This document shows positions 1 through 64,000 of a DNA stretch of 64,000 nt, piece after piece. The stretch comes from Clostridia bacterium (GTDB lineage: Bacteria > Bacillota > Clostridia > Oscillospirales > CAG-272): assembly GCA_017621415.1 (NCBI GenBank), contig JAGATD010000044.1:1-64000 (forward strand), given 5' to 3'. The notes under the pieces were generated by a model. The model saw only the letters and a program-made list of their open reading frames with translations, was not told the origin of the DNA and did no database searches. The translations under genes and the position numbers were made by a program. Positions within the stretch are counted from its first letter, which is position 1, and every line of letters begins with the position of its first letter.

Positions 1-2
1 AG

Positions 3-1055
3 CCCCGCGAGGTAGATGCGGATACCGCCCACGCGATTGGTATTCAACTCGCCAACGAGCTATGGGGCGAGGACTTTCCCGTTATCGTTGCAACACATAT
101 TGACAAGGGGCACGTACACAATCACTTCTGTCTATCGGCAACGGGATTCTCGGGTAAGCGGTATCACGATTGCAAGGCGACCTACAAGCTGATGCGCGAC
201 ACCTCGGACAGACTTTGCAGGGAGTATGGTCTGTCGGTCATCGAGAAGCCAAAGAAAGAAAACCGAAAGCATATTGCAGAGGTTCACGCAAAGCAACAAG
301 GCATTCCCACGATACGAGATCAGATACGCGCGGACATTGATAACGCTTGCCAAGGTGTTACCGAGTTTGATCTATTTATTGAGCGACTTGAACGGCGAGG
401 TTACACGTTAGAACGGCGAGGAAGTTTCCTTCGCGTTCGCCCCGACGGCTACAACAAATTCTTTCGGTTGGACAAGCTCGGATACGGATACAGTGAGTCT
501 GATATTCACTATAAGCTCGATGTCAATTATTATGATAGGAACTGCCACTTGCCAAAGCCGTACCGCCCGATACTGAGAGAAAAGCCAAAAGGTCTGTATG
601 CGCTCTATCTTCACTACTGCTATCTGCTTGGTGTAATACCCAAATCCATTCCATCGAACCGTGAAGCATACGTTGCGCTAAAGGAGGACGTTCGTCGCGC
701 CCGTATGTATAACGAACACGCAAAGTTCCTCGGCAAATATAATCTGAACACAACGGACGATCTGCAACGGCACAAGCAGATGGTAGATGCGCAAATCTCA
801 GCCTTGTGTAAGGAACGGCAGGCACTCCGTAACAAGCTCCGTTGGATGAATGACACTGAGAAGATGCAACCGATACGCGAGGAAATCTACGCCATATCCG
901 CGAAGATCAAGCCGCTACGGAAGGAGAAGAAAATGTGCAAAGACATTTATGAGCGAAGCACCGCTATCGCAAGAACGGTTGAGCAGATTGAGTTCCCGAA
1001 GCCGCCCGAAAAGACAAAGCAACAAACCCGAAATCACGGTTGGGGTTCAAGATAA
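3..1055 (+). CDS. Relaxase/mobilization nuclease, 5' end outside window
   Basis: The open frame runs in from the window edge, so the N-terminus is missing and about 350 residues are visible. Near the visible start is a histidine cluster, HIDKGHVHNHF (about residues 32-42 of the visible part), the metal-binding HxH-type motif of VirD2/MobA-family (Pfam Relaxase) nickases. The rest is charged and helical, with a coiled-coil-like C-terminus. Relaxases of this family nick oriT and lead a strand into a recipient cell. Its position upstream of a TnpX-type recombinase suggests the TnpZ-like mobilization protein of a Tn4451-type element. The family call is firm; the TnpZ equivalence is inferred from context. 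Confidence 0.85.
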   Translation, partial: PREVDADTAHAIGIQLANELWGEDFPVIVATHIDKGHVHNHFCLSATGFSGKRYHDCKATYKLMRDTSDRLCREYGLSVIEKPKKENRKHIAEVHAKQQGIPTIRDQIRADIDNACQGVTEFDLFIERLERRGYTLERRGSFLRVRPDGYNKFFRLDKLGYGYSESDIHYKLDVNYYDRNCHLPKPYRPILREKPKGLYALYLHYCYLLGVIPKSIPSNREAYVALKEDVRRARMYNEHAKFLGKYNLNTTDDLQRHKQMVDAQISALCKERQALRNKLRWMNDTEKMQPIREEIYAISAKIKPLRKEKKMCKDIYERSTAIARTVEQIEFPKPPEKTKQQTRNHGWGSR

Positions 1056-1278
1056 AAATATCGGTCTTGACCGTACAAATTTGCTACCGCCCGCGAAAGC
1101 AGTTTTACGGTCTTGACCGAAGAAAAACGGCATTTTTCTGTTTCTGACACCCTAAATCGTATCCTACACCACAAAGGCGCTTTCTATTGGAAAATCCGCA
1201 TTTTCCTACGCTCTTGACCGTGCCTTTTTGACTGAAAAACGCCTTACTTCAAAAAACAACCCACATTAGGAGGACTTT
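1056..1278. promoter_or_regulatory. Non-coding gap with CGGTCTTGACCG repeats and a hairpin
   Basis: The gap between the relaxase and the next element gene holds the palindrome CGGTCTTGACCG at 1062-1073 and 1108-1119, and a one-mismatch copy at 1209-1220. A further hairpin is formed by GGAAAAT (1189-1195) and ATTTTCC (1200-1206). Repeated short palindromes in front of an element operon fit operators or accessory protein sites. Which protein binds cannot be told from the sequence. Confidence 0.45.
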
Positions 1279-1572
1279 ATGATTACAAATAAGAAAAAGA
1301 ATGAAAAAACAACAGAAATCTATTTTGATGAAACAGCCGCGCCCGTAGTGATACGGACGCACAACACCGCGTTGAAGAAGCGGCTGCTTGCCTTTGCCGA
1401 GAAGTTCCCAAATCTCTGTCGGCTGACCGACGATGACGAGCTTGGATGCCTTTCCTTTGAGATCGACAAGAAAAGGTTCGCTTACCGCATCACCGATCCC
1501 TACACCGAGGAACGCAAAGCGTTGGCAAGAGCCAAGATGAACGAAATCAACAATAAGGAGGAAACGATATGA
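1279..1572 (+). CDS. Small conserved mobile-element protein
   Basis: A 97-residue acidic/basic protein with no membrane segment and no catalytic motif I recognise. An AGGAGGA Shine-Dalgarno sits about 7 bases before the ATG. The stop codon overlaps the next gene by 4 bases (ATGA-type), so the two are translationally coupled. Similar short proteins are, as far as I recall, regularly found between the relaxase and the TnpX-type recombinase in Firmicutes mobilizable elements. No biochemical role is known to me and none is visible here. Confidence 0.6.
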   Translation: MITNKKKNEKTTEIYFDETAAPVVIRTHNTALKKRLLAFAEKFPNLCRLTDDDELGCLSFEIDKKRFAYRITDPYTEERKALARAKMNEINNKEETI

Positions 1573-1841
1573 CACCCGAACAGGAAAAATATTTAGAAGA
1601 AAAGTTGGTAGAGTTCGAGCAGAGCTTGATAGACAATCCAATAATACCAAAATCGCCCGTCGTTGATACACAGCGAGAGAAGGTTCACGTTCGTTATAAT
1701 GTGCCCGATTCCACGTATAACTTGGAGGAAACGGAAGGTCATACGACCTACGAGGTGGTCGGGCATTTCAATCCCGATGCAAGTGAAAATCTCTTACAAA
1801 AGATTTTTCGAATGATGAAGGAGGAAAAAAGTTTACAATGA
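1569..1841 (+). CDS. TnpW-like element protein
   Basis: A 90-residue protein overlapping the gene before it by 4 bases. Its C-terminal part, HTTYEVVGHFNPDASENLLQ followed by KIFRMMKEE, matches my memory of the short TnpW family of Tn4451/Tn4453-type elements: a beta-strand 'TYxVxxHF' segment, then 'E.L..K..R.. ' helix. The first 50 residues are less conserved looking. TnpW has no established function. It lies 100 bases before the recombinase gene, in the position expected for such elements. Family assignment is from pattern recognition, not a search. Confidence 0.55.
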   Translation: MTPEQEKYLEEKLVEFEQSLIDNPIIPKSPVVDTQREKVHVRYNVPDSTYNLEETEGHTTYEVVGHFNPDASENLLQKIFRMMKEEKSLQ

Positions 1842-1911
1842 CACGCAGACTTTATCGTTGTAAAGTGTTGAAATCTTTTCAAAAATATGATATAATACAG
1901 ACAAGCGATAA

Positions 1912-3609
<1,698 letters not shown>

Positions 3610-3618
3610 AACAGCAAG

Positions 3619-3650
3619 AGGTATTGTGACCAAAATCGGTCACAATACCT
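3619..3650. repeat. Perfect 13-bp inverted repeat after the recombinase
   Basis: AGGTATTGTGACC (3619-3631) and its exact complement GGTCACAATACCT (3638-3650) are separated by 6 bases and start 10 bases after the recombinase stop codon. No T-tract follows directly, so it is a poor terminator. A recombinase binding site or an RNA stabilising hairpin are the alternatives. Confidence 0.6.
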
Positions 3651-3675
3651 CCTACATACAAAACTTCCTTATGGG

Positions 3676-3710
3676 GCGGCAACTTCGGTTGTCGCACTTT
3701 TTATTTTCTT
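3676..3710 (+). terminator. Intrinsic terminator after the recombinase
   Basis: An 8-bp stem GCGGCAAC / GTTGTCGC (one G-U pair) closes on a stable TTCG tetraloop and is followed by ACTTTTTATTTTC. It separates the mobile element transcript from the SLOG gene 16 bases downstream. Confidence 0.75.
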
Positions 3711-3725
3711 GAGAGGATTTTAAAA

Positions 3726-4538
3726 ATGGAAATATATCGCATTTGCTTTTGCGGTCACCGAAAGATTTACGGATACAACGACCTTGAAGATAAATTGGAA
3801 GAAATTGCCATAAATGCTATGCGTGAACATTACTATGTAGACTTTTACGTAGGAAGAAACGGTGATTTTGATATTTCGGCTGCATCAGCTGTAAAAAGAG
3901 CTCAAAAAAGGTATGGAAACCATAACAGCTCGCTTATTCTTGTTCAACCCTACCCGATGAGCGATGATAATGATTACAAAAGCTTTTATGACGAAATCAT
4001 TTATCCTGTGGAAAAAGGTGTTCATTTTAAGCAGGCTATAACAATGCGCAACCGCTGGATGATAGAAAACTCCGATTTATTCATTTGTTTTGTATCAGAT
4101 GAGAACAACGGCGACGCAACAAAAGCTTTGAAATACGCAACAAAAATCGGAGCAGAAATAATAAACATGGCGGATTTTCATTTTGATAACGAGGAAGAAG
4201 CGGAAATATGTTTCGGGGATGATAGATATCATAACGAGGATGAAAAAAGATACAGTATAAACAAGATAAAGGCTCTGCTCTATATCAGAGCGCATTATGA
4301 AGAGCTTACGAAAATAGCTAAAATAAAAAAGGCATACAACATAATGCTTGATGAAATTATACGCGAAAACTCTCTGTATTCAGATAACAAAATTCTTACT
4401 CAAGTTACAGAAGAGGCACGTGACGACCAAAATACAGGTCTTGATTTTCTGATTAAAACCGAAGAATATAAAAATATTGAAAGATATAAAAACCATGCTG
4501 CATTCGCTGTAAGGTACATAAAGAACTACTACAAATAA
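3726..4538 (+). CDS. SLOG-superfamily (DUF1273/YoqJ-like) protein
   Basis: A 270-residue AT-rich gene with Shine-Dalgarno GAGAGGA about 8 bases before the ATG. The N-terminal half has the look of the SLOG Rossmann-like fold: RICFCGHRK at the start, VGRNGDFDISAA near residue 41, and an RNRWMIENSDLFICFVSDE segment near 108. These resemble the GHR..., GxxGFD and A.RN..M...SD motifs of YpsA/YoqJ proteins, which are thought to bind nucleotide-derived ligands. The last 90 residues are a charged helical extension. It could be cargo of the adjacent element or a chromosomal gene at its edge. No defence partner gene is visible beside it. Confidence 0.55.
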   Translation: MEIYRICFCGHRKIYGYNDLEDKLEEIAINAMREHYYVDFYVGRNGDFDISAASAVKRAQKRYGNHNSSLILVQPYPMSDDNDYKSFYDEIIYPVEKGVHFKQAITMRNRWMIENSDLFICFVSDENNGDATKALKYATKIGAEIINMADFHFDNEEEAEICFGDDRYHNEDEKRYSINKIKALLYIRAHYEELTKIAKIKKAYNIMLDEIIRENSLYSDNKILTQVTEEARDDQNTGLDFLIKTEEYKNIERYKNHAAFAVRYIKNYYK

Positions 4539-4577
4539 ATGCTGTAAAAATAATTAAAAAAACTTTCAAAAAAAGGG

Positions 4578-4606
4578 TTGACAAATCGCAAACTTTATGG
4601 TAATAT
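4578..4606 (+). promoter_or_regulatory. Promoter of the tRNA-Gly/tRNA-Arg unit
   Basis: TTGACA at 4578-4583 and TAATAT at 4601-4606 with a 17-bp spacer. The first tRNA begins 20 bases beyond the -10 box. Confidence 0.7.
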
Positions 4607-4626
4607 ATATAAGCACGAAAACGAAT

Positions 4627-4700
<74 letters not shown>

Positions 4701-4704
4701 ATAT

Positions 4705-4780
4705 GCGCCCTTAGCTCAGTGGATAGAGTGCCCGGCTACGAACCGGTAGGTCGAAGGTTCGAATCCTCCAGGGCGCGCCA
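4705..4780 (+). tRNA. tRNA-Arg(ACG)
   Basis: Acceptor GCGCCCT pairs with AGGGCGC. The anticodon loop CTACGAA gives ACG (inosine-modified in bacteria, reading CGN codons), and the CCA end is encoded. The outermost anticodon-stem pair and one T-stem pair look mismatched, but the cloverleaf is otherwise regular. Its 3' end is echoed by repeats downstream. Confidence 0.93.
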
Positions 4781-4782
4781 CA

Positions 4783-4814
4783 GAAAAAACACCCCAAAAA
4801 CGGGGTGTTTTTTT
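4783..4814 (+). terminator. Terminator of the tRNA unit
   Basis: ACACCCC / GGGGTGT stem extended by A-T pairs, five-base A-rich loop, then a run of seven T. It starts right after the tRNA-Arg CCA end. Confidence 0.85.
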
Positions 4815-4820
4815 CTGTCC

Positions 4821-5206
4821 TGTGGCGTGCTCCTGTTTGGATTCGAGCCTTGCGTGTCAGCGCTGAAGGTTCGTTTATCCCAACCGAAGATCGAAGAGCT
4901 TGCTCTTCAGGCGCAGGTTGTGGATATCTTCGCCAAGGGCGAATACCCTCCGGGGCGCGCATTTAAAATATTGGCTAAGATTTATCTTTTACCGCAAATC
5001 AATCCCTCCGTCATTTTCCTAGGGAAAATGCCACCTCCCTTTACACAAAGGAGGCTTATTTGCGGCATACCCTCCGGGGCGCGCCCTTGCGGTGTCTTTT
5101 TTGCTTTCTTGTGGCGTGCTCCTGTTCAGATTCGAGCCTTGCGCGTCAAGCTTGCTTATAAGCGGCAAGCGTGGATATCTTCGCCAAGGGCGAATACCCT
5201 CCGGGG
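4821..5206. repeat. Imperfect repeats downstream of the tRNA pair
   Basis: Three repeat families overlap here. Segment A (4821-4859) recurs at 5110-5148 with 3 mismatches in 39. Segment B (4920-4955) recurs exactly at 5171-5206. The 17-base segment C, TACCCTCCGGGGCGCGC, lies at 4944-4960 and 5068-5084 and resembles the last 18 bases of the tRNA-Arg. The region has no convincing gene: reading frames across it are products of the repeats and the tRNAs. It looks like decayed tandem duplication of tRNA-flanking sequence. Confidence 0.7.
4992..5065. repeat. Small palindromic MITE-like element
   Basis: Terminal inverted repeats CCGCAAAT (4992-4999) and ATTTGCGG (5058-5065) enclose two hairpins: CATTTTCC/GGAAAATG, and CCTCCCTTT/AAAGGAGG with a short ACAC loop. 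At 74 bp it has no coding capacity. I recall similar CCCTCCGTC...CACCTCCCTTTACAC repeats as multicopy intergenic elements in gut Clostridia. Copy number cannot be judged from one window. Confidence 0.6.
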
Positions 5207-5265
5207 AATGCTTTTCTTTCGGGTGTGTGTTTTGCTACGCAATAATTAAGTTTTTTTCGCACATA

Positions 5266-5294
5266 TTGACAAAACACAACTTTCGTGTTATAAT
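5266..5294 (+). promoter_or_regulatory. Promoter of the putative antitoxin RNA
   Basis: A consensus promoter: TTGACA (5266-5271), 17-bp spacer, TATAAT (5289-5294). It points at the 3' end of the small toxin gene. No start codon with a ribosome site follows, so the product is probably an RNA. Confidence 0.8.
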
Positions 5295-5300
5295 GATAAC

Positions 5301-5387
5301 GGAGAGCACCGATGACGGTTGCTTCCAAACTGAATGTTAAAAGAATTAACCGCTCAGCTTTGGTCGGCAGAGGCGGTTAATTCTTTT
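5301..5387 (+). ncRNA. Putative type I antitoxin RNA
   Basis: Predicted from the promoter just upstream and the terminator at 5338-5390. It is about 85 nt and antisense to the 3' end of the toxin message. Its 5' end (GGAGAGCACC...GGTTGCTTCC, 5301-5326) is nearly identical to the 5' leader of the toxin message (GGAGAACACC...GGTTGCTTCC on the minus strand, 5550-5521). Convergent overlap at the 3' ends is the TxpA/RatA and BsrG/SR4 arrangement. Expression and function are inferred. Confidence 0.65.
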
Positions 5388-5390
5388 TAT
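5338..5390. terminator. Shared bidirectional terminator
   Basis: AAGAATTAACCGC (5341-5353) pairs with GCGGTTAATTCTT (5373-5385). T-runs on both strands allow it to end the antitoxin RNA on the plus strand and the toxin message on the minus strand. The toxin stop codon lies within the stem. Confidence 0.8.
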
Positions 5391-5466
5391 TATGATTGTC
5401 TATGTATGTCAAAAGAGCTATAATAAATCCTGCGAACAAGAATAATAGTTCCCAAGTAACGAACAT
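5377..5466 (-). CDS. Putative holin-like type I toxin peptide, 29 aa
   Basis: Reads MFVTWELLFLFAGFIIALLT then a polar tail ending NHNKKN: one hydrophobic helix and a short lysine-rich end, as in the Hol-Tox/TxpA-like small toxins that insert in the membrane. The ATG at 5466 is 8 bases after GGGGAGG (5481-5475); an in-frame ATG at 5472 is too close to that site. The leader folds TCGGGAA (5515-5509) against TTCCCGA (5490-5484), and TCCCT (5523-5519) can pair with the ribosome site itself, so the full-length message should be poorly translated. Toxicity is inferred from family resemblance and layout. Confidence 0.72.
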   Translation of the reverse strand: MFVTWELLFLFAGFIIALLTYIDNHNKKN

Positions 5467-5571
5467 CGGCATCACCTCCCCTCTCGGGAAGGCAAAAAAG
5501 AATCTGCGTTCCCGACAAAGGGAAGCAACCGCCACCGTATGGTGTTCTCCGGATACTTTCGTACCGAAGTT

Positions 5572-5600
5572 ATTATACCATATTCGACATACTAAGTCAA
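5572..5600 (-). promoter_or_regulatory. Promoter of the toxin message
   Basis: On the minus strand TTGACT (5600-5595), 17-bp spacer and TATAAT (5577-5572). It lies just past the stop codon of the AIM24-family gene, giving a leader of about 100 nt. Confidence 0.78.
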
Positions 5601-5610
5601 TATATTATTT

Positions 5611-6333
5611 TCAGTCGCCAAGGCGGATATTTATCCCGCCGTCATCTCTGCCGTTTGATATATTGATGTATGGAGAAATTGCCTGGGCGGTATGTATAAT
5701 GGGCATAGACTGGATATAGACCTTACCGGGTCCTGTTACTCTTGTATGGAAGAGTCCCTCACCGCCAAGGAAGATGTTTTTCGCCCCCTCGACCACCTGT
5801 ATATCCATAGTACAGCCCTCGGTCATCGCGGCCAGATACCCTGTATCAATTATAATGCTCTCGCCTACCCCAAGCTCATACTCCTTGCAGTATCCGTCAA
5901 TCTCCAGGAACACAAGACCGTCGCCCGAGATTTTTTGCATAATGAAGCCCTCGCCGCCAAAGAAGCCGCGGCTTAACTTTTTCTGAAAATAAACAGACAA
6001 ATCAAGCCCCTTTTCCATAGCGAGAAAGCCCTTTTTCTGCACGATAATGCCGTTACCCGGTGTTACCCTGTAAGGAATTATTGAGCCCGGAAAGCTTGAT
6101 GCAAAGGCAATTGTTCCCGTCTCCATCATTGCGGTATATTCATTTATAAAAAGCGATTCGCCCGAAAACATTCTGCCAAACAGCTTTTTTATTCCACCGC
6201 CTGTGTTGGTTGACATTTTCATATTTGGGCTCATCCAGCTCATAGCTCCGCTCTCGGTAACAAGAGTTTCGCCGGGCTTGGGGTAACAAATTACAACAGG
6301 CAAATTTCCGCCCTCAATTACATATTCAATCAT
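5611..6333 (-). CDS. AIM24/TIGR00266 family protein
   Basis: A 240-residue beta-rich, glycine-rich protein of the AIM24 family (TIGR00266), a double-stranded beta-helix fold with no established bacterial function. Family features seen include PGETLVTESGAMSWMS near residue 20, a GGGIKKLFGRMFSGES stretch near 45, and FLGGEGLFHTRVTGPG near 188. AGGAGGT sits 2-9 bases before the ATG. It has its own likely TATAAT box at 6368-6363. Divergent from the hydrolase gene and followed at once by the toxin promoter. Confidence 0.88.
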   Translation of the reverse strand: MIEYVIEGGNLPVVICYPKPGETLVTESGAMSWMSPNMKMSTNTGGGIKKLFGRMFSGESLFINEYTAMMETGTIAFASSFPGSIIPYRVTPGNGIIVQKKGFLAMEKGLDLSVYFQKKLSRGFFGGEGFIMQKISGDGLVFLEIDGYCKEYELGVGESIIIDTGYLAAMTEGCTMDIQVVEGAKNIFLGGEGLFHTRVTGPGKVYIQSMPIIHTAQAISPYINISNGRDDGGINIRLGD

Positions 6334-6408
6334 AAAGACCTCCTAGGGTGTTCTATATTTTAATTATAGCATAAAAAGCTCAGAAAAACAATGCCGCGAA
6401 TAAAAAAC

Positions 6409-6437
6409 TTGAAATAGGCAAAAAGTTATGCTAAAAT
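6409..6437 (+). promoter_or_regulatory. Promoter of the alpha/beta hydrolase
   Basis: TTGAAA (6409-6414), 17-bp spacer, TAAAAT (6432-6437), then GGGAGGTG and ATG at 6459. Confidence 0.65.
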
Positions 6438-6458
6438 AGTTATACGGGAGGTGAATTT

Positions 6459-7205
6459 ATGAGGCACGAAGAAAAGAGAAAAATAACAGACAACTCTTCC
6501 CTTGCCGTACTGTTTTTACACGGTATTGTAGGAACTCCTAACCATTTTAATAAATTCATTGAGGCTCTCCCCGAGGACATCTCTTACCACGCGATATTAC
6601 TTTCGGGCCACGGCGGAGGTGTCAGAGATTTTAGCAAAGCAAAAATGGATTTGTGGCGGACTCAGGCAGAGGAAGCGACAACCGCCTTGCTTAAAACTCA
6701 CGATAGACTTATAATTGTCGGCCACTCGATGGGCACGCTTTTTGCAATACAACAGTCGGTTAAAAATCCTGACAAAGTCCCTGCGCTCTTCCTTATTGAC
6801 ACACCGCAAAGGGTCTATGTTCACCCTGTAATGCTAAAATACGCATTTTACTTTCTGAGAGGCAAGGCGCCAAAAAAGGACAAAATCGCACAGGCGGCCC
6901 TTGAATCTATCTCGGTAGACAGAGACTTGAAAATTTGGAGATTTCTTGGCTGGATACCAAGGTTTTTAGAGCTGTTTTCGGAAATCAGAAAAACAAGGCG
7001 GCTCTTACCCGAAATTAAAGCAAAAGCCTTGGTCTTTCAGTCAGTCAAGGATGAGCTTGTGAGAAAATCCTCCCTTAAGCATCTTTTGCCACATAAAAAT
7101 ATAAAAACAACTATGCTTGAAAGCTCTACACACTTTTACTATTCCGACAAAGAAACCGAGCTTATGCTGTCCGAATTTGCTGCATTAATCTCTGAATACA
7201 AATAA
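6459..7205 (+). CDS. Alpha/beta hydrolase, carboxylesterase-like
   Basis: 248 residues with the serine hydrolase fold: oxyanion-hole motif FLHGIVGTPNHF (about residues 19-30), nucleophile elbow GHSMGT (Ser about 90), a candidate acid in SVKDEL near 195 and the catalytic His in STHFY near 225. No signal peptide, so cytoplasmic. The layout resembles monoacylglycerol lipase/carboxylesterase enzymes, but the substrate cannot be told. Single gene with its own promoter and terminator; GGGAGGTG precedes the ATG by about 6 bases. Confidence 0.82.
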   Translation: MRHEEKRKITDNSSLAVLFLHGIVGTPNHFNKFIEALPEDISYHAILLSGHGGGVRDFSKAKMDLWRTQAEEATTALLKTHDRLIIVGHSMGTLFAIQQSVKNPDKVPALFLIDTPQRVYVHPVMLKYAFYFLRGKAPKKDKIAQAALESISVDRDLKIWRFLGWIPRFLELFSEIRKTRRLLPEIKAKALVFQSVKDELVRKSSLKHLLPHKNIKTTMLESSTHFYYSDKETELMLSEFAALISEYK

Positions 7206-7206
7206 C

Positions 7207-7256
7207 AAAAAAACGGCTTTACCGAGGGATAATCCAAGGCAGAGCCGTTTTATACA
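7207..7256 (+). terminator. Terminator of the hydrolase gene
   Basis: AAACGGCT (7211-7218) pairs with AGCCGTTT (7243-7250), followed by TTAT. A-run on the other side allows weak bidirectional use for leuS. Confidence 0.6.
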
Positions 7257-7320
7257 TATTAAACTTAGAATTAATATCTCTTAAAGCAAGCAGAGGCCAA
7301 AGGCTCGCTTATCATTAAAA

Positions 7321-9738
7321 TTATTTAACAACTATATTAATAATCTTTCCGGGAACGACAATCTCTTTTACAACAGTCTTTCCCTCAAGAGCTGCGGCTA
7401 CCTTTTCGTCAGCCTTAACGGTTGAGAGAACGGTATCCTTGTCCGCATCCTTTGCAATAACAACAACCGAGCGAACCTTGCCGTTTACCTGAACGGGCAT
7501 CTCTATTGTATCATCAACACACTTAGCCTCGTCATACTTGGGCCAGGGCTCGTACGCGAGAGTTTTATCGTGACCGAGAATCTGCCAAATTTCCTCGCCC
7601 ACGTGGGGAGTGATACAGGAGAGCATCTTAACAAAGCCTTCCGCATATTCCTTAGGACAAGAGCCGTTCTTGTAAGCCTCGTTAACAAATACCATCATCT
7701 GAGCTATTGCGGTATTAAAGCCGAGGGTTTCAAAATCGGATGTAACCTTTTTAACGGTCTGGTGGTAAATTTTTGTCAGCTTGCCGTCATCTGTATCGGT
7801 GATATTACCCGGCTCGGTAAAGAAGTTCCAAACACGGTTGATAAACTTTCTGGCACCCGCAACACCCGACGAGCTCCAGGGCTTTGAAACCTCAAGCGGG
7901 CCCATAAACATCTCATAAAGGCGAAGAGTATCCGCACCGTACTCACGAACAATATCGCTGGGGTTAACAACAAACTCGGGGAAGCGCTTACCCATCTTTA
8001 TGCCGTTTTCACCAAGAATCATTCCCTGGTGCACAAGCTTCTTAAAGGGCTCCTTAACAGGTGAAATGCCCTCGTCATAAAGGAACCTGTTCCAAATTCT
8101 TGAATACATAAGGTGACCTACCGCATGCTCGGGACCGCCCACATAAAGGTCAACGGGGAGCCAGTACTTAAGAAGCTCGGGGTCGCAGAGAGCCTTATCG
8201 TTATTTGGGTCAATGTATCGCATAAAGTACCAAGAAGAGCCTGCGGAGCCCGGCATTGTTGAGGTCTCACGAATACCCTTTATGCCATTTCCCTCATATT
8301 GCTTCCACTCGGTTGCATTCTCAAGAGGCGCCTTTCCGTTCTTGCCCTTATAGTCCTCAAGCTCAGGAAGAATAAGAGGAAGCTCCTCGTCTGGGAGGAA
8401 TACGGTTTCGCCATCCTCGGTGTAAACGCAAGGAACAGGCTCGCCCCAATAGCGCTGACGTGCAAAAATCCACTCACGGAAGTGGTAATTAACCTTACGT
8501 CTCGCAACTCCCATATTCTCAAGCTTTACGGTAATAGCTTCTTTAGCTTCTTCAACAGTAAGACCTGTAAATTCCTCGGAATTTATAAGCTTACAGCCCT
8601 TGCCGAGATAATCCTGCTTTTCAAAAGCGCACTCGGATACGTCACGTCCCTCGATTACCTGAATCATAGGAATGTTATGAGCCACAGCATACTCAAAGTC
8701 ACGCTGGTCGTGGCTGGGAACTGCCATAACTGCGCCTGTACCGTAGTTTGCAAGAACAAAGTCACCGATAAATACGGGAACCTCCTTGCCGTTTACAGGG
8801 TTTATAGCATAAACGCCCTTAAGAGGACAGCCTGTCTTTGTCTTGTTAAGCTCGGTTCTGTCCATATCGCTCTTTTTAAGAGTTTCGGCAATATACTTAT
8901 CAACCTCCGCTCTGTTCTCTACTCTGTCAAGGAGAGACTGGGTAATCTTTCCGTCAGGAGCAAGAACCATAAAGGTAATACCGTAGATAGTCTCGATACA
9001 GGTGGTATATATAGAAAATTCTCCGCCGCCCACAAGCTTAAAGTCAACCTCAACACCGGTGGACTTGCCTATCCAGTTGCGCTGAATTTCCTTAGTAGAC
9101 TCGGGCCAATCAATCTCATTAAGTCCGTCAAGGAGCTTTTCGGCAAAGGCAGGCTGGTCGATAACCCACTGCATCATCATTCGCTTTTCAACAGGGTAGC
9201 CGCCTCTCTCTGACTTGCCGTCAATAACCTCGTCATTTGAAAGAACTGTACCGAGAGCCTCACACCAGTTAACAGGCATCTCGATACGCTTAGCAAATCC
9301 TGCCTCATAAAGCTTTTTAAATATCCACTGAGTCCACTTGTAGAATGAGGGGTCAGAGGTTGCTATCATCTTTGACCAGTCATAGTCAAAGCCTAACTCG
9401 CGCAGCTGCTTCGAGAAGGTCTCTATATTCTGCTGGGTAAAGCCGTTAGGGTGATTGCCTGTGCTTACTGCATACTGCTCGGCAGGAAGACCGAATGAGT
9501 CATAGCCCATAGGGTGAAGAACATTATAGCCCTGCATACGCTTCATACGTGACATAATATCTGTCGCGGTATAGCCCTCAGGGTGTCCTGCGTGAAGACC
9601 CACGCCCGACGGATACGGGAACATATCCAAAACATAATACTTAGGCTTTGAGAAATCCCATACGTCGGTCTTGAATGTTTCGTTCTCTGCCCAATATTTT
9701 TGCCACTTGGCTTCAATATTTGAATGCTCGTAATTCAT
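7321..9738 (-). CDS. leuS: Leucine--tRNA ligase
   Basis: Charges tRNA-Leu with leucine in the cytoplasm. 805 residues, normal for bacterial LeuRS, with the class I HIGH motif as HAGH (residues 49-52), a central CP1 editing domain and a C-terminal anticodon-binding domain. The KMSKS loop reads KMGKR (about residue 581) followed by FPEFVVNP, a departure from the usual KMSKS. The ATG at 9738 is chosen because GAGGAAAG lies about 6 bases upstream; an in-frame TTG at 9753 has no such site. Last gene of yhbY-nadD/yqeK-rsfS-leuS; the rsfS stop is 11 bases upstream. Confidence 0.97.
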   Translation of the reverse strand: MNYEHSNIEAKWQKYWAENETFKTDVWDFSKPKYYVLDMFPYPSGVGLHAGHPEGYTATDIMSRMKRMQGYNVLHPMGYDSFGLPAEQYAVSTGNHPNGFTQQNIETFSKQLRELGFDYDWSKMIATSDPSFYKWTQWIFKKLYEAGFAKRIEMPVNWCEALGTVLSNDEVIDGKSERGGYPVEKRMMMQWVIDQPAFAEKLLDGLNEIDWPESTKEIQRNWIGKSTGVEVDFKLVGGGEFSIYTTCIETIYGITFMVLAPDGKITQSLLDRVENRAEVDKYIAETLKKSDMDRTELNKTKTGCPLKGVYAINPVNGKEVPVFIGDFVLANYGTGAVMAVPSHDQRDFEYAVAHNIPMIQVIEGRDVSECAFEKQDYLGKGCKLINSEEFTGLTVEEAKEAITVKLENMGVARRKVNYHFREWIFARQRYWGEPVPCVYTEDGETVFLPDEELPLILPELEDYKGKNGKAPLENATEWKQYEGNGIKGIRETSTMPGSAGSSWYFMRYIDPNNDKALCDPELLKYWLPVDLYVGGPEHAVGHLMYSRIWNRFLYDEGISPVKEPFKKLVHQGMILGENGIKMGKRFPEFVVNPSDIVREYGADTLRLYEMFMGPLEVSKPWSSSGVAGARKFINRVWNFFTEPGNITDTDDGKLTKIYHQTVKKVTSDFETLGFNTAIAQMMVFVNEAYKNGSCPKEYAEGFVKMLSCITPHVGEEIWQILGHDKTLAYEPWPKYDEAKCVDDTIEMPVQVNGKVRSVVVIAKDADKDTVLSTVKADEKVAAALEGKTVVKEIVVPGKIINIVVK

Positions 9739-9749
9739 TGTGTCTTTCC

Positions 9750-10169
9750 TCAATTCTTATTAATTTCAAATTTTTCGTCTACTTCTTTAACAAGGTGAGA
9801 TATGTCAACCTCGCACTCCTCGGGAAGATGGCGGTCAAGGTTGTAAAACTCGCGGGATGCCTTGTCAAAAATGTTGATTATTACATCACCGTAGTCAACA
9901 AGTATCCAGGCGCCGCCCTGTCTGCCCTCTACTCTGAGAGAATTTCTGCCCCTGTCGGAGAAGTTGTCCGCAAGCTCGTCTGCAAGAGCCGCAACCTGGG
10001 TTGACGAACGGCCTGTCGCGTTTACGTAATAGTCTGTAATGCTGGTTGTTTCCTTTACATAAAAGAGCTTTACGTCTATTGCCTTTTTCTCAAGAAGCTG
10101 CTTTACCGCCTCAGCCGAAAGCACCTCCGATGATACACTTTTTAATTCTTCGGTCTTATTGATTTCCAT
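9750..10169 (-). CDS. rsfS: Ribosome silencing factor RsfS (Iojap family)
   Basis: 139 residues with the RsfS/DUF143 core from about residue 20 to 115, including TDYYVNATGRSSTQVAAL and the G.R....EG....W.L.DYGDV.I..F block. RsfS binds ribosomal protein L14 and blocks 30S-50S joining when nutrients are short. A C-terminal extension of about 20 residues is acidic. The gene sits one base from the NadD-YqeK fusion and directly before leuS, a common clostridial neighbourhood. Confidence 0.95.
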   Translation of the reverse strand: MEINKTEELKSVSSEVLSAEAVKQLLEKKAIDVKLFYVKETTSITDYYVNATGRSSTQVAALADELADNFSDRGRNSLRVEGRQGGAWILVDYGDVIINIFDKASREFYNLDRHLPEECEVDISHLVKEVDEKFEINKN

Positions 10170-10170
10170 T

Positions 10171-11397
10171 TTAATTTCCTCTGGATTGTTTTTCTATGCT
10201 GTTTATTAATGACTCACGCGTTTTGTGCGTCAGGGTGTGAACAGGCTTTCCGTACGCCTTAAGATGAGAGAGTGTGCGGTCTATCGAAGAAACCACAGCA
10301 AGGTCAAGAGCATGTCGAGAGTCCTGGCTGTTCCCTCTTGCAAAAGTTAGATACAGCTCCTCTCTTATCTCCTTGGAGGCCTCGTATCTTCGGTTTTCCT
10401 CAATAAAATCCGCAACAAAAAGAATTTTATTAAGGAGCCCCATATTTGGCGAGCCTGTTGTATGAGTCCTAATTGCGGAAAGTATTTCAGAATCTGCAAA
10501 CTTAGGAAAATGCTCCCTTATATAAGAGCAAGCGGTAAGCGCATGAAGAGTTTCGGGAGACATTCTGTCATCATCAGATAGGCTTAGCGAATATCTGCCC
10601 ACAAGCTCCCACTGCTTCATCTCCTTTGTAACATCGTGTAAGAGGGCGCAAATTCTTGCCTTTGCCGTAAGGGAAGGACAAACCGCCAGGGCGATTTTTT
10701 CAGCAGCTGCGACAACACCCAGGGTATGGGTGAATCTGCGCTCCGACATAAGCTCCATTACCTTTTCGGAAAGCTCCTTTTCAGCACCGCCCGACGTACC
10801 GTAAAGCGAGTGAGCGAAAATGTACTCGCATACGTCCCTTGTGACATATATGGAAAGCTCCCGTGCGTCGGCAAGGCTTCTTACATCGGTTGATGAGATT
10901 TCATGAACCTTATGATTGATTTTCACAATCTTAGCTCCAAGTTTTTCATACTGCCCGACTTTTTCATCTATTTTTACATCATTTTCACTATCGCTCTCGC
11001 GTCTTGCGTAACATATAGTCGCAAGTGAAAAGATGTATTCATACCTTTTCCATAAGTCAAAGGTTAAAATCATATCCGTTCCCACAAGGAAGAAAATATC
11101 TGTATCGGGATGTGACAGCTCCTCGAGAGTAAGATATGTATAGCTCTTTCCGCCCCGCTTAATCTCCATATCGGAAATATACGTGTTAGGGATATGCGAA
11201 AAGGCAATACGGCACATATTAAGCCTATCGATAGGGGTTGCGCCGTCGCCTGACTCCTTATGGGGCGGCAGAAATGTTGGTATAATAAGAAGCTCATCAA
11301 GCTTCATCTCACGCATAAATGCCTCGGCAGCCTCTATGTGTCCCTTATGTGGCGGACTGAATGTGCCGCCGTAAATTCCAAGACGTTTTTTTGCCAT
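10171..11397 (-). CDS. nadD: NadD-YqeK fusion: nicotinate-nucleotide adenylyltransferase plus HD hydrolase
   Basis: 408 residues joining two enzymes that are usually separate neighbours. Residues 1 to about 190 are NadD: GIYGGTFSPPHKGH near the start and ISSTDVR near 165 are its nucleotidyltransferase motifs, making deamido-NAD from nicotinate mononucleotide. Residues 200 to 400 are a YqeK-type HD domain (HTLGV, then LLHDVTKEM and a later H...G) that in B. subtilis hydrolyses Ap4A symmetrically. The ATG at 11397 is just past the yhbY stop; an in-frame TTG at 11406 is possible. No stop codon or frameshift separates the halves. Confidence 0.93.
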   Translation of the reverse strand: MAKKRLGIYGGTFSPPHKGHIEAAEAFMREMKLDELLIIPTFLPPHKESGDGATPIDRLNMCRIAFSHIPNTYISDMEIKRGGKSYTYLTLEELSHPDTDIFFLVGTDMILTFDLWKRYEYIFSLATICYARRESDSENDVKIDEKVGQYEKLGAKIVKINHKVHEISSTDVRSLADARELSIYVTRDVCEYIFAHSLYGTSGGAEKELSEKVMELMSERRFTHTLGVVAAAEKIALAVCPSLTAKARICALLHDVTKEMKQWELVGRYSLSLSDDDRMSPETLHALTACSYIREHFPKFADSEILSAIRTHTTGSPNMGLLNKILFVADFIEENRRYEASKEIREELYLTFARGNSQDSRHALDLAVVSSIDRTLSHLKAYGKPVHTLTHKTRESLINSIEKQSRGN

Positions 11398-11398
11398 T

Positions 11399-11689
11399 TT
11401 AATCAAGCTCTATGCGTTTTTTCTTTACTGATTCCTTATAAAGGACAAACTTTGTTCCGACACAGGATACAACATCGCATCCGACAGCCTCGGCAATCTC
11501 TGCCGCAGCCTCCTTCGCGGTATATCCGCTGTTATCAAGAACTCTCGCCTTTATAAGCTCTCTTGCCTCAAGGGCATTTCCTATCTGTAAGCATATCTCC
11601 TCGGTGATACCGCCCTTTCCTATCTGAAAAATGGTATCAAGGCTCTGCGAAAGAGAGCGGAGATAGGCTCTTTGTTTACTTGTAAGCAT
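11399..11689 (-). CDS. yhbY: YhbY-type CRM-domain RNA-binding protein
   Basis: 96 residues, one CRM domain: LTSKQRAYLRSLSQSL at the N-terminus, the GKGG loop (about 25-28) and a C-terminal GTKFVLYKES strand. YhbY proteins associate with pre-50S ribosomes. It lies 6 bases after ftsY and leads into the nadD/yqeK-rsfS-leuS run, forming one long minus-strand transcription unit with them. Confidence 0.94.
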   Translation of the reverse strand: MLTSKQRAYLRSLSQSLDTIFQIGKGGITEEICLQIGNALEARELIKARVLDNSGYTAKEAAAEIAEAVGCDVVSCVGTKFVLYKESVKKKRIELD

Positions 11690-11694
11690 ATTTT

Positions 11695-12603
11695 TTACCT
11701 TTCAAAGAGTGCCGAGGCAAATTCGGAAGCGTTAAAGGGCTTCATATCGTCAATCTGCTCTCCCACACCGATAAACTTAACCGGTATTCCGAGCTCCTCA
11801 CGGATAGAAATTACAATTCCGCCCTTTGCTGTTCCGTCAAGCTTTGTAAGAATGAGTCCTGTAATTTCAGAAGCTCCCTTAAACTCCTTTGCCTGATAGA
11901 TTGCGTTTTGTCCTGTTGTAGCATCAAGAACAAGAAGAGTATCCTTTGCCGCAGAGGGAAGCTCACGGCGGATAACTCGGTCAATCTTTGCAAGCTCATC
12001 CATAAGGTTCTTTTTGTTATGAAGTCTGCCTGCGGTATCAATGATAAGAACATCTGCCGAACGGCTCTTTACCGCATTTATCGCATCAAACACAACGGAT
12101 GCGGGGTCTGCCCCCTGCGCCTGCTTGATAATATCTACCCCTGCTCTCTCGCACCAAACCGTAAGCTGCTCGGCAGCGGCTGCGCGGAATGTATCGGCAG
12201 CGGCTACCACTACCTTTTTGCCCTTAGACTTTAGGTCGTTTGCGATTTTACCGATAGAGGTGGTTTTTCCCACCCCGTTTACTCCTATAACAAGGATTAC
12301 GGCAGGCTTTGTGGAAAGATCAAGCGGCTCATGCTCGCCTATCATTCGCCTGAGAATTGAGAAAAGCTCTTCCTTAACAGCCTCAGGCTCCTTGATTTTA
12401 TTATCAATTACACTTTCCCTCAGCTCATCAAGAATTTTCTCGGTAGTGTTTACTCCGATGTCGGCGGAAATGAGAAGCTCCTCAAGCTCATCGAAGAGCT
12501 CCTCATCCACCTTTGTGAACATCTTAAACACGTTATCAATTTTATCAACTATCAGGGACTTGGTTTTAAGAAGTCCGTTTTTCAATCTGTCAAAGAACCC
12601 CAT
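11695..12603 (-). CDS. ftsY: Signal recognition particle receptor FtsY
   Basis: 302 residues with an SRP54_N helical domain (about 1-80) and the NG GTPase: [15 protein letters not shown] (P-loop), DTAGR, and [10 protein letters not shown]. It docks Ffh-ribosome complexes at the membrane. The long acidic A domain of E. coli FtsY is absent, as in most Firmicutes. ATG 12603 lies inside the end of smc and is preceded by AAGGAG at 7 bases; the upstream in-frame extension lacks this support. Translational coupling to smc is likely. Confidence 0.96.
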
Positions 12604-15600
12604 CAAGCAGCTCCTTTTGTCTTCCTTCAATTTCGTTTACGTTAAGCTCTATCGCCTGTGAAATACCTCGTTGAGGCATTGTTACGCCGTAAAGCCTGTC
12701 GCCTATCTCCATAGTACCTCGTCTGTGAGTAATGAGAATAAACTGTGTTCCGTCATCAAACTTCTTAATATATTCGCCAAACCTGAATACGTTAACCTCA
12801 TCAAGCGCCGCCTCAATCTCGTCGAGAATACAGAAGGGCGTTGGATTAACCTTAAGTATTGCGAACAGAAGCGCTATTGCGACAAATGACTGCTCACCGC
12901 CCGAAAGGAGCGAAAGGCTCTTAATAATTTTTCCGGGAGGCGCCGCCTTAATTTCAATTCCCGAGGTGAGAACATCGTCAGGCTCGGTAAGCGAAAGCTC
13001 GGCGCTGCCGCCGCCAAAGAGCTCACGGAATGTTATTCCGAAATTACGGTTTATCGCGTCAAAGGCGGTAACAAAGCTTGTACGCATCTCGCTCTCAAGC
13101 CTTACAATAATGTCGGTAAGCTCCTCATAGGACTTTGTAAGGTCGGAATACTGAGTCTTGAGATTGTCGTATCTCTCCTTAACCTGAGCATACTCTTCAA
13201 TTGCCCCGGGGTCATAGTTTCCGAGAGCGCGAAGCTTTGAGCGGCAGGAGGACTGAACCGCAGCAACCTCATCACGGTTTTCCGCAGTAACGGTAGGATA
13301 ATTTAAAGCTACCGCCTCCTCATAGGTAATCTCATAATCGTCCCAGAGCTGAGAGCCGAGTTTATCCTGCTTTTCAACAAGCAAATTAAATCTGTTCTCA
13401 TGCTTTATAACAGACTCGTAGGTGGTCTGTCTTGCGGCATTTTTATCTTTAATTCTCAGTCTTATCTGATTTAACTCGCGCTCAAAGTCGTCATTACCGT
13501 GCTCAACCTCTACACGCTTCTGCCTAAGATTTTCAAGCTCTTTTTCAAGCTTTTTGTATTCGTCGGTATCCTCAAGCTTCTTAACATCAAGCCCCTTGCG
13601 CTTTGATTCAAGCTCAGAGATGCGTAAAAGCTGAGCCGATTTATTGTTATCAAGCTCTGCAATTCTATCGTCAAGGCCCAAAATCTGCATATCAACATTG
13701 TCGATATCCTTTTTCTCCTCGGCAATCTTAATAGCAAGCTCTGAAGCCCTCGAAACAGACTCGTCATATCTTTCGTCAAGGACACCCATTTCCTCGCCCT
13801 TGCGGCTTCTGTGATGGCGAAGAGCCGCAATTCTCTCAAGATTTGCTTCATACTCGTGGGTTAAGAGTACTATCTCCTCGTCAGCCTTTGTCTGGCTGTT
13901 TTTAAGTCCCTCAAAGTCACCGCGCAGCTTTTCTATAATCTCGCGGTTTGCGTTATACTTTGCATTAGCATTGTCAAGAGCCGCAAACTGAGAGCGTGAC
14001 AGGGTCAAAAGAAGCTCCTTTTCCTGCTCCGCATTTTTTGCGGTATCCTTAAGCGAAAGAAGCTCGCTTTCATACCCCTCGGCTTCCTTAGAAAGCTTTG
14101 TTATATCGGCGGAAAGCCTTTCGGCATTCTTTGTAAAGTCCGCAATAGTATTAAGACGTGAAAGTATTCCGCTGTCTCTCTTTGCGCTACCACCGGTAAA
14201 TGAGCCGCCGGCATTGATAACCTGTCCGTCAAGGGTAACTATCTTTACCTTATATCCAAGGCGCTTTGCAGCCGCGGATGCGGAGTCGATATTATCAAAC
14301 ACAAGAGTTCTGAGCAGCAGCCACTCAACAACAGAGCGGTATTTGTTATCGGAGGAAACAAGTGTGTCCGCTCTGCCAACAAAGCCCGCAATGCTCTTTG
14401 CGTCTCTGATCTCGGGAGTCTCTGTCGCTGCCTTTATTGCTGTTATGGGATAAAATGTCGCTCTGCCCGCGGATGCGCTCTTAAGAGCACCGATAGCTGC
14501 CTTTGCGGTAGCCTCATCCTCAACAACAATGTTCTGAAGACTTGCCCCAAGGGCGGTCTCGATAGCGGTAATATATTTTTTGTCAACCGAGATAAGCGAG
14601 GAAAGAGGTCCGTATATTCTGCCCGAAATTTTCCCCGCAGAATACTCTTTCATTACAAATTTAACACTCTCCGCATAGCCCTCAAAATGCTCATTCATTC
14701 GCTTAAGCACATCTACGCGCTGCAGAATACTGTCTCTTTCAAGCTTCTTTGAATTTATATCCCGGGTAAGGCTATCATATTTCTCGGTTAAATCGTCAAT
14801 CTTTTCCTGACAGTCAGAGATTACCGCATCCTTTTCGGCAAGAGAAATTTTAAAGCCGGATACGTTCTTGTCGCATCTTTCGGACTCAAGGCGAAGCTCC
14901 TCGCCCTCTTTTTCATACCGCTCGATTTCAGCCTCAATATCGTGAGACTTTGTACCGTCGTTTACCTTAGAGTTTTTAAGAACTCCTATTCTGACATTAA
15001 GGCTTGTTGCACTATTCTCCTCGACTGTAAGCTCGTCAAGCGCCTCATCAAGCTCTCTCTTTATTTTCTCAATTTCAGAAACAAGCTTTTGCTGCTCGGC
15101 AAGGAACTCAAGCCTCTCATCAAGCAGGGTCTTAAGCTTAGCTTCAAGAGCTGCCTTTTGTCCCTCCTGCTCGTGCTTATTTTTAACAAGAGATTCCTTA
15201 TTTCCCTCAATCTCGGTAATTCTCAGCCTGCACTGCTCAATAAGCTCGGCTGAATGGTAGAAATCCGACTCGGCAACACGAAGCGCGTTGTCTAACTGGT
15301 GGAGCCTGTCTGTTGTGGTTCTAATCTCCTCAAGAAGCCTTTCGGAAAGAAGACGGTTCTCCTGAGCTCTGTTATAAAGAGTTTCATTCTGAGCTTCAAG
15401 ACCCGCGATAATTTCATCGGCTATCTCAAGCTCATGGCGGGAGAGCTTAAGGGCCTTGTCCGCCTCTTCAACATCCTCTCTTATCTTCTTTGTATCAAAG
15501 AGCCAAAGAGAAACGTCGGCTCTCTTCTTTTCCTCATAGAGAGCAAGTCCGCGCCTTGCGCGCTCGGCATCCTTTTCAAGCGGGCCCACACGGCTTTCAA

Positions 15601-16198
15601 GCTCGGTGAGAATGTCATTTACTCTGTCAAGATTGTCCTGAGTAGCCTTAAGCTTTCTCTCGGACTCCTCTTTTCTGTGTCTGTATTTTGAGATGCCCGC
15701 CGCTTCCTCAAAAATGTTACGACGCTCATCGCTTTTTTTCGAAATAATTTCGGCTATTTTACCCTGACCGATTATAGAATATCCCTCACGGCCGACACCT
15801 GTGTTCATAAACAGCTCGTAAATATCTCTCAGACGTCTTGGCTGTCTGTTAATAAGGTATTCACTCTCGCCTGTGCGGTAGTATCTACGGGTTACAACAA
15901 CCTCGTCAAACTCGGAATCAAGACGGTGCTCCTTATCTGTGTTATCAAAGGTTACCGAAACCTCGGCAAAGCCCATGGGTCGGCGGTCGTCAGTTCCGCC
16001 GAAGATAACGTCCTCCATCTTTGTTCCTCGGATATTACGGCTTGAAAGCTCACCGAGAACCCAACGCATAGCGTCGGAAATGTTAGACTTTCCGCTTCCG
16101 TTAGGGCCTACGATTACGGTAGCGCCTCTCTCAAAGGAAAGCACAGTCTTATTCGGGAAGGATTTAAAGCCGTGAAGCTCCAGTGATTTTAAGTACAT
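12590..16198 (-). CDS. smc: Chromosome segregation ATPase SMC
   Basis: 1202 residues, full length. The N-terminal ATPase half has GFKSFPNKT and the P-loop GPNGSGKSN (about 32-40). Two long coiled coils flank a hinge at roughly residues 510-660, with [18 protein letters not shown] after it. The C-terminal half carries [18 protein letters not shown] and the Walker [17 protein letters not shown] with ScpAB compacts and resolves replicated chromosomes; ScpAB is not in this window. Its start codon overlaps the upstream radical SAM stop codon (TAATG), and ftsY overlaps its 3' end. Confidence 0.98.
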
Positions 16199-17220
16199 TA
16201 GATATCCTTTCTTACCTTTACGGTCATTTCCCCAAAGCCAAGGCTCTCATCGGTCGAAAAGAGCATGTCCTTTAGGTTAAACCTTTCCATAAGGTAATTC
16301 TTGTTATGTTTTTTCTGCCCCAGGGCCTTGGATAAATCCCCCGAGGGAACGGTTATATAAACCTTTGTATCGGAGCTGAGAGTATGCTTTTCAAGCTCCG
16401 CTGTAATTTTGTCTAAATATATTTTGTTTTCAACAAGCTCGCCAAGAGACGGGTGATTGGGACCGGCGAAATAGGTGTCGGAGGAGGAAAGCCCCTCTGA
16501 TGCCTGAAGTCCTATTCTGATAACTCTGAGTCCCGATAATCTAAACAGCTTTACCACCTCGGCAGACCGTCTTACCGCATCCTCAAGCGAAAGCGGTATA
16601 TAGTCACCCGACACAGCCATTGAGCAAAGCTCGGTATCACGAAAAACAACTGTTGGATAAACTCTGGCTCCCGACGCTCCGGAATTTATAATAAATTCCG
16701 CGGTTTTAATCTCGTCTAAAGGAGTCGAGCCGGGAAGCCCTATCATCATTTGCCCAACAAGCTCAATTCCCGCCTCGGTAATAAGCCTGCATGCTCGCTC
16801 TTCATCATCGAATGTGTGGTTACGCTTTGTAAGCGACAGCACCTTGTCTGATGTTGACTGAAGCCCAAGCTCAACAACATTGACCGAGTACTTTTTTAAA
16901 ATACTTATGATTTCCTCGTCAATATAATCGGGTCTTGTTGAGCAACGGACAGACTTGACCCTGCCCGCCTTTACGTAAGAATAGGCAATTTCAAGAAGCT
17001 CTGTCATAAGCGCGCGGTCAATACCCGTAAAAGAGCCGCCGAAAAAGGCAATTTCGGTAAAATCCTCTTTATCTACCGTTGAGAGCGCATCATCAATAGT
17101 TTTAACCACCGATAAAGAATCAAAGCTTTTTACACCCGAAATTGTTCTCTGATTACAGAAAACACACTGATTTGGGCAGCCTAGGTGCGGAATAAATACG
17201 GGAATATTAACATGCCTCAT
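16198..17220 (-). CDS. Elp3-like radical SAM protein
   Basis: 340 residues. The CxxxCxxC cluster motif is HLGCPNQCVFCNQ (about residues 12-24), followed by FFGGSFTGID and VVELGLQS, typical of the Elp3/MiaB-like radical SAM domain. No acetyltransferase domain follows, so it is not a full Elp3. A gene of this kind sits between rnc and smc in many Clostridia and is often annotated as an Elp3-like or coproporphyrinogen-oxidase-like protein without evidence. Its start overlaps the rnc stop by 4 bases. The substrate is unknown. Confidence 0.85.
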   Translation of the reverse strand: MRHVNIPVFIPHLGCPNQCVFCNQRTISGVKSFDSLSVVKTIDDALSTVDKEDFTEIAFFGGSFTGIDRALMTELLEIAYSYVKAGRVKSVRCSTRPDYIDEEIISILKKYSVNVVELGLQSTSDKVLSLTKRNHTFDDEERACRLITEAGIELVGQMMIGLPGSTPLDEIKTAEFIINSGASGARVYPTVVFRDTELCSMAVSGDYIPLSLEDAVRRSAEVVKLFRLSGLRVIRIGLQASEGLSSSDTYFAGPNHPSLGELVENKIYLDKITAELEKHTLSSDTKVYITVPSGDLSKALGQKKHNKNYLMERFNLKDMLFSTDESLGFGEMTVKVRKDI

Positions 17221-17930
17221 ATATTTACCCCAAAAAGGCTGAGAGCTGCTGCCGCCGCCTGCATTTCAGCATCCTTTTTACTTCCTGCCTCGCCTCTGCC
17301 AACCTCGTTATTGTTGATAAAGGCAGCAACGGTAAAGCTTTTTTTATGCTCAGGTCCTGTTGTTTTGATAATTCTGTATTCAAGAACCGACGAGCCGTCC
17401 TGCTCAACAAGCTGCTGAAGCCTGGTTTTACAGTCGGTATTCTGCACAGAGCCAATAAGATTAAATTCATCCTTGTAAAGAGAAATTATAACCTCCCGCC
17501 ATGTGTCACCAGCTCTTCCGCAATCGAGATACACAGCTCCGATAATAGCTTCCATAGCATCGGCAAGCAGCTTTGGCCTCTTTCGGCAATCGGTAAGCTC
17601 CTCACCGTGTCCGACATTGATATAATCACCAAGATTTAATTCTGCCGCGATTTTTGCCAAGGTTTTTTCACAAACGAGGTTTTGACGCATTTTGGTAAGC
17701 GCTCCCTCGCGGTGCTTTTTAAATTCAGAATAGAGATATTCCGAAACACAAAGCTCAAGAACAGCATCACCGAGAAATTCAAGTCTCTCATTAGATGAAA
17801 CATTTATTCCCCTTGAGCGCTGCTCGTTTGTGTAAGAGGTGTGGGTAAGAGCCAGCTCAAGGTATGAAATATCTCTAAAGGTATATCCCAGCTTTTTCTG
17901 AAGCTCGACAATTTCTTTACCTATTGCCAC
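17217..17930 (-). CDS. rnc: Ribonuclease III
   Basis: Cuts double-stranded RNA in rRNA maturation and mRNA turnover. 237 residues: RNase III domain with the signature NERLEFLGDAVLEL and a second acidic site (LLADAMEAIIGA), then a C-terminal dsRNA-binding domain (about 160-235, with GSKKDAEMQAAAAAL). The start is GTG at 17930, set by AGGAGGT 7 bases upstream. Coupled downstream to the radical SAM gene by a 4-base overlap; plsX lies 35 bases upstream with no acpP between them. Confidence 0.96.
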   Translation of the reverse strand: MAIGKEIVELQKKLGYTFRDISYLELALTHTSYTNEQRSRGINVSSNERLEFLGDAVLELCVSEYLYSEFKKHREGALTKMRQNLVCEKTLAKIAAELNLGDYINVGHGEELTDCRKRPKLLADAMEAIIGAVYLDCGRAGDTWREVIISLYKDEFNLIGSVQNTDCKTRLQQLVEQDGSSVLEYRIIKTTGPEHKKSFTVAAFINNNEVGRGEAGSKKDAEMQAAAAALSLFGVNI

Positions 17931-17965
17931 TCCTCTTACCTCCTTTTAAACAAAACTGATTTTAA

Positions 17966-19003
17966 TTAAACGCTGCCGAACATCTTCTCGGCATCCGAGA
18001 ACATCTTTTTATCATCATAATCCTCGGCAAATATCGCGATATCATCGTTAATACCTGTTTCAACAAAGAATATCGCCTGTCTTACGGCACTCTTGATAGC
18101 CTTGGCATCCGAAGAGCCGTGAGCCTTGATTACAGGCTTTGAAATACCGAGAAGAGGCGCGCCGCCGTGCTCTGAGGTGTCAAAGCGCTTTCTCATTTCC
18201 TTAATTTTATCATACATTGTGAGAGTGGAGACCTTGGTGGCAATATTTGCGGTAAGCACCTCTTTAAATGCCGACATGACAAATTTGCTGACACCCTCAA
18301 CACTCTTTAAGAATATGTTGCCCGAAAATCCGTCTGTAACAAGAACGTCACATACGTCAAAGGGTGCTTCCTTTGCCTCAACGTTACCTACAAAGTTAAG
18401 TCCAGATTCAGAAAGAATCTGATATGACTCGGTCTGAAGAGCGTTACCCTTGTTATATTCGGTTCCGTTGTTGAGCTGTCCTATTCTCGGGCGCTCAATG
18501 CCGTATATTTTTTCCATATACTTAGCACCCATAAAGGCAAACTGAGCGATATTATCAGAGTTTACGGTAAGGTTAGCGCCCGAGTCCATAAGCAAAACCG
18601 GACATCCGAGAGGAAGAACCGAGGCAATTGCCGCGCGGTTGATACCTCTTATACGTCTAACAATAATTGTAGCTCCCGTAAGAAGCGCACCGGTATTACC
18701 TGCGCTTACAAACGCGTCTACCTCACCCTTAGAGAGAGCCTTGAAGCCAACGCTCATTGAGGAATCCTTTTTATCCCTGACAACAGAGAGCGGATTATCC
18801 TCCATTGTAATAACGGTATCCGCGTGGATTATCTCAATACCCGCAAGGTCAATTTCATTTTTTACGGCAACGTCGGAAATTACATTCTCGTCACCTACAA
18901 GAACTATTGTATGGTCCTTAAATTCTTTGGCTGCCAAAGCGGCGCCCTTAATTATTTCGAGAGGCGCGTTATCACCGCTCATAGCGTCAATGAGTATTCT
19001 CAT
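17966..19003 (-). CDS. plsX: Phosphate acyltransferase PlsX
   Basis: 345 residues. Converts acyl-ACP to acyl-phosphate, the first step of PlsX/PlsY phospholipid synthesis at the membrane. The N-terminus [33 protein letters not shown] and [14 protein letters not shown] are characteristic. The ATG at 19003 gives the conserved [11 protein letters not shown] start; it overlaps the end of trmFO by 17 bases. The fabD/fabG/acpP genes that often follow plsX are absent here, and rnc is next. Confidence 0.96.
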
Positions 19004-20348
19004 TATCTGCAAAAATACCGTACTTCTCGCGTATTATATCAAGCGAGCGCGAGGCATATGCCTCGTTGCGGCATTTTTTTCCTCCTTTAATTTTTTTATC
19101 AAAAGGCGCAATAATACCGAAATTCGCATTCATTGGCTGAAAATTCGAGCTTACTCCGCCAAGGCTTACATAATGGCTAAGAGCGCCTATCTCTGTCTCT
19201 CTCGGGAATATGACCTCTTCTCTGCCGAGAGCCGCCATCGCGGCATTTACCCCTGCGACAAAGCCGGAGGAAGCAGACTCAACATAGCCCTCAACACCCG
19301 TCATCTGTCCCGCAAAGAAAAGTTCGGGGCGTGCCTTTACCGCATATGTCGGGGTCAAAAATCCGGGAGAATTAAGATAGGTATTTCGGTGCATTACACC
19401 GTATCTGAAAAATTCCGCAGATTCAAGCCCCGGAATCATTCTGAACACCCTTTTTTGCTCAGCGAATGTAAGATGGGTCTGGAAGCCAACAATGTTGTAC
19501 ATTGTGCCCTCTTTATTTTCACGTCTTAGCTGCACCGTCGCAAAGGCATCCTCACCGGTAGACGGAAGAGGCAGCCCCACAGGCTTCATAGGTCCATATC
19601 TTAAGGTATCATATCCTCTTTTCGCCATAACCTCAACAGGCATACAGCCCTCAAAGACCACAAGCTCATTTTCCTGATACTCCTTGTCAAAGGACTTGAG
19701 GGGTGCAGCCTCGGCATTAATAAGAGCATTGTAAAATGCGTCATATTCCTCTTTTGTCATAGGACAGTTAAGATAATCCTCGGGATTGCCCTTGCCGTAC
19801 CTTGACGCAAAAAAGGCTTTTGACATATCCACGGATGAAAAATCAACAATAGGAGCCGCTGCGTCGAAGAAATGCAATTCACTCCCCCCAGTGAGAGAGG
19901 ATATCCACTCCGCCATAGGCTCGGAGGTAAGAGGACCTGTCGCGATAACGGTTATAGAGTCATCCGAAACCTTAAAGACCTCCTCCTCTACCACCGTGAT
20001 ATTCGGGTGCGACTTGATTTTTTCTGTAATATAGCTGCTGAAAAGCTCACGGTTTACTGCCAGAGCCGCGCCTGCGGGAACCTCGGTAGCAAGAGCCGCC
20101 TCCATTATCAGCGAGCCCATAAGCCGCATTTCCTCTTTAAGAAGTCCCACAGCATTATTTAACTGATTTGAGCGCAGCGAGTTTGAGCAGACAAGCTCGG
20201 CAAAGTTTTCGCTGTGGTGGGCGGGCGAAAGCTTTTTAGGCTTCATTTCGTAAAGAGTTACCTTGACACCAAGCCTTGCAGCCTGCCACGCTGCCTCGCA
20301 GCCCGCAAGACCTGCACCAATTATTTTAACCGACGGCATATCACACAT
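18987..20348 (-). CDS. trmFO: Methylenetetrahydrofolate--tRNA-(uracil-5-)-methyltransferase TrmFO
   Basis: 453 residues, a folate- and FAD-dependent enzyme forming T54 in the tRNA T-loop. The FAD-binding motif is [12 protein letters not shown] near the start, followed by [20 protein letters not shown], and the C-terminal FAD-contacting [16 protein letters not shown]. The ATG at 20348 overlaps the topA stop codon (TAATG); an ATG three codons later is an alternative. Order dprA-topA-trmFO is as in Bacillus. Confidence 0.96.
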
Positions 20349-22618
20349 TATTCAATCACCGTCATCTCTTCGTCACGCTTATAGGAGCAGTTCTTCTCCT
20401 TGCAGATTACACTCTTACGGCTCTTTCTGTAATAAAGGGGCGCGCCGCAGTCGGGACATGTCTCATTTATTGGCATATCCCAGGTAGAAAAATCGCACTC
20501 GGGATATTTTTCGCAGCTGTAAAAGAGTGTGTTGCCCTTGCCGTGCCTTGCGACTATCATAGATGAGCACTTGGGACACTTAACTCCGGTCTCGGTAATC
20601 TTCTGCTTTGTAAATGTGCACTTAGGATAATTCTGGCAGGCATAGAATGTGCCGAATCTGCCTCGTCTTACAACCATTTCACCGCCGCAAATCTCGCACT
20701 TAAAGCCCGCAAGCTCAGGCTCGTAAGCCTTGGGCTCAACTACCTTTCCCTCTTTGTCAAGAGCCTTTGTATTCTTGCACTTAGGGTAGCTCGGACAGGC
20801 TAGGAATTTACCGAATCTGCCATTTTTATAAACCATTTTTGCGCCGCACATCTCACATACAACGTCACTTTCCTCAGGCGGGGGCGCAAATTTGGACTTG
20901 TCAACATTTTTATTAGTGTATTCGAGGTCCTTTTCGAACTTCTTATAAAAGTCGGAAATAACATCAACGATTGTAGTCTCGTTATTCTCGATAGAATCAA
21001 GCTTTTCTTCCATCTCGGCGGTAAACTCATAGTCGATAATATCCTTAAAATACTCGCGCATAAAGTTTGTTGTAGCCTCACCGAGAGGTGTTGCCGCAAG
21101 GAATTTACCGTCGCGCTTTACATAATCACGTGAAATGATTATTGAAATAATGGGTGCGTAGGTAGAGGGTCTTCCTATGCCGTTTTCCTTAAAGAAATCA
21201 ATAAGAGATGCCTCGGTGTATCTTTGAGGCGGCTCGGTAAAGTGCTGCTGAGCCTTGGGAGCATCGCCCAAGAGCTTCTCCCCCTCTTCAAGACTCGGGA
21301 GCCTTGACAGCTTAAGGTCGTCCTCGTCAAGCTCGCCTGCATCCTTGTCAGCCGAGTCGTAAACCGAGAGATAACCGCGGAATTTTATTGTATATCCACC
21401 TGTCTTAAACACATAGCCACTATTTTCAATATCAACAGAAACGGTGTCAAGAGCGCAGGACTCCATCTGGCTGGCTATAAAGCGCTCCCAAATAAGCTTA
21501 TAAAGCCTAAACTGGTCGTTTGTAAGCTTCTTTTTAAGAAGTGCCGGTGTAAGCGCGGGGGTTGAGGGTCTGATTGCCTCGTGGGCATCCTGAGCGCCTG
21601 CGTTTGTCTTATATACTCGCTTTGATTTAGGAAGATATTCATCGCCAAAGCTTGTTTTTATATATTCCTTTGCAGCCTCCTCGGCAACCTTGGAAACACG
21701 TGTAGAGTCGGTTCTCATATATGTTATAAGACCCTGAACTCCGCCAAGCTCATGTCCGATATTCAAGCCGTCATAAAGCTCTTGTGCAACCTTCATAGTC
21801 TTTTGCGACTGGAAGCCAAGCCTTTTTGACGCCTCTTGGAGAAGCGAGGATGTAGTAAAGGGGGGTGCGGGAGTCTTATGCTTTACCGCATGCTTAACAG
21901 AAGAAACCCTAAACTCTCCGCCCCGAAGCTTATTTAATATCTCGTCAGCCTCCTCGGCAGAGGATATTTTAACCTTTCCCCTCTTGTTACCGAAGAACTT
22001 GGCAACAACTGTCTCGCCCTTGCCGTTTGTAAGCTCAGCATCAATGGTCCAATATTCCTGAGGAACAAAGGCACGTATCGCCTCCTCGCGCTCGGTAATT
22101 ATTCGGGTTGCGACAGACTGCACACGTCCGCCCGAAAGCCCGCTTTTAAGATTTTTCCAAAGGACCTCGCTGAGATTAAATCCTACAAGGCGGTCAAAGA
22201 TTCTTCTTGCCTGCTGGGAATTAACAAGGCTCTCGTTAATTTTTCTCGGGTTCTTTATAGCCTCTTTAACAGCGCCCTTGGTTATTTCGTTAAAGGTTAC
22301 TCTGCATTCCTTATCCTTTGGAATACCAAGCTCCTCAGCGATATGCCAAGAAATTGCCTCTCCCTCACGGTCAGGGTCGGTTGCAAGGAATATCTTTGTT
22401 GCAGCCTTAGCCTCGCGCTTAAGCTCCTTGATAACATCGCCCTTGCCTCTAATGTTTATATAATGAGGCTCAAAGCCATGGTTTACATCAATGCCGAGAG
22501 TGCTCTTAGGCAGGTCGCGAATATGTCCCTTAGAGGCTATTACCTTATAGTTCTGGCCAAGATAGCCTTTAATCGTATTCGCTTTTGCGGGAGACTCAAC
22601 TATTACAAGATTTGCCAT
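20348..22618 (-). CDS. topA: DNA topoisomerase I
   Basis: Type IA topoisomerase that relaxes negative supercoils. 756 residues: Toprim domain at the N-terminus ([17 protein letters not shown], then [12 protein letters not shown]), the active-site tyrosine in [11 protein letters not shown] near residue 300, and four C-terminal Cys4 zinc ribbons (beginning [24 protein letters not shown] and CPDCGAPL). All catalytic motifs are present. It follows dprA by 23 bases and is coupled to trmFO by stop/start overlap. Confidence 0.98.
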
Positions 22619-22641
22619 ATATTTTGTATCGTTTGCCTTTC

Positions 22642-23919
22642 TTATTTGGATTTGCGTTTTACAAGCTCACCGGGGCACATTTCAACAAATCCGCCCATCT
22701 CGAGCTTAAGAAGAGACTGCATTAAAACCCTCATGGATATCTCGGAATCCACAAGCTCCTCGATAAGAACCGAGCCTGATGCAGGAATTTTCTTATACAC
22801 CTTTATTGCGTTTTTATCAAAGCTCTCGGGCGGCTCCGAGACAACTGTAGGCTCGGTGCTGACCTCTTTAGCTTTATCGCTTATTCCAAGACCTAACTGT
22901 CCTGAAAGTTCCTTTTTCTGTCTTGCGGCAGGGTCTATAAAAATATCATCACCCGGAGCTACCGCTATTACAGAATATTTAGTAAGAACTTCTTTTATGT
23001 CCACCTTAAGCTCCCTCGGTAATTTAAAGGGGTTAAGAGCGCCTGTATATACATTTTCAAAATCCTTGATTATATCCTCGGCAGCGGTATAAAGCTTTGC
23101 GCCGTTTTTGATAAGGAGATTTGCAGCCTCGCTGTTCCTTGCTCCAACATTTCCGGGAAGAGCATATACCGCGCGCCCCTGCTCTCTTGCATGCCTTGCG
23201 GTAATAAGCGAGCCGCTTCGCTCCCTGCCCTCAATAACAAGAGTTGCGGCAGAAAGACCGCTTATTATCCTGTTACGCTTAGGGAAAGTAATTCTTGATG
23301 GCGGTGTACCGGGAGCAAACTCGGAAATTACACACCCCTGCTTTACGATAGCGCGAGCCAGAGTTTTATGGTCCTCGGGATAACAGATATTTATACCCGA
23401 GCCTATAACCGCAACGGTAGTGCCGCCCGCGTGCAAGGCTCCCGCATGGGCAACACCGTCAATTCCCATAGCCATACCCGAAACGATTATTGCGCCTGCC
23501 AGCGACAAATCGTATGCCGCCCGAAAAGCAGACTGCCTTCCATAGTCGGAAAGAGTTCTTGTACCAACTATAGAAAGCGAAAATTGTTTATTAAAGTCGG
23601 GAAAAGTTCCCCTGTAATAAAGAAGCACAGGCGGTGTCTTAATCTCCCTTAAGGAAACGGGAAAATTCTCGTCGGGATAAGCAACAATTCCTATATCCTG
23701 CTTTACACAGTAATTATAAATCTCCGTAGCTCTTGACAGGTCCTTATCGATAAGCCTTGCTCTGTCGGAGCTTCTTGAGCCTATGTATTTTGAAATCTCG
23801 TATGCCTCAGCCTCGTAAACTGCCTTGGCATCCGGAAATGCCTCAATCAGCCTCTTAAAAGAGGTAGTGTCAGGGGTTACCGCCAAAGACAGCCATATCC
23901 AATATATAAGCTCGTTCAT
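22642..23919 (-). CDS. dprA: DNA-processing protein DprA
   Basis: 425 residues. Loads RecA on incoming single-stranded DNA during transformation. A SAM-like N-terminal domain (about 1-65), a Rossmann DprA/Smf core (VGTRTLSDYGR, SGMAMGIDGVAHAGAL, GSGINICYP, FPKRNRIISGLS) and a C-terminal winged helix (about 360-425). A linker of about 80 residues precedes the winged helix. AGGAGGGG is directly upstream of the ATG. No other competence genes are in the window. Confidence 0.95.
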   Translation of the reverse strand: MNELIYWIWLSLAVTPDTTSFKRLIEAFPDAKAVYEAEAYEISKYIGSRSSDRARLIDKDLSRATEIYNYCVKQDIGIVAYPDENFPVSLREIKTPPVLLYYRGTFPDFNKQFSLSIVGTRTLSDYGRQSAFRAAYDLSLAGAIIVSGMAMGIDGVAHAGALHAGGTTVAVIGSGINICYPEDHKTLARAIVKQGCVISEFAPGTPPSRITFPKRNRIISGLSAATLVIEGRERSGSLITARHAREQGRAVYALPGNVGARNSEAANLLIKNGAKLYTAAEDIIKDFENVYTGALNPFKLPRELKVDIKEVLTKYSVIAVAPGDDIFIDPAARQKKELSGQLGLGISDKAKEVSTEPTVVSEPPESFDKNAIKVYKKIPASGSVLIEELVDSEISMRVLMQSLLKLEMGGFVEMCPGELVKRKSK

Positions 23920-23934
23920 AACCCCTCCTGATTT

Positions 23935-24765
23935 TTATTTATTCTGCTCCCACATAAAAATCGCTGCCGCAACAGATGCGTTAAGCGACTCGGTTTTCGG
24001 CGAAATGGGAATATAAACACTTCCGTCACAAAGCCCTGAAATTTCACGGGGGATGCCGTGTCCCTCATTACCGATCATAAAAATATCGGTTGACATAAGG
24101 TCAATCTCAGACAAAGATTTTGCCTTTTCGGTAAGCTCGGCGGCAAACACACGCCTGCCCGACTCTCTTGCAGCCTTGACAAATGTACCAAGGTCGGATA
24201 CAACGGTAATCTTAACCGCAAACAGATTGCCCATAGCAGATCTTACCGTCTTTGGATTGTAAATATCGGCAGAGTCAGCTGAGATAACAATATGGTCAAC
24301 TCCAAAGGCAACGGCGCTTCTTATAACCGAGCCAAGGTTACCCGGGTCTCTTACAGAGCAAAGAGCAATAGCTCTTTCGCCTTCCCCAATAAAAAACTCT
24401 TCCTTATATATTATATCCAAATTAGAGAAAAAGTCAAGATATTTTATTACTGTAATTACTCCCTCGGGCGCTTTTTCTGTAGAAATTTTTTCAAAAGCGC
24501 TAAAAGATACAATTACCACCTCGGGCTCGCCTGCGCAAAATCCCTCCAAAGCCTTTTCAATCAAAGGAAGTATTTTGTCCTTTTTATCCTCGCAAACAAG
24601 TATATGAGTTATCGGAAGAGCATTTCTTATAGCCTCAAAAAGCAGCTTTTCACCCTCCGCAAAAAAGCTCCCAGATGCCGCTCTTTCCTTTTTGTCAGAG
24701 AGAGAAGCAACCCATTTTATAAAAGGATTATTACGACTGCTTAAGATTTCCTGCCGAATTTTCAT
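23935..24765 (-). CDS. TrmH/SpoU-family RNA 2'-O-methyltransferase
   Basis: 276 residues from the ATG at 24765. An N-terminal L30e-like substrate domain (SRNNPFIKWVASLSDKKERA) precedes a SPOUT knot domain with RDPGNLGSVIRSAVAFG, the IGNEGHGIP motif and SLNASVAAAIFMWE, all three SpoU motifs. Such proteins methylate a ribose in 23S rRNA or tRNA using SAM; the target base is not predictable. No good ribosome site precedes this ATG, and the frame is open further upstream into the rplT terminator, so the exact start is uncertain. It ends 16 bases before dprA. Confidence 0.88.
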   Translation of the reverse strand: MKIRQEILSSRNNPFIKWVASLSDKKERAASGSFFAEGEKLLFEAIRNALPITHILVCEDKKDKILPLIEKALEGFCAGEPEVVIVSFSAFEKISTEKAPEGVITVIKYLDFFSNLDIIYKEEFFIGEGERAIALCSVRDPGNLGSVIRSAVAFGVDHIVISADSADIYNPKTVRSAMGNLFAVKITVVSDLGTFVKAARESGRRVFAAELTEKAKSLSEIDLMSTDIFMIGNEGHGIPREISGLCDGSVYIPISPKTESLNASVAAAIFMWEQNK

Positions 24766-24841
24766 TTTTTTGACAAACGCAAATATACTGTCTGCGTTTT
24801 CCTTTCCATGAATATAATGTGAAATTTTAAATAAAAAACAC

Positions 24842-24882
24842 AAAAAAAGAAAACCCGATTAACCAAAAGCGGAAAATCGGGT
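24842..24882 (-). terminator. Terminator of the infC operon
   Basis: On the minus strand ACCCGATT (24882-24875) pairs with AATCGGGT (24860-24853), followed by TTTCTTTTTTT. It ends infC-rpmI-rplT just after the rplT stop codon. Confidence 0.85.
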
Positions 24883-24890
24883 AAATCTTC

Positions 24891-25250
24891 TTACTTTGCA
24901 AGTGCAGCCTTTGCGCTCTCGCAGATTGCAGCGAAAGCAGCCTTGTCGGAAACTGCAAGCTCAGCGAGCATCTTACGGTTGAGGTCAATGCCTGCTACCT
25001 TAAGACCGTGCATAAGGGTGGAATAGTTCATTCCGCAAACCTTAGCCTGTGCAGAAATTCTGGTGATCCAGAGAGAACGGAAATCTCTCTTCTTCATCTT
25101 ACGGCCGGCGAAAGCGTAGTTACCGCTCTTAAGCACAGCCTGCTTAGCCATCTTGAAGTGCTTGGACTTTGATCCCCAGTAGCCCTTCGCAGCCTTGAGT
25201 ATGTTCTTTCTTCTCTTGCGCGTCATCATAGCGCCCTTAACTCTTGCCAT
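24891..25250 (-). CDS. rplT: 50S ribosomal protein L20
   Basis: 119 residues, basic N-terminus [19 protein letters not shown] and the globular C-terminus ([19 protein letters not shown]) that also recognises its own mRNA leader in Firmicutes. It assembles early on 23S rRNA. Third gene of infC-rpmI-rplT, 36 bases after rpmI, and the likely effector of the attenuator upstream of infC. Confidence 0.98.
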
Positions 25251-25286
25251 TTTATATCATCCTCCAAATTTTCGTTGTCTGCCCTA

Positions 25287-25481
25287 TTACTTCTGAATAA
25301 GGGTTCTGTAAGTGGGTGCAAAGCATTCGCTAAGAATAGCGCCCTTGCGAAGGCCTCTCTTGCGCTTAGCTGTCTTGAGACCGAGGTTGTGACGGTGGTT
25401 GTTGTGCGACATCTTTACCTTGCCGCTTCCGGTAAGAGAAAATCTCTTGGCAGATGCCTTATGTGTCTTGATCTTTCCCAT
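25287..25481 (-). CDS. rpmI: 50S ribosomal protein L35
   Basis: 64 residues with the standard MGKIKTHKASAKRF start and RKLRKGA-like basic tail (here KRGLRKGAILSE). Component of the 50S subunit, encoded between infC and rplT as in nearly all bacteria. Confidence 0.98.
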   Translation of the reverse strand: MGKIKTHKASAKRFSLTGSGKVKMSHNNHRHNLGLKTAKRKRGLRKGAILSECFAPTYRTLIQK

Positions 25482-25526
25482 TTTTATACTCCTTTTTCTG
25501 GGGTGTCCCCAATTATTAACTATAAA

Positions 25527-26060
25527 TTATTTTTTGTCGGGCTTGACGGGCGAAAGTATAATAGACATAAAGCGACCCTCAAGCACAGGCTTTTTCTCGG
25601 CTACACCGGCCTCACGGCAGGCTTCCTCAAACTTTGCTATAACCTCGCGGCCAAGCTCCATATGAGACATCTCTCTGCCCTTAAATCTGACAACAGCCTT
25701 AACCTTGTTACCCTCAGAGAGGAACCTCTTAGCATGGTTGACACGTGTGTCAAAGTCGTGCTGTTCGATACGGCAGGAAAGCTGCACCTCTTTAACCTTA
25801 ACTATAACCTGCTTTTTCTTCGCTTCCTTTTCCCTCTTATCACGCTCAAAGCAGAACTTGCCGTAATCTATTGCGCGGCAAACAGGGGGAGTTGCGTTTG
25901 GAACGATGAGAACAAGGTCTACACCGTTGTTGTAAGCATAGCTACGAGCATCGTCAATCTTCATAACACCGAGCTGCTCGTTTGCCGGGCCGATTACTCT
26001 GACCTCGGCAGCCTGAATTTCCTCATTGATAGGCAAATCCTTTTGGTTAGTGGGTTTAAT
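25527..26060 (-). CDS. infC: Translation initiation factor IF-3 with ATT start
   Basis: Binds 30S subunits and checks start codons. 177 residues from an ATT start at 26060: N-domain PINEEIQAAEVRVIG, VLIVPNATPPVCRAIDYGKF, linker, and a C-domain with HDFDTRVNHAKRFLSEGNKVK. The rare ATT is chosen because GGAGG (26074-26070) sits 9 bases before it and the family N-terminus begins there. IF-3 discriminates against such codons, which is the known basis of infC autoregulation. No ATG or GTG offers a comparable start. Confidence 0.93.
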   Translation of the reverse strand: MKPTNQKDLPINEEIQAAEVRVIGPANEQLGVMKIDDARSYAYNNGVDLVLIVPNATPPVCRAIDYGKFCFERDKREKEAKKKQVIVKVKEVQLSCRIEQHDFDTRVNHAKRFLSEGNKVKAVVRFKGREMSHMELGREVIAKFEEACREAGVAEKKPVLEGRFMSIILSPVKPDKK

Positions 26061-26074
26061 GGTCGTGTACCTCC

Positions 26075-26115
26075 AAAAAAACAAAAAATGCATACAGAGA
26101 GAATTTCCGTACGCA
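26075..26115 (-). terminator. Attenuator in the infC leader (L20-leader-like)
   Basis: Between promoter and infC, TGCGTACGG (26115-26107) pairs with CTGTATGCA (26097-26089), with two G-U pairs, and is followed by TTTTTTGTTTTTTT directly before the ribosome site. An upstream hairpin ACCATAC/GTATGGT lies at 26177-26153. This is the architecture of the Firmicutes L20 leader, where excess L20 favours termination. The specific L20 contact site was not identified. Confidence 0.72.
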
Positions 26116-26225
26116 CACCTTTCCCTTATTAATATAAAGGAAGAAAGTATTAACCATACGCACCCTTGTGGTATGGTGAGAACGAAAATTCTGCTTCATC
26201 TGAAGTCTCTTTCAACTTCCTGTAG

Positions 26226-26254
26226 ATTATATCACCTAATTTTATATTTGTCAA
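26226..26254 (-). promoter_or_regulatory. Promoter of infC-rpmI-rplT
   Basis: TTGACA (26254-26249), 17-bp spacer, TATAAT (26231-26226) on the minus strand, giving a leader of about 160 nt that contains the attenuator. Confidence 0.85.
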
Positions 26255-26359
26255 GAGGTTTTTTCAGATTTTTTAAAAATCCTCGTATTTTTTTGATTTT
26301 TTTTACATTTTCTACTTATTTAACAAACTTTTCATCTAAGAATTGTGAAAAATACCATC

Positions 26360-26388
26360 TTTACAAAGCGCTTTTTTAGGTGTATAAT
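26360..26388 (+). promoter_or_regulatory. Promoter of the structured RNA gene
   Basis: TTTACA (26360-26365), 17-bp spacer, TATAAT (26383-26388). It is divergent from the infC promoter. Confidence 0.75.
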
Positions 26389-26394
26389 AAATAG

Positions 26395-26565
26395 GCAATG
26401 TGCGGGTGGAGTATTTCGCCCGTGAATTTGCGCAGTGCGGTTTTAGGTTTCTTAAAGGAGCATCAATCTTATGATGCAAAAACTCTGCGAGAGACAGCGC
26501 ACACATACATAGAGCTTTTTAGCTCACGGGGAGTTGTCAAATGCAGGGACAGCTCCTTTTTGCTT
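26395..26565 (+). ncRNA. Free-standing structured RNA, possibly 6S-like
   Basis: About 171 nt between a strong promoter and an intrinsic terminator. It can form a long rod. CCCGTGA (26419-26425) pairs with TCACGGG (26524-26530), TGCGC (26429-26433) with GCGCA (26497-26501), and GCGG-TTTT (26437-26444) with AAAA and CTGC (26479-26488). An apical hairpin GCATCA/TGATGC and a side hairpin GAGCT/AGCTC complete it. A rod with a 3'-side hairpin in an open centre and this length recall 6S RNA, but I could not confirm the 6S consensus. A short frame (26398-26655) across it lacks a ribosome site. Confidence 0.6.
26529..26565 (+). terminator. Terminator of the structured RNA
   Basis: GGAGTTGTC (26530-26538) pairs with GACAGCTCC (26548-26556), followed by TTTTTGCTTT. 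Confidence 0.8.
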
Positions 26566-26592
26566 TCCTTATATAATATTTTCGGCTATCTA

Positions 26593-26632
26593 TTGACAAA
26601 CGCCCGGAAATGTGATATCATTTTGATATCAC
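26593..26632 (+). promoter_or_regulatory. SPFH operon promoter with palindromic operator
   Basis: TTGACA (26593-26598), 17-bp spacer, TATCAT (26616-26621). Across the -10 box lies a perfect palindrome of half-sites GTGATATCA (26612-26620) and TGATATCAC (26624-26632) three bases apart. Each half contains the smaller palindrome TGATATCA. This fits tandem binding of ribbon-helix-helix dimers, and such a protein is encoded by the second gene of the operon. Confidence 0.7.
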
Positions 26633-26656
26633 TAATGTTAAGGAGACAACTTTAAA

Positions 26657-27673
26657 ATGAATGAAATCGTTTTAACTAACAAAAAGCACGGCATGCGAAG
26701 ACTTATTCTCACGCTTTTAGCCATGGCTTTGTGCATCGGAATTATTGTTATAGGCGCAATTTATGTTGAGTCTACCGACAATCCCGCAATTTTGCTTGTG
26801 GGAATTCTTCTGTTCTGTATATCCTGGATACCACTTGCGGGACTTAAGATTTTGAAGCCGCAGGAAGCTTTGGTCATTACACTTTTCGGTAAATATGTGG
26901 GAACACTTAAGGGCGACGGATTTTTTGCCGTAAACCCCTTCTCTTCCTCATTTAACCCCGCCGCAAAGACAAAGCTTAACCAGAGCGGCGATGTTTCAAC
27001 CCAGCACAGCATAATTCAAGGGGCGCAAAACGGACAGAATGTTGACATATCCGCATCCTCGAACAAAATCTCTCTTAAAATCATGACACTTAATAACAGC
27101 CGCCAGAAGATAAACGACTGTCTTGGCAACCCTATTGAGATAGGTATTGCGGTTATATGGAGAGTTGTTGATACGGCTAAGGCTGTGTTTAATGTAGACA
27201 ACTACAAGGAATTTCTCTCTCTTCAATGCGACAGCGCTTTAAGAAATGTTGTAAGAATATACCCCTATGACGTAGCGCCAGGCATTGACACAACAGGCGA
27301 CGGTGTTGCCGACGAGGGTTCTCTCAGGGGCTCCAGCGAGGTCGTTGCGGCAAGAATTCGTGACGAAATTCAGTCGAGAGTAAACGAAGCGGGCATTGAA
27401 ATTATCGAGGCGAGAATTACATACCTCGCATATGCTCCCGAGATTGCGGCAGTAATGCTTCAGCGCCAGCAGGCATCTGCAATTATCGACGCAAGAAGAA
27501 TGATAGTTGACGGAGCTGTGGGAATGGTTGAAATGGCGCTTGAAAGGCTTGAAGAAAAGGATACAATAAAGCTTGATGAGGAGAAAAAAGCTCAAATGGT
27601 TTCAAATCTTCTTGTTGTGCTTTGCGGAAACAAGGATGCCCAGCCCGTTGTCAACTCGGGTAGCATTTACTGA
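26657..27673 (+). CDS. SPFH/band 7 domain membrane protein
   Basis: 338 residues. Two N-terminal membrane helices (about 13-33 and 42-60) precede an SPFH/band 7 domain (about 65-290) beginning [21 protein letters not shown] proteins form large ring- or cage-like oligomers at the membrane and organise microdomains or control proteases. The [15 protein letters not shown]-type region (here [20 protein letters not shown]) and the C-terminal [14 protein letters not shown] block are typical of the prohibitin-like subgroup. AAGGAG precedes the ATG. The stop codon overlaps the next ATG (TGATG), so both proteins are probably made together. Confidence 0.9.
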
Positions 27674-27849
27674 TGAAGGATAATCAGAAAAAGCAAATTC
27701 CCCTTCGACTGTCACCGAGACTTTATGACGCACTTGTCAGATGGGCTGATGACGAGTTTCGCTCGGTTAACGGACAGATAGAGTATCTGCTTACCGAGTG
27801 TGTTAAAAAAAGAGGTGTAAAGGGCTTTAACGACAGCGAGGAAAGCTGA
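27673..27849 (+). CDS. Arc-like ribbon-helix-helix protein, 58 aa
   Basis: A 58-residue protein: the strand [14 protein letters not shown] followed by two helices ([19 protein letters not shown]) is the Arc/MetJ ribbon-helix-helix fold, with the [10 protein letters not shown] turn seen in Arc-type repressors. Its ATG shares a base with the SPFH stop codon. Such proteins bind palindromic operators as dimers of dimers, so autoregulation through the palindrome over the SPFH -10 box is the simplest reading. The pairing of SPFH and Arc-like genes occurs elsewhere in Firmicutes to my knowledge, but its role is not established. Confidence 0.8.
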
Positions 27850-27883
27850 CATTTATTCAGAAATCAACATTATATTTATTATA

Positions 27884-27917
27884 GGACCGCTCTTTTGGGG
27901 CGGTCCTTATTTTTTTT
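27884..27917 (+). terminator. Terminator of the SPFH operon
   Basis: GGACCGC (27884-27890) pairs with GCGGTCC (27900-27906), followed by TTATTTTTTTT. Confidence 0.88.
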
Positions 27918-27928
27918 GCAAAAACCTA

Positions 27929-27957
27929 TTGACAAATGAGTAAAGCTGTGTTATACT
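27929..27957 (+). promoter_or_regulatory. Promoter of ylxM-ffh-rpsP-khpA
   Basis: TTGACA (27929-27934), 17-bp spacer, TATACT (27952-27957), 43 bases before the ylxM ATG. Confidence 0.8.
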
Positions 27958-28000
27958 TGTAAAGCAATTTACTTTACACCTTGTTCTAGGCGGTTTTATT

Positions 28001-28369
28001 ATGTTTGAGAAGAATATGAAAATTGCATATCTTTTCGACTTTTACGGTGATGTTCTGGATGAGCATATCGGCTCGGTTATGCGCGCCTATTATGACGATG
28101 ACCTGTCGCTTGCCGAAATCGCTTCTGAAGTTGGTATATCCCGCCAGGGTGTAAGACACCTTATCAAAAAGGGCGAGGAGCAGCTTTTTTATTATGAAGA
28201 AAGGCTGGGTCTTGCTAAAAGAGATGAGGAGCTCGCCGAGGCTTGTAAATCGCTTTCCGAAATAGCCGGTAGGCTTTCCCAAAAGGGATGTGAGTCCGAG
28301 GCCCGTAAAATTTCGGAAATTGTCGGAATAATTTCGAAAGGAAGCACAGATGTTTCAGAACCTGACTGA
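28001..28369 (+). CDS. ylxM: YlxM (UPF0122) SRP-associated protein
   Basis: 122 residues with a sigma-70 region 4-like helix-turn-helix: LFDFYGDVL, YYDDDLSLAEIASEVGISRQ (about 35-55) and GVRHLIKKGEEQL. Despite the DNA-binding look, YlxM is known in streptococci to bind SRP RNA/Ffh and tune the SRP GTPase. AGGCGG precedes the ATG by about 7 bases; an in-frame ATG at 28016 is a weaker alternative. It overlaps ffh by 20 bases, so the two are coupled. Confidence 0.93.
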   Translation: MFEKNMKIAYLFDFYGDVLDEHIGSVMRAYYDDDLSLAEIASEVGISRQGVRHLIKKGEEQLFYYEERLGLAKRDEELAEACKSLSEIAGRLSQKGCESEARKISEIVGIISKGSTDVSEPD

Positions 28370-29678
28370 AAAGCTTGCGAACGCCTTCAAGAAATTTAAA
28401 AGCAAGGGTAAACTCACAGAGGCCGACGTTAAAGAGGGTATGCGCGAGGTTAAGCTCGCACTGCTTGAGGCCGATGTTAACTTTAAAGTAGTTAAAGAGT
28501 TTGTTAAATCTGTTACCGAGCGCGCTGTTGGTGCTGAGGTTCTTGAGAGCCTGCTCCCTGCCCAACAGATCGTTAAGATAGTAAACGAAGAGCTGATAAA
28601 GCTTATGGGCGGCGAAACGCCTAAGATCAACATCAGCCCAAAGCCCCCAACAGTCATTATGATGGTTGGTCTTCAGGGTGCGGGTAAAACCACGCATTCG
28701 GGTAAGATTGCGGGAATGTATAAGCAAAAGAGTAAAAATCCGCTGCTTGTTGCCTGCGACGTATACAGACCCGCTGCGGTTGATCAGCTTAAAATCGTCG
28801 GTGACTCGCTTGGTATACCCGTATTCTCTATGGGTACTAAGATTTCCCCTGTTGAAATTGCAAAGGCGGGCGTTGAGCACGCAAAAAAGAACGGCCACGA
28901 TATGGTAATTATAGATACTGCCGGCCGTTTGCATATTGACGAGGAGCTTATGGATGAGCTTGTCAACATCAAAAACGGTGTTGACCCTGCCGAAATACTT
29001 CTCGTTGTTGATGCCATGACAGGACAGGACGCGGTAAATGTTGCCAAATCCTTTAACGACCTGCTTGACATCACAGGTGTTGTAATGACGAAAATGGACG
29101 GTGACACCCGAGGCGGCGCTGCCCTGTCCGTTAAGTATATCACAGGTAAGCCTATTAAATTTGTCGGTATGGGCGAAAAGCTTGACCAGATTGAGCTATT
29201 CCACCCTGACAGAATGGCATCCAGAATTCTCGGTATGGGCGATATTCTCTCCCTTATCGAAAAGGCTGAGGCTGCATTTGATGAAAAGAACGCAAAGGAG
29301 CTTGAGAAGAAGATGCGTGAGCAGACCTTCTCTCTTGAGGACTTTCTTGACCAGATGCGCCAGCTTAAAAAAATGGGCAACCTTGACCAAATACTCGCTA
29401 TGATGCCCGGAGCGAATACAGGAGCTCTTAAAAATGCTCAGGTAGACGAAAAGCAGATGGACAGAATCGAGGCTATGATCCTCTCGATGACCCCCTCTGA
29501 AAGACTCCATCCCGAGATAATCAACGGCTCTCGCAGAAAGCGTATCGCCATGGGCAGCGGAACTCAGGTTGAGGACCTTAACCGTCTTCTTCGCCAGTTT
29601 GACCAGATGAAGAAGATGATGAAGCAATTCTCCGGCAAGAATATGAAAAAGCTTGCAGGAATGCGATTCCCTATGTAA
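28350..29678 (+). CDS. ffh: Signal recognition particle protein Ffh
   Basis: 442 residues. N domain (about 1-90), G domain with GLQGAGKTTHSGKIA, DTAGRLHIDE and TKMDGDTRGG, and a methionine-rich M domain from about 300 (MRQLKKMGNLDQILAMMPG, then MSRxxR-like GSRRKRIAMGSG) that binds SRP RNA and signal peptides. GAAAGGAAG precedes the ATG within the end of ylxM. Its RNA (57.5 kb) and receptor (11.7 kb) are also in this window. Confidence 0.98.
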   Translation: MFQNLTEKLANAFKKFKSKGKLTEADVKEGMREVKLALLEADVNFKVVKEFVKSVTERAVGAEVLESLLPAQQIVKIVNEELIKLMGGETPKINISPKPPTVIMMVGLQGAGKTTHSGKIAGMYKQKSKNPLLVACDVYRPAAVDQLKIVGDSLGIPVFSMGTKISPVEIAKAGVEHAKKNGHDMVIIDTAGRLHIDEELMDELVNIKNGVDPAEILLVVDAMTGQDAVNVAKSFNDLLDITGVVMTKMDGDTRGGAALSVKYITGKPIKFVGMGEKLDQIELFHPDRMASRILGMGDILSLIEKAEAAFDEKNAKELEKKMREQTFSLEDFLDQMRQLKKMGNLDQILAMMPGANTGALKNAQVDEKQMDRIEAMILSMTPSERLHPEIINGSRRKRIAMGSGTQVEDLNRLLRQFDQMKKMMKQFSGKNMKKLAGMRFPM

Positions 29679-29716
29679 TCAAAAAATAAAATATACATTT
29701 TTGGAGGAAAAAGAAA

Positions 29717-29962
29717 ATGGCAGTTAAAATCAGACTTACCAGAATGGGTAAAAAGAAGAACCCCTTCTACCGTGTAGTAGTTGCAGACGAGAGATCTCGC
29801 CGCGACGGTGCACCTATCGAGGAGATCGGTTACTACAACCCCATGACCGAGCCCGCTGACATCAAGATCGATGCTGAAAAGGCTCAGAAGTGGCTTGCTA
29901 ACGGCGCACAGCCCACCGATACTGTTAGAGCTCTTCTTAAAAAGAGCGAGATCATTAAGTAA
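29717..29962 (+). CDS. rpsP: 30S ribosomal protein S16
   Basis: 81 residues starting [20 protein letters not shown], the S16 signature, with [15 protein letters not shown] following. Part of the 30S body. A strong GGAGG ribosome site precedes it. Third gene of the ylxM-ffh-rpsP-khpA operon. Confidence 0.98.
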
Positions 29963-29980
29963 TTTCTCGTAGGTATCAAA

Positions 29981-30214
29981 ATGGATTTTGCTAAGATACT
30001 TACCGATATTGCACGCGCTATTGTCGATGATCCCGACCAGGTAGTTGTTACCGAGGTTGTAGACGGCGACGATATCGAGCTCACCCTCACGGTTGCTGAG
30101 GATGATACCGGTATGGTTATCGGTCGTCACGGCAGAATTGCTAAGGCTATTCGCCAGATTATGAAGGCAGCAGCTAATACCTGCGGCAAGCGTGTAACCG
30201 TAGAAATTAAATAA
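29981..30214 (+). CDS. khpA: KH-domain RNA-binding protein KhpA (YlqC)
   Basis: 77 residues forming one KH domain with the GxxG loop as GRHGR (about residues 47-51, in GMVIGRHGRIAKAIRQ). KhpA pairs with KhpB/Jag in Gram-positives to control cell division and RNA stability; khpB is not in this window. It lies 18 bases after rpsP and ends the operon; rimM, trmD and rplS, which often follow, are absent. Confidence 0.96.
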   Translation: MDFAKILTDIARAIVDDPDQVVVTEVVDGDDIELTLTVAEDDTGMVIGRHGRIAKAIRQIMKAAANTCGKRVTVEIK

Positions 30215-30220
30215 TTTCTC

Positions 30221-30259
30221 AAAATGCTCTCAGACATGGGAGCATTTTTCTGTTTTTTT
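30221..30259 (+). terminator. Terminator after khpA
   Basis: AAAATGCTC (30221-30229) pairs with GAGCATTTT (30240-30248), followed by TCTGTTTTTTT. Confidence 0.82.
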
Positions 30260-30289
30260 GCAAAACCGACTCAAATTCCGCCTTTTATA

Positions 30290-30318
30290 TTGATTTTTAA
30301 AGCTTTTTGTTGTATAAT
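30290..30318 (+). promoter_or_regulatory. Promoter of fumarase and malic enzyme genes
   Basis: TTGATT (30290-30295), 17-bp spacer, TATAAT (30313-30318), 35 bases before the fumC ATG. Confidence 0.7.
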
Positions 30319-30353
30319 TAATCTGTTAAAATACACGTTTAAGGAATTTTTAA

Positions 30354-31730
30354 ATGGAATTCAGAAAAGAACACGATTCTATGGGCGAGGTGCTTGTTCC
30401 CTGCGATGCTCTTTGGGGCGCGCAGACGCAGAGAAGCAAGGACAACTTTAAAATAGGCGAAAACCGCGAGGTCATGCCTATCGAAATTATCAGAGCCTTT
30501 GCTATACTCAAGGAAGCTGCCGCTATGGCAAACCATGAGCTTTTGCCAAACAGAATGACTAAAGAAAAGCTTGATGTTATATCAAGGGTCACAGAGGAAA
30601 TCAAATGCGGAAAGCTTGACTCCCACTTCCCTCTTGTTGTTTTTCAAACAGGCTCGGGCACACAGTCAAACATGAATGTAAACGAGGTTATCGCAAACCG
30701 CGCGAACACTCTTTTGGGCGAAAAGCTAATCCACCCGAATGATGACGTGAATATGTCGCAGTCCTCTAACGACACATTCCCCACGGCAATGCACATATCG
30801 GCATATCTTTGCATCGAGGACAATCTTCTGCCTGAGATTAATTCCTTGATTTGCGAATTCAAGAAAATCGAAAACAAGAATAAAGATGTTACAAAGTGCG
30901 GCAGAACCCATTTGCAGGATGCAACTCCTATAAGCTTTGCTGAGGAGGTTTCGGGCTGGCGCTCCTCCCTTGAAAGAGATTACAGAATGATTGAGAGCTC
31001 GTCAAAGGAGCTGTGCGCACTGGCTCTCGGCGGCACCGCAGTAGGCACAGGTCTTAATGCGCCGAGGGGCTTTGACACGCTTGTTGCGGATAAAATTTCT
31101 CTTCTTACAGGCAAGCCCTTTAAGACAGACCCTAATAAATACCATGCTTTAACCTCAAAGGATGAGCTTGTATTTGTTCACGGTGCGCTCAAAGCTCTTG
31201 CAGCAGACCTTATGAAAATTGCAAATGATATAAGGCACCTTGCTTCAGGCCCGAGACTAGGTCTTGGAGAAATTAAAATTCCCGAAAATGAGCCGGGCTC
31301 GTCAATTATGCCGGGAAAGGTCAACCCCACCCAGTGCGAAGCGGTTACAATGGTTGCAGCCCAGGTTATGGGAAACGATGTTACTGTCGGAATTTGCGCC
31401 TCTCAGGGCAATTTTCAGCTTAATGTTTATATGCCTGTGCTTATATACAACTTCTTACAGTCGGTAAGGCTTCTCTCGGATGCTATGCGCTCATTCAGAC
31501 TCAACTGTGTAATAGGAATTGAGCCAAACAGAGAGAAAATGAAAGAAAATCTAAACAATTCCCTTATGCTTGTAACCGCGCTTAACCCCTACATAGGCTA
31601 CGAAAACTCAGCAAAGGTTGCAAAGCTTGCTTATAACGAGGGATTAACGCTTAAGGAAGCCTGCGTAAAACTTGGTTTTCTCAGCGCTGAAAAATTTGAC
31701 GAAGTATTCCACCCCGAAGAAATGATTTAA
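30354..31730 (+). CDS. fumC: Class II fumarate hydratase
   Basis: 458 residues, interconverting fumarate and malate without an iron-sulfur cluster. Motifs: GSGTQSNMNVNEVIANRAN (about 101-119), the catalytic HLQDATPISFAEE region with its histidine, and the superfamily signature GSSIMPGKVNPTQ near 320. Aspartase shares the fold, but the GTQSNMNVNEV and NPYIGYENSAKVAK segments favour fumarase. AAGGAA precedes the ATG. The malic enzyme gene follows after 12 bases, so fumarate to malate to pyruvate is encoded as a unit. Confidence 0.94.
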   Translation: MEFRKEHDSMGEVLVPCDALWGAQTQRSKDNFKIGENREVMPIEIIRAFAILKEAAAMANHELLPNRMTKEKLDVISRVTEEIKCGKLDSHFPLVVFQTGSGTQSNMNVNEVIANRANTLLGEKLIHPNDDVNMSQSSNDTFPTAMHISAYLCIEDNLLPEINSLICEFKKIENKNKDVTKCGRTHLQDATPISFAEEVSGWRSSLERDYRMIESSSKELCALALGGTAVGTGLNAPRGFDTLVADKISLLTGKPFKTDPNKYHALTSKDELVFVHGALKALAADLMKIANDIRHLASGPRLGLGEIKIPENEPGSSIMPGKVNPTQCEAVTMVAAQVMGNDVTVGICASQGNFQLNVYMPVLIYNFLQSVRLLSDAMRSFRLNCVIGIEPNREKMKENLNNSLMLVTALNPYIGYENSAKVAKLAYNEGLTLKEACVKLGFLSAEKFDEVFHPEEMI

Positions 31731-31742
31731 GGAAAAGAAAAA

Positions 31743-32915
31743 ATGGACATCAGAAAAGAATCTTTAAAAAAGCATTACGAATGGAACGGCAAAATCGAGG
31801 TTATATCCCGCGCTCCTATCGAAACGAGAGAGGACCTTTCCCTTGCCTACACCCCGGGAGTTGCCGAGGCTTGTCTCGAAATCGAAAAGGACGTGAACAA
31901 ATCCTACGAGCTGACAAGAAGAAACAACCTGGTTGCCGTTATTACCGACGGAACTGCAGTGCTTGGTCTTGGTGACATAGGCCCCGAGGCGGGTATGCCT
32001 GTTATGGAGGGCAAGTGCGCTCTGTTTAAGGCTTTTGCCGACGTTGACGCATTCCCCCTTTGCATACGCTCTAAAGATGTTGACGAAATTGTAAGAACCG
32101 TTGAGCTTATTTCAGGCAGCTTTGGCGGTATTAATCTTGAGGATATTGCCGCTCCCCGTTGCTTTGAGATTGAAAAAAGACTCAAAGAGGTCTGTGACAT
32201 TCCTGTGTTCCACGATGACCAGCACGGAACTGCCATTGTTGTTGCGGCAGCCCTAATAAATGCCCTTAAGGTTGTTAAAAAGGATATTTCCGCTGTTAAG
32301 GTAGTAATCAACGGTGCAGGTGCCGCAGGCTGCGCTATCGGCAGACATCTCCTTAGTGTTGGTGTTAAAAATCTTACAATGGTTGACAGATTCGGAATCA
32401 TCGCTAAAGGTGACGAGTCACTCTCGGAAGCTCACAAGGCAATTGCCGAGATTACAAATAAAGAAGGACTCACAGGCGCACTTACTGATGCTATGCGCGG
32501 AGCTGATGTATTTATCGGTGTTTCAGCTCCGGGAATCGTTTCGGAGGAAATGGTAAAATCTATGGCAGAAGATGCGATAGTTTTCCCTATGGCGAACCCA
32601 ACACCCGAAATTATGCCCGACCTTGCAAAAAAGGCGGGAGCGAGAATTGTTGGCACAGGCCGCTCCGACTTCCCCAACCAGATAAACAACGTGCTTGCAT
32701 TCCCCGGTATTTTCAGAGGCGCGCTTGACTGCCGCGCAAGATGCATAAACGAAGAAATGAAGGTTGCAACCTCTTTCGCACTAGCCTCTCTTATTCCCGA
32801 AGACGAGCTTAACGAAGAAAACATAATTCCCTCGGCTCTTGATAAAAATGTTGCATCGGTTGTCGCGGCAGCGGTTATCAAAGCGGCAAAGGAAACAGGC
32901 GTTTCAAGGATTTAA
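31743..32915 (+). CDS. NAD(P)-dependent malic enzyme
   Basis: 390 residues, the short bacterial malic enzyme that decarboxylates malate to pyruvate with NAD(P) reduction. Seen: YTPGVAEAC near residue 37, the catalytic-lysine region MEGKCALFKAFADVDAFP, the metal-binding VFHDDQHGTAIVV (about 155-167) and the dinucleotide loop GAGAAGCAIGRHL. No phosphotransacetylase extension. Cofactor preference between NAD and NADP is not decided by the sequence. Downstream of fumC by 12 bases, with the same promoter. Confidence 0.95.
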   Translation: MDIRKESLKKHYEWNGKIEVISRAPIETREDLSLAYTPGVAEACLEIEKDVNKSYELTRRNNLVAVITDGTAVLGLGDIGPEAGMPVMEGKCALFKAFADVDAFPLCIRSKDVDEIVRTVELISGSFGGINLEDIAAPRCFEIEKRLKEVCDIPVFHDDQHGTAIVVAAALINALKVVKKDISAVKVVINGAGAAGCAIGRHLLSVGVKNLTMVDRFGIIAKGDESLSEAHKAIAEITNKEGLTGALTDAMRGADVFIGVSAPGIVSEEMVKSMAEDAIVFPMANPTPEIMPDLAKKAGARIVGTGRSDFPNQINNVLAFPGIFRGALDCRARCINEEMKVATSFALASLIPEDELNEENIIPSALDKNVASVVAAAVIKAAKETGVSRI

Positions 32916-32949
32916 AAAAGCACTTTTTCATTGCGAGGTTTAACATCAC

Positions 32950-33876
32950 ATGACGGATACTTCCAAAGAAATATTTGAAAAACACCAAATTCGTAAAACG
33001 AAAAAGCAAAAAAATGCTTTTATTGATTATGTTGGAAAGCTTTCTGACCAGTGGGGCTACACTCATCATATTGAAAAAGGAATGCTTGGCGCGCGTAACA
33101 TAGTTGTAGGTGATATTAGCACCGCAAAGGTAATATACACAGCCCATTACGACACCTGCCCGGTCCTGCCTTTTCCCAATTTTATTACCCCAAAATGCCT
33201 CTCTCTTTATATTCTCTATCAGATAGCGCTTGTTGGAGCATTCTTTCTTGTCGCGGGGCTTCTCGGTGTCGCGGTAGGTGTTTTTACCGCACTTATCGGG
33301 GCTGAGCTAATCTATGTTTACGCAGTCGCCGAAGTGATTTATCTGCTTTTATTTTTAATGCTCTTTATGGGCCCCGCAAACAAGCATACAGCAAACGATA
33401 ACACCTCAGGTGTTACGCTTCTTATTGATATTATGAGTGATCTTCCATCGGAACAGCGTGAAAATGTTGCCTTTGTTTTCTTCGATCTTGAAGAGATGGG
33501 ACTTTTCGGCTCAGCCTCTTTTGCAAGCGTGCATAAGGCTGAAATGAAAAATCGCCTGCTGCTTAATTTTGATTGCGTATCAGATGGAGAAAACATAATC
33601 TTTGCCTTAAAAAAAGGAGCAAAGCCCTACCACCAAGCAATAGAATCTGCCTTTGAAGAAAAAGATAACTTCAAGGTAGAGGTTGCCGATAAGGGTATAT
33701 TTTATCCATCAGACCAGGCGAATTTTCCTTGTGGGGTTGGAGTGGCAGCGCTTCGCTCTACTAAAAACGGACTACTCTATATGAACAGAATACACACAAA
33801 AAGAGATGTTATTTATAAGGAAGAAAACATTGAATTTCTTAAAAACGGAGCGATTGAGCTTTTAAACAATATATAA
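32950..33876 (+). CDS. M28-family metallopeptidase with membrane insertion
   Basis: 308 residues with a di-zinc aminopeptidase core: the ligand set appears as His66/Asp68 (AHYDTC), Asp150 (NDNTSG), Glu181/182 (DLEEMG), Asp208 and His282 (RIHTK), so it looks catalytically competent. Between the first two ligand motifs, residues about 86-140 form two or three hydrophobic segments, an insertion not usual in M28 enzymes, which would tether the catalytic halves to the membrane. It lies 34 bases after the malic enzyme gene with no strong terminator between. Peptide substrate unknown. Confidence 0.82.
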   Translation: MTDTSKEIFEKHQIRKTKKQKNAFIDYVGKLSDQWGYTHHIEKGMLGARNIVVGDISTAKVIYTAHYDTCPVLPFPNFITPKCLSLYILYQIALVGAFFLVAGLLGVAVGVFTALIGAELIYVYAVAEVIYLLLFLMLFMGPANKHTANDNTSGVTLLIDIMSDLPSEQRENVAFVFFDLEEMGLFGSASFASVHKAEMKNRLLLNFDCVSDGENIIFALKKGAKPYHQAIESAFEEKDNFKVEVADKGIFYPSDQANFPCGVGVAALRSTKNGLLYMNRIHTKRDVIYKEENIEFLKNGAIELLNNI

Positions 33877-33887
33877 TTTAATAAACA

Positions 33888-33930
33888 AAGAGCCGAAATG
33901 GATCAAACTCCAAATCGACTCTTTTTTATT
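33888..33930 (+). terminator. Terminator after the M28 peptidase
   Basis: AAGAGCCGA (33888-33896) pairs with TCGACTCTT (33915-33923) apart from one mismatch, followed by TTTTATTTTT. Confidence 0.75.
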
Positions 33931-33951
33931 TTTAACAAACGGTAAATGCCT

Positions 33952-34235
33952 CGTTAGGCAAGAGAAAATAATCCGAACTAGCTCTAAAGCCTGAATTTTC
34001 AGTGCTTTCGGCACTTATCACTCTTGCAAAGTCCGCACTTGGCTGCGAGCTCCAAGCACCAAAATCATCTTAAAATTAAGGCTTTAGAGTTCTTCGAATT
34101 TGAAAGATAGCTGATTTTGCGTAAGACAAGGTGAAAATTTGAGATAATATGCGGATATTATAAGGATTTTTACCGAAGTATTACACGAAATCTGCATCTT
34201 TCAAACGGGTTCGGATTGTTCTCTCTTGCCTAACG
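33952..34235. mobile_element. MITE-like element with 27-bp terminal inverted repeats
   Basis: The ends 33952-33978 and 34209-34235 are inverted copies matching at 25 of 27 positions (CGTTAGGCAAGAGA...AATCCGAAC). Inside lie further nested inverted pairs: CTCTAAAGCCT near 33982 with AGGCTTTAGAG near 34080, and GAAAGAT near 34101 with ATCTTTC near 34195. At 284 bp it has no transposase. The right end overlaps the 3' end of the oxidoreductase gene and supplies its last 17 or so codons and stop. A target duplication is not clear. Confidence 0.72.
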
Positions 34236-35203
34236 CTAAGAACAACCTTGCCTACATTTTCACCTCGGTAAAGAACCTGCTGGGCTGCGTCTGCTTCTTC
34301 TATGGGGAATGTCTTATAAATTTTCAGTTTCATTTCCCCGCTTTCAAACTTACACCAGGTCTTTTCAACAAGCTCGGAAAGAAGCTGCCCCTTTTCTTCC
34401 GGTGTTTTGCTTCTGAGAGTGCTGCCGATTATGCGAATATTCTTTACAAATATGTTTCTGAAATCGACGGGAGAAATATCGCCTGCCAGGGTCGCAATCT
34501 GAATCCAACGGCAACCTCTCGCAACATATTTCAGACACCTGCCAAGCGCCTCTCCAGCAAGACAGTCAATTGCAATATCAACAGGTGTACCATTAGCCTC
34601 CTCTTCACGGAGAACCTCGGCAATATCCTCTTTTGTAGTGTCAACAACTCGGTCTGCCTTAAGATAAGCTACCTCTTTTACCTTTTCTTCGCCAAGAACA
34701 GTTGTAATTACCCTGAGTCCGAATGCCTTTGCCATAGGGATTACAGCGCTGGCAAGACCGCTGGCGCCCGCATTCATCAGAAGCGTTTCACCCGGCTTTG
34801 CGTCACCTACATAAAACAGATTCAAATATGCGGTCATATAAACCTCGGGGATAGCCGCTGCCTCTGCGAAGCTAAGTCCCTTTGGGATAGGCATAACCAT
34901 TTCGGCAGGAACACTTACATACTCGGCATATCCTCCGCCGCCAAGAAGCGCGCAGACCTTATCGCCTACCTTCCATCTTGTAACATCGGTAGCAACCTCC
35001 TTAATTACTCCCGCAACCTCAAGTCCGGGCCACTCGGGACATCCGGGAGGGGGTGGATAATTACCCTCTCTCTGCAAAAGGTCAGCGCGGTTTATTGCCG
35101 CGGCATAAACCTCAATTATAACCTCACCGTTTTTTAAAACAGGATTTTCAACATCGGTATAGCTTAAAGTGTGGTCATTTTTGTTAATTACTATTGCTTT
35201 CAT
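34181..35203 (-). CDS. NAD(P)H-quinone oxidoreductase (PIG3-type MDR), C-terminus from a MITE
   Basis: 340 residues of the medium-chain dehydrogenase/reductase superfamily, zinc-free quinone oxidoreductase branch: NRADLLQREGNYPPPPG (about 38-54), GLEVAGVIKEV, and AGASGLASAVIPMAKAFG in place of the GxGGVG dinucleotide loop. The natural protein should end near GKVVLSV; the following RQERTIRTRLKDADFV is encoded by the terminal repeat of the adjacent MITE-like element. The start overlaps the metallo-hydrolase stop by 4 bases. Last gene of a four-gene operon read from 37.4 kb; substrate unknown. Confidence 0.9.
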   Translation of the reverse strand: MKAIVINKNDHTLSYTDVENPVLKNGEVIIEVYAAAINRADLLQREGNYPPPPGCPEWPGLEVAGVIKEVATDVTRWKVGDKVCALLGGGGYAEYVSVPAEMVMPIPKGLSFAEAAAIPEVYMTAYLNLFYVGDAKPGETLLMNAGASGLASAVIPMAKAFGLRVITTVLGEEKVKEVAYLKADRVVDTTKEDIAEVLREEEANGTPVDIAIDCLAGEALGRCLKYVARGCRWIQIATLAGDISPVDFRNIFVKNIRIIGSTLRSKTPEEKGQLLSELVEKTWCKFESGEMKLKIYKTFPIEEADAAQQVLYRGENVGKVVLSVRQERTIRTRLKDADFV

Positions 35204-35805
35204 TTAATTTCTCCTACATATTTTTTGCACTCTTCGATACAACTTATAACCGCGTCTGTGCCAAGGACAAAATCACAGTTCCAGGGCTCGTAAGCATGTG
35301 AAAATAAAATGTTTTTTATTCTACTATCATGCTTTATTTTTTCAAGCGTTTCAAGATACCAACGAGGTGTGGCGAGACTGCATCTGTACTTATCAACTCC
35401 TGCCCCCTGAAGTCCGTCTCCCGAAATCAAAGTACCTGTTCTTTTGTCAAGCACACCCAAAAAGTCACGTGTATGACCCGGCATGGGATAAATAATTATA
35501 TCTTCGTCAACAAAAGATACGCTGTTTATAACCGTTAAATTCGGGTTAAGCTCTAACATCTGTTTGAGTCCCCCTGCGTGGTCGCTGTGATTATGAGTTA
35601 TAATAACTTTTGAAATATCTCCTACTCCAATTCCGAGGGCGCCCAAAGCGGGAATTATGTAATCATCAACATCTCTTTGGGTAGTAGCGCAGTCAACAAG
35701 AATTTTCCCACACACCGCCTTTATCAGAAAGACAGAGGTATAAATATTATCAAAGGGAATTTTCAGCCTGTAAATATTCGGAAATTCCTGGGTAAATTCA
35801 GGCAT
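35200..35805 (-). CDS. Metallo-beta-lactamase fold hydrolase
   Basis: 201 residues from the ATG at 35805 (a GTG at 35826 is in frame). The metal motif HxHxDH is HNHSDHAGG (about residues 61-69), with further ligands in YPMPGHTRDF, GDGLQG and SHAYEPW, the glyoxalase II/lactonase-like pattern. It probably cleaves a thioester, ester or lactone. Overlaps both operon neighbours' boundaries closely: 2 bases after the SDR stop and 4 bases into the oxidoreductase. Substrate not determinable. Confidence 0.85.
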   Translation of the reverse strand: MPEFTQEFPNIYRLKIPFDNIYTSVFLIKAVCGKILVDCATTQRDVDDYIIPALGALGIGVGDISKVIITHNHSDHAGGLKQMLELNPNLTVINSVSFVDEDIIIYPMPGHTRDFLGVLDKRTGTLISGDGLQGAGVDKYRCSLATPRWYLETLEKIKHDSRIKNILFSHAYEPWNCDFVLGTDAVISCIEECKKYVGEIK

Positions 35806-35807
35806 AA

Positions 35808-36572
35808 TTATATACTTCTGTCCCACATAATATGTCTGCCGCCGTCAATAAGCACATTTATGCCGGTATAGAAAGAGCCATCCTCAGAGGCATAATAAAG
35901 AATTGCGTTAACAACCTCCTCAGGAGATGCCGCTCTGCCGAGAAGAGTTTTCATATTTGCCATGCTGGCTCTTGTCATAACAGGACCCGGAGAAACGCAA
36001 ACGCAGCGAATATTATGCTTTGCGCCAAGCTGAGCCATTGATACGGTAAGACCGTTCATAGCACCGCTCTTTGAAGCCGAGTATCCGGGAACATTAGGAC
36101 CGCCCTCAGCGCCTGTAACAGAGCCGATATGGATAAGAACACCGCTTCTTTGCTCCTTCATAATTCCAAAGACCGCATGGTCAAAATATAGCTGGCTTCT
36201 TAAATTCACATCAATGCTCCAATCAAACACCTCGATAGGAATCTTTTCAAAATCAGGCTCGGTAACTCCAAGCATTCTCGTCTCTGCTCCGCCTGCAAAA
36301 GGTATGGTAATATCAACTCTGCCGAACTTTTTAGCCGCAAAATCAACAATTGCCTTTACTTCATCGTACTTCCTTACGTCACATACCATACCGTATGCCG
36401 CACCTTCACGGATAGAATTTACCTCATCTACCGCCTTGTCGAGGGTCTCCTTGTTTATGTCAGACATAACAATCCTGCCGCCCGACTCTACAAACCTTTT
36501 AGAAAAAACAAGTCCCATTCCCGAAGCCGCGCCCGAGATCACAGCAACCTTACCGGAAAAATCAAATACCAT
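35808..36572 (-). CDS. Short-chain dehydrogenase/reductase
   Basis: 254 residues, classical SDR. Cofactor loop SGAASGMG (about 13-20) followed by DINKE near residue 38, an acidic residue that favours NAD over NADP. Catalytic serine in HIGSVTG (about 150) and YxxxK as YSASK (about 165-169). The C-terminus VLIDGGRHIMWDRSI is typical. It lies 11 bases after the dehydroquinase-like gene in the same operon. Likely oxidises a ring or chain hydroxyl of the pathway substrate. Confidence 0.9.
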   Translation of the reverse strand: MVFDFSGKVAVISGAASGMGLVFSKRFVESGGRIVMSDINKETLDKAVDEVNSIREGAAYGMVCDVRKYDEVKAIVDFAAKKFGRVDITIPFAGGAETRMLGVTEPDFEKIPIEVFDWSIDVNLRSQLYFDHAVFGIMKEQRSGVLIHIGSVTGAEGGPNVPGYSASKSGAMNGLTVSMAQLGAKHNIRCVCVSPGPVMTRASMANMKTLLGRAASPEEVVNAILYYASEDGSFYTGINVLIDGGRHIMWDRSI

Positions 36573-36583
36573 TTCTATTTACC

Positions 36584-37357
36584 TCACTTTATAATTATCA
36601 AATTATCTCTTATAGCCTTGCTTGCAGCCAAGGACGGCTGAAGCTTGTATGTAAGCTCGTTATAATGCTCAACGCAAAGACAAATATCCACACCGAAAGC
36701 AATTCCGATCTGTCTTACCGTATAAGAATATTTTCCTCCCGAAAGATAAATAAGAGGCTGCTTTATCTCTCTTTTTATCTTTTGTATTACAGCGAGATTT
36801 GAAATAAGCTCTTCCTCTGTTTCCGCCTTGGTAACAATCTTTACAACATCGGCGCCGCGTCTTACCTGCTCTTTTGCCTGCCTTAATATTTCCTCTTCGC
36901 CAAGATATGTAAGGTGGTGAACAGAATAAAGCACCTCACCGCCCATCGAGTGTATCTTATCGGCAAGCGCCATTTGACGTTTTATGACCTCAGGGTCATC
37001 AGAAAATCCGCCCGGTACCTTACCGAACATATCGCACATAATATCACAAAGCACAACACCGTATTCAAGAGCGCACTCAGCAGCCAAAAGAAGATACTCT
37101 GCGCACTCCTCATGAGTAAAGCCCGCGCTGTTCACCTCAGGATAAGAATAGAGATAAACAGGTCTGCCTGCGCACATTTTAAAAATCTCTGAAAGGTCCT
37201 CTTTATTCCTATGCTCCTTTTTAAGAAAACCAAGCCCAAATCCCAACGCGTCAGCACCGCCGTAGAGCGAGTTTGCAACAAATGCCTGGGCACTTTTCAC
37301 AGTTTCCTCGGTAACCATAGATACAAGTGTCGGTTTTTTATTATCGGTAAATCCCAT
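36584..37357 (-). CDS. Type I 3-dehydroquinate dehydratase-like protein
   Basis: 257 residues with the TIM-barrel pattern of type I DHQases: glutamate in YSYPEVNSAG (about 78), histidine in YSVHHL (about 145) and the Schiff-base lysine in GADVVKIVTKAETEEE (about 172), then YLSGGKYSYTVRQIGIAFG. All three catalytic residues appear kept, but surrounding sequence differs from housekeeping AroD, and no shikimate genes are near. As head of an AraC-controlled operon with SDR and hydrolase genes, it more likely serves breakdown of a cyclic or polyol acid. GGAGGTGA precedes the ATG. Confidence 0.78.
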   Translation of the reverse strand: MGFTDNKKPTLVSMVTEETVKSAQAFVANSLYGGADALGFGLGFLKKEHRNKEDLSEIFKMCAGRPVYLYSYPEVNSAGFTHEECAEYLLLAAECALEYGVVLCDIMCDMFGKVPGGFSDDPEVIKRQMALADKIHSMGGEVLYSVHHLTYLGEEEILRQAKEQVRRGADVVKIVTKAETEEELISNLAVIQKIKREIKQPLIYLSGGKYSYTVRQIGIAFGVDICLCVEHYNELTYKLQPSLAASKAIRDNLIIIK

Positions 37358-37389
37358 TTAAATCACCTCCATGCATATTTGTTGTTTTG

Positions 37390-37418
37390 ATTATATCCCT
37401 TTTCTTCGATTATAGCAA
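37390..37418 (-). promoter_or_regulatory. Promoter of the dehydroquinase-like operon
   Basis: TTGCTA (37418-37413), 17-bp spacer, TATAAT (37395-37390) on the minus strand. The gap to the AraC promoter (37472-37500) is only 54 bp, enough for a shared activator site; TTTTTGA and TCAAAAA face each other near 37443-37466. Confidence 0.65.
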
Positions 37419-37471
37419 TAGTAAAAGTAATACATTTTAACATTTTTGATACTAATATTTTCAAAAACATC

Positions 37472-37500
37472 TTGATATTTCTGTTAATATGTTTTAAAAT
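37472..37500 (+). promoter_or_regulatory. Promoter of the AraC-family regulator
   Basis: TTGATA (37472-37477), 17-bp spacer, TAAAAT (37495-37500), 28 bases before the ATG. Confidence 0.65.
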
Positions 37501-37527
37501 AGTATTGAAAAGCGAGGTGACATTGCT

Positions 37528-38274
37528 ATGCTTCAAAACGACATTACACTTACTTCAATACTAGGAGTTTTAATAATTCCGGCAAACAAAGACCGATACC
37601 TCGAAATAACAAACCGTCCCTGCTACGGGCTTTCTTTCTGTATGGATGATGGATGCATTGTTTATAATAAATCAGGCGCTGTAACAAGGTCAACAAAAAA
37701 TACAGCCGTTATTCTGCCTATGGGGCAAAGCTACACACTGCGCAACGAGGAGGGCGGCAACTTCCCTATAATTAATTTTTTGTGCGAGGAGTCTTTTACT
37801 AAGGATTTTATTGAGATTAAGTTAAAAAATCCTGAAATATACTTAAAAGAATTTGAAAAACTGAGAGCGGCTTGGCTCACAGGCGGTGACAAGGCAAGGC
37901 TTTATTCGCTCTTTTACGGTATAATCTCACGGCTAGGAGCAGAAAACGAGCCTATGCACCCGATACTTTCAAAATCTATAAGATTTATTTATGAGAACCT
38001 AAGCAACCCCAATTTAACAAATACATGTCTTTCCGAAAAAGCAAAGGTAAGCGAGGTATATTTCAGGCGTCTGTTTAAGGAGCATTTTGGTACAACTCCA
38101 AAGCAATATATCCTAAATACACGGATTGAAGAGGCAAAAAGACTGCTAAGCGAGGGCATAAGCTCTATATCGGGCATTTCCGCAGCCTGCGGCTTTTCCA
38201 GCGTTTATCACTTCAGCAGAGCTTTTAAGCTTTCGACAGGCATGACACCCACAGAATACGAAAGGCAAAGTTGA
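37528..38274 (+). CDS. AraC-family transcriptional regulator
   Basis: 248 residues. N-terminal cupin-like sensor region (about 1-140) and C-terminal double helix-turn-helix: CLSEKAKVSEVYFRRLFKEH (about 170-190) and ISAACGFSSVYHFSRAFK (about 218-235), ending TGMTPTEY as in AraC proteins. GAGGTGA lies 8 bases before the ATG. It is divergent from the dehydroquinase-like operon and so is its probable activator. Its TGA stop lies inside the -35 box of glpK. Confidence 0.93.
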   Translation: MLQNDITLTSILGVLIIPANKDRYLEITNRPCYGLSFCMDDGCIVYNKSGAVTRSTKNTAVILPMGQSYTLRNEEGGNFPIINFLCEESFTKDFIEIKLKNPEIYLKEFEKLRAAWLTGGDKARLYSLFYGIISRLGAENEPMHPILSKSIRFIYENLSNPNLTNTCLSEKAKVSEVYFRRLFKEHFGTTPKQYILNTRIEEAKRLLSEGISSISGISAACGFSSVYHFSRAFKLSTGMTPTEYERQS

Positions 38275-38299
38275 CAAGAGCCTTTATTTTTGATATAAT
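38271..38299 (+). promoter_or_regulatory. Promoter of glpK
   Basis: TTGACA (38271-38276), 17-bp spacer, TATAAT (38294-38299). The -35 box contains the stop codon of the AraC gene, so glpK is separately transcribed. Confidence 0.85.
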
Positions 38300-38322
38300 T
38301 TTATAAAAAAGGAATTTGTGTT

Positions 38323-39816
38323 ATGAAAAAATATATAATGGCGCTAGACCAGGGCACAACAAGCTCAAGATGTATACTTTTTGAGAAAAACGGCAACATC
38401 GCAAGCCTTGTTCAGCGTGAATTTCCTCAGATATTTCCTAAAGAGGGCTGGGTCGAGCATGACCCGATGACAATTTGGTCAACACAGATTGCAGCCCTTA
38501 CCGAAGCCTTTTTAAAGCTTGGTACAACTTGGGACGAGGTTGCGGGAATAGGAATAACAAACCAGCGCGAAACGGTTGTTCTCTGGGACAGAAAGACAGG
38601 AATTCCCGTATATAACGCTATTGTTTGGCAATGCAGACGTACCGCAGATTATTGCAAGTCTCTTGAAAAGGAAGGCTACGCAAAGCTGATTAAGGAAAAA
38701 ACAGGACTCCTTCTTGACCCTTATTTTTCCGCGTCAAAGGTTGCCTGGATTCTCAATAACGTGGATGGTGTAAGAGAGCGAGCTGAGAGAGGCGAAATTT
38801 GCTTTGGTACAATTGACTCCTGGCTTATATACAACCTCACAGGCGGCAAGGTTCACGCAACCGATTATTCAAACGCGTCAAGAACCATGCTCTTTAACAT
38901 CACTTCTCTGACCTGGGATAAGGAGCTGTTAAAGCTGTTTAATATTCCGGAAGAAATTCTGCCCGAGGTTTATCCCTCGTCTCACATTTACGGCTACACC
39001 GACCCAAAGATATTCGGAGCCTCGCTTCCTATCGCAGGTGTTTGCGGCGACCAGCAGGCGGCTCTTTTCGGTCAGTGCAGATTTTGTGAGGGTGAATTAA
39101 AAAACACCTATGGAACAGGCGCATTTCTCCTTATGAACACAGGCGAAGCTCCAAAATTCAGCGAGCTTGGGCTTATCACAACAATAGCCTGGGGTCTTGC
39201 GGGAAAGGTTTATTATGCTCTTGAGGGCTCGGTATTTGCCTGCGGCGCAGCAATACAGTGGTTAAGAGACGGTCTTAAGCTTATAGACTCGGCTGCAGAC
39301 AGTGAATATTATGCTAAAAAGGTTAAGGACTCGGGCGGAGTTGTGGTTGTACCCGCCTTTGCGGGTCTTGGCGCTCCCTGGTGGGACCCTTATGCCAGAG
39401 GAACTATCATAGGTATTACAAGAGCCACAACCAAAAATCATATTATAAGAGCTACTCTTGAGTCGATGGCATACCAAACTGCAGATGTTATCTACCTTAT
39501 GGAGACCGAAACAGGCATTAATGTAAAGGAGCTTGCGGTTGACGGCGGTGCGTCAAGCAACAATCTGCTTCTCGACTTTCAGGCAAACATTTTAGGCAAG
39601 CCTGTTGAGCGCCCGGAATGCATTGAGTCAACCGCCCTTGGCGCAGCCTACCTTGCCGGTCTTGCAACAGGATATTACTCATCTCTTGACGAAATAAAGA
39701 AAAACAGAAAAACAGAAAAAACCTTTGAACCATACGAAACCGAAGAATGGCGCAAGTCTAATATGCTAAGGTGGCGCAAAGGTGCGCACAGAAGTCTTGA
39801 CTGGGAAAAATTCTAA
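38323..39816 (+). CDS. glpK: Glycerol kinase
   Basis: 497 residues, phosphorylates glycerol to glycerol 3-phosphate. FGGY-family ATPase core: [12 protein letters not shown] at the N-terminus, [10 protein letters not shown] (about 81-90), the [10 protein letters not shown] loop (about 246) and C-terminal [18 protein letters not shown]. Length and motifs are typical of GlpK rather than other FGGY sugar kinases. No glycerol facilitator or glpD is adjacent. AAGGAA lies before the ATG. Confidence 0.95.
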
Positions 39817-39826
39817 AAATCAGCAC

Positions 39827-39864
39827 AAAAAAACGAGCAGATTAATTTTCCGCTCGTTTTTTTG
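39827..39864. terminator. Bidirectional terminator between glpK and the lipoprotein gene
   Basis: AAAAAACGAGC pairs with GCTCGTTTTTT (39852-39863) around a 13-base loop; A- and T-runs serve both strands of this convergent pair. Confidence 0.88.
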
Positions 39865-39875
39865 ATTAAAAACCG

Positions 39876-42059
39876 TTAGTTAGGTCCATCTTTTACCACA
39901 TATTCACTCTTTAACATTATGTCAATAAATCTCAAAGCATCGCCGGGTGAATTCATCGGTACATCGGCAACAAGATTAAAGCCAAATAATGCCGCCAGAG
40001 CATTTCCGAGGCTCATTGTTGAGCAGGAAATAGCATCAATATCACTTAGATTATCTGAGGAAATTGCGACCTTAAGCCCACCCTGCCATGTAGGTGTGCT
40101 GAAATCAATCGCGTGGCCGAATCCACCGTCGCTCTTCTTAAACGCAAGTATGCTTTTTATGCTTTTTTCAATAGCAACCGCAGCATATGCCTTTGTTTCG
40201 CCTGTTTGTTCATTTATTACCACAGGGCGCAACAGTCCGTCGTTAATTAGTTTAATCAACTCTTCCTTATCTTCGCCCTCATAATAATTCTTGATATTGC
40301 TTCTTAAGCTGTTAAGCGACGACCACACGTTATAAATAACAAGAATGTTCCCCTTTACAGGCTCGTCGCTGTTTATGCCGAGAAGCAGGCTCTCTGCCGC
40401 CTCCCTTGCCTTTGGGTAGGCTATTTTCATTTCATTGTATCTGCCAATTCCTTTAAAGAAGCCGTTGGAATTCTGATAGCCCCATCCGCCAAAAAAGCCG
40501 TCGTAAACAGGATTGCCGTCACCGTCATAGTTATTAGTAACCTTGCCGAAAAGTCCCGCGGAATTGATATTATCGTTCATCCACCTGATAAGAATTTCGT
40601 TTAATGTTTCTCCATTATACAAAGCCATAGACTTTGAGCCGTAATTTATAACAGTATCGTCACCTGCATATCCGCCAAGCTTTTCAGAACGGTCGGAAAT
40701 AATTGATGCGGCAGATGATGTATTGCTTATTGCGGTATATGGGTTATTATACGGGTCCTTAGCGAGAAGCCATTCGATAAATGACACGTGGCTCTCAAAG
40801 GGCTCGGTTCCGCTTGCAAGCGACAAAAGCCTTGATACAGCTGTGGGCATGGGCTCGGTGAAGCTTTCCTTAAACGAGGTAGGAAGAGCATCTGCCCTGT
40901 AAATTATAGGCTTTTCAGCCACGGTAACAAGCCCTGCCTCAACAAGTGATGCCCAATATTTCTCGCCGTCAATTCCGTCGCCTGTAACACCGCCCACACT
41001 GTACGTAGGCTTTTCTCCAAGCCTGTCAAGGAGTCCAAGGCATGCGCCACGGTCTCTGCCGAGACGGTTAGAATCTATCGACACTTTTGGCATCTGAGAG
41101 ACATAAAACTCTCCGTCTGTACCCTGAATACTTTTTATATAATAAACAATTTTATATTTTGCAATATCCGGAAGCAGGTATCTGACTCCCATTCCGTTAA
41201 GCATTCCTGTGTTAAAAACATAGCTTAAAGCCATGGATGTAGCCTCGGGTATCGGATATATTCCCTCTGCCCTCTTACCTGAGGCAGACGCATAAAAAAG
41301 TCCGGTTGCGGTGTCGTAATTATTTGCAATAAGGTCCACTATCTCGTCGGTAAACATTGTTTCAAAAAAGCTTCTGAATGCCAGGTAAACATCCTCATCA
41401 CCTATTTTGTTTTTTATATTCTGCCAACGAATTTCATCATTTTCTTTATCTAGCTTATCCTGAAGCTCAATAAGGTTTAAGGTTCCCGACGTTACAACGC
41501 CTCTTTCAAATAGAACAGACTCCTTTCCTTTAATACATTCGTCAAAGAAAATATCCGCAACATAAGATGCTATCTGAAGCGAGGTTAACTCATTTTTATC
41601 AAAGGCTATTGCAACCTTGCCGCTATCGGCATAAACAAGATATCTCAGGTCGGTTACGGGAGACGCACTTGTCAGCTTTTCAAGCTCCTGATAAGCCTTA
41701 AGCGAGGTCTCACGCTCCGGAATATAACCAACGGTAACCTCATTATCGCTCTTTACACTATAATACCCATAATATGCATATCCGTCATCACCTATAACAG
41801 CATCTTCAAGATTATAAAGGAGCTTATATGCCGCATCGGTGCTATCCGAATCGGGAGAGGAAATAAACATAATTTCCGAATCCGAACAAAAATAGGTCTG
41901 CCCATCATTAAGCACGATATTTTCCCCTCCGTTATCTTCTTCATTATCCTTACCGTTTTCAGACGAGTCGGGATTGTTATTTACACTAATGTGACATGAT
42001 GTGAACAAAAGCGCAAGAGATAATATAAATGCAAATATTAAAAAGCTGCTTTGCTTCAT
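39876..42059 (-). CDS. Large lipoprotein with alpha/alpha-toroid-like repeats
   Basis: 727 residues, surface lipoprotein: hydrophobic signal ending LLFTSC, with Cys as lipidation site, then an Asp/Asn/Glu-rich linker. Later segments such as YDTATGLFYASASG (about 250), GGWGYQNSNGFFKG (about 520) and KSDGGFGHA (about 640) resemble the aromatic/glycine turns of prenyltransferase/terpene-cyclase alpha-alpha toroids. I do not recognise a named family and see no catalytic motif. ATG 42059 is set by AGGAGG 7 bases upstream. Single gene with a TATAAT-type promoter close before it. Confidence 0.72.
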   Translation of the reverse strand: MKQSSFLIFAFILSLALLFTSCHISVNNNPDSSENGKDNEEDNGGENIVLNDGQTYFCSDSEIMFISSPDSDSTDAAYKLLYNLEDAVIGDDGYAYYGYYSVKSDNEVTVGYIPERETSLKAYQELEKLTSASPVTDLRYLVYADSGKVAIAFDKNELTSLQIASYVADIFFDECIKGKESVLFERGVVTSGTLNLIELQDKLDKENDEIRWQNIKNKIGDEDVYLAFRSFFETMFTDEIVDLIANNYDTATGLFYASASGKRAEGIYPIPEATSMALSYVFNTGMLNGMGVRYLLPDIAKYKIVYYIKSIQGTDGEFYVSQMPKVSIDSNRLGRDRGACLGLLDRLGEKPTYSVGGVTGDGIDGEKYWASLVEAGLVTVAEKPIIYRADALPTSFKESFTEPMPTAVSRLLSLASGTEPFESHVSFIEWLLAKDPYNNPYTAISNTSSAASIISDRSEKLGGYAGDDTVINYGSKSMALYNGETLNEILIRWMNDNINSAGLFGKVTNNYDGDGNPVYDGFFGGWGYQNSNGFFKGIGRYNEMKIAYPKAREAAESLLLGINSDEPVKGNILVIYNVWSSLNSLRSNIKNYYEGEDKEELIKLINDGLLRPVVINEQTGETKAYAAVAIEKSIKSILAFKKSDGGFGHAIDFSTPTWQGGLKVAISSDNLSDIDAISCSTMSLGNALAALFGFNLVADVPMNSPGDALRFIDIMLKSEYVVKDGPN

Positions 42060-42141
42060 ATTTATGCCTCCTAGCAAAAAGTAACTAAATAGTTCCTAAT
42101 ATAATTATATAACACAAAAAGCGCAAATGCAAGTATTTTAA

Positions 42142-42188
42142 CAAAAAACTCCCTTTTGCCCGCAAAGACACAAGGGAATTTTTTTCTT
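42142..42188 (-). terminator. Terminator of rsmA
   Basis: On the minus strand TTCCCTT and AAGGGAG enclose a 15- to 17-base loop, followed by TTTTTTG. Located right after the rsmA stop. Confidence 0.7.
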
Positions 42189-43048
42189 TATTTCAATGAA
42201 TAAAGCTTGTTTGAAAGCTCGACAAAATCGAAGGTAGAAAGTCTTTCGCCACGAATTTTCGGGTCAAAGCCGCACATTTTGATAGCCTCGGCAATAGTTT
42301 CCTTTGAATAGCCTCGAAGCTTTGCGGAAAGCGCATTCTCAAGAGTTTTTCTTCTCATCTCAAATGCCGCTTTAATGCAGTCACGGAATAGCCCCTCATC
42401 CTTTATATCAAACGGACACTCGGGGTACAAATCTATTCTTACGACCGCGCTGTCAACCTTTGGCGCAGGAACAAAACAGCCTGCCGACACCTTAAACAGC
42501 TTTTTTACCGTGCCGTAGTAGCCGAGAACAGCAGTAATAGCTCCGTAATCGGCAGAGCCCTCCTTTGCGACAAGGCGGGAGGCAACCTCGTTCTGAACCA
42601 TTACGGTTATAGAGGAAAACCTAACGCCCGATTCAACAAGGCGCATAAGAATAGGCGTTGTTATATAATAAGGAAGATTTGCGCAGACCGAAACAGGACC
42701 GCCCTCGGAGTACTCATTTACAAGAGCTTCAAGGTCCACTTTCATAATATCGTCATTTATGACGGTTACATTATCGTAGTCGGCAAGGGTTTTGTCAAGA
42801 ACGGGAACAAGCCCTTTATCTATCTCAACGGCAACAACCTTACGGTACCTTAAAGCCAGCTCCTGCGTAAGACAGCCGATACCCGGACCTATCTCAAGTA
42901 TAAGGCTCTCAGGGTCAGATGCGCAATTATCGGCAATATCCTCGGGAATCATTCTGTTTGTAAGAAAGTTCTGACCAAACTCCTTACGGAATGTTATTCC
43001 GGCATCAGCCATCACGCTTTTAATAACCGAGAGATTGCATAAATCCAT
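42188..43048 (-). CDS. rsmA: 16S rRNA dimethyladenosine transferase RsmA (KsgA)
   Basis: 286 residues. Dimethylates the two adjacent adenines near the 3' end of 16S rRNA using SAM. Motifs: KEFGQNFLTN near 22, the SAM-binding EIGPGIGCLTQEL (about 52-64), and the catalytic NLPYYITTPIL (about 122-132). AAAGGAGC precedes the ATG. Single gene between the lipoprotein and a tRNA-Thr; the rnmV/yabG neighbours of Bacillus are absent. Confidence 0.97.
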   Translation of the reverse strand: MDLCNLSVIKSVMADAGITFRKEFGQNFLTNRMIPEDIADNCASDPESLILEIGPGIGCLTQELALRYRKVVAVEIDKGLVPVLDKTLADYDNVTVINDDIMKVDLEALVNEYSEGGPVSVCANLPYYITTPILMRLVESGVRFSSITVMVQNEVASRLVAKEGSADYGAITAVLGYYGTVKKLFKVSAGCFVPAPKVDSAVVRIDLYPECPFDIKDEGLFRDCIKAAFEMRRKTLENALSAKLRGYSKETIAEAIKMCGFDPKIRGERLSTFDFVELSNKLYSLK

Positions 43049-43065
43049 AGCCTGCTCCTTTCGAC

Positions 43066-43093
43066 TAAAAAAGCACCTCTTAATGAAGTGCTC
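43066..43093 (-). terminator. Terminator of tRNA-Thr
   Basis: AGCAC (43093-43089) pairs with GTGCT (43076-43072), followed by TTTTTTAG on the minus strand. Confidence 0.7.
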
Positions 43094-43096
43094 ATC

Positions 43097-43172
43097 TGGA
43101 GCTGATGACGGGACTTGAACCCGTGACCTGTTGATTACGAATCAACTGCTCTACCAACTGAGCCACATCAGC
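43097..43172 (-). tRNA. tRNA-Thr(CGT)
   Basis: Complete cloverleaf on the minus strand: acceptor GCTGATG with CATCAGC, anticodon stem GTTGA/TCAAC around loop TTCGTAA (anticodon CGT), T-arm with TTCAAGT, encoded CCA. Confidence 0.95.
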
Positions 43173-43236
43173 ATTTTTTACCTTGTTATTTTATCATTTT
43201 TTTGTCTGTTTGTCAATAGTTTCAGGGATTTTTATG

Positions 43237-43268
43237 TCATAAGCCGGGATAAAATTCTCCCGGCTTAT
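43237..43268. terminator. Hairpin after the small membrane protein gene
   Basis: AAGCCGGGA and TCCCGGCTT form a perfect 9-bp stem with an 8-base loop. The T-rich tract is short on both sides, so termination is plausible rather than certain. Confidence 0.55.
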
Positions 43269-43279
43269 TTTAGCTAACA

Positions 43280-43759
43280 CTACTTATGCTCATCAAGGGC
43301 CTTGAAAGTAAGCTTAAATGCTCTGAAAATATATCTTTTAATCAGCGGCTGCTTTTTAAACTCGGATTTAAAGAGTATAAAATCAAACGGTACAAGAAAA
43401 ATTGCCGTTATAGGTATTGCCGCCATTGTAACAGCCTGGTAAATTACTATACCAAGGAGCACAAGAAATATAAAATGATATATGGGAGCGGTAAGAATAA
43501 TCCCCTTGACCCCTGCGCGGCCATCCTTTTCCTTAACCGAGCCTATAAAATATGTTCCCTCAAGAAAGCCGTTATCCTTTGTTGGTCGCTCAGTCATCTC
43601 GCATTTAATCTTAATACGGTCTGCCTTGGTTTTTATGTGCATTTTAGGCTTTCCGTCGGTTAAATCGTAATTCTCAGCCGCAACAACAAGGTCGTTATTC
43701 AAGAGATTAGACATTAAAAGCTCCCTTGGCGCTTCGATATCATAATTAACAAACAACAT
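43280..43759 (-). CDS. Small membrane protein, YcxB-like pattern
   Basis: 159 residues with a soluble N-terminal half rich in beta-strand residues and a central pair of hydrophobic helices (about 88-108 and 111-130). The tail (LFKSEFKKQPLIKRYIFRAF) is basic. Order of parts is unlike classical YcxB, where the helices come first, so I leave the family open. It starts 3 bases after the mutS2 stop and is the last gene of that operon. No function can be assigned. Confidence 0.6.
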   Translation of the reverse strand: MLFVNYDIEAPRELLMSNLLNNDLVVAAENYDLTDGKPKMHIKTKADRIKIKCEMTERPTKDNGFLEGTYFIGSVKEKDGRAGVKGIILTAPIYHFIFLVLLGIVIYQAVTMAAIPITAIFLVPFDFILFKSEFKKQPLIKRYIFRAFKLTFKALDEHK

Positions 43760-43762
43760 ATC

Positions 43763-46162
43763 TTATCCAAGTGTCAGAACGGTGACACCCGCATCTCCCT
43801 CCCCGTATTCGCCATGGCGATAGGATTTTATTCTCTTATCAAATTTAAAGTATTTCCAAAGAGCTGCCCTCAGCGCGCCTGTGCCCTTACCGTGAATAAT
43901 TCTGACTGTTGGCATATTCATTAAAATTGCATCGTCAATATATTTATCCACAACAAACCAGGCGTCGTCGCCAATCATACCCCTTACATCAATCTCGGTT
44001 TTAAAGGATGTGGCAACAGTCTTTTTTACCTTACCCTCGCTGACTCTTTGGGGCTCTGAAATACCCGTATACTTTACGCCCTCCTCAAGAAGACGTATTT
44101 TATCCTCGGTAACCTTGGTTTTAAGAATACCCGATGTGACAGAAATCATGCCTTTTTTATCTTTAAGAGCGGTAACAACACCCTCCTTGGCAATTGTTGT
44201 AAGGTAGACCTTATCGCCAACCTTAAGCGCCCTTGGCAGCTTATAATCCTCGTCGAGAGCAACATCACGAATAGAAATGCCCTCCATAAGGCTCTCGCTC
44301 TCTCTAAAGCGGCGGCGCATTTCCTCTCTTGCCGAGGACATCATCTCGTTACGCTTTTCCTTGTCGTCCTGCTTCTTTAATTCTTCAAGCTGGCGGAATA
44401 TAAATTCGCTTGATGCTCTTGCGCTATCAAGAATCTGCTTAGCTTTAAGTGTCTGCTTTTGAATTTCTTCCTCGCTCTTTTTTATTTTGGCATTAAGCTC
44501 TGCCTCAGCGCGTGACTTGTATTCCTCGTATTCGCGGCGCAGCGCCTCAGCTCTGTCGCGCTCTTTTTCCATTGCCATACGGTCGGTATCAAGCCTTTCG
44601 ATAACCTCTTCAAAGCGCTTGTTATCCCGCTCTATAAGCCTGCTCGCTCTGGCTATTATCTCCTCATCTATTCCCAGCCTTTCGGATATGGCAAACGCAT
44701 TTGATTTACCCGGTGTACCTACAACAAGCTTATAGGTAGGTCTCAGAGTCTCAACATCAAACTCGCAGGATGCGTTCTGCACTCCCTTGGTTTCAAGAGC
44801 ATAGACCTTAAGCTCGGAGTAGTGGGTCGTCGCGGCAACAAGCGCTCCGCTTTCCGCCACCTTTTCAAGAATCGCGGTTGCTAAAGCCGCTCCCTCAACA
44901 GGGTCTGTGCCCGAGCCCAGCTCGTCAAAGAGGACAAGCGACCCTTCGCCCACTCTGCCGAGAATATCCGCCACATTCACCATATGAGATGAGAATGTGG
45001 AAAGAGATGCCTCAATACTCTGCTCGTCACCGATATCGGCTAAAATCTCGGAGAAGATTCCGAGTGTTGACCCCTCAAGCGCCGGAACCAGCAGTCCCGA
45101 CTGTGTCATAAGAGCAAAAAGACCCATGGTTTTAAGCGTTACGGTCTTACCGCCGGTGTTAGGTCCTGTAATAACGAGAGAATTGTACTCACCGCCAAGG
45201 CCTACATCTATAGGAACCACCTTTTCTCTGCTTATCAGAGGGTGTCTTGCCCTTTTTAAATCAATATAGGGCTTCTTAACAAGATTTATTTTCTCCGCTC
45301 TCATCTCAAGCGCCAGGGATGCCGCCGCAAAATAAAAAGCAATATCGGTTATGTTGTGATAATTTAATGTAATCAAAGACGAGCACTCAGCGCACTCGGC
45401 AGAAAGCGCCGATAAAATGCGCTCGATCTCGTGAGACTCGGCTGCGGCAAGGCTTTTTAACTCATTGTTCGCCTCAACAACCGCCATAGGCTCAACAAAA
45501 AGCGTAGCCCCCGAGCTTGATGTATCGTGAACAAGACCCTGCATCTCGTTTCTGTACTCGCTCTTAACAGGAACAACATATCTTCCGTTACGCATAGTTA
45601 CTATGTTTTCCTGAAGGTATTTAAGACGCACTCCACCCATATAGCTCTGAAGAGTGTCTTTGATTTTATTGTTTGTTATACGAATTTTACGTCTTATTTC
45701 CGCAAGCTCACGGCTAGCCTCATCTGCGATAAGGTCCTCTGAGAGAATAGACTTTGTTATTTTGTCTTCAAGAGGACGGTTTGTCAAAATACGTGAAAAC
45801 ACGCTGTCAAGGCTTGTTTCAAAGGGCTTGTCTATATTGATATAGTCAACAAGACCTCTTGCGCACCTTAAAATTGACGCAATTTCAATAAGCTCTGAGG
45901 GAGAAAGCACAGCCCCCTTATAGGCGCGCTCTGCGGAGGCAGTTACACGCTCGGATGCCGAAAAGGCAGGAAAGCCCTTAGCATTTATAAGCCTTCTTGC
46001 ATCATCCGTCTTAGACAGCCTGTCGAGAACGGTATCAAAATCATCAGAGGGCGACAATGCTCTGGCTCTTGCCTTTGCGCCGTCGGTTGATGCGTGATCG
46101 GCAAGCATCTCAATAATTTTATCAAATTCAAGAATTTTTAGTGTTTTTTCAGTACAGTGCAT
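43763..46162 (-). CDS. mutS2: Endonuclease MutS2
   Basis: 799 residues. MutS core and ATPase: ITGPNTGGKTVTLKT (P-loop, about 330-345), FDELGSGTDPVEGAAL and TTHYSEL, then a coiled coil and a C-terminal Smr nuclease domain (IDVRGMIGDDA, IIHGKGTGALR). MutS2 lacks the mismatch-recognition domain; it limits homologous recombination and, in Bacillus, also rescues collided ribosomes. ATG 46162 is set by AGAAAGG 7 bases upstream; the open frame beyond it overlaps recO and is not coding. It follows recO by 22 bases. Confidence 0.96.
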   Translation of the reverse strand: MHCTEKTLKILEFDKIIEMLADHASTDGAKARARALSPSDDFDTVLDRLSKTDDARRLINAKGFPAFSASERVTASAERAYKGAVLSPSELIEIASILRCARGLVDYINIDKPFETSLDSVFSRILTNRPLEDKITKSILSEDLIADEASRELAEIRRKIRITNNKIKDTLQSYMGGVRLKYLQENIVTMRNGRYVVPVKSEYRNEMQGLVHDTSSSGATLFVEPMAVVEANNELKSLAAAESHEIERILSALSAECAECSSLITLNYHNITDIAFYFAAASLALEMRAEKINLVKKPYIDLKRARHPLISREKVVPIDVGLGGEYNSLVITGPNTGGKTVTLKTMGLFALMTQSGLLVPALEGSTLGIFSEILADIGDEQSIEASLSTFSSHMVNVADILGRVGEGSLVLFDELGSGTDPVEGAALATAILEKVAESGALVAATTHYSELKVYALETKGVQNASCEFDVETLRPTYKLVVGTPGKSNAFAISERLGIDEEIIARASRLIERDNKRFEEVIERLDTDRMAMEKERDRAEALRREYEEYKSRAEAELNAKIKKSEEEIQKQTLKAKQILDSARASSEFIFRQLEELKKQDDKEKRNEMMSSAREEMRRRFRESESLMEGISIRDVALDEDYKLPRALKVGDKVYLTTIAKEGVVTALKDKKGMISVTSGILKTKVTEDKIRLLEEGVKYTGISEPQRVSEGKVKKTVATSFKTEIDVRGMIGDDAWFVVDKYIDDAILMNMPTVRIIHGKGTGALRAALWKYFKFDKRIKSYRHGEYGEGDAGVTVLTLG

Positions 46163-46184
46163 TAAAAAACCTTTCTTATAATTG

Positions 46185-46961
46185 CTATCTTGACATTTCC
46201 TTGTAAAAATCAAGAGTCTTAAAGGAATGGCCAAGCTGGTTAAGAAGATATTCCTCCGCGGCTCTAGAGAAAAGGCGCAGGTCCTCATCAGACAAATTAA
46301 AGGAAAATATTCTTTCAACGGGAGCATATATTGAATAAGCGAGAGCCGCTCTTGCCCCCTCAGAGAGTATCGAGATTATATGGCTCTCGTGGGGGTCGGG
46401 GTGCTCCCTGTGCTCTTCAACCGCTGTCTCACGGCATTTACGGCACTCAATAAATCCGCCCATAATGTCAAAAAAGAAATCTCCCTCCCCGCCGCCGCAG
46501 CTGTGGCAGGAGGTAATATCCGGCATAAAACCAAGAACCGAGGCGGCTCTTATTTCAAACACCGCCTTGATCTTATTAAAGTTATATTTTTTATTGGCAA
46601 TTGCGTAAAGAGAGTTTAACGAAAGCCTAAGCAGCTCCCTTTCGGATTCCTCTACGGTAACGTCGGAAAGAACCTCCGCAATATAATTGGCAAGGGAAAG
46701 CCCCTCAATAGACTGTCTTAAATCAAAGAAGCTCTCTATAAGCTCAGCCTCCTTGACCCAAAGCTTGTCCCCCTGCTCATAAAGAACAAAATTGGAGTAG
46801 CAGAACTGCATTGTAGCAGCCATTTTACGGCTCTTCAGAGACCGCGCGCCTCGCGCAAGAGCGGTAAGCGCTCCTCTCTCCTCGGTAAAAATTGTAATCA
46901 GCCTGTCGGTTTCCTTGATATCAACAGTTCTGATAACAAGACCTCGTACAGTAATATGCAT
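46185..46961 (-). CDS. recO: DNA repair protein RecO
   Basis: 258 residues. N-terminal OB fold (VRGLVIRTVDIKETDRLITI) and helical C-domain with a zinc site from CHSCGG and CRKC (about 158-180). RecO with RecR loads RecA onto SSB-coated DNA; recR is at 54.9 kb. The ATG overlaps the era stop by one base, giving the common era-recO pairing. Confidence 0.95.
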   Translation of the reverse strand: MHITVRGLVIRTVDIKETDRLITIFTEERGALTALARGARSLKSRKMAATMQFCYSNFVLYEQGDKLWVKEAELIESFFDLRQSIEGLSLANYIAEVLSDVTVEESERELLRLSLNSLYAIANKKYNFNKIKAVFEIRAASVLGFMPDITSCHSCGGGEGDFFFDIMGGFIECRKCRETAVEEHREHPDPHESHIISILSEGARAALAYSIYAPVERIFSFNLSDEDLRLFSRAAEEYLLNQLGHSFKTLDFYKEMSR

Positions 46962-47848
46962 TACTCTTCTTCCTTAAATCCGAAATCTGAAATTATAAAA
47001 TCGCTGTCTCGCCAGTTTTCCTTAACTCTTACATAAAGGTCAAGAAATACCTTTGTATCAAGCATTTTTTCAATATCCTCTCTCGCAAAGGTGCCTATCT
47101 TTTTGATAGTTGCGCCTCCCTTGCCTATAATAATTCCCTTGTGGGTCTGCTTTTCGCAGTAGATCTCGGCTCTGATAGATACAGTGCCCCGCTTTTCCTT
47201 CCACTCCTCGACAGTAACGGCAACTCCGTGAGGAATTTCCTCATCCATCATTTTAAGGATTTTTTCTCTTATTATCTCTGAGGCAATCCGTCTTTCGGGC
47301 TGGTCTGTTACAATATCATCAGGGAACATCCAATCCGACTCGTAGAGATATCTCTCGCACTCGGATATAACAGTTTCAACCCCCTTGCCGCTCTTTGCCG
47401 AAATGGGCACAACGGCATCAAAATCAAAGGCTTCGGCATATGCCGCTATTGTTTTTGCGATATTTTCCTTACGGAAGCTGTCGGTTTTATTAATTACAAG
47501 GATAGCTCCTATGCCGTCCTCTTTAAACCTTTTGATAAACTCCGCCTCTATATCGCCGACCGCTTCTCTGGGTTCAACAACAAGAATTGCCGACTCAACA
47601 CCGCCAAGAGTCCTGTTTGCGGTCTTTACCATAAAGTCGCCGAGGCGGTTTCTCGGCTTGTGCATACCGGGGGTATCAAGAAACACAATTTGATTTTCTG
47701 CCTCGGTATATATTCCTGTAATTCTATTTCTCGTAGTTTGCGGCTTTTTTGAAACTATCGCAACCTTTTCACCAAGGATTGCATTAAGTAATGTAGATTT
47801 ACCAACATTGGGACGTCCGACTATTGCTATAAATGCTGTCTTTTTCAT
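46961..47848 (-). CDS. era: GTPase Era
   Basis: 295 residues. GTPase domain with GRPNVGKSTLLN (about 11-22), the switch DTPGM, and NKTD; C-terminal KH domain with GKGGATIKKIG. Era helps mature the 30S subunit near the 16S 3' end, the same region modified by RsmA. Lies 22 bases after ybeY and directly before recO. Confidence 0.97.
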   Translation of the reverse strand: MKKTAFIAIVGRPNVGKSTLLNAILGEKVAIVSKKPQTTRNRITGIYTEAENQIVFLDTPGMHKPRNRLGDFMVKTANRTLGGVESAILVVEPREAVGDIEAEFIKRFKEDGIGAILVINKTDSFRKENIAKTIAAYAEAFDFDAVVPISAKSGKGVETVISECERYLYESDWMFPDDIVTDQPERRIASEIIREKILKMMDEEIPHGVAVTVEEWKEKRGTVSIRAEIYCEKQTHKGIIIGKGGATIKKIGTFAREDIEKMLDTKVFLDLYVRVKENWRDSDFIISDFGFKEEE

Positions 47849-47870
47849 TTGTCTTTAAAATTCCTTTAAA

Positions 47871-48347
47871 TTAAATTTCTACCGTTGCGATTATCTCACG
47901 CTGAGCACTGCACTGAGCCTCGTCATCCTCAGGTGAGCGCTCGTGGTCATAGCCCAAAAGATGAAGCGTTGAATGAATGGCAAGAAAGGCAACCTCCTCA
48001 AGAAATGTGTGGCCTATCTCCTTAGCCTGCTCCTTAGCTCTCTCAAGAGATATTACAATATCGCCAAGGGACACGACCTCCTCTTCACCATACAGCTCCT
48101 CTGTGGTAAAATCGTAAAGCGGGAACGAGAGCACATCGGTTGCCGAGTCTTTATTTCTATGTTTTTTGTTAAGCTCTCTTATATACTCATTATCGCAAAG
48201 GGTTATAGACACCTCAGCCGCAAACGGCACACCCTCGTGCTCAAGGGTTGCAAGCACAGCCCTGCGCAAAACAAGCTTAAAATAGTAGTCGCACTCCTCA
48301 AATTTACCCGTAGCGAGGAAGTTTATATAAAGCTCACGTTTAGTCAT
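47871..48347 (-). CDS. ybeY: Endoribonuclease YbeY
   Basis: 158 residues with the zinc motif HSTLHLLGYDHER (H-x3-H-x5-H, about 123-133) that defines YbeY, a single-strand RNase for 16S 3' end maturation and rRNA quality control. The ATG at 48347 lies within the end of phoH, with AGGA 8 to 9 bases before. An in-frame extension upstream inside phoH is not supported. Confidence 0.96.
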   Translation of the reverse strand: MTKRELYINFLATGKFEECDYYFKLVLRRAVLATLEHEGVPFAAEVSITLCDNEYIRELNKKHRNKDSATDVLSFPLYDFTTEELYGEEEVVSLGDIVISLERAKEQAKEIGHTFLEEVAFLAIHSTLHLLGYDHERSPEDDEAQCSAQREIIATVEI

Positions 48348-49362
48348 TATTTTTTGTCCTTTTGCTTTCTGCCCTGAATTTTTTAGCCTGTATATCTGTT
48401 TCATACTTATCATAGGCTGCAATTATGCGCTTAACAAGATGGTGGCGCACCACATCTCTTTCGGTAAATCTGTGAATTCCGATGCCCTCGATATTGTCTA
48501 ATATCTTAGCCGCAATTGAAAGACCGCTCTTTTTGCCAAAAGGCAGGTCGGTCTGAGAAAGGTCGCCTGTTACAACCGCCTTAGAGTTAAAGCCAAGTCT
48601 TGTTAAAAACATTTTCATCTGCTCGGGCGTTGTATTTTGTGCCTCGTCAAGGATAATAAACGAGTCATCAAGAGTGCGTCCTCTCATATACGCAAGGGGC
48701 GCAATCTCTATCGTTCCCTTTTCCATATGCTTTTGGTAATTCTCAGCGCCCAGCATTTCAAAAAGCGCATCGTAAAGAGGTCTTAAATATGGGTCAATCT
48801 TGCTTTGAAGGTCTCCCGGGAGAAAGCCCAACCTCTCGCCTGCCTCAACCGCGGGACGTGTAAGAATTATTCTATTTACATTCTTGTTCCTCAGTGCCTC
48901 AACCGCCATGGCAACAGCTAGAAAGGTTTTTCCCGTACCGGCAGGACCAAGTCCCAAAACAACGGTATTTTTCTTTATTGCTTCGATATATTTTTTCTGA
49001 CCTATGGTTTTAGCCTTTATAGGCTTTCCTCTGTTTGTAACACAGATTACATCCTTTGAAAGACTCTCTGCCCCCTCGTCCTGATTATCCCTAACAAGAG
49101 AGATTACGTATTCAAGGCTTGACTCGCTTATAACCTCGCCTGCGCCGCTCATATGCTTTAAATACTCAAGAGTCCTCGCCGCCTTGGCTGCATTTTCCTC
49201 ATCCCCCGTAACAACAATACAGTCACCCGAGTCATGAGAGCCGCCTCGGTTGGAAATTCTGACATCAAAGCTGTCCTCTATTATTTTTACGTTAATATCA
49301 AAAGCTCCGAAAATAGAGGCGGTCGCCTCCTCGGAATTTGTCATAACGATTTTTTCAGCCAT
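48340..49362 (-). CDS. phoH: PhoH-family ATPase (PhoL/YbeZ type)
   Basis: 340 residues. N-terminal KH-like part (about 1-105) and PhoH NTPase with P-loop GLGPAGTGKTFLAVAMAVEA (about 135-155), LTRPAVEAGERLGFLPGD and FIILDEAQNTTPEQMK. Works with YbeY in RNA metabolism. ATG 49362 is set by AAGGAAGG 6 bases upstream; the longer frame overlaps yqfD. Neighbours yqfD and ybeY are standard for Firmicutes. Confidence 0.96.
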   Translation of the reverse strand: MAEKIVMTNSEEATASIFGAFDINVKIIEDSFDVRISNRGGSHDSGDCIVVTGDEENAAKAARTLEYLKHMSGAGEVISESSLEYVISLVRDNQDEGAESLSKDVICVTNRGKPIKAKTIGQKKYIEAIKKNTVVLGLGPAGTGKTFLAVAMAVEALRNKNVNRIILTRPAVEAGERLGFLPGDLQSKIDPYLRPLYDALFEMLGAENYQKHMEKGTIEIAPLAYMRGRTLDDSFIILDEAQNTTPEQMKMFLTRLGFNSKAVVTGDLSQTDLPFGKKSGLSIAAKILDNIEGIGIHRFTERDVVRHHLVKRIIAAYDKYETDIQAKKFRAESKRTKNND

Positions 49363-49378
49363 ATTGTTCCTTCCTTTT

Positions 49379-50548
49379 TCAGTCTGCCGAAAACTCGACT
49401 GCCTCACCCACATCCGAGAGGAAAACCAAGTCCGAATACATTTTATACCCCGAATCGGTAAACTCGCCATTTGTGGTTATTTTTAAAAGGTCTGATGAAT
49501 TTAGTCTTAATGCATTTTTTGCCGACATTGCCCGTGATGCAAGTCTGACAAGCTCCTCATCGGTATAAAAAGCCTTTTCGTTTGTGCAATCAAGTATATA
49601 TTTGGTGGTTAAGCTAATCGGCAAGCTTTTGTCGTTTTTAAGCGAAAACACCTTTACATCCTCTATTATATCACAACCGTCACTGTAATTTCTATATTTT
49701 TTGAAAATATTTATATTTAAATTAAAAATTTTAAGGTCCAGACTTATAGGATTCAGCTCTTTTTTTACAGTTCTTTCATACTCTCTTGAAACAAACACCT
49801 CAGTCCTGTCGGAAAGCCGCCCAACAATCGTCCCCTCAGCATAACAAAATCCTCCTCCCGCTTCATCCGGCAAAACACCCGAGATAAGAATATCCCCTGC
49901 CTTTACCACATCTCCGGGGCTTACCTCTGCCTGTCCTCGCTTAACGGTTATTTCCTCTATAACACACCCAACAGATGCAACAATGTTAGCATAGCCCGAC
50001 TTTTCTACCCTTTCATCTTCGTCATATATTTTATCCTTTTCGGCAACAACAACATAAGCCACCGTTCCCCTGCGGTTTATGTTTATCCAGGATATTTCCT
50101 CTGTTTCAATTAAAAATTTATTCTCAATCTCTGTCCTGTTTATCAAAGGCCAAAAGTCACCGATATTAAGCCCAAGCTCTGAGAGCTTTGCAGCTATCTC
50201 GCTGTCTGTCAAACTCCCATTACCCTCAACCTTTATATCCCACACGGTATTTGAGAGAAAAAGGCAAAGTATAAGAGATAAAAATATTCCGACGGCAAGT
50301 CCTCTCTTGTTTTTTATACGTCTTACAGCTCCCCCAAGTCCCAGGCACTCGCTTTCCGAATAGCTGTATTTATCCTTTAGAAGTGTCCGAAGCTTTGCTA
50401 TCTGCTTTTCCGAAACAATATACTCATCGGGGCTTGGTGAAACAAACTGTATTTTTTTGTTAAAAAGCAGAGGCGTTATTTTTTCTTTTCCCTCGCCCTC
50501 TACCCTTATAATCCTGTAGCCGAAAAACCAAAAGCTAACCCTTACCAT
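49379..50548 (-). CDS. yqfD: Sporulation protein YqfD
   Basis: 389 residues. A soluble N-terminal domain, one membrane helix (about 92-109: GIFLSLILCLFLSNTVW), then a large external beta-rich region starting DIKVEGNGSLTDSEI, as in YqfD. In Bacillus it is a sigma-E mother-cell protein needed for efficient sporulation. The start overlaps yqfC by 14 bases. Followed by phoH after 16 bases. Confidence 0.93.
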   Translation of the reverse strand: MVRVSFWFFGYRIIRVEGEGKEKITPLLFNKKIQFVSPSPDEYIVSEKQIAKLRTLLKDKYSYSESECLGLGGAVRRIKNKRGLAVGIFLSLILCLFLSNTVWDIKVEGNGSLTDSEIAAKLSELGLNIGDFWPLINRTEIENKFLIETEEISWININRRGTVAYVVVAEKDKIYDEDERVEKSGYANIVASVGCVIEEITVKRGQAEVSPGDVVKAGDILISGVLPDEAGGGFCYAEGTIVGRLSDRTEVFVSREYERTVKKELNPISLDLKIFNLNINIFKKYRNYSDGCDIIEDVKVFSLKNDKSLPISLTTKYILDCTNEKAFYTDEELVRLASRAMSAKNALRLNSSDLLKITTNGEFTDSGYKMYSDLVFLSDVGEAVEFSAD

Positions 50549-50798
50549 AAATAAATTCTATCCCCTCTAATCTGCCCCGCACCTCAACAGTATTGTTCTC
50601 ATAAACACAAATTTTCAGCCGCTTTCCCCATAGGCGCAGCCTGCACGCATGGCTGCGAAGAAGTATTTCCTCCGCCGAATATCCGCCTATTCCAATAACC
50701 CCCGAAACAAACATTTTAATGCCCTCTGTGCATCTGTCTGCCTCAAGATGGAACGACGAAACAGGAGAAACAAAGCTTTTTTCTTTTTTATTTGTCAT
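50535..50798 (-). CDS. yqfC: Sporulation protein YqfC
   Basis: 87 residues of the YabP/YqfC family: SSFHLEADRCTEGIKMFVSG, GIGGYSAEEILLRSHACRLR and GRLEGIEFIYGKG. Partner of YqfD in the mother cell; first gene of the minus-strand unit yqfC-yqfD-phoH-ybeY-era-recO-mutS2. Divergent from the YlbJ-like gene. Confidence 0.92.
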   Translation of the reverse strand: MTNKKEKSFVSPVSSFHLEADRCTEGIKMFVSGVIGIGGYSAEEILLRSHACRLRLWGKRLKICVYENNTVEVRGRLEGIEFIYGKG

Positions 50799-50866
50799 TT
50801 AACGACCTCACATTTCATAATCCTGAATTACAGGTATATTAAAATGTATGTATGGGGAGAGAAAAA

Positions 50867-51802
50867 ATGACGTCTGAACAAGAAAAGAACAAAACGAAAG
50901 GCTCGCTTCGCTCTAAAGGGGCATTGATTATTTTTGTTTTAACTACTGCCTTGCTTTTTATCTATAATGATGAGGCAAAAGAGGGATTTGTAAGGGGGCT
51001 CAGGCTTTCTGCCCTTTCGGTTATCCCTGCTATTTTTCCGTTTTTTATTCTCTCGGACTTTCTGTTTGCCTTTTACGAGCCTAAAAAGGGCTTTTTCAGC
51101 TCTTTATTCGAGAGAATTTTCGGAATAACGGCATCAGGCTTTAAAGCATACTTAATAGGAATTATCTGTGGCTTTCCATTGGGCGTAAAATGCGCATCAG
51201 AGCTGTATCGGCAAAATAAAATTAAGCTTAATGAATGCGAACGGCTCAGCGCGGTTGCAAGCTCCCCATCTCTCGCCTTTGTAATTTCGGGAGTAGGTGC
51301 AGGGCTCAGAGGAAGCCTAAAGGAGGGCATTCTTTTATACCTTTGCTTAATTGTTTCTTCGTTTTTCACAGGAATACTTTTCAAAAGCAATAGTCAGAAA
51401 ATCAAGTTTTCGGTACAAATATCGGAGCAGAGCTTCGATTTAGCAAGCTCTATTAAAAGAGCGGCATATTCTTCCGTATCGGTTGGCGCATATATCTCCT
51501 TTTTCTCTATTATCAGTGTAATTTTAGTATCATTAGTTAAAAATGAGCTGCTAATACTTTTTATTACTTCCTTTTTAGAAATTGGAAATGCCTCTGTTTT
51601 GATTTCAAATTCAAGCGTCTTGTCCCCTGCATTAAACTTTTCTCTTACGGCATTTGCTTTGGGCTTTTCGGGGCTCTCGGTCTTTATGCAAGGGCTGGAA
51701 TATCTCCCCAAAGAAGCATCTAAGTCTAGAATACTTTTTATGAAGCTTATACAGGGCGTTATCTCCTTTGTTGCCGCACATATAATTTTCAACCTGATAT
51801 AA
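50867..51802 (+). CDS. YlbJ-like sporulation membrane protein
   Basis: 311 residues, polytopic with about eight hydrophobic segments. GLRLSALSVIPAIFPFFILSD near the N-terminus, GIICGFPLGVKCASELY and the later GNASVLISN segment match the nucleoside-recognition/gate-type YlbJ family, members of which are needed for spore coat or cortex formation. ATG 50867 is preceded by GGGGAGAG; the in-frame ATG at 50852 has no ribosome site. Divergent from yqfC, also a sporulation gene. Assignment to YlbJ itself rather than a paralogue is uncertain. Confidence 0.8.
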   Translation: MTSEQEKNKTKGSLRSKGALIIFVLTTALLFIYNDEAKEGFVRGLRLSALSVIPAIFPFFILSDFLFAFYEPKKGFFSSLFERIFGITASGFKAYLIGIICGFPLGVKCASELYRQNKIKLNECERLSAVASSPSLAFVISGVGAGLRGSLKEGILLYLCLIVSSFFTGILFKSNSQKIKFSVQISEQSFDLASSIKRAAYSSVSVGAYISFFSIISVILVSLVKNELLILFITSFLEIGNASVLISNSSVLSPALNFSLTAFALGFSGLSVFMQGLEYLPKEASKSRILFMKLIQGVISFVAAHIIFNLI

Positions 51803-51810
51803 TAACAAAT

Positions 51811-51850
51811 CCAAAAAGAAAGCGCACCAAACGGTGCGCTTTCAATATAT
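51811..51850. terminator. Bidirectional terminator between the YlbJ-like gene and pckG
   Basis: Perfect 11-bp stem GAAAGCGCACC / GGTGCGCTTTC with an AAAC loop (51818-51843) between convergent genes. Confidence 0.82.
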
Positions 51851-51856
51851 TCTAAA

Positions 51857-53650
51857 TTACTTAGAAAGTCTTGCTTCAAGAGCCTCGAGCTCAGCATAAA
51901 GCTCTGCGGGAACTCTCTCGCCAACCTGAGCATAGAACTCACGGATAGCCTTGCAGTCCTCGAGCCAAAGTTCCTTATCAACAGAGAGAAGCTCCTTGAT
52001 GGTAGCGGTGTCAATATCAAGACCCTCAACGTTGATGTCCTCAGCATTGGGAACATAACCGATAGGAGTCTCAACGGCGTCAACCTTACCCTCGCAGCGA
52101 GCAAGTATCCACATAAGAACTCTCATGTTGTCACCGAAGCCTGGCCAGATGAAGTGACCCTCGTCATCGGTTCTGAACCAGTTAACGTGGAAGATCTTGG
52201 GAGCATTTGCAATAACCTTGCCCATAGCAAGCCAGTGTGCCCAATAGTCACCCATATCATAACCAACGAAGGGACGCATAGCCATGGGGTCACGGCGAAC
52301 TACACCGACAGCGCCTGCTGCAGCTGCAGTGGTCTCGGAAGCCATGATAGAACCAACGAAGGTACCGTGCTGCCAAGAGGTAGACTGATATACGAGGGGA
52401 GCAGTCTTTGCACGACGGCCGCCGAATACGATAGCGGAGATAGGAACACCTGCGGGATCGTTGAACTTATCGGAAATGCAGGGGCAGTTAGCCGCAAGAG
52501 CTGTGAATCTGGAGTTGGGGTGAGCACCGGAGGTGTTAACCTTATCCTTCTTATCATAGGTCTTGTAGTCCCACTTCTCGCCCTTCCAGTTAAGAGCATT
52601 TGTAGGAGGATTATCGTTAAGGCCTTCCCACCAAACGGTGTTGTTATCAAGGTCATGACAAACGTTAGTGAAGATACAATCCTTCATTGCAGTGTGGAGA
52701 GCGTTGGGGTTAGAGTGCTCGTTAGTACCGGGAGCAACGCCGAAGAAGCCGTTCTCGGGGTTAACTGCCCAAAGTCTGCCGTCCTTGCCTACTCTGAGCC
52801 AAGCAATATCGTCACCTACGCACCAAACCTTATATCCCTGCTTTCTGTAAAGCTCCGGGGGAATAAGCATTGCGAGGTTGGTCTTACCGCAAGCGGAGGG
52901 GAATGCTGCGGAGATGTACTTGATGTCACCGTCGGGAGACTCAACACCGAGAATAAGCATGTGTTCTGCCATCCAGCCCTCTTTACGTCCGAGGTAGGAT
53001 GCAATACGAAGAGCGAAGCACTTCTTACCAAGAAGAACGTTTCCGCCGTAACCGGAGTTAACAGACCAGATAGTGTTATCCTCAGGGAAGTGGCAGATAT
53101 ATCTGTTCTCCTCATCAATATCAGCACGAGCATGAAGACCCTTAATGAAGTCTGCGCTGTCGCCGAGAGCCTCAAGCACGTTAAGGCCAACACGGGTCAT
53201 GATGAGCATGTTAAGTACAACGTAGATAGAGTCGGTAAGCTCAATACCGTACTTAGCGAAGGGAGAGCCAACAACAGACATGGAGTAAGGAATAACATAC
53301 ATTGTTCTTCCCTTGTAGGAGCCGTCATAAAGCTTAGAAAGCTTAGCATAGCACTCCTTGGGGTCCATCCAGTTGTTGATATTACCTGCATCCTCCTTCT
53401 TAGAGGTACAGATAAAGGTTCTGTTCTCAACACGCGCTACGTCGTTGATAGCAGTTCTGTGAAGGTAGCAGTTAGGAAGCTCCTTCTCGTTGAGCTTGAT
53501 CATCTCACCGGTCTTACAAGCCTCAGCTCTGAGAGCCTCAGCCTGCTCGTTTGTACCATCGATAAGCACAATGTTATCGGGCTTTACGAGCTCTACCATT
53601 TCAGCAATCCAAGCATCAACGAACTTGTTTTTTGTTACGTTTGTGTTCAT
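51857..53650 (-). CDS. pckG: Phosphoenolpyruvate carboxykinase (GTP)
   Basis: 597 residues. Interconverts oxaloacetate and PEP with GTP/GDP. GTP-type motifs: FPSACGKTNLAMLIPP (kinase P-loop, about 276-291), the R-loop region around DGSYKGRTMYVIPYSM, and FGGRRAKTAPLVYQS (about 390-405). The ATP-type clostridial enzyme is unrelated in length and motifs. Together with malic enzyme and fumarase elsewhere in the window it links C3 and C4 acids. Strong codon bias suggests high expression. Confidence 0.97.
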   Translation of the reverse strand: MNTNVTKNKFVDAWIAEMVELVKPDNIVLIDGTNEQAEALRAEACKTGEMIKLNEKELPNCYLHRTAINDVARVENRTFICTSKKEDAGNINNWMDPKECYAKLSKLYDGSYKGRTMYVIPYSMSVVGSPFAKYGIELTDSIYVVLNMLIMTRVGLNVLEALGDSADFIKGLHARADIDEENRYICHFPEDNTIWSVNSGYGGNVLLGKKCFALRIASYLGRKEGWMAEHMLILGVESPDGDIKYISAAFPSACGKTNLAMLIPPELYRKQGYKVWCVGDDIAWLRVGKDGRLWAVNPENGFFGVAPGTNEHSNPNALHTAMKDCIFTNVCHDLDNNTVWWEGLNDNPPTNALNWKGEKWDYKTYDKKDKVNTSGAHPNSRFTALAANCPCISDKFNDPAGVPISAIVFGGRRAKTAPLVYQSTSWQHGTFVGSIMASETTAAAAGAVGVVRRDPMAMRPFVGYDMGDYWAHWLAMGKVIANAPKIFHVNWFRTDDEGHFIWPGFGDNMRVLMWILARCEGKVDAVETPIGYVPNAEDINVEGLDIDTATIKELLSVDKELWLEDCKAIREFYAQVGERVPAELYAELEALEARLSK

Positions 53651-53719
53651 GGGTCTATATTCTCCTTAAAATTATTTTACAACCTAGTATTGTGAAAAAA
53701 TCCAACTTTTCACAGTTAC

Positions 53720-53748
53720 ATTATATCATATAAAAAAGTAATTTGCAA
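53720..53748 (-). promoter_or_regulatory. Promoter of pckG
   Basis: TTGCAA (53748-53743), 17-bp spacer, TATAAT (53725-53720) on the minus strand; leader about 65 nt. Confidence 0.75.
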
Positions 53749-54028
53749 CAGTATTTATAAATATTTTTAATGAATGCTAAAATTTTAACATTTAGTTTAT
53801 TCTTTTCCCCTGCTTAGGCCTTCCACCCTGTCAATTTTTATCCTTATTTATCAAAAAAACAAAAAGCAAATTCAAAATTGGTAAATTTTACCATTTTTAT
53901 GCTGTTTTTTTCGTTAAACATTTCGCTATTTTACATCTTGATTTTACATCACATTTTGTGGTAAAATGATGTTGTTCGTGAAATTTACCAAATTTTACCA
54001 TTTTTATATCAAATAAGGAGAAATAGCT
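53749..54028 (+). promoter_or_regulatory. AT-rich spo0A upstream region with TTTTACCA repeats
   Basis: No gene is seen here. The 18-bp AAATTTTACCATTTTTAT occurs exactly at 53883-53900 and 53990-54007. The first copy is half of the palindrome TGGTAAATTTTACCA (53879-53893). Single TGGTAAA (as GTGGTAAAAT, 53959) and TTTACCA (53983) sites lie between. A promoter may use TTGATT and TAAAAT near 53939-53968 with an 18-bp spacer. The pattern suggests a regulator of spo0A with several binding sites. Confidence 0.55.
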
Positions 54029-54799
54029 ATGGAAAAGAACGCAAAAATTTTAATTTGTGACGAAAGTAAGGAAGAAAGACGAAATCTTGCGGATGTGCTG
54101 CACAAGGAAGGATATCACACAGTTGACGAGGCTGACAGCGGAGAGGGCGCCATGCGTTTGCTCGGAGAGCTGGAATACGATATAGTCATTGCCGACCTTT
54201 GGCTTTCGGGAATAGACGGCATAGGGCTTATTCGCTCGGCTAAGAATTATGTTAAGGGCAGACTTCCCTCCTTTATTCTGACTTCATCTATAAATAATCA
54301 GAATATACTTATGGAAGCAAACGATGCGGGAGCGGAAATGTGTATACTTAAGCCTTATAATATCTCTTCGGTTTTGTCTCACATAAACGCTCTCTTAAAA
54401 ATCAGAAACGGCTCTTCGGTCTACGGTTCTTCGGCTTCCGACCTTGAGGCTCAGGTTACAAAGATTATTCACCAGATTGGAGTACCCGCTCACATAAAGG
54501 GGTATCAGTATCTGCGTACCGCAATTCTTATGACAATTGAGGATAATGACATTATCAACGCGGTTACCAAAATCCTTTACCCCACTGTCGCGAAGAAGTA
54601 TCAGACAACAACATCAAGAGTTGAACGTGCCATAAGACACGCAATCGAGGTAGCTTGGGACAGAGGCGATGTTGACACACTGAACTCATACTTCGGATAT
54701 ACTATTCAAAATTCCAGAGGAAAGCCCACAAATTCCGAGTTTATTGCAATGATTGCCGACAACCTCAGACTGAAATATAAATGCCTCACAACAAAATAA
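54029..54799 (+). CDS. spo0A: Stage 0 sporulation protein A (Spo0A)
   Basis: 256 residues. Receiver domain (about 1-120) with acidic pocket ICDESKEE, the phosphorylatable aspartate in [11 protein letters not shown] (about 55) and lysine in LKPYN. The C-terminal effector domain with [32 protein letters not shown] and [15 protein letters not shown] is the Spo0A DNA-binding domain, unique to endospore formers. Master regulator of sporulation entry. AAGGAG precedes the ATG. The usual neighbour spoIVB and recN are absent here. Confidence 0.95.
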
Positions 54800-54806
54800 A
54801 AAAAAC

Positions 54807-54842
54807 AGGCTAGCTCGTGGTTGAACCGAGCTAGCCTTTTCT
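54807..54842. terminator. Bidirectional terminator between spo0A and recR
   Basis: AGGCTAGCTCG (54807-54817) pairs with CGAGCTAGCCT (54827-54837), followed by TTTCT; A-run on the other side. Confidence 0.88.
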
Positions 54843-54874
54843 ACAAAATGCTTCATATATAATTATAGCTTTAT

Positions 54875-55480
54875 TTAATTATAGCTTCTTCTGCCCTCCA
54901 TAGCGCGGTAGAGCGTAACCTCGTCGGCATACTCAATATCGCCGCCAACCGGAATTCCGTACGCAAGTCTTGAAACGGTTACACCGTAAGGCTCAAGAAT
55001 GCGGGCAAGATATGCCGCGGTAGTGTCGCCCGAGGGAGTTGGGTTTGTGGCAATAATTATCTCTCCTACCTCACCTGTCTCAATTCTTGAAACAAGCTCT
55101 TTGACGGTAAGGTCATCGGGAGTAATGTTATCAAGAGGAGAAAGCGAGCCGCCAAGCACATGGTAAAGCCCGCGATACCCTCTTACACGCTCCATAACCA
55201 TAACATCCTTAGGACTCTCAACAACACAAATCACCGACGGGTCTCTTGAGGGATTTTTACAAATCTCGCAGCCCTCAGCCGATGCCGAAAGACCGAAGCA
55301 AACAGGACACTTGAAAACATCCCGCTTTACTCCGTTTATAGCATCGGCAAATCTTGCTGCCTCCTCATCCGAAAGATTAAGGGTTGCAAAGGCGTATCTC
55401 GCGGCAGTTTTAGCTCCAACACCGGGCAGCCTGCGAAATTCCTCAATAAGCCTCTGAAGCGGCGCAATATACTCTGCCAT
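54875..55480 (-). CDS. recR: Recombination protein RecR
   Basis: 201 residues: helix-hairpin-helix FRRLPGVGAKTAARYA (about 15-30), Cys4 zinc finger CPVCFGLSASAEGCEIC (about 57-73) and Toprim domain with VVESPKDVMVMER and ATNPTPSGDTTAAYLAR. Acts with RecO in gap repair. Third gene of dnaX-ybaB-recR, 3 bases after ybaB, an order kept across bacteria. Confidence 0.97.
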   Translation of the reverse strand: MAEYIAPLQRLIEEFRRLPGVGAKTAARYAFATLNLSDEEAARFADAINGVKRDVFKCPVCFGLSASAEGCEICKNPSRDPSVICVVESPKDVMVMERVRGYRGLYHVLGGSLSPLDNITPDDLTVKELVSRIETGEVGEIIIATNPTPSGDTTAAYLARILEPYGVTVSRLAYGIPVGGDIEYADEVTLYRAMEGRRSYN

Positions 55481-55483
55481 ATC

Positions 55484-55831
55484 TTAGAACAGGCCGGGCA
55501 TACCCATAGCGCCCGTAATCTTCTGCATTTCCTCAGCGGAAACCGTTTCAACCTTTTTGATAGCCTCGTTTACCGCGGCAACAATAAGGTCCTCGAGAGT
55601 CTCGGCATCATCCGGGTCGATTACTTCTGGGTCGATTTTTACCGAGAGAATTTCCTTTTTGCCGTTTATTTTTACATTTACAACTCCGCCGCCTGCGGAA
55701 ATGTCATACTCCTGAGCCTCGAGCTCCTCCTGCTTTGCAGCCATGTCCTCCTGCATCTTCTGAGCCTGCTTAAGCATAGACTGCATATTTGAGGGACCTC
55801 CGCCCACACCCTGAGGTAATCTTACTTTCAT
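55484..55831 (-). CDS. ybaB: YbaB/EbfC nucleoid-associated protein
   Basis: 115 residues: helical MQSMLKQAQKMQEDMAAKQE followed by the beta-sheet core (GGGVVNVKINGKKEILSVKI) of the YbaB dimer, which binds DNA and coats the nucleoid. A glycine-rich N-terminus (GVGGGPSN) is usual. AAAGGAT lies before the ATG. Sits between dnaX and recR. Confidence 0.96.
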   Translation of the reverse strand: MKVRLPQGVGGGPSNMQSMLKQAQKMQEDMAAKQEELEAQEYDISAGGGVVNVKINGKKEILSVKIDPEVIDPDDAETLEDLIVAAVNEAIKKVETVSAEEMQKITGAMGMPGLF

Positions 55832-55859
55832 TATAAATATATCCTTTCAAAAATAGACT

Positions 55860-57425
55860 TTATTTTAACGCGTTTTCAATGTCAGAAAATACAGACTCTC
55901 GTCTGACTTCGGCAGCCTCAACCGTAATTTTTACGCTCTTTACATCAATTCCCTCACATTCGGAAATCACACCGCAAATTACTGCCATGTCCTGCTCCGA
56001 GCCTGAAAGCCTTTTAGCAAAAAATGTATCAAGCTTGATATTAAATTCACCGTTACCCCTAGTTGTAACAGATGCATTCTGAATAGATGCTGAAAGTGCC
56101 GGCTTTATTTCTCTTATCCTTTCAACAACCCTTCCCCACCCGGAATAAGGAGTCGCAGCAGAAGCCTGGGGCTCGCTTGTCTTTTTTTCTTTGACCGCGG
56201 GCTTTACTTCCTGTTCCGGCTGAGCCACGGGGGCTTCGATAGGTTTCTTTACCGCAGAGCCGCCGTACTTCAGCATAGAAATTTCTCTCTCAAGCGCTTC
56301 AATTCTATCCACCAATGCCTCGGCGGAAAAGTCAAGCCTTGAATCACACATACGTGTAAGAGCAATTTCAGCTATGCTGCGCTTTGAGTTAAATGCCCTC
56401 TGCATATCCGCCATAGAGGACTCGAGAATATGAACATGGTAGGAAAGACGGGACATACTGAACAAACCGGCAATCTGTCTTAAGGTCTCGTACTCGGTTT
56501 CGGTAAGGTCAAGAAAAGCCTTTGCCTTATCTGTGCTCTTTACCACCATTATATCTCGGTAAGAGTCGATAATCTCCTGCCAGAATACAGAGATATCTCC
56601 GCTTTTCATTACTATATCGCTGACAACCTCGTATACCGACGAGTAATCCGCCTTTGCAATAGCATTTATCAACTTGTATGTGCTTTCCCTGTTGCCTGAG
56701 CCTACTGTTTCAAACACAAGATTTTCGTCAATTTTCTTTCTCGCCCCGGCACAAAGCTCAAAAAGGCTTATCGCATCGCGCATACCTCCACGTGATACCC
56801 TTGCGATTATGCGAGCCGCGTCCTCGGTTATCTCAACGCCCTCAGCCCCTGCTATATTAAGAAGCCTATCAATTATAACATCCGCCGAAATACGCTTAAA
56901 ATCAAAGCGCTGACATCTTGATACTATTGTGGTTGGAAGCTTATTAAACTCGGTGGTTGCGAGAATGAATATAACATAACTCGGAGGCTCCTCAAGTGTT
57001 TTAAGCAAGGCATTAAATGCCTGGCCCGACATCATATGAACCTCGTCTATAATATAAACTCTGTACTTAAGGAGTGCGGGAGTAAACGCAATTTCGTCCT
57101 GCATATCTCTTACATCATTTATACCGTTGTTGCTGGCTGCGTCCATTTCGATAACGTCGGTTGCTATTCCGGCATCAATGCTGCGGCAGGCCTCACATTC
57201 GTTACAAGGATTGCCGTTTATCGGATTTTCACAGTTGACTGCCTTGGCAAGTATCTTTGCGCAGCTTGTCTTGCCGGTACCTCTTGAGCCGCAGAAAAGA
57301 TATGCGTGAGAAAGCTTGGAGTTAGCTACCTCATATTTTAAAATATCGGTAATGCCATCCTGGCCGCAGACCTCGTCAAAGTTACGGGGACGCCATTTTC
57401 TGTATAAAGCTCTGTAATCGGCCAT
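55860..57425 (-). CDS. dnaX: DNA polymerase III gamma/tau subunit
   Basis: 521 residues. Clamp-loader ATPase with P-loop GSRGTGKTSCAKILAKAVNC (about 47-66), zinc-binding CNECEAC, DEVHMM (Walker B) and SRCQRF sensor. Domain III follows and then a variable proline/glutamate-rich linker (about 365-410) and a short C-terminal tau-like domain. No programmed-frameshift slippery run was noticed. The SRP RNA gene lies just upstream in the same direction, as in Bacillus. Confidence 0.96.
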   Translation of the reverse strand: MADYRALYRKWRPRNFDEVCGQDGITDILKYEVANSKLSHAYLFCGSRGTGKTSCAKILAKAVNCENPINGNPCNECEACRSIDAGIATDVIEMDAASNNGINDVRDMQDEIAFTPALLKYRVYIIDEVHMMSGQAFNALLKTLEEPPSYVIFILATTEFNKLPTTIVSRCQRFDFKRISADVIIDRLLNIAGAEGVEITEDAARIIARVSRGGMRDAISLFELCAGARKKIDENLVFETVGSGNRESTYKLINAIAKADYSSVYEVVSDIVMKSGDISVFWQEIIDSYRDIMVVKSTDKAKAFLDLTETEYETLRQIAGLFSMSRLSYHVHILESSMADMQRAFNSKRSIAEIALTRMCDSRLDFSAEALVDRIEALEREISMLKYGGSAVKKPIEAPVAQPEQEVKPAVKEKKTSEPQASAATPYSGWGRVVERIREIKPALSASIQNASVTTRGNGEFNIKLDTFFAKRLSGSEQDMAVICGVISECEGIDVKSVKITVEAAEVRRESVFSDIENALK

Positions 57426-57495
57426 ACAACCTCCATATCAAAAAAGAATGGCACGAAAGCGGTATATTCGCTTCCTCCGCCTGCGCGCCTTAAAA

Positions 57496-57827
57496 TATTA
57501 GCTCAATGCATCGGATAGAGCCATACACCCGAAATTCGAAAATATCCTTACATACGGTAACCGCCACATCTGCTCCGAACAGGCAACCTCGCGGCACACG
57601 CGATAAACCGCTTAATGCTGCTTGGTTCCCCACCTGACATGGTTCACAGCCTCACGTTGCGCAAGACCCATTCTTCAACACAGATAATGACGGTGCAGAC
57701 TACACAAAGATAATCCTCAATTCGGGAATTGACCCCTGCTATAGCGGATTTCAGGTACAAGGCACCGCTACCGCCCCGGCTGGTATGACTCCACCCGATG
57801 CACCGAACACGCCGCAAAACGCGACGA
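57496..57827 (-). ncRNA. ffs: Large signal recognition particle RNA
   Basis: About 330 nt. The ends pair over 16 bases with some G-U pairs (GGTGCATCGGGTGGAG near 57803-57788 with CTCTATCCGATGCATT near 57520-57505). The conserved domain IV is at 57638-57618: GTCAGG, a GGAA tetraloop closed by GG/CC, then AAGCAGC, the Ffh-binding asymmetric loop. The length and a 5' Alu-like part place it with the Bacillus/Clostridium long form. It lies directly upstream of dnaX, a location conserved in Firmicutes. Ends are approximate; no clear T-run terminator follows. Confidence 0.9.
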
Positions 57828-57832
57828 TATAT

Positions 57833-57861
57833 ATTATAACAGAGATTTATAAAAAATGCAA
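57833..57861 (-). promoter_or_regulatory. Promoter of the SRP RNA
   Basis: TTGCAT (57861-57856), 17-bp spacer, TATAAT (57838-57833), about 6 bases before the predicted RNA start. Confidence 0.8.
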
Positions 57862-57876
57862 TACTTTTTGAAAAAA

Positions 57877-59028
57877 TTATTCGTAGGTCTTATCAAGAAG
57901 ATGAACGCCCAAAGTTTGACCGTTACCGTTTATTACGTCAACGAGCCATCCGGCAAATGATTGTTCAAACTCCTCAAAGGGTACCCATACGGCAGGGGTT
58001 GCGATTATGGTGTGAGCCGTCATATTTCGTGGATCGTCATACCAAGCAACTCCGTCAAAGACAAACAGATAAACACCTATTTCCTCAAGCTGCGGAACAG
58101 TATGCTTAAGCTTTTCCTGATAAACGTCTGCTGCCGCTTCATCAACGTCCATTATACCGTTATCCAAATAGTTCTGCACCTTTGCAAGATCTCCGTCGCG
58201 GGTTGAGGAATCAAACATAAGGTTTATTCCGTTACCGTATTTTTCACGTAACGATACAAGGCAGTCCAGTGTCAAATTGTTAGTTACAAGCTTGTCGGAT
58301 ATTCCTTTCGGTGTCTTCCAAACGTTTTCCGCAACATCTTTCCATTCTTCGTACCAAAGCATAGCCGCATCTACCAAAACGTTCTTATTTTCTGTATTCG
58401 GGAAATAATTGGAGAAAACATCGTCAGCAAGAAGAGCCGCTGCAAATCCACCGGCGCTGTACCCTGTTACAAGAACGGTATCGGCATCTTCTATCCCCGC
58501 CTTATCCATAATTATTTTCATCGATTCGGAATAATTTATATATCCATTATGATAAAGGATTTTTTGACTTCCGTCAGTATCCGTATACGAAAATTTCCCT
58601 GTACCGCAATGAAAATCACCGGTAGCGTAAGGAAAAAGAATTATTGTCCAATTTTCAAAAGGGCTTCCCTCAACCTCTGACGCAATACCGCCCATGTTCA
58701 TAGTTACATTTGCAAGCGAATCGGGTTGAACCGATTTAGTATTGTAAGTATCCTCCCTTGCGGTATCCCCGTTTATACTGACGCCTCCGCCCGCAAAGTA
58801 AATCATGACCTTGTTTTCGCTTCCCTTCTTAAAAAGCGAACGGTATTCCCCTCCCTCGGAATCCTTCATATTATCACTCGTTACGTGATACCATTTTCCG
58901 ACTTTGGGATTATCCTGCAATTCGGGATATTGAAGAACAAAGGCATATACAAAAACCACAGTTATAAGAATCACCGCCAACAGAATTCCAAAAATTATAA
59001 ATAACCACTTAAAAAATTTTCCCATCAC
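57877..59028 (-). CDS. Pectin acetylesterase/Notum-like membrane-anchored hydrolase
   Basis: 383 residues. One N-terminal membrane helix (about 7-32) then an external alpha/beta-hydrolase domain: KVMIYFAGGGVSINGDTA (oxyanion region, about 73), FPYATGDFHCGTG and the nucleophile GYSAGGFAAALLADD (about 190). This is the pattern of the pectinacetylesterase/Notum family, which removes acetyl or acyl esters from polymers. Whether the substrate is plant or own polymer is open. Start is GTG 59028 (8 bases after AGAAGG) or the adjacent ATG 59025. Divergent from a TetR regulator. Confidence 0.85.
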   Translation of the reverse strand: MMGKFFKWLFIIFGILLAVILITVVFVYAFVLQYPELQDNPKVGKWYHVTSDNMKDSEGGEYRSLFKKGSENKVMIYFAGGGVSINGDTAREDTYNTKSVQPDSLANVTMNMGGIASEVEGSPFENWTIILFPYATGDFHCGTGKFSYTDTDGSQKILYHNGYINYSESMKIIMDKAGIEDADTVLVTGYSAGGFAAALLADDVFSNYFPNTENKNVLVDAAMLWYEEWKDVAENVWKTPKGISDKLVTNNLTLDCLVSLREKYGNGINLMFDSSTRDGDLAKVQNYLDNGIMDVDEAAADVYQEKLKHTVPQLEEIGVYLFVFDGVAWYDDPRNMTAHTIIATPAVWVPFEEFEQSFAGWLVDVINGNGQTLGVHLLDKTYE

Positions 59029-59079
59029 AAAACAAACCTTCTCTCTTGACTTTTTTCAGAATTTGATGTATCATATCAC

Positions 59080-59143
59080 CAAGTGAAACACTTGCATCAC
59101 ATTCATTCGATCCAAGTGTAGCACATCTACATTTGATTGTCAA
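59080..59143 (-). promoter_or_regulatory. Esterase promoter with CAAGTG operator motifs
   Basis: TTGACA (59143-59138), 17-bp spacer, TACACT (59120-59115). Just downstream lies the palindrome CAAGTG-AAA-CACTTG (59080-59094). CAAGTGT overlaps the -10 box (59114-59119) and CAAGTGA the -35 (59141-59147). The repeated half-site across the promoter suggests repression by the divergent TetR-family protein. Confidence 0.68.
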
Positions 59144-59219
59144 GTGATTTTCAGCGCTTGAACACCGTTGAGAAACAAATCGGAAAATATGTATCACATA
59201 AATTGAAGGAAGTGCAAGA

Positions 59220-59720
59220 ATGAACAAAAAACAAGAGGCGAACGCTTTCGTAAAGGAATGTATAACAACAGCACTTTTACAAATGATGGAAAATGCTCCG
59301 TTTAACGAAATAGCTATTACGGATCTTGTAAAAAAGGCAGGAGTTGGCAGAGTGTCATTTTACCGAAATTTTGAAAGCAAAAAGGACGTGCTTGAAAAAC
59401 ATCTTATTTTGCTTATAAAAGAATGGGGTGAAAATTTCGAAGCCTTGAGTGATCCGACCGCCTTTTCGGACAGTCTTTTACGCCATTATTACAAATACAA
59501 AGATTTCTATCTGCTGTTATACAAGCAAGGATTATCCGATATGATATACGAAACGTTGAGATACGCCTGTAAGCTTGGTGAAGCAACGTCTAATCTTGAG
59601 AGATACGGAAAATCCATGTTTGCAGGACTGCTTTTCGGTTGGCTTGACGAATGGATGCGACAAGGTATGCCCGAATCTCCCGACGAAATCGCCCTGCTAT
59701 CGGCGCAAATGAACAAATAA
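59220..59720 (+). CDS. TetR/AcrR-family regulator
   Basis: 166 residues. N-terminal helix-turn-helix domain: KECITTALLQMMENAPFNEI then ITDLVKKAGVGRVSFYRNFE (about 32-51), a standard TetR recognition helix; the remaining 110 residues form a short ligand/dimer domain with LYKQGLSDMIY. Similar to the TetR_C_7/DhaS-like group. GAAGGAAG precedes the ATG. It probably controls the divergent esterase and itself. Confidence 0.93.
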   Translation: MNKKQEANAFVKECITTALLQMMENAPFNEIAITDLVKKAGVGRVSFYRNFESKKDVLEKHLILLIKEWGENFEALSDPTAFSDSLLRHYYKYKDFYLLLYKQGLSDMIYETLRYACKLGEATSNLERYGKSMFAGLLFGWLDEWMRQGMPESPDEIALLSAQMNK

Positions 59721-59723
59721 AAG

Positions 59724-59755
59724 TCTCCTGCTCGGTTAAGAACAGGAGAAAAACA
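59724..59755. terminator. Terminator between the TetR gene and the SDR gene
   Basis: TCTCCTG (59724-59730) pairs with CAGGAGA (59743-59749). On the minus strand the stem is followed by CTTTTATTTG, so it mainly serves the SDR gene. Confidence 0.65.
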
Positions 59756-59763
59756 TTTCAATA

Positions 59764-60483
59764 TTAAGTTATAACGAATCCGCCGCTTAGATTTATTACC
59801 TCACCCGTAATAAAATCGGCTCCGTCGCCGGCAAGATAAAGAGCGCATTTGGCAACCTCTTCCGCCCTGCCCATTCGCATAAGCGGAGTTTCGTCCTCCA
59901 AAGCCTTTAGATCCTCGTCGGACAAGGCTTTATTCATTTCGGTATCTATAACGCCGGGTGCTATGGCGTTGACGGTTATTCCCGACGGACCAAGCTCCTT
60001 AGCAAGCGCCTTCGTTAAACCAATAAGTGCCGCCTTTGATGCCGAGTAATGAACCTCGCAGGATGAGCCCACAAGTCCCCATATTGAGCTTATGTTTATT
60101 ATTCTGCCGTATTTTTCCGAAATCATATAACGGCTAACTTCTCTTGAATAAAGAAATGCGCCGGTAACATTAACCGAAAAAATTCTGTTCCACTCATCAA
60201 GCGTTATATCTGTAAAAAGCGAAAAGGATGAGATGCCGGCATTGTTAACAAGGCAATCGATTTTGCCAAGGTGCGAATATGCCTGTCTGACAGCCGCGAC
60301 AACCTCCGCTTCATCAGCCGAGTCAGCCTTGATTGCAAGAGCGCCTGTGCTTTCTGCCAAGCTTTTTGCCTCGCTTTCGGAATTTTTGTATGTAAACGCA
60401 ACAGTATAACCGTTATTGCAAAGCTCTTCAACAATAGCTTTTCCAATGCCTCTTGAGCCCCCTGTTACAAGCGCAGTTTTCAA
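59764..60483 (-). CDS. FabG-like short-chain reductase
   Basis: 239 residues of the classical SDR family: TGGSRGIG loop (about 7-14), NNAGIS, catalytic ISSIWGL serine and YSASK (about 150-154), ending GEVINLSGGFVIT. Closely resembles 3-oxoacyl-ACP reductase FabG. It stands alone, without acpP or other fatty-acid genes, so another reduction is possible. The start is TTG at 60483, fixed by GGAGG 8 bases upstream and by the family's MKTALVTGG beginning; upstream in-frame codons overlap the ribosome site. Confidence 0.88.
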   Translation of the reverse strand: MKTALVTGGSRGIGKAIVEELCNNGYTVAFTYKNSESEAKSLAESTGALAIKADSADEAEVVAAVRQAYSHLGKIDCLVNNAGISSFSLFTDITLDEWNRIFSVNVTGAFLYSREVSRYMISEKYGRIINISSIWGLVGSSCEVHYSASKAALIGLTKALAKELGPSGITVNAIAPGVIDTEMNKALSDEDLKALEDETPLMRMGRAEEVAKCALYLAGDGADFITGEVINLSGGFVIT

Positions 60484-60518
60484 AACCCGGTCCTCCAAAT
60501 AAATATTTTATCAACAGT

Positions 60519-60547
60519 ATTATAACCTAAACCCGGGCTATTGTCAA
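60519..60547 (-). promoter_or_regulatory. Promoter of the FabG-like gene
   Basis: TTGACA (60547-60542), 17-bp spacer, TATAAT (60524-60519) on the minus strand, back to back with the promoter at 60553. Confidence 0.78.
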
Positions 60548-60552
60548 CCCAC

Positions 60553-60580
60553 TTGACAAACCGCTCCCGTTTATTATAAA
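60553..60580 (+). promoter_or_regulatory. Promoter of the response-regulator-like gene
   Basis: TTGACA (60553-60558), 16-bp spacer, TATAAA (60575-60580). AGGTGAT then precedes the ATG. Confidence 0.62.
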
Positions 60581-60610
60581 ATATATCTATCAAACCCACA
60601 GGTGATTAAT

Positions 60611-61276
60611 ATGATTTTAGTTATCAGCAAGTCAAAAAGGCAGGCCGAAAGATTATCCGAAATGCTTAATATTGCCGGATACCTCTCATATGGGCTGACC
60701 CCGTCGCAGGCAATAAGCGAAATTTCACCAAGGTACAGAGCCGTTGTTATTATTACAGACACTCAAGCCCTCCCAGCGCCCTTTTCGTCTGTTATCTCCG
60801 CCTGCTCTGCCCCCGCTCTTAAAATTCCCGTATTCGCTATCGGAGAGTGCGCCGAGCCCGGCGTTGCGGAGGTTTTTCACGCAGGGGTGTCTGTCAGCTC
60901 TCTTTTAAAAGGAATTATAAGATATCTTGTAATAAACGAAAAACCAATTATCGGAAAATACAAGTGCGCAGGCTTTGATGCCTCAGCAGACTCCGCTAGA
61001 GTGATGTATTTTGATAAGGAAATTCGTCTTACAAAGACAGAAAAAATGATTTTGCGTTTTCTCACCCGCTCATATCCCCTGCCCGTGACAGCCGACAAAA
61101 TTATAAAAAATGCTATTCGTCCCTCCCGCTCCCCGGAGCCGTCTAGCATAAGAACCCACATTTCTATGATGAACAAAAAGTTTAAAGCCGCCATAGGCAG
61201 GCAAATGATTGAGTTTTGCGACAAGGAGGGATATATTATTATAACTCCCGAAAGAAAAAAAGGAATTTTAAAGTAA
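60611..61276 (+). CDS. OmpR-type winged-helix regulator with degenerate receiver
   Basis: 221 residues. The C-terminal domain (about 125-215) is an OmpR/PhoB winged helix: EIRLTKTEKMILRFLTRSY and SSIRTHISMMNKKFKAAIG. The N-terminal 110 residues have the length and strand pattern of a receiver domain, but the acidic pocket and phosphorylatable aspartate are missing (ISKSKRQAERL at strand 1, VVIITDTQ at strand 3, with the Asp shifted). It may act without phosphorylation. ATG 60611 follows AGGTGA; an in-frame GTG at 60602 overlaps that site. It lies 68 bases before sigK, which suggests a sporulation or envelope role but does not prove it. Confidence 0.72.
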   Translation: MILVISKSKRQAERLSEMLNIAGYLSYGLTPSQAISEISPRYRAVVIITDTQALPAPFSSVISACSAPALKIPVFAIGECAEPGVAEVFHAGVSVSSLLKGIIRYLVINEKPIIGKYKCAGFDASADSARVMYFDKEIRLTKTEKMILRFLTRSYPLPVTADKIIKNAIRPSRSPEPSSIRTHISMMNKKFKAAIGRQMIEFCDKEGYIIITPERKKGILK

Positions 61277-61344
61277 AGGGTACAAGCGTATATTGCATAT
61301 ACTCAAATAAATATATGCCAAAAAGGCAGAACGGAGTATAAGCA

Positions 61345-62046
61345 ATGTTTGATATTGCAAAGCTATTATTACGCTTTATCTCTTTAATTTTAGGTATAGA
61401 GGAGTCAACAAGCTTTCCGCCGCCCCTATCAAAGGATGAAGAGCTTTCATTATTTATCCGAAAAGAGGCGGGAGATTCCGCGGCAAGAGATAAGCTTATT
61501 GAGCACAACCTGAGACTTGTTTCTCACATTATCAAAAAATATTATTCCTCATATGAGAACCCAGACGAGCTTCTGTCTATCGGAAGTCTTGGGCTGATTA
61601 AAGCGGTGGATTCCTTTAAGCCAAGCTTTGGAACAAGGTTTGCAACCTATGGTTCAAAGTGCATTCAGAACGAAATTTTAATGTTTTTCCGTTCAAAAAA
61701 GCGCACAGGGCTTGAAATATCAATAAATGATACCGTTGATGTAGACAAGGACGGAAATCCCCTGACATTCTTAGATATTATAAGCGCCCCCGAGACCATG
61801 GACTCCGACCTTGACTTAAAGGAGTATATAGAAAAAACAAGAGAGCTGGTTGACACAGCCCTGCCTCCGAGAGAAAAGGAAATAATTGTTCTCCGTTACG
61901 GACTAAAGGGCTACAAGCCCCTGACCCAAAGGGAGGTTGCAAACCACCTCGGTATATCCCGCTCCTATGTATCAAGAATCGAAAAGCGGGCTCTTGAAAT
62001 TTTAAAAGCGGAATTCGGTGACAAAAGACCGTTTTTTGATGATTAA
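61345..62046 (+). CDS. sigK: Sporulation sigma factor SigK (pro-sigma-K)
   Basis: 233 residues. A hydrophobic N-terminal pro-sequence (IAKLLLRFISLILG) precedes FPPPLSKDEE, matching pro-sigma-K, which is cut by SpoIVFB in the mother cell. Region 2 includes LIEHNLRLVSHIIKKYY, SIGSLGLIKAVDSF and FATYGSKCIQNEILMFFR. Region 4 has LTQREVANHLGISRSYVSRI. The gene is continuous, with no skin-element interruption. Sigma-E is close in sequence, but the pro-sequence and FPPPL junction favour sigma-K. A CATATACT box at 61296-61303 resembles a sigma-E/K -10 element. Confidence 0.85.
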   Translation: MFDIAKLLLRFISLILGIEESTSFPPPLSKDEELSLFIRKEAGDSAARDKLIEHNLRLVSHIIKKYYSSYENPDELLSIGSLGLIKAVDSFKPSFGTRFATYGSKCIQNEILMFFRSKKRTGLEISINDTVDVDKDGNPLTFLDIISAPETMDSDLDLKEYIEKTRELVDTALPPREKEIIVLRYGLKGYKPLTQREVANHLGISRSYVSRIEKRALEILKAEFGDKRPFFDD

Positions 62047-62141
62047 TTTTTTTCGTATAATGAGAGCGCTTTTTGCAAACACTACTCTTGACCGAATAAA
62101 ACGGTTACAAGAATTTTTTCAGAAAAGGTGCGGTCATATAT

Positions 62142-62360
62142 ATGATGATTGTAAACAAGCTCGCGCTTATTCTCACAATAATAGGCGGAATTAACTGGGG
62201 TCTTGTAGGTCTCTTTTCATTCGACCTTGTAGCATGGATAGCAGGCGGCTCTACCGCAATACTTGCAAGAATAATATACATTATTATTGCTCTTGCCAGC
62301 ATCTGGTGCATCTCGCTGCTCTTTATGGATGACGAGGAAACAAACCCCACACACGCATAA
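62142..62360 (+). CDS. DUF378 family membrane protein
   Basis: 72 residues with two membrane helices (about 5-25 and 38-60). NKLALILTIIGGINWGLVGL is the DUF378 signature. Function unknown. AAAGGTG lies about 11 bases before the ATG, and the adjacent second ATG gives better spacing uncertainty of one codon. It follows sigK by 95 bases and ends at a terminator. Confidence 0.88.
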   Translation: MMIVNKLALILTIIGGINWGLVGLFSFDLVAWIAGGSTAILARIIYIIIALASIWCISLLFMDDEETNPTHA

Positions 62361-62361
62361 C

Positions 62362-62395
62362 AAAAAAGAGAGTCCAATTTTGGGCTCTCTTTTTC
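62362..62395. terminator. Bidirectional terminator between DUF378 and the permease
   Basis: AAAAAAGAGAGTCC pairs with GGGCTCTCTTTTT around AATTTT between convergent genes. Confidence 0.85.
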
Positions 62396-62418
62396 ATTAT
62401 TATTATAAATTTCGGAAA

Positions 62419-63897
62419 TTAGAACAATGTAACGGGAACGAAGAAGTAAACACAGAAGAGTATTGAAACTACAATTGCAATTACAGAAACGTTCCAAACG
62501 GGCTTTTCCTTCTTGTCTATCGCATACTTGATTGCTTCAACAACGTATGCAAGTACAGACATAAGGGTGTAAGAAAGAAGACCTACGCCGATACCCTTGG
62601 TTATGGAGTATGAAAGAACCATAACAACAATGGTAAGGAATGCAGCGGTAGCATTGATTGCATTGCTGAAGTCGATGCTCTTTACGTTATTCTTCATCAT
62701 AAGTACACCAACGTAGATAAGAGCGGAAGCGGTTGCAGCGGAAGGAATAACCGCAAATACAGGCATAGCAAACATAGCAAGGAAGAACATTACAGCAGTA
62801 GAAAGAGCTGTAAGACCTGTTCTACCGCCTGCGGAAACGCCGGCGCCAGACTCTACGAATGTAGTAACAGTAGATGTACCGAGCATTGCACCCGCGCAGG
62901 TTGCGACAGCGTCGGATATCATTATCTTATCATAGTTGTGAGGCTTATTGTTCTCGTCGGAGAGAATTCTGTTACCGCCGCAGCAACCAACAATTGTTCC
63001 CATAGTGTCAAACATATCTATCATGCACATAGTAAGAATAACCATGATAACAGTAAATATGCTGCCGCCCTCGGGAATAAGTCCGTCAGTAAATACGTCT
63101 AAGAATGAACCGAATACGGTAGTCTCGCCGGTGAAGAAGTTAGCGAAGTTTTCCCAGAACTTCCAGGAAACAATGCCCTCACCCTTAAGGATCTCAAGAT
63201 CAGTAACACCGAAGGGGATACCGACAATTGTAGCGCCTATAATTCCAATGATTACAGAGCCCTTAACATTAAGCTTGTCAAGGATTGCAATAAGGAAGAG
63301 ACCTACAAGAGCAACGATAGTGAACTTTGAAGCCTCGAAATTAGTGAAATCAGCAAGACCAACCTGAACATAGGGATCCGCAACGATAACACCGGCATTC
63401 TGGAAGCCGATGTACGCGATGAAAAGACCGATACCAACAGAGATTGCGCTTCTTACAGCTACGGGCATACCGTCAAATACCAGCTCACGGAAGGACTTGC
63501 CGTTAATCTTAATAAGAGTAAGAGCAAGGAAAAGAATTCCGGAGATAAGAACCAGCATAAATGCCTGTCCGAGAGTGAAACGAACACCGTAGGTGTCACC
63601 CGCCCATATAGCAACGAGACCGCCAAGCAATGAGTTAAGACCCATGCCCGATGCCTGAGCGAGAGGCATCTTTGCGAGGAATGCCATAAGGAGAGTACCG
63701 ATTATTGCGCCGAGCGCGGTTGCAATGAACACAGAAGGCCAGTAAGCCATATTAGCGCCCACAAGGATCTGTGCGGGGTTTACTGTCAAAATGTAAGCCA
63801 TTGCAAGGAATGTAACAATACCCGCAATGATCTCAGTTTTGACACTTGTCTGCTTCTCTATAGGATCATATCCGAGAAGCTTTGAGAACTTGTTCAT
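62419..63897 (-). CDS. NCS2-family purine permease (AzgA/PbuG type)
   Basis: 492 residues, about twelve membrane helices. Start KLLGYDPIEKQTSVKTEIIAG, MAYILTVNPAQIL (about 33-45), and the QASGMGLNSLL and DMFDTMGTIVG motifs mark the AzgA-like branch of NCS2 transporters, proton symporters for adenine, guanine or hypoxanthine. GTSTVTTFVESGAGV (about 339) is the other conserved block. AGGAGG precedes the ATG. The purine preference is not determinable, and no purine riboswitch is visible in the 100 bases before the window edge. Confidence 0.93.
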   Translation of the reverse strand: MNKFSKLLGYDPIEKQTSVKTEIIAGIVTFLAMAYILTVNPAQILVGANMAYWPSVFIATALGAIIGTLLMAFLAKMPLAQASGMGLNSLLGGLVAIWAGDTYGVRFTLGQAFMLVLISGILFLALTLIKINGKSFRELVFDGMPVAVRSAISVGIGLFIAYIGFQNAGVIVADPYVQVGLADFTNFEASKFTIVALVGLFLIAILDKLNVKGSVIIGIIGATIVGIPFGVTDLEILKGEGIVSWKFWENFANFFTGETTVFGSFLDVFTDGLIPEGGSIFTVIMVILTMCMIDMFDTMGTIVGCCGGNRILSDENNKPHNYDKIMISDAVATCAGAMLGTSTVTTFVESGAGVSAGGRTGLTALSTAVMFFLAMFAMPVFAVIPSAATASALIYVGVLMMKNNVKSIDFSNAINATAAFLTIVVMVLSYSITKGIGVGLLSYTLMSVLAYVVEAIKYAIDKKEKPVWNVSVIAIVVSILFCVYFFVPVTLF

Positions 63898-63942
63898 AAG
63901 AACCTCCTATTTTTTTGTGCATTAAAGCACATTTATGTATCT

Positions 63943-63971
63943 ATTCTACCACATCTGTACTATAAAAGCAA
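63943..63971 (-). promoter_or_regulatory. Promoter of the purine permease
   Basis: TTGCTT (63971-63966), 17-bp spacer, TAGAAT (63948-63943) on the minus strand; a GTGC/GCAC hairpin lies in the short leader. Confidence 0.65.
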
Positions 63972-64000
63972 CCTTAATTTCAAAAAAATGTCAAATTTTA

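Follow-up and report, generated by a model that had tools for sequence, protein, structure and literature searches.

The window, a stretch of 64,000 nucleotides from a Clostridia genome, carries on its reverse strand a gene for a PIG3-family NAD(P)H quinone oxidoreductase (positions 34181–35203). The protein scored 351.9 bits against the family model TIGR02824 (cut-off 296.8), with residues 1–324 aligned to positions 1–325 of the 325 in the model. The open reading frame ends GKVVLSV-RQERTIRTRLKDADFV-stop. Its last part, the tail RQERTIRTRLKDADFV together with a TAA stop codon (34181–34231, reverse strand), lies beyond the end of TIGR02824 and also beyond that of the best-matching solved homologue, 4dup, which stops at the same residue as the model match. 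The family sequence thus ends at LSV, as the initial annotation of this DNA had suggested. Between the oxidoreductase gene and a malic enzyme gene we also observed a peptidase-like gene with membrane segments (32950–33876, forward strand), which had no match in NCBIfam and is missing at the corresponding place in the congeneric genome G291.

The end of the oxidoreductase gene overlaps an inverted-repeat element, which the initial annotation placed at 33952–34235. The element is real: the arms at 33952–33989 and 34198–34235 are 82% complementary across 38 nt and enclose an interior of 208 nt. However, the outermost 3 bp on each side (CGT/ACG) belong to the target and not to the element. We therefore rejected the boundaries 33952/34235, as the ends shared by 22 copies at other sites and in other genomes exclude CGT/ACG. 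The true unit, TA-GGCAAG...CTTGCC-TA, spans 33955–34232 and comprises 274 bp between duplicated TA dinucleotides at 33955–33956 and 34231–34232 (278 bp with both TAs); the CGT and ACG outside the TAs form the palindrome of the target site, CGTTAACG. Within this unit, an outer stem is formed by a left terminal inverted repeat that begins GGCAAGAG (33957–33981, forward strand) and a right terminal inverted repeat that is translated within the oxidoreductase tail (34206–34230, reverse strand). These enclose the two arms of a conserved three-branched fold, arm 1 at 33982–34089 and arm 2 at 34099–34205 (both unstranded). As in a MITE, the element is short and non-coding, with imperfect terminal repeats of about 25 bp and no long open reading frame of its own, and it has a target-site duplication, with TA on both sides and a single TA at the empty site in G291. 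A scan of 33800–34300 for intrinsic terminators found none, and a known RNA family was ruled out at the site of the element by an Rfam search that returned no match.

When the flanks in the window are rejoined at one TA, the gene end reads LSVNEAFTVC-stop. We thus conclude that NEAFTVC was replaced by RQERTIRTRLKDADFV, that is, seven native residues were exchanged for 16 residues that the element supplies along with the TAA stop codon. The insertion point splits the codons GTT and AAC inside CGTTAACG, seven codons upstream of the old stop. A relic of the former gene end, comprising NEAFTVC and its TAA (33932–33955, reverse strand), is stranded past the element and is no longer translated with the gene. 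The corresponding locus in G291 contains no element. Its PIG3 protein is 94% identical to that of the window over residues 1–326, lacks RQERTIRTRLKDADFV and ends LTVKNKAFDLC-stop; this native tail, KNKAFDLC-stop, matches the relic, although it is one residue longer than the tail reconstructed for the window. At about 83% DNA identity, the G291 locus is not that of a near-isogenic empty strain. The empty allele and the relic bear out the proposal of the initial annotation that a MITE-like element rewrote the C-terminus and contributed both residues and stop codon. They also supply the element-free allele that it wished to see compared, and this homologue lacks the tail, whose presence there would have spoken against the proposal. 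A second pair of filled and empty sites was found at a 2-hydroxyacid dehydrogenase gene (L028 filled, L248 empty).

Family copies are frequently located at the ends of contigs in related metagenome assemblies, and an assembler might have joined the repeat to the gene end. Yet the NEAFTVC relic beyond the element aligns with the native tail of G291, so that both flanks belong to one locus, and the full form is single-copy in the genome of the window; an assembly artefact is almost certainly not the explanation. With the filled allele, the empty allele, the duplicated target and the stranded old tail all present, the locus documents, before and after the event, how a transposable element rewrote the end of a protein. 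An annotator unaware of the element would read the 16 residues as a lineage-specific tail of the protein.

Searching 395 genomes of the same family, we obtained matches to the element in 29. There are 41 distinct near-full copies from related gut Clostridia, mostly with unrelated flanks. The element thus forms a dispersed family at unrelated sites, which is the multicopy state that the initial annotation had allowed for. We aligned 22 near-full copies with unrelated flanks by their ends. They begin TAGGCAA and end TGCCTA, with the exceptions of L018, which has CA/TG, and L079, which begins TAAGC; most are 276–279 bp long. Pairs of terminal inverted repeats are present in many copies, and complete TA-to-TA short versions of 46, 74–77 and 123 bp exist. 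The genome of the window contains the full 278-bp form once, together with one complete 76-bp version (C41) and partial copies (C44 and C29). The repeat is thus not unique in its genome; the initial annotation would have taken a unique repeat as evidence against its reading.

Further forms and arrangements of the element were observed. The 76-bp class was found repeatedly across several genomes, with the copy in the genome of the window at L003:1501-1576 (G000:C41:3370-3445); it would be explained by loss of the sequence that separates the internal CACTCTTGC from the terminal CTCTTGCC. Longer forms of 328 and 457 bp are also present. At L026 and L082 (G218:C18), element copies lie head to tail with one common TA and reach the contig end. 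The locus L149 shares its left flank with L078/L186 and carries an element that is 99% identical to that of L186, next to an unrelated right flank, so that it looks as if it had been rearranged through recombination between element copies. A separate 32-bp palindrome, CCGTAAGGAAATTGAACTAATAAGTCTTACGG, with CTAG alongside, adjoins two partial element copies in the genome of the window, which holds two exact and two looser copies of it (G000:C44:27130-27159, C29:53097-53126, C44:32926 and C47:35436); the element copy L016 borders CCTTACGGC, which is similar to this palindrome. A single match resembling the terminal repeat in Salimicrobium (L175), from a pattern scan, was treated as chance. The element was not found in the phage and plasmid records searched. 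The sole match on an IMG/VR contig (L201, 2008–2285) lies at the edge of a prophage that has terminase and capsid-like genes; this insertion is the same as L078, and its neighbours are an ImmA-like gene on one side and, on the other, an XRE regulator gene ending in the element-made IGKRE.

Compared to shuffled sequences, the element is far more strongly folded (z = -10.4 as DNA and -10.5 as coding-strand RNA with flanks), and a hairpin is present at the old gene end in the fold predicted for this RNA. Across 21 aligned copies, 91 pairs make up the outer stem and the two arms. Here, 96.3% of the paired cells can pair compared to 86.7% in shuffles, and 48 pairs have changes on both sides compared to 23.4 in shuffles; the pairing signal is lost when the partners are slid. 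At the level of the alignment, this demonstrates that compensatory changes keep the three-branched fold. Three insertions are common to different species: L078/L186 and L020/L199 by both flanks, and L025/L027, where a further element copy has been added on the right, by the left flank. The elements in these insertions are 94–96% identical, compared to 80–89% for their flanks. Using a structure that came from the alignment with one member of each of the three insertions, we counted 13 substitutions at 546 paired positions (2.4%) and 27 at 287 unpaired positions (9.4%; p = 2e-5), so that paired positions changed about four times less often.

The conserved fold together with insertions common to different species would also be expected of a resident structured RNA or regulatory locus that is not mobile. 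Such a locus is contradicted by the empty allele in G291 and does not agree with the unrelated flanks, the TA duplication, the empty sites, the tandem and shortened versions, or the missing Rfam match, which makes it extremely improbable. The main effect of the insertion might instead be on the mRNA: the structure at the gene end could be cut, for instance by RNase III, or could protect the 3' end and thereby alter expression, and a cut within the coding part would yield an mRNA without a stop codon. The strong conserved fold, whose stem takes in the last codons, and the conservation of paired sites in place agree with such an effect, and the same idea has been put forward for the EnhC extension of Coxiella (PMC5896051). 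However, G-U and A-C departures occur in similar numbers in the outer stem and in arm 1 (11 and 9 each) and do not point to an RNA strand; arm 2 leans to G-U departures (75 versus 9), mostly from a few constant pairs. We thus regard a main effect on the mRNA as possible but unlikely. The substitution counts, together with the greater identity of the elements than of their flanks, would agree with a fold that host-level selection keeps in place for a function of the 3' end, which would make the element a portable structured end of a gene and more than a parasite. We regard this as rather unlikely. A similar deficit at paired sites could result from hairpin-templated correction or from recombination. 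If the conservation of the fold in place holds up, it becomes testable whether bacterial MITEs gain a function where they have landed.

Lastly, we traced the reading frames that enter the 41 distinct near-full copies from both sides. The outcome is set by which of the three frames is used. In the first frame, the TA of a stop codon and the G of the element restore a TAG, which leaves the protein as it was. Six genes with Pfam matches have this element-made ending: MurC, class II dehydroquinase, HPr kinase, KDPG aldolase, an HD-domain protein and a leucine-rich-repeat protein. Frames with the same ending at L158 and L096, which lack a Pfam assignment, are left out of this set. Because the TA is followed by G in the element, a TAA or TAG stop codon that is hit at its TA is restored as TAG, which is a simple rule for low harm at gene ends. 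Insertions into stop codons account for 7 of the 41 copies compared to about 7% expected (p ~0.02, one-sided), where the expectation is rough and comes from one host; a preference for stop codons is for this reason not claimed. The second frame gives GKRE, for instance in an XRE regulator that ends KSKR-IGKRE-stop (IY-stop at the empty site). The third frame, which is that of the oxidoreductase, gives RQE and further residues. It is also used in a 2-hydroxyacid dehydrogenase (NPEV-GRQKGVI-stop, compared to NPEVGYGK-stop in an element-free homologue) and in a membrane protein (ALS-GRQE-stop, compared to GK-stop at the empty site). Long frames entering the copies at L122, L025, L027 and L180 look antisense and were left out of the tail count.

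For a multicopy element, the initial annotation had predicted that the same peptide tail would appear on unrelated proteins. Element-encoded tails do occur on three further protein families, but neither the exact tail nor a common tag does. The tail might nevertheless be a functional mobile tag, such as a degradation or localisation signal, that selection has spread to unrelated proteins; tails on several unrelated proteins would suit this, as would a tail from one Coxiella MITE that ends two unrelated proteins (PMC5896051). The tails found here, however, differ in frame and length (16, 6, 4 and 5 residues) and vary with reading frame and point changes, the named genes most often gained just a TAG and no tail, and the exact 16-residue RQERTIRTRLKDADFV was found on no other gene among the copies and genomes examined. 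The only other copy of the peptide in the genome of the window, SQERTIRTRLKDADFV on C44, lies in a short intergenic frame. A mobile tag is thus weakly supported and, in our view, very improbable.

We instead favour, with a probability of about 0.93, that a non-autonomous MITE-like element inserted at a TA near the end of the PIG3 gene, duplicated this TA and replaced the tail. The sequence comparisons demonstrate the insertion, the TA duplication, the tail replacement, the multicopy family and the conserved fold. The element entered the TA between GTT and AAC, seven codons before the stop of the PIG3 gene, duplicated it and pushed the old gene end downstream. The new end comes from the element, with 16 codons that cover its right terminal repeat and extend into arm 2, followed by TAA. 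As the tail lies outside the conserved enzyme fold, which stops just ahead of the insertion point, the insertion was likely tolerated, and the effect of the tail may have been near-neutral. At gene ends the element is generally gentle, since the TA of a stop codon becomes TAG again and the other two frames usually add only a short tail (GKRE or RQE...).

The element was probably moved in trans by a transposase that targets TA. MITEs of the IS630/Tc1-mariner type (e.g. Stowaway) have structured inverted repeats and duplicate TA at the target, and the TA duplication observed here points to this group. The element resembles them in TA and inverted repeats; it differs in that the DDE_3 transposase is absent from every genome that bears the element. 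DDE_3 occurs in 14 other genomes of the family, without ends that match the element, and an IS630 transposase was thus rejected as its partner. An autonomous copy with the same ends was not found, and the fetched loci contain no pair of terminal inverted repeats more than 457 bp apart. An autonomous partner is the usual evidence of MITE origin, although it is not obligatory for every MITE, and one may exist in genomes outside those searched. With the mobilising transposase not found among the genomes with the element, the assignment to IS630/Tc1-mariner is left as a candidate.

MITE-written C-termini are already known. In Coxiella burnetii, the structured MITEs QMITE1 and QMITE2 lie at the 3' ends of functional genes, to which they contribute the last residues and the stop codon (PMC5896051). 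There, the tail AQTHRRQLKGAR ends both pntAA and CBU_2058, and other genes gain only a stop (PMC5896051). The present element is similar in its placement at gene ends and in supplying residues and stop, whereas the hosts are unrelated and QMITE2 has direct repeats of 7–9 bp instead of TA (PMC10969869). In enterobacteria, the small mobile repeats RU-1 (ERIC), RU-2 and RU-3 form in-frame C-terminal ends of conserved proteins (PMC2759123, PMC2229807), for instance RU-1 at an amidase whose normal stop was lost (PMC2759123). RU-1 has a contiguous open frame, whereas the frame used in the present element reaches a stop codon within about 16 codons; size and host differ as well. The palindromic mobile repeats of Rickettsia lie inside protein genes as in-frame inserts (reviewed in PMC2229807), whereas the present element ends the protein. 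We found no earlier description of this element family in the published literature searched. Thus, the general idea of the initial annotation is right but not new, and what our analysis adds to these known systems is a new MITE-like family and a direct comparison of a protein end before and after the insertion.
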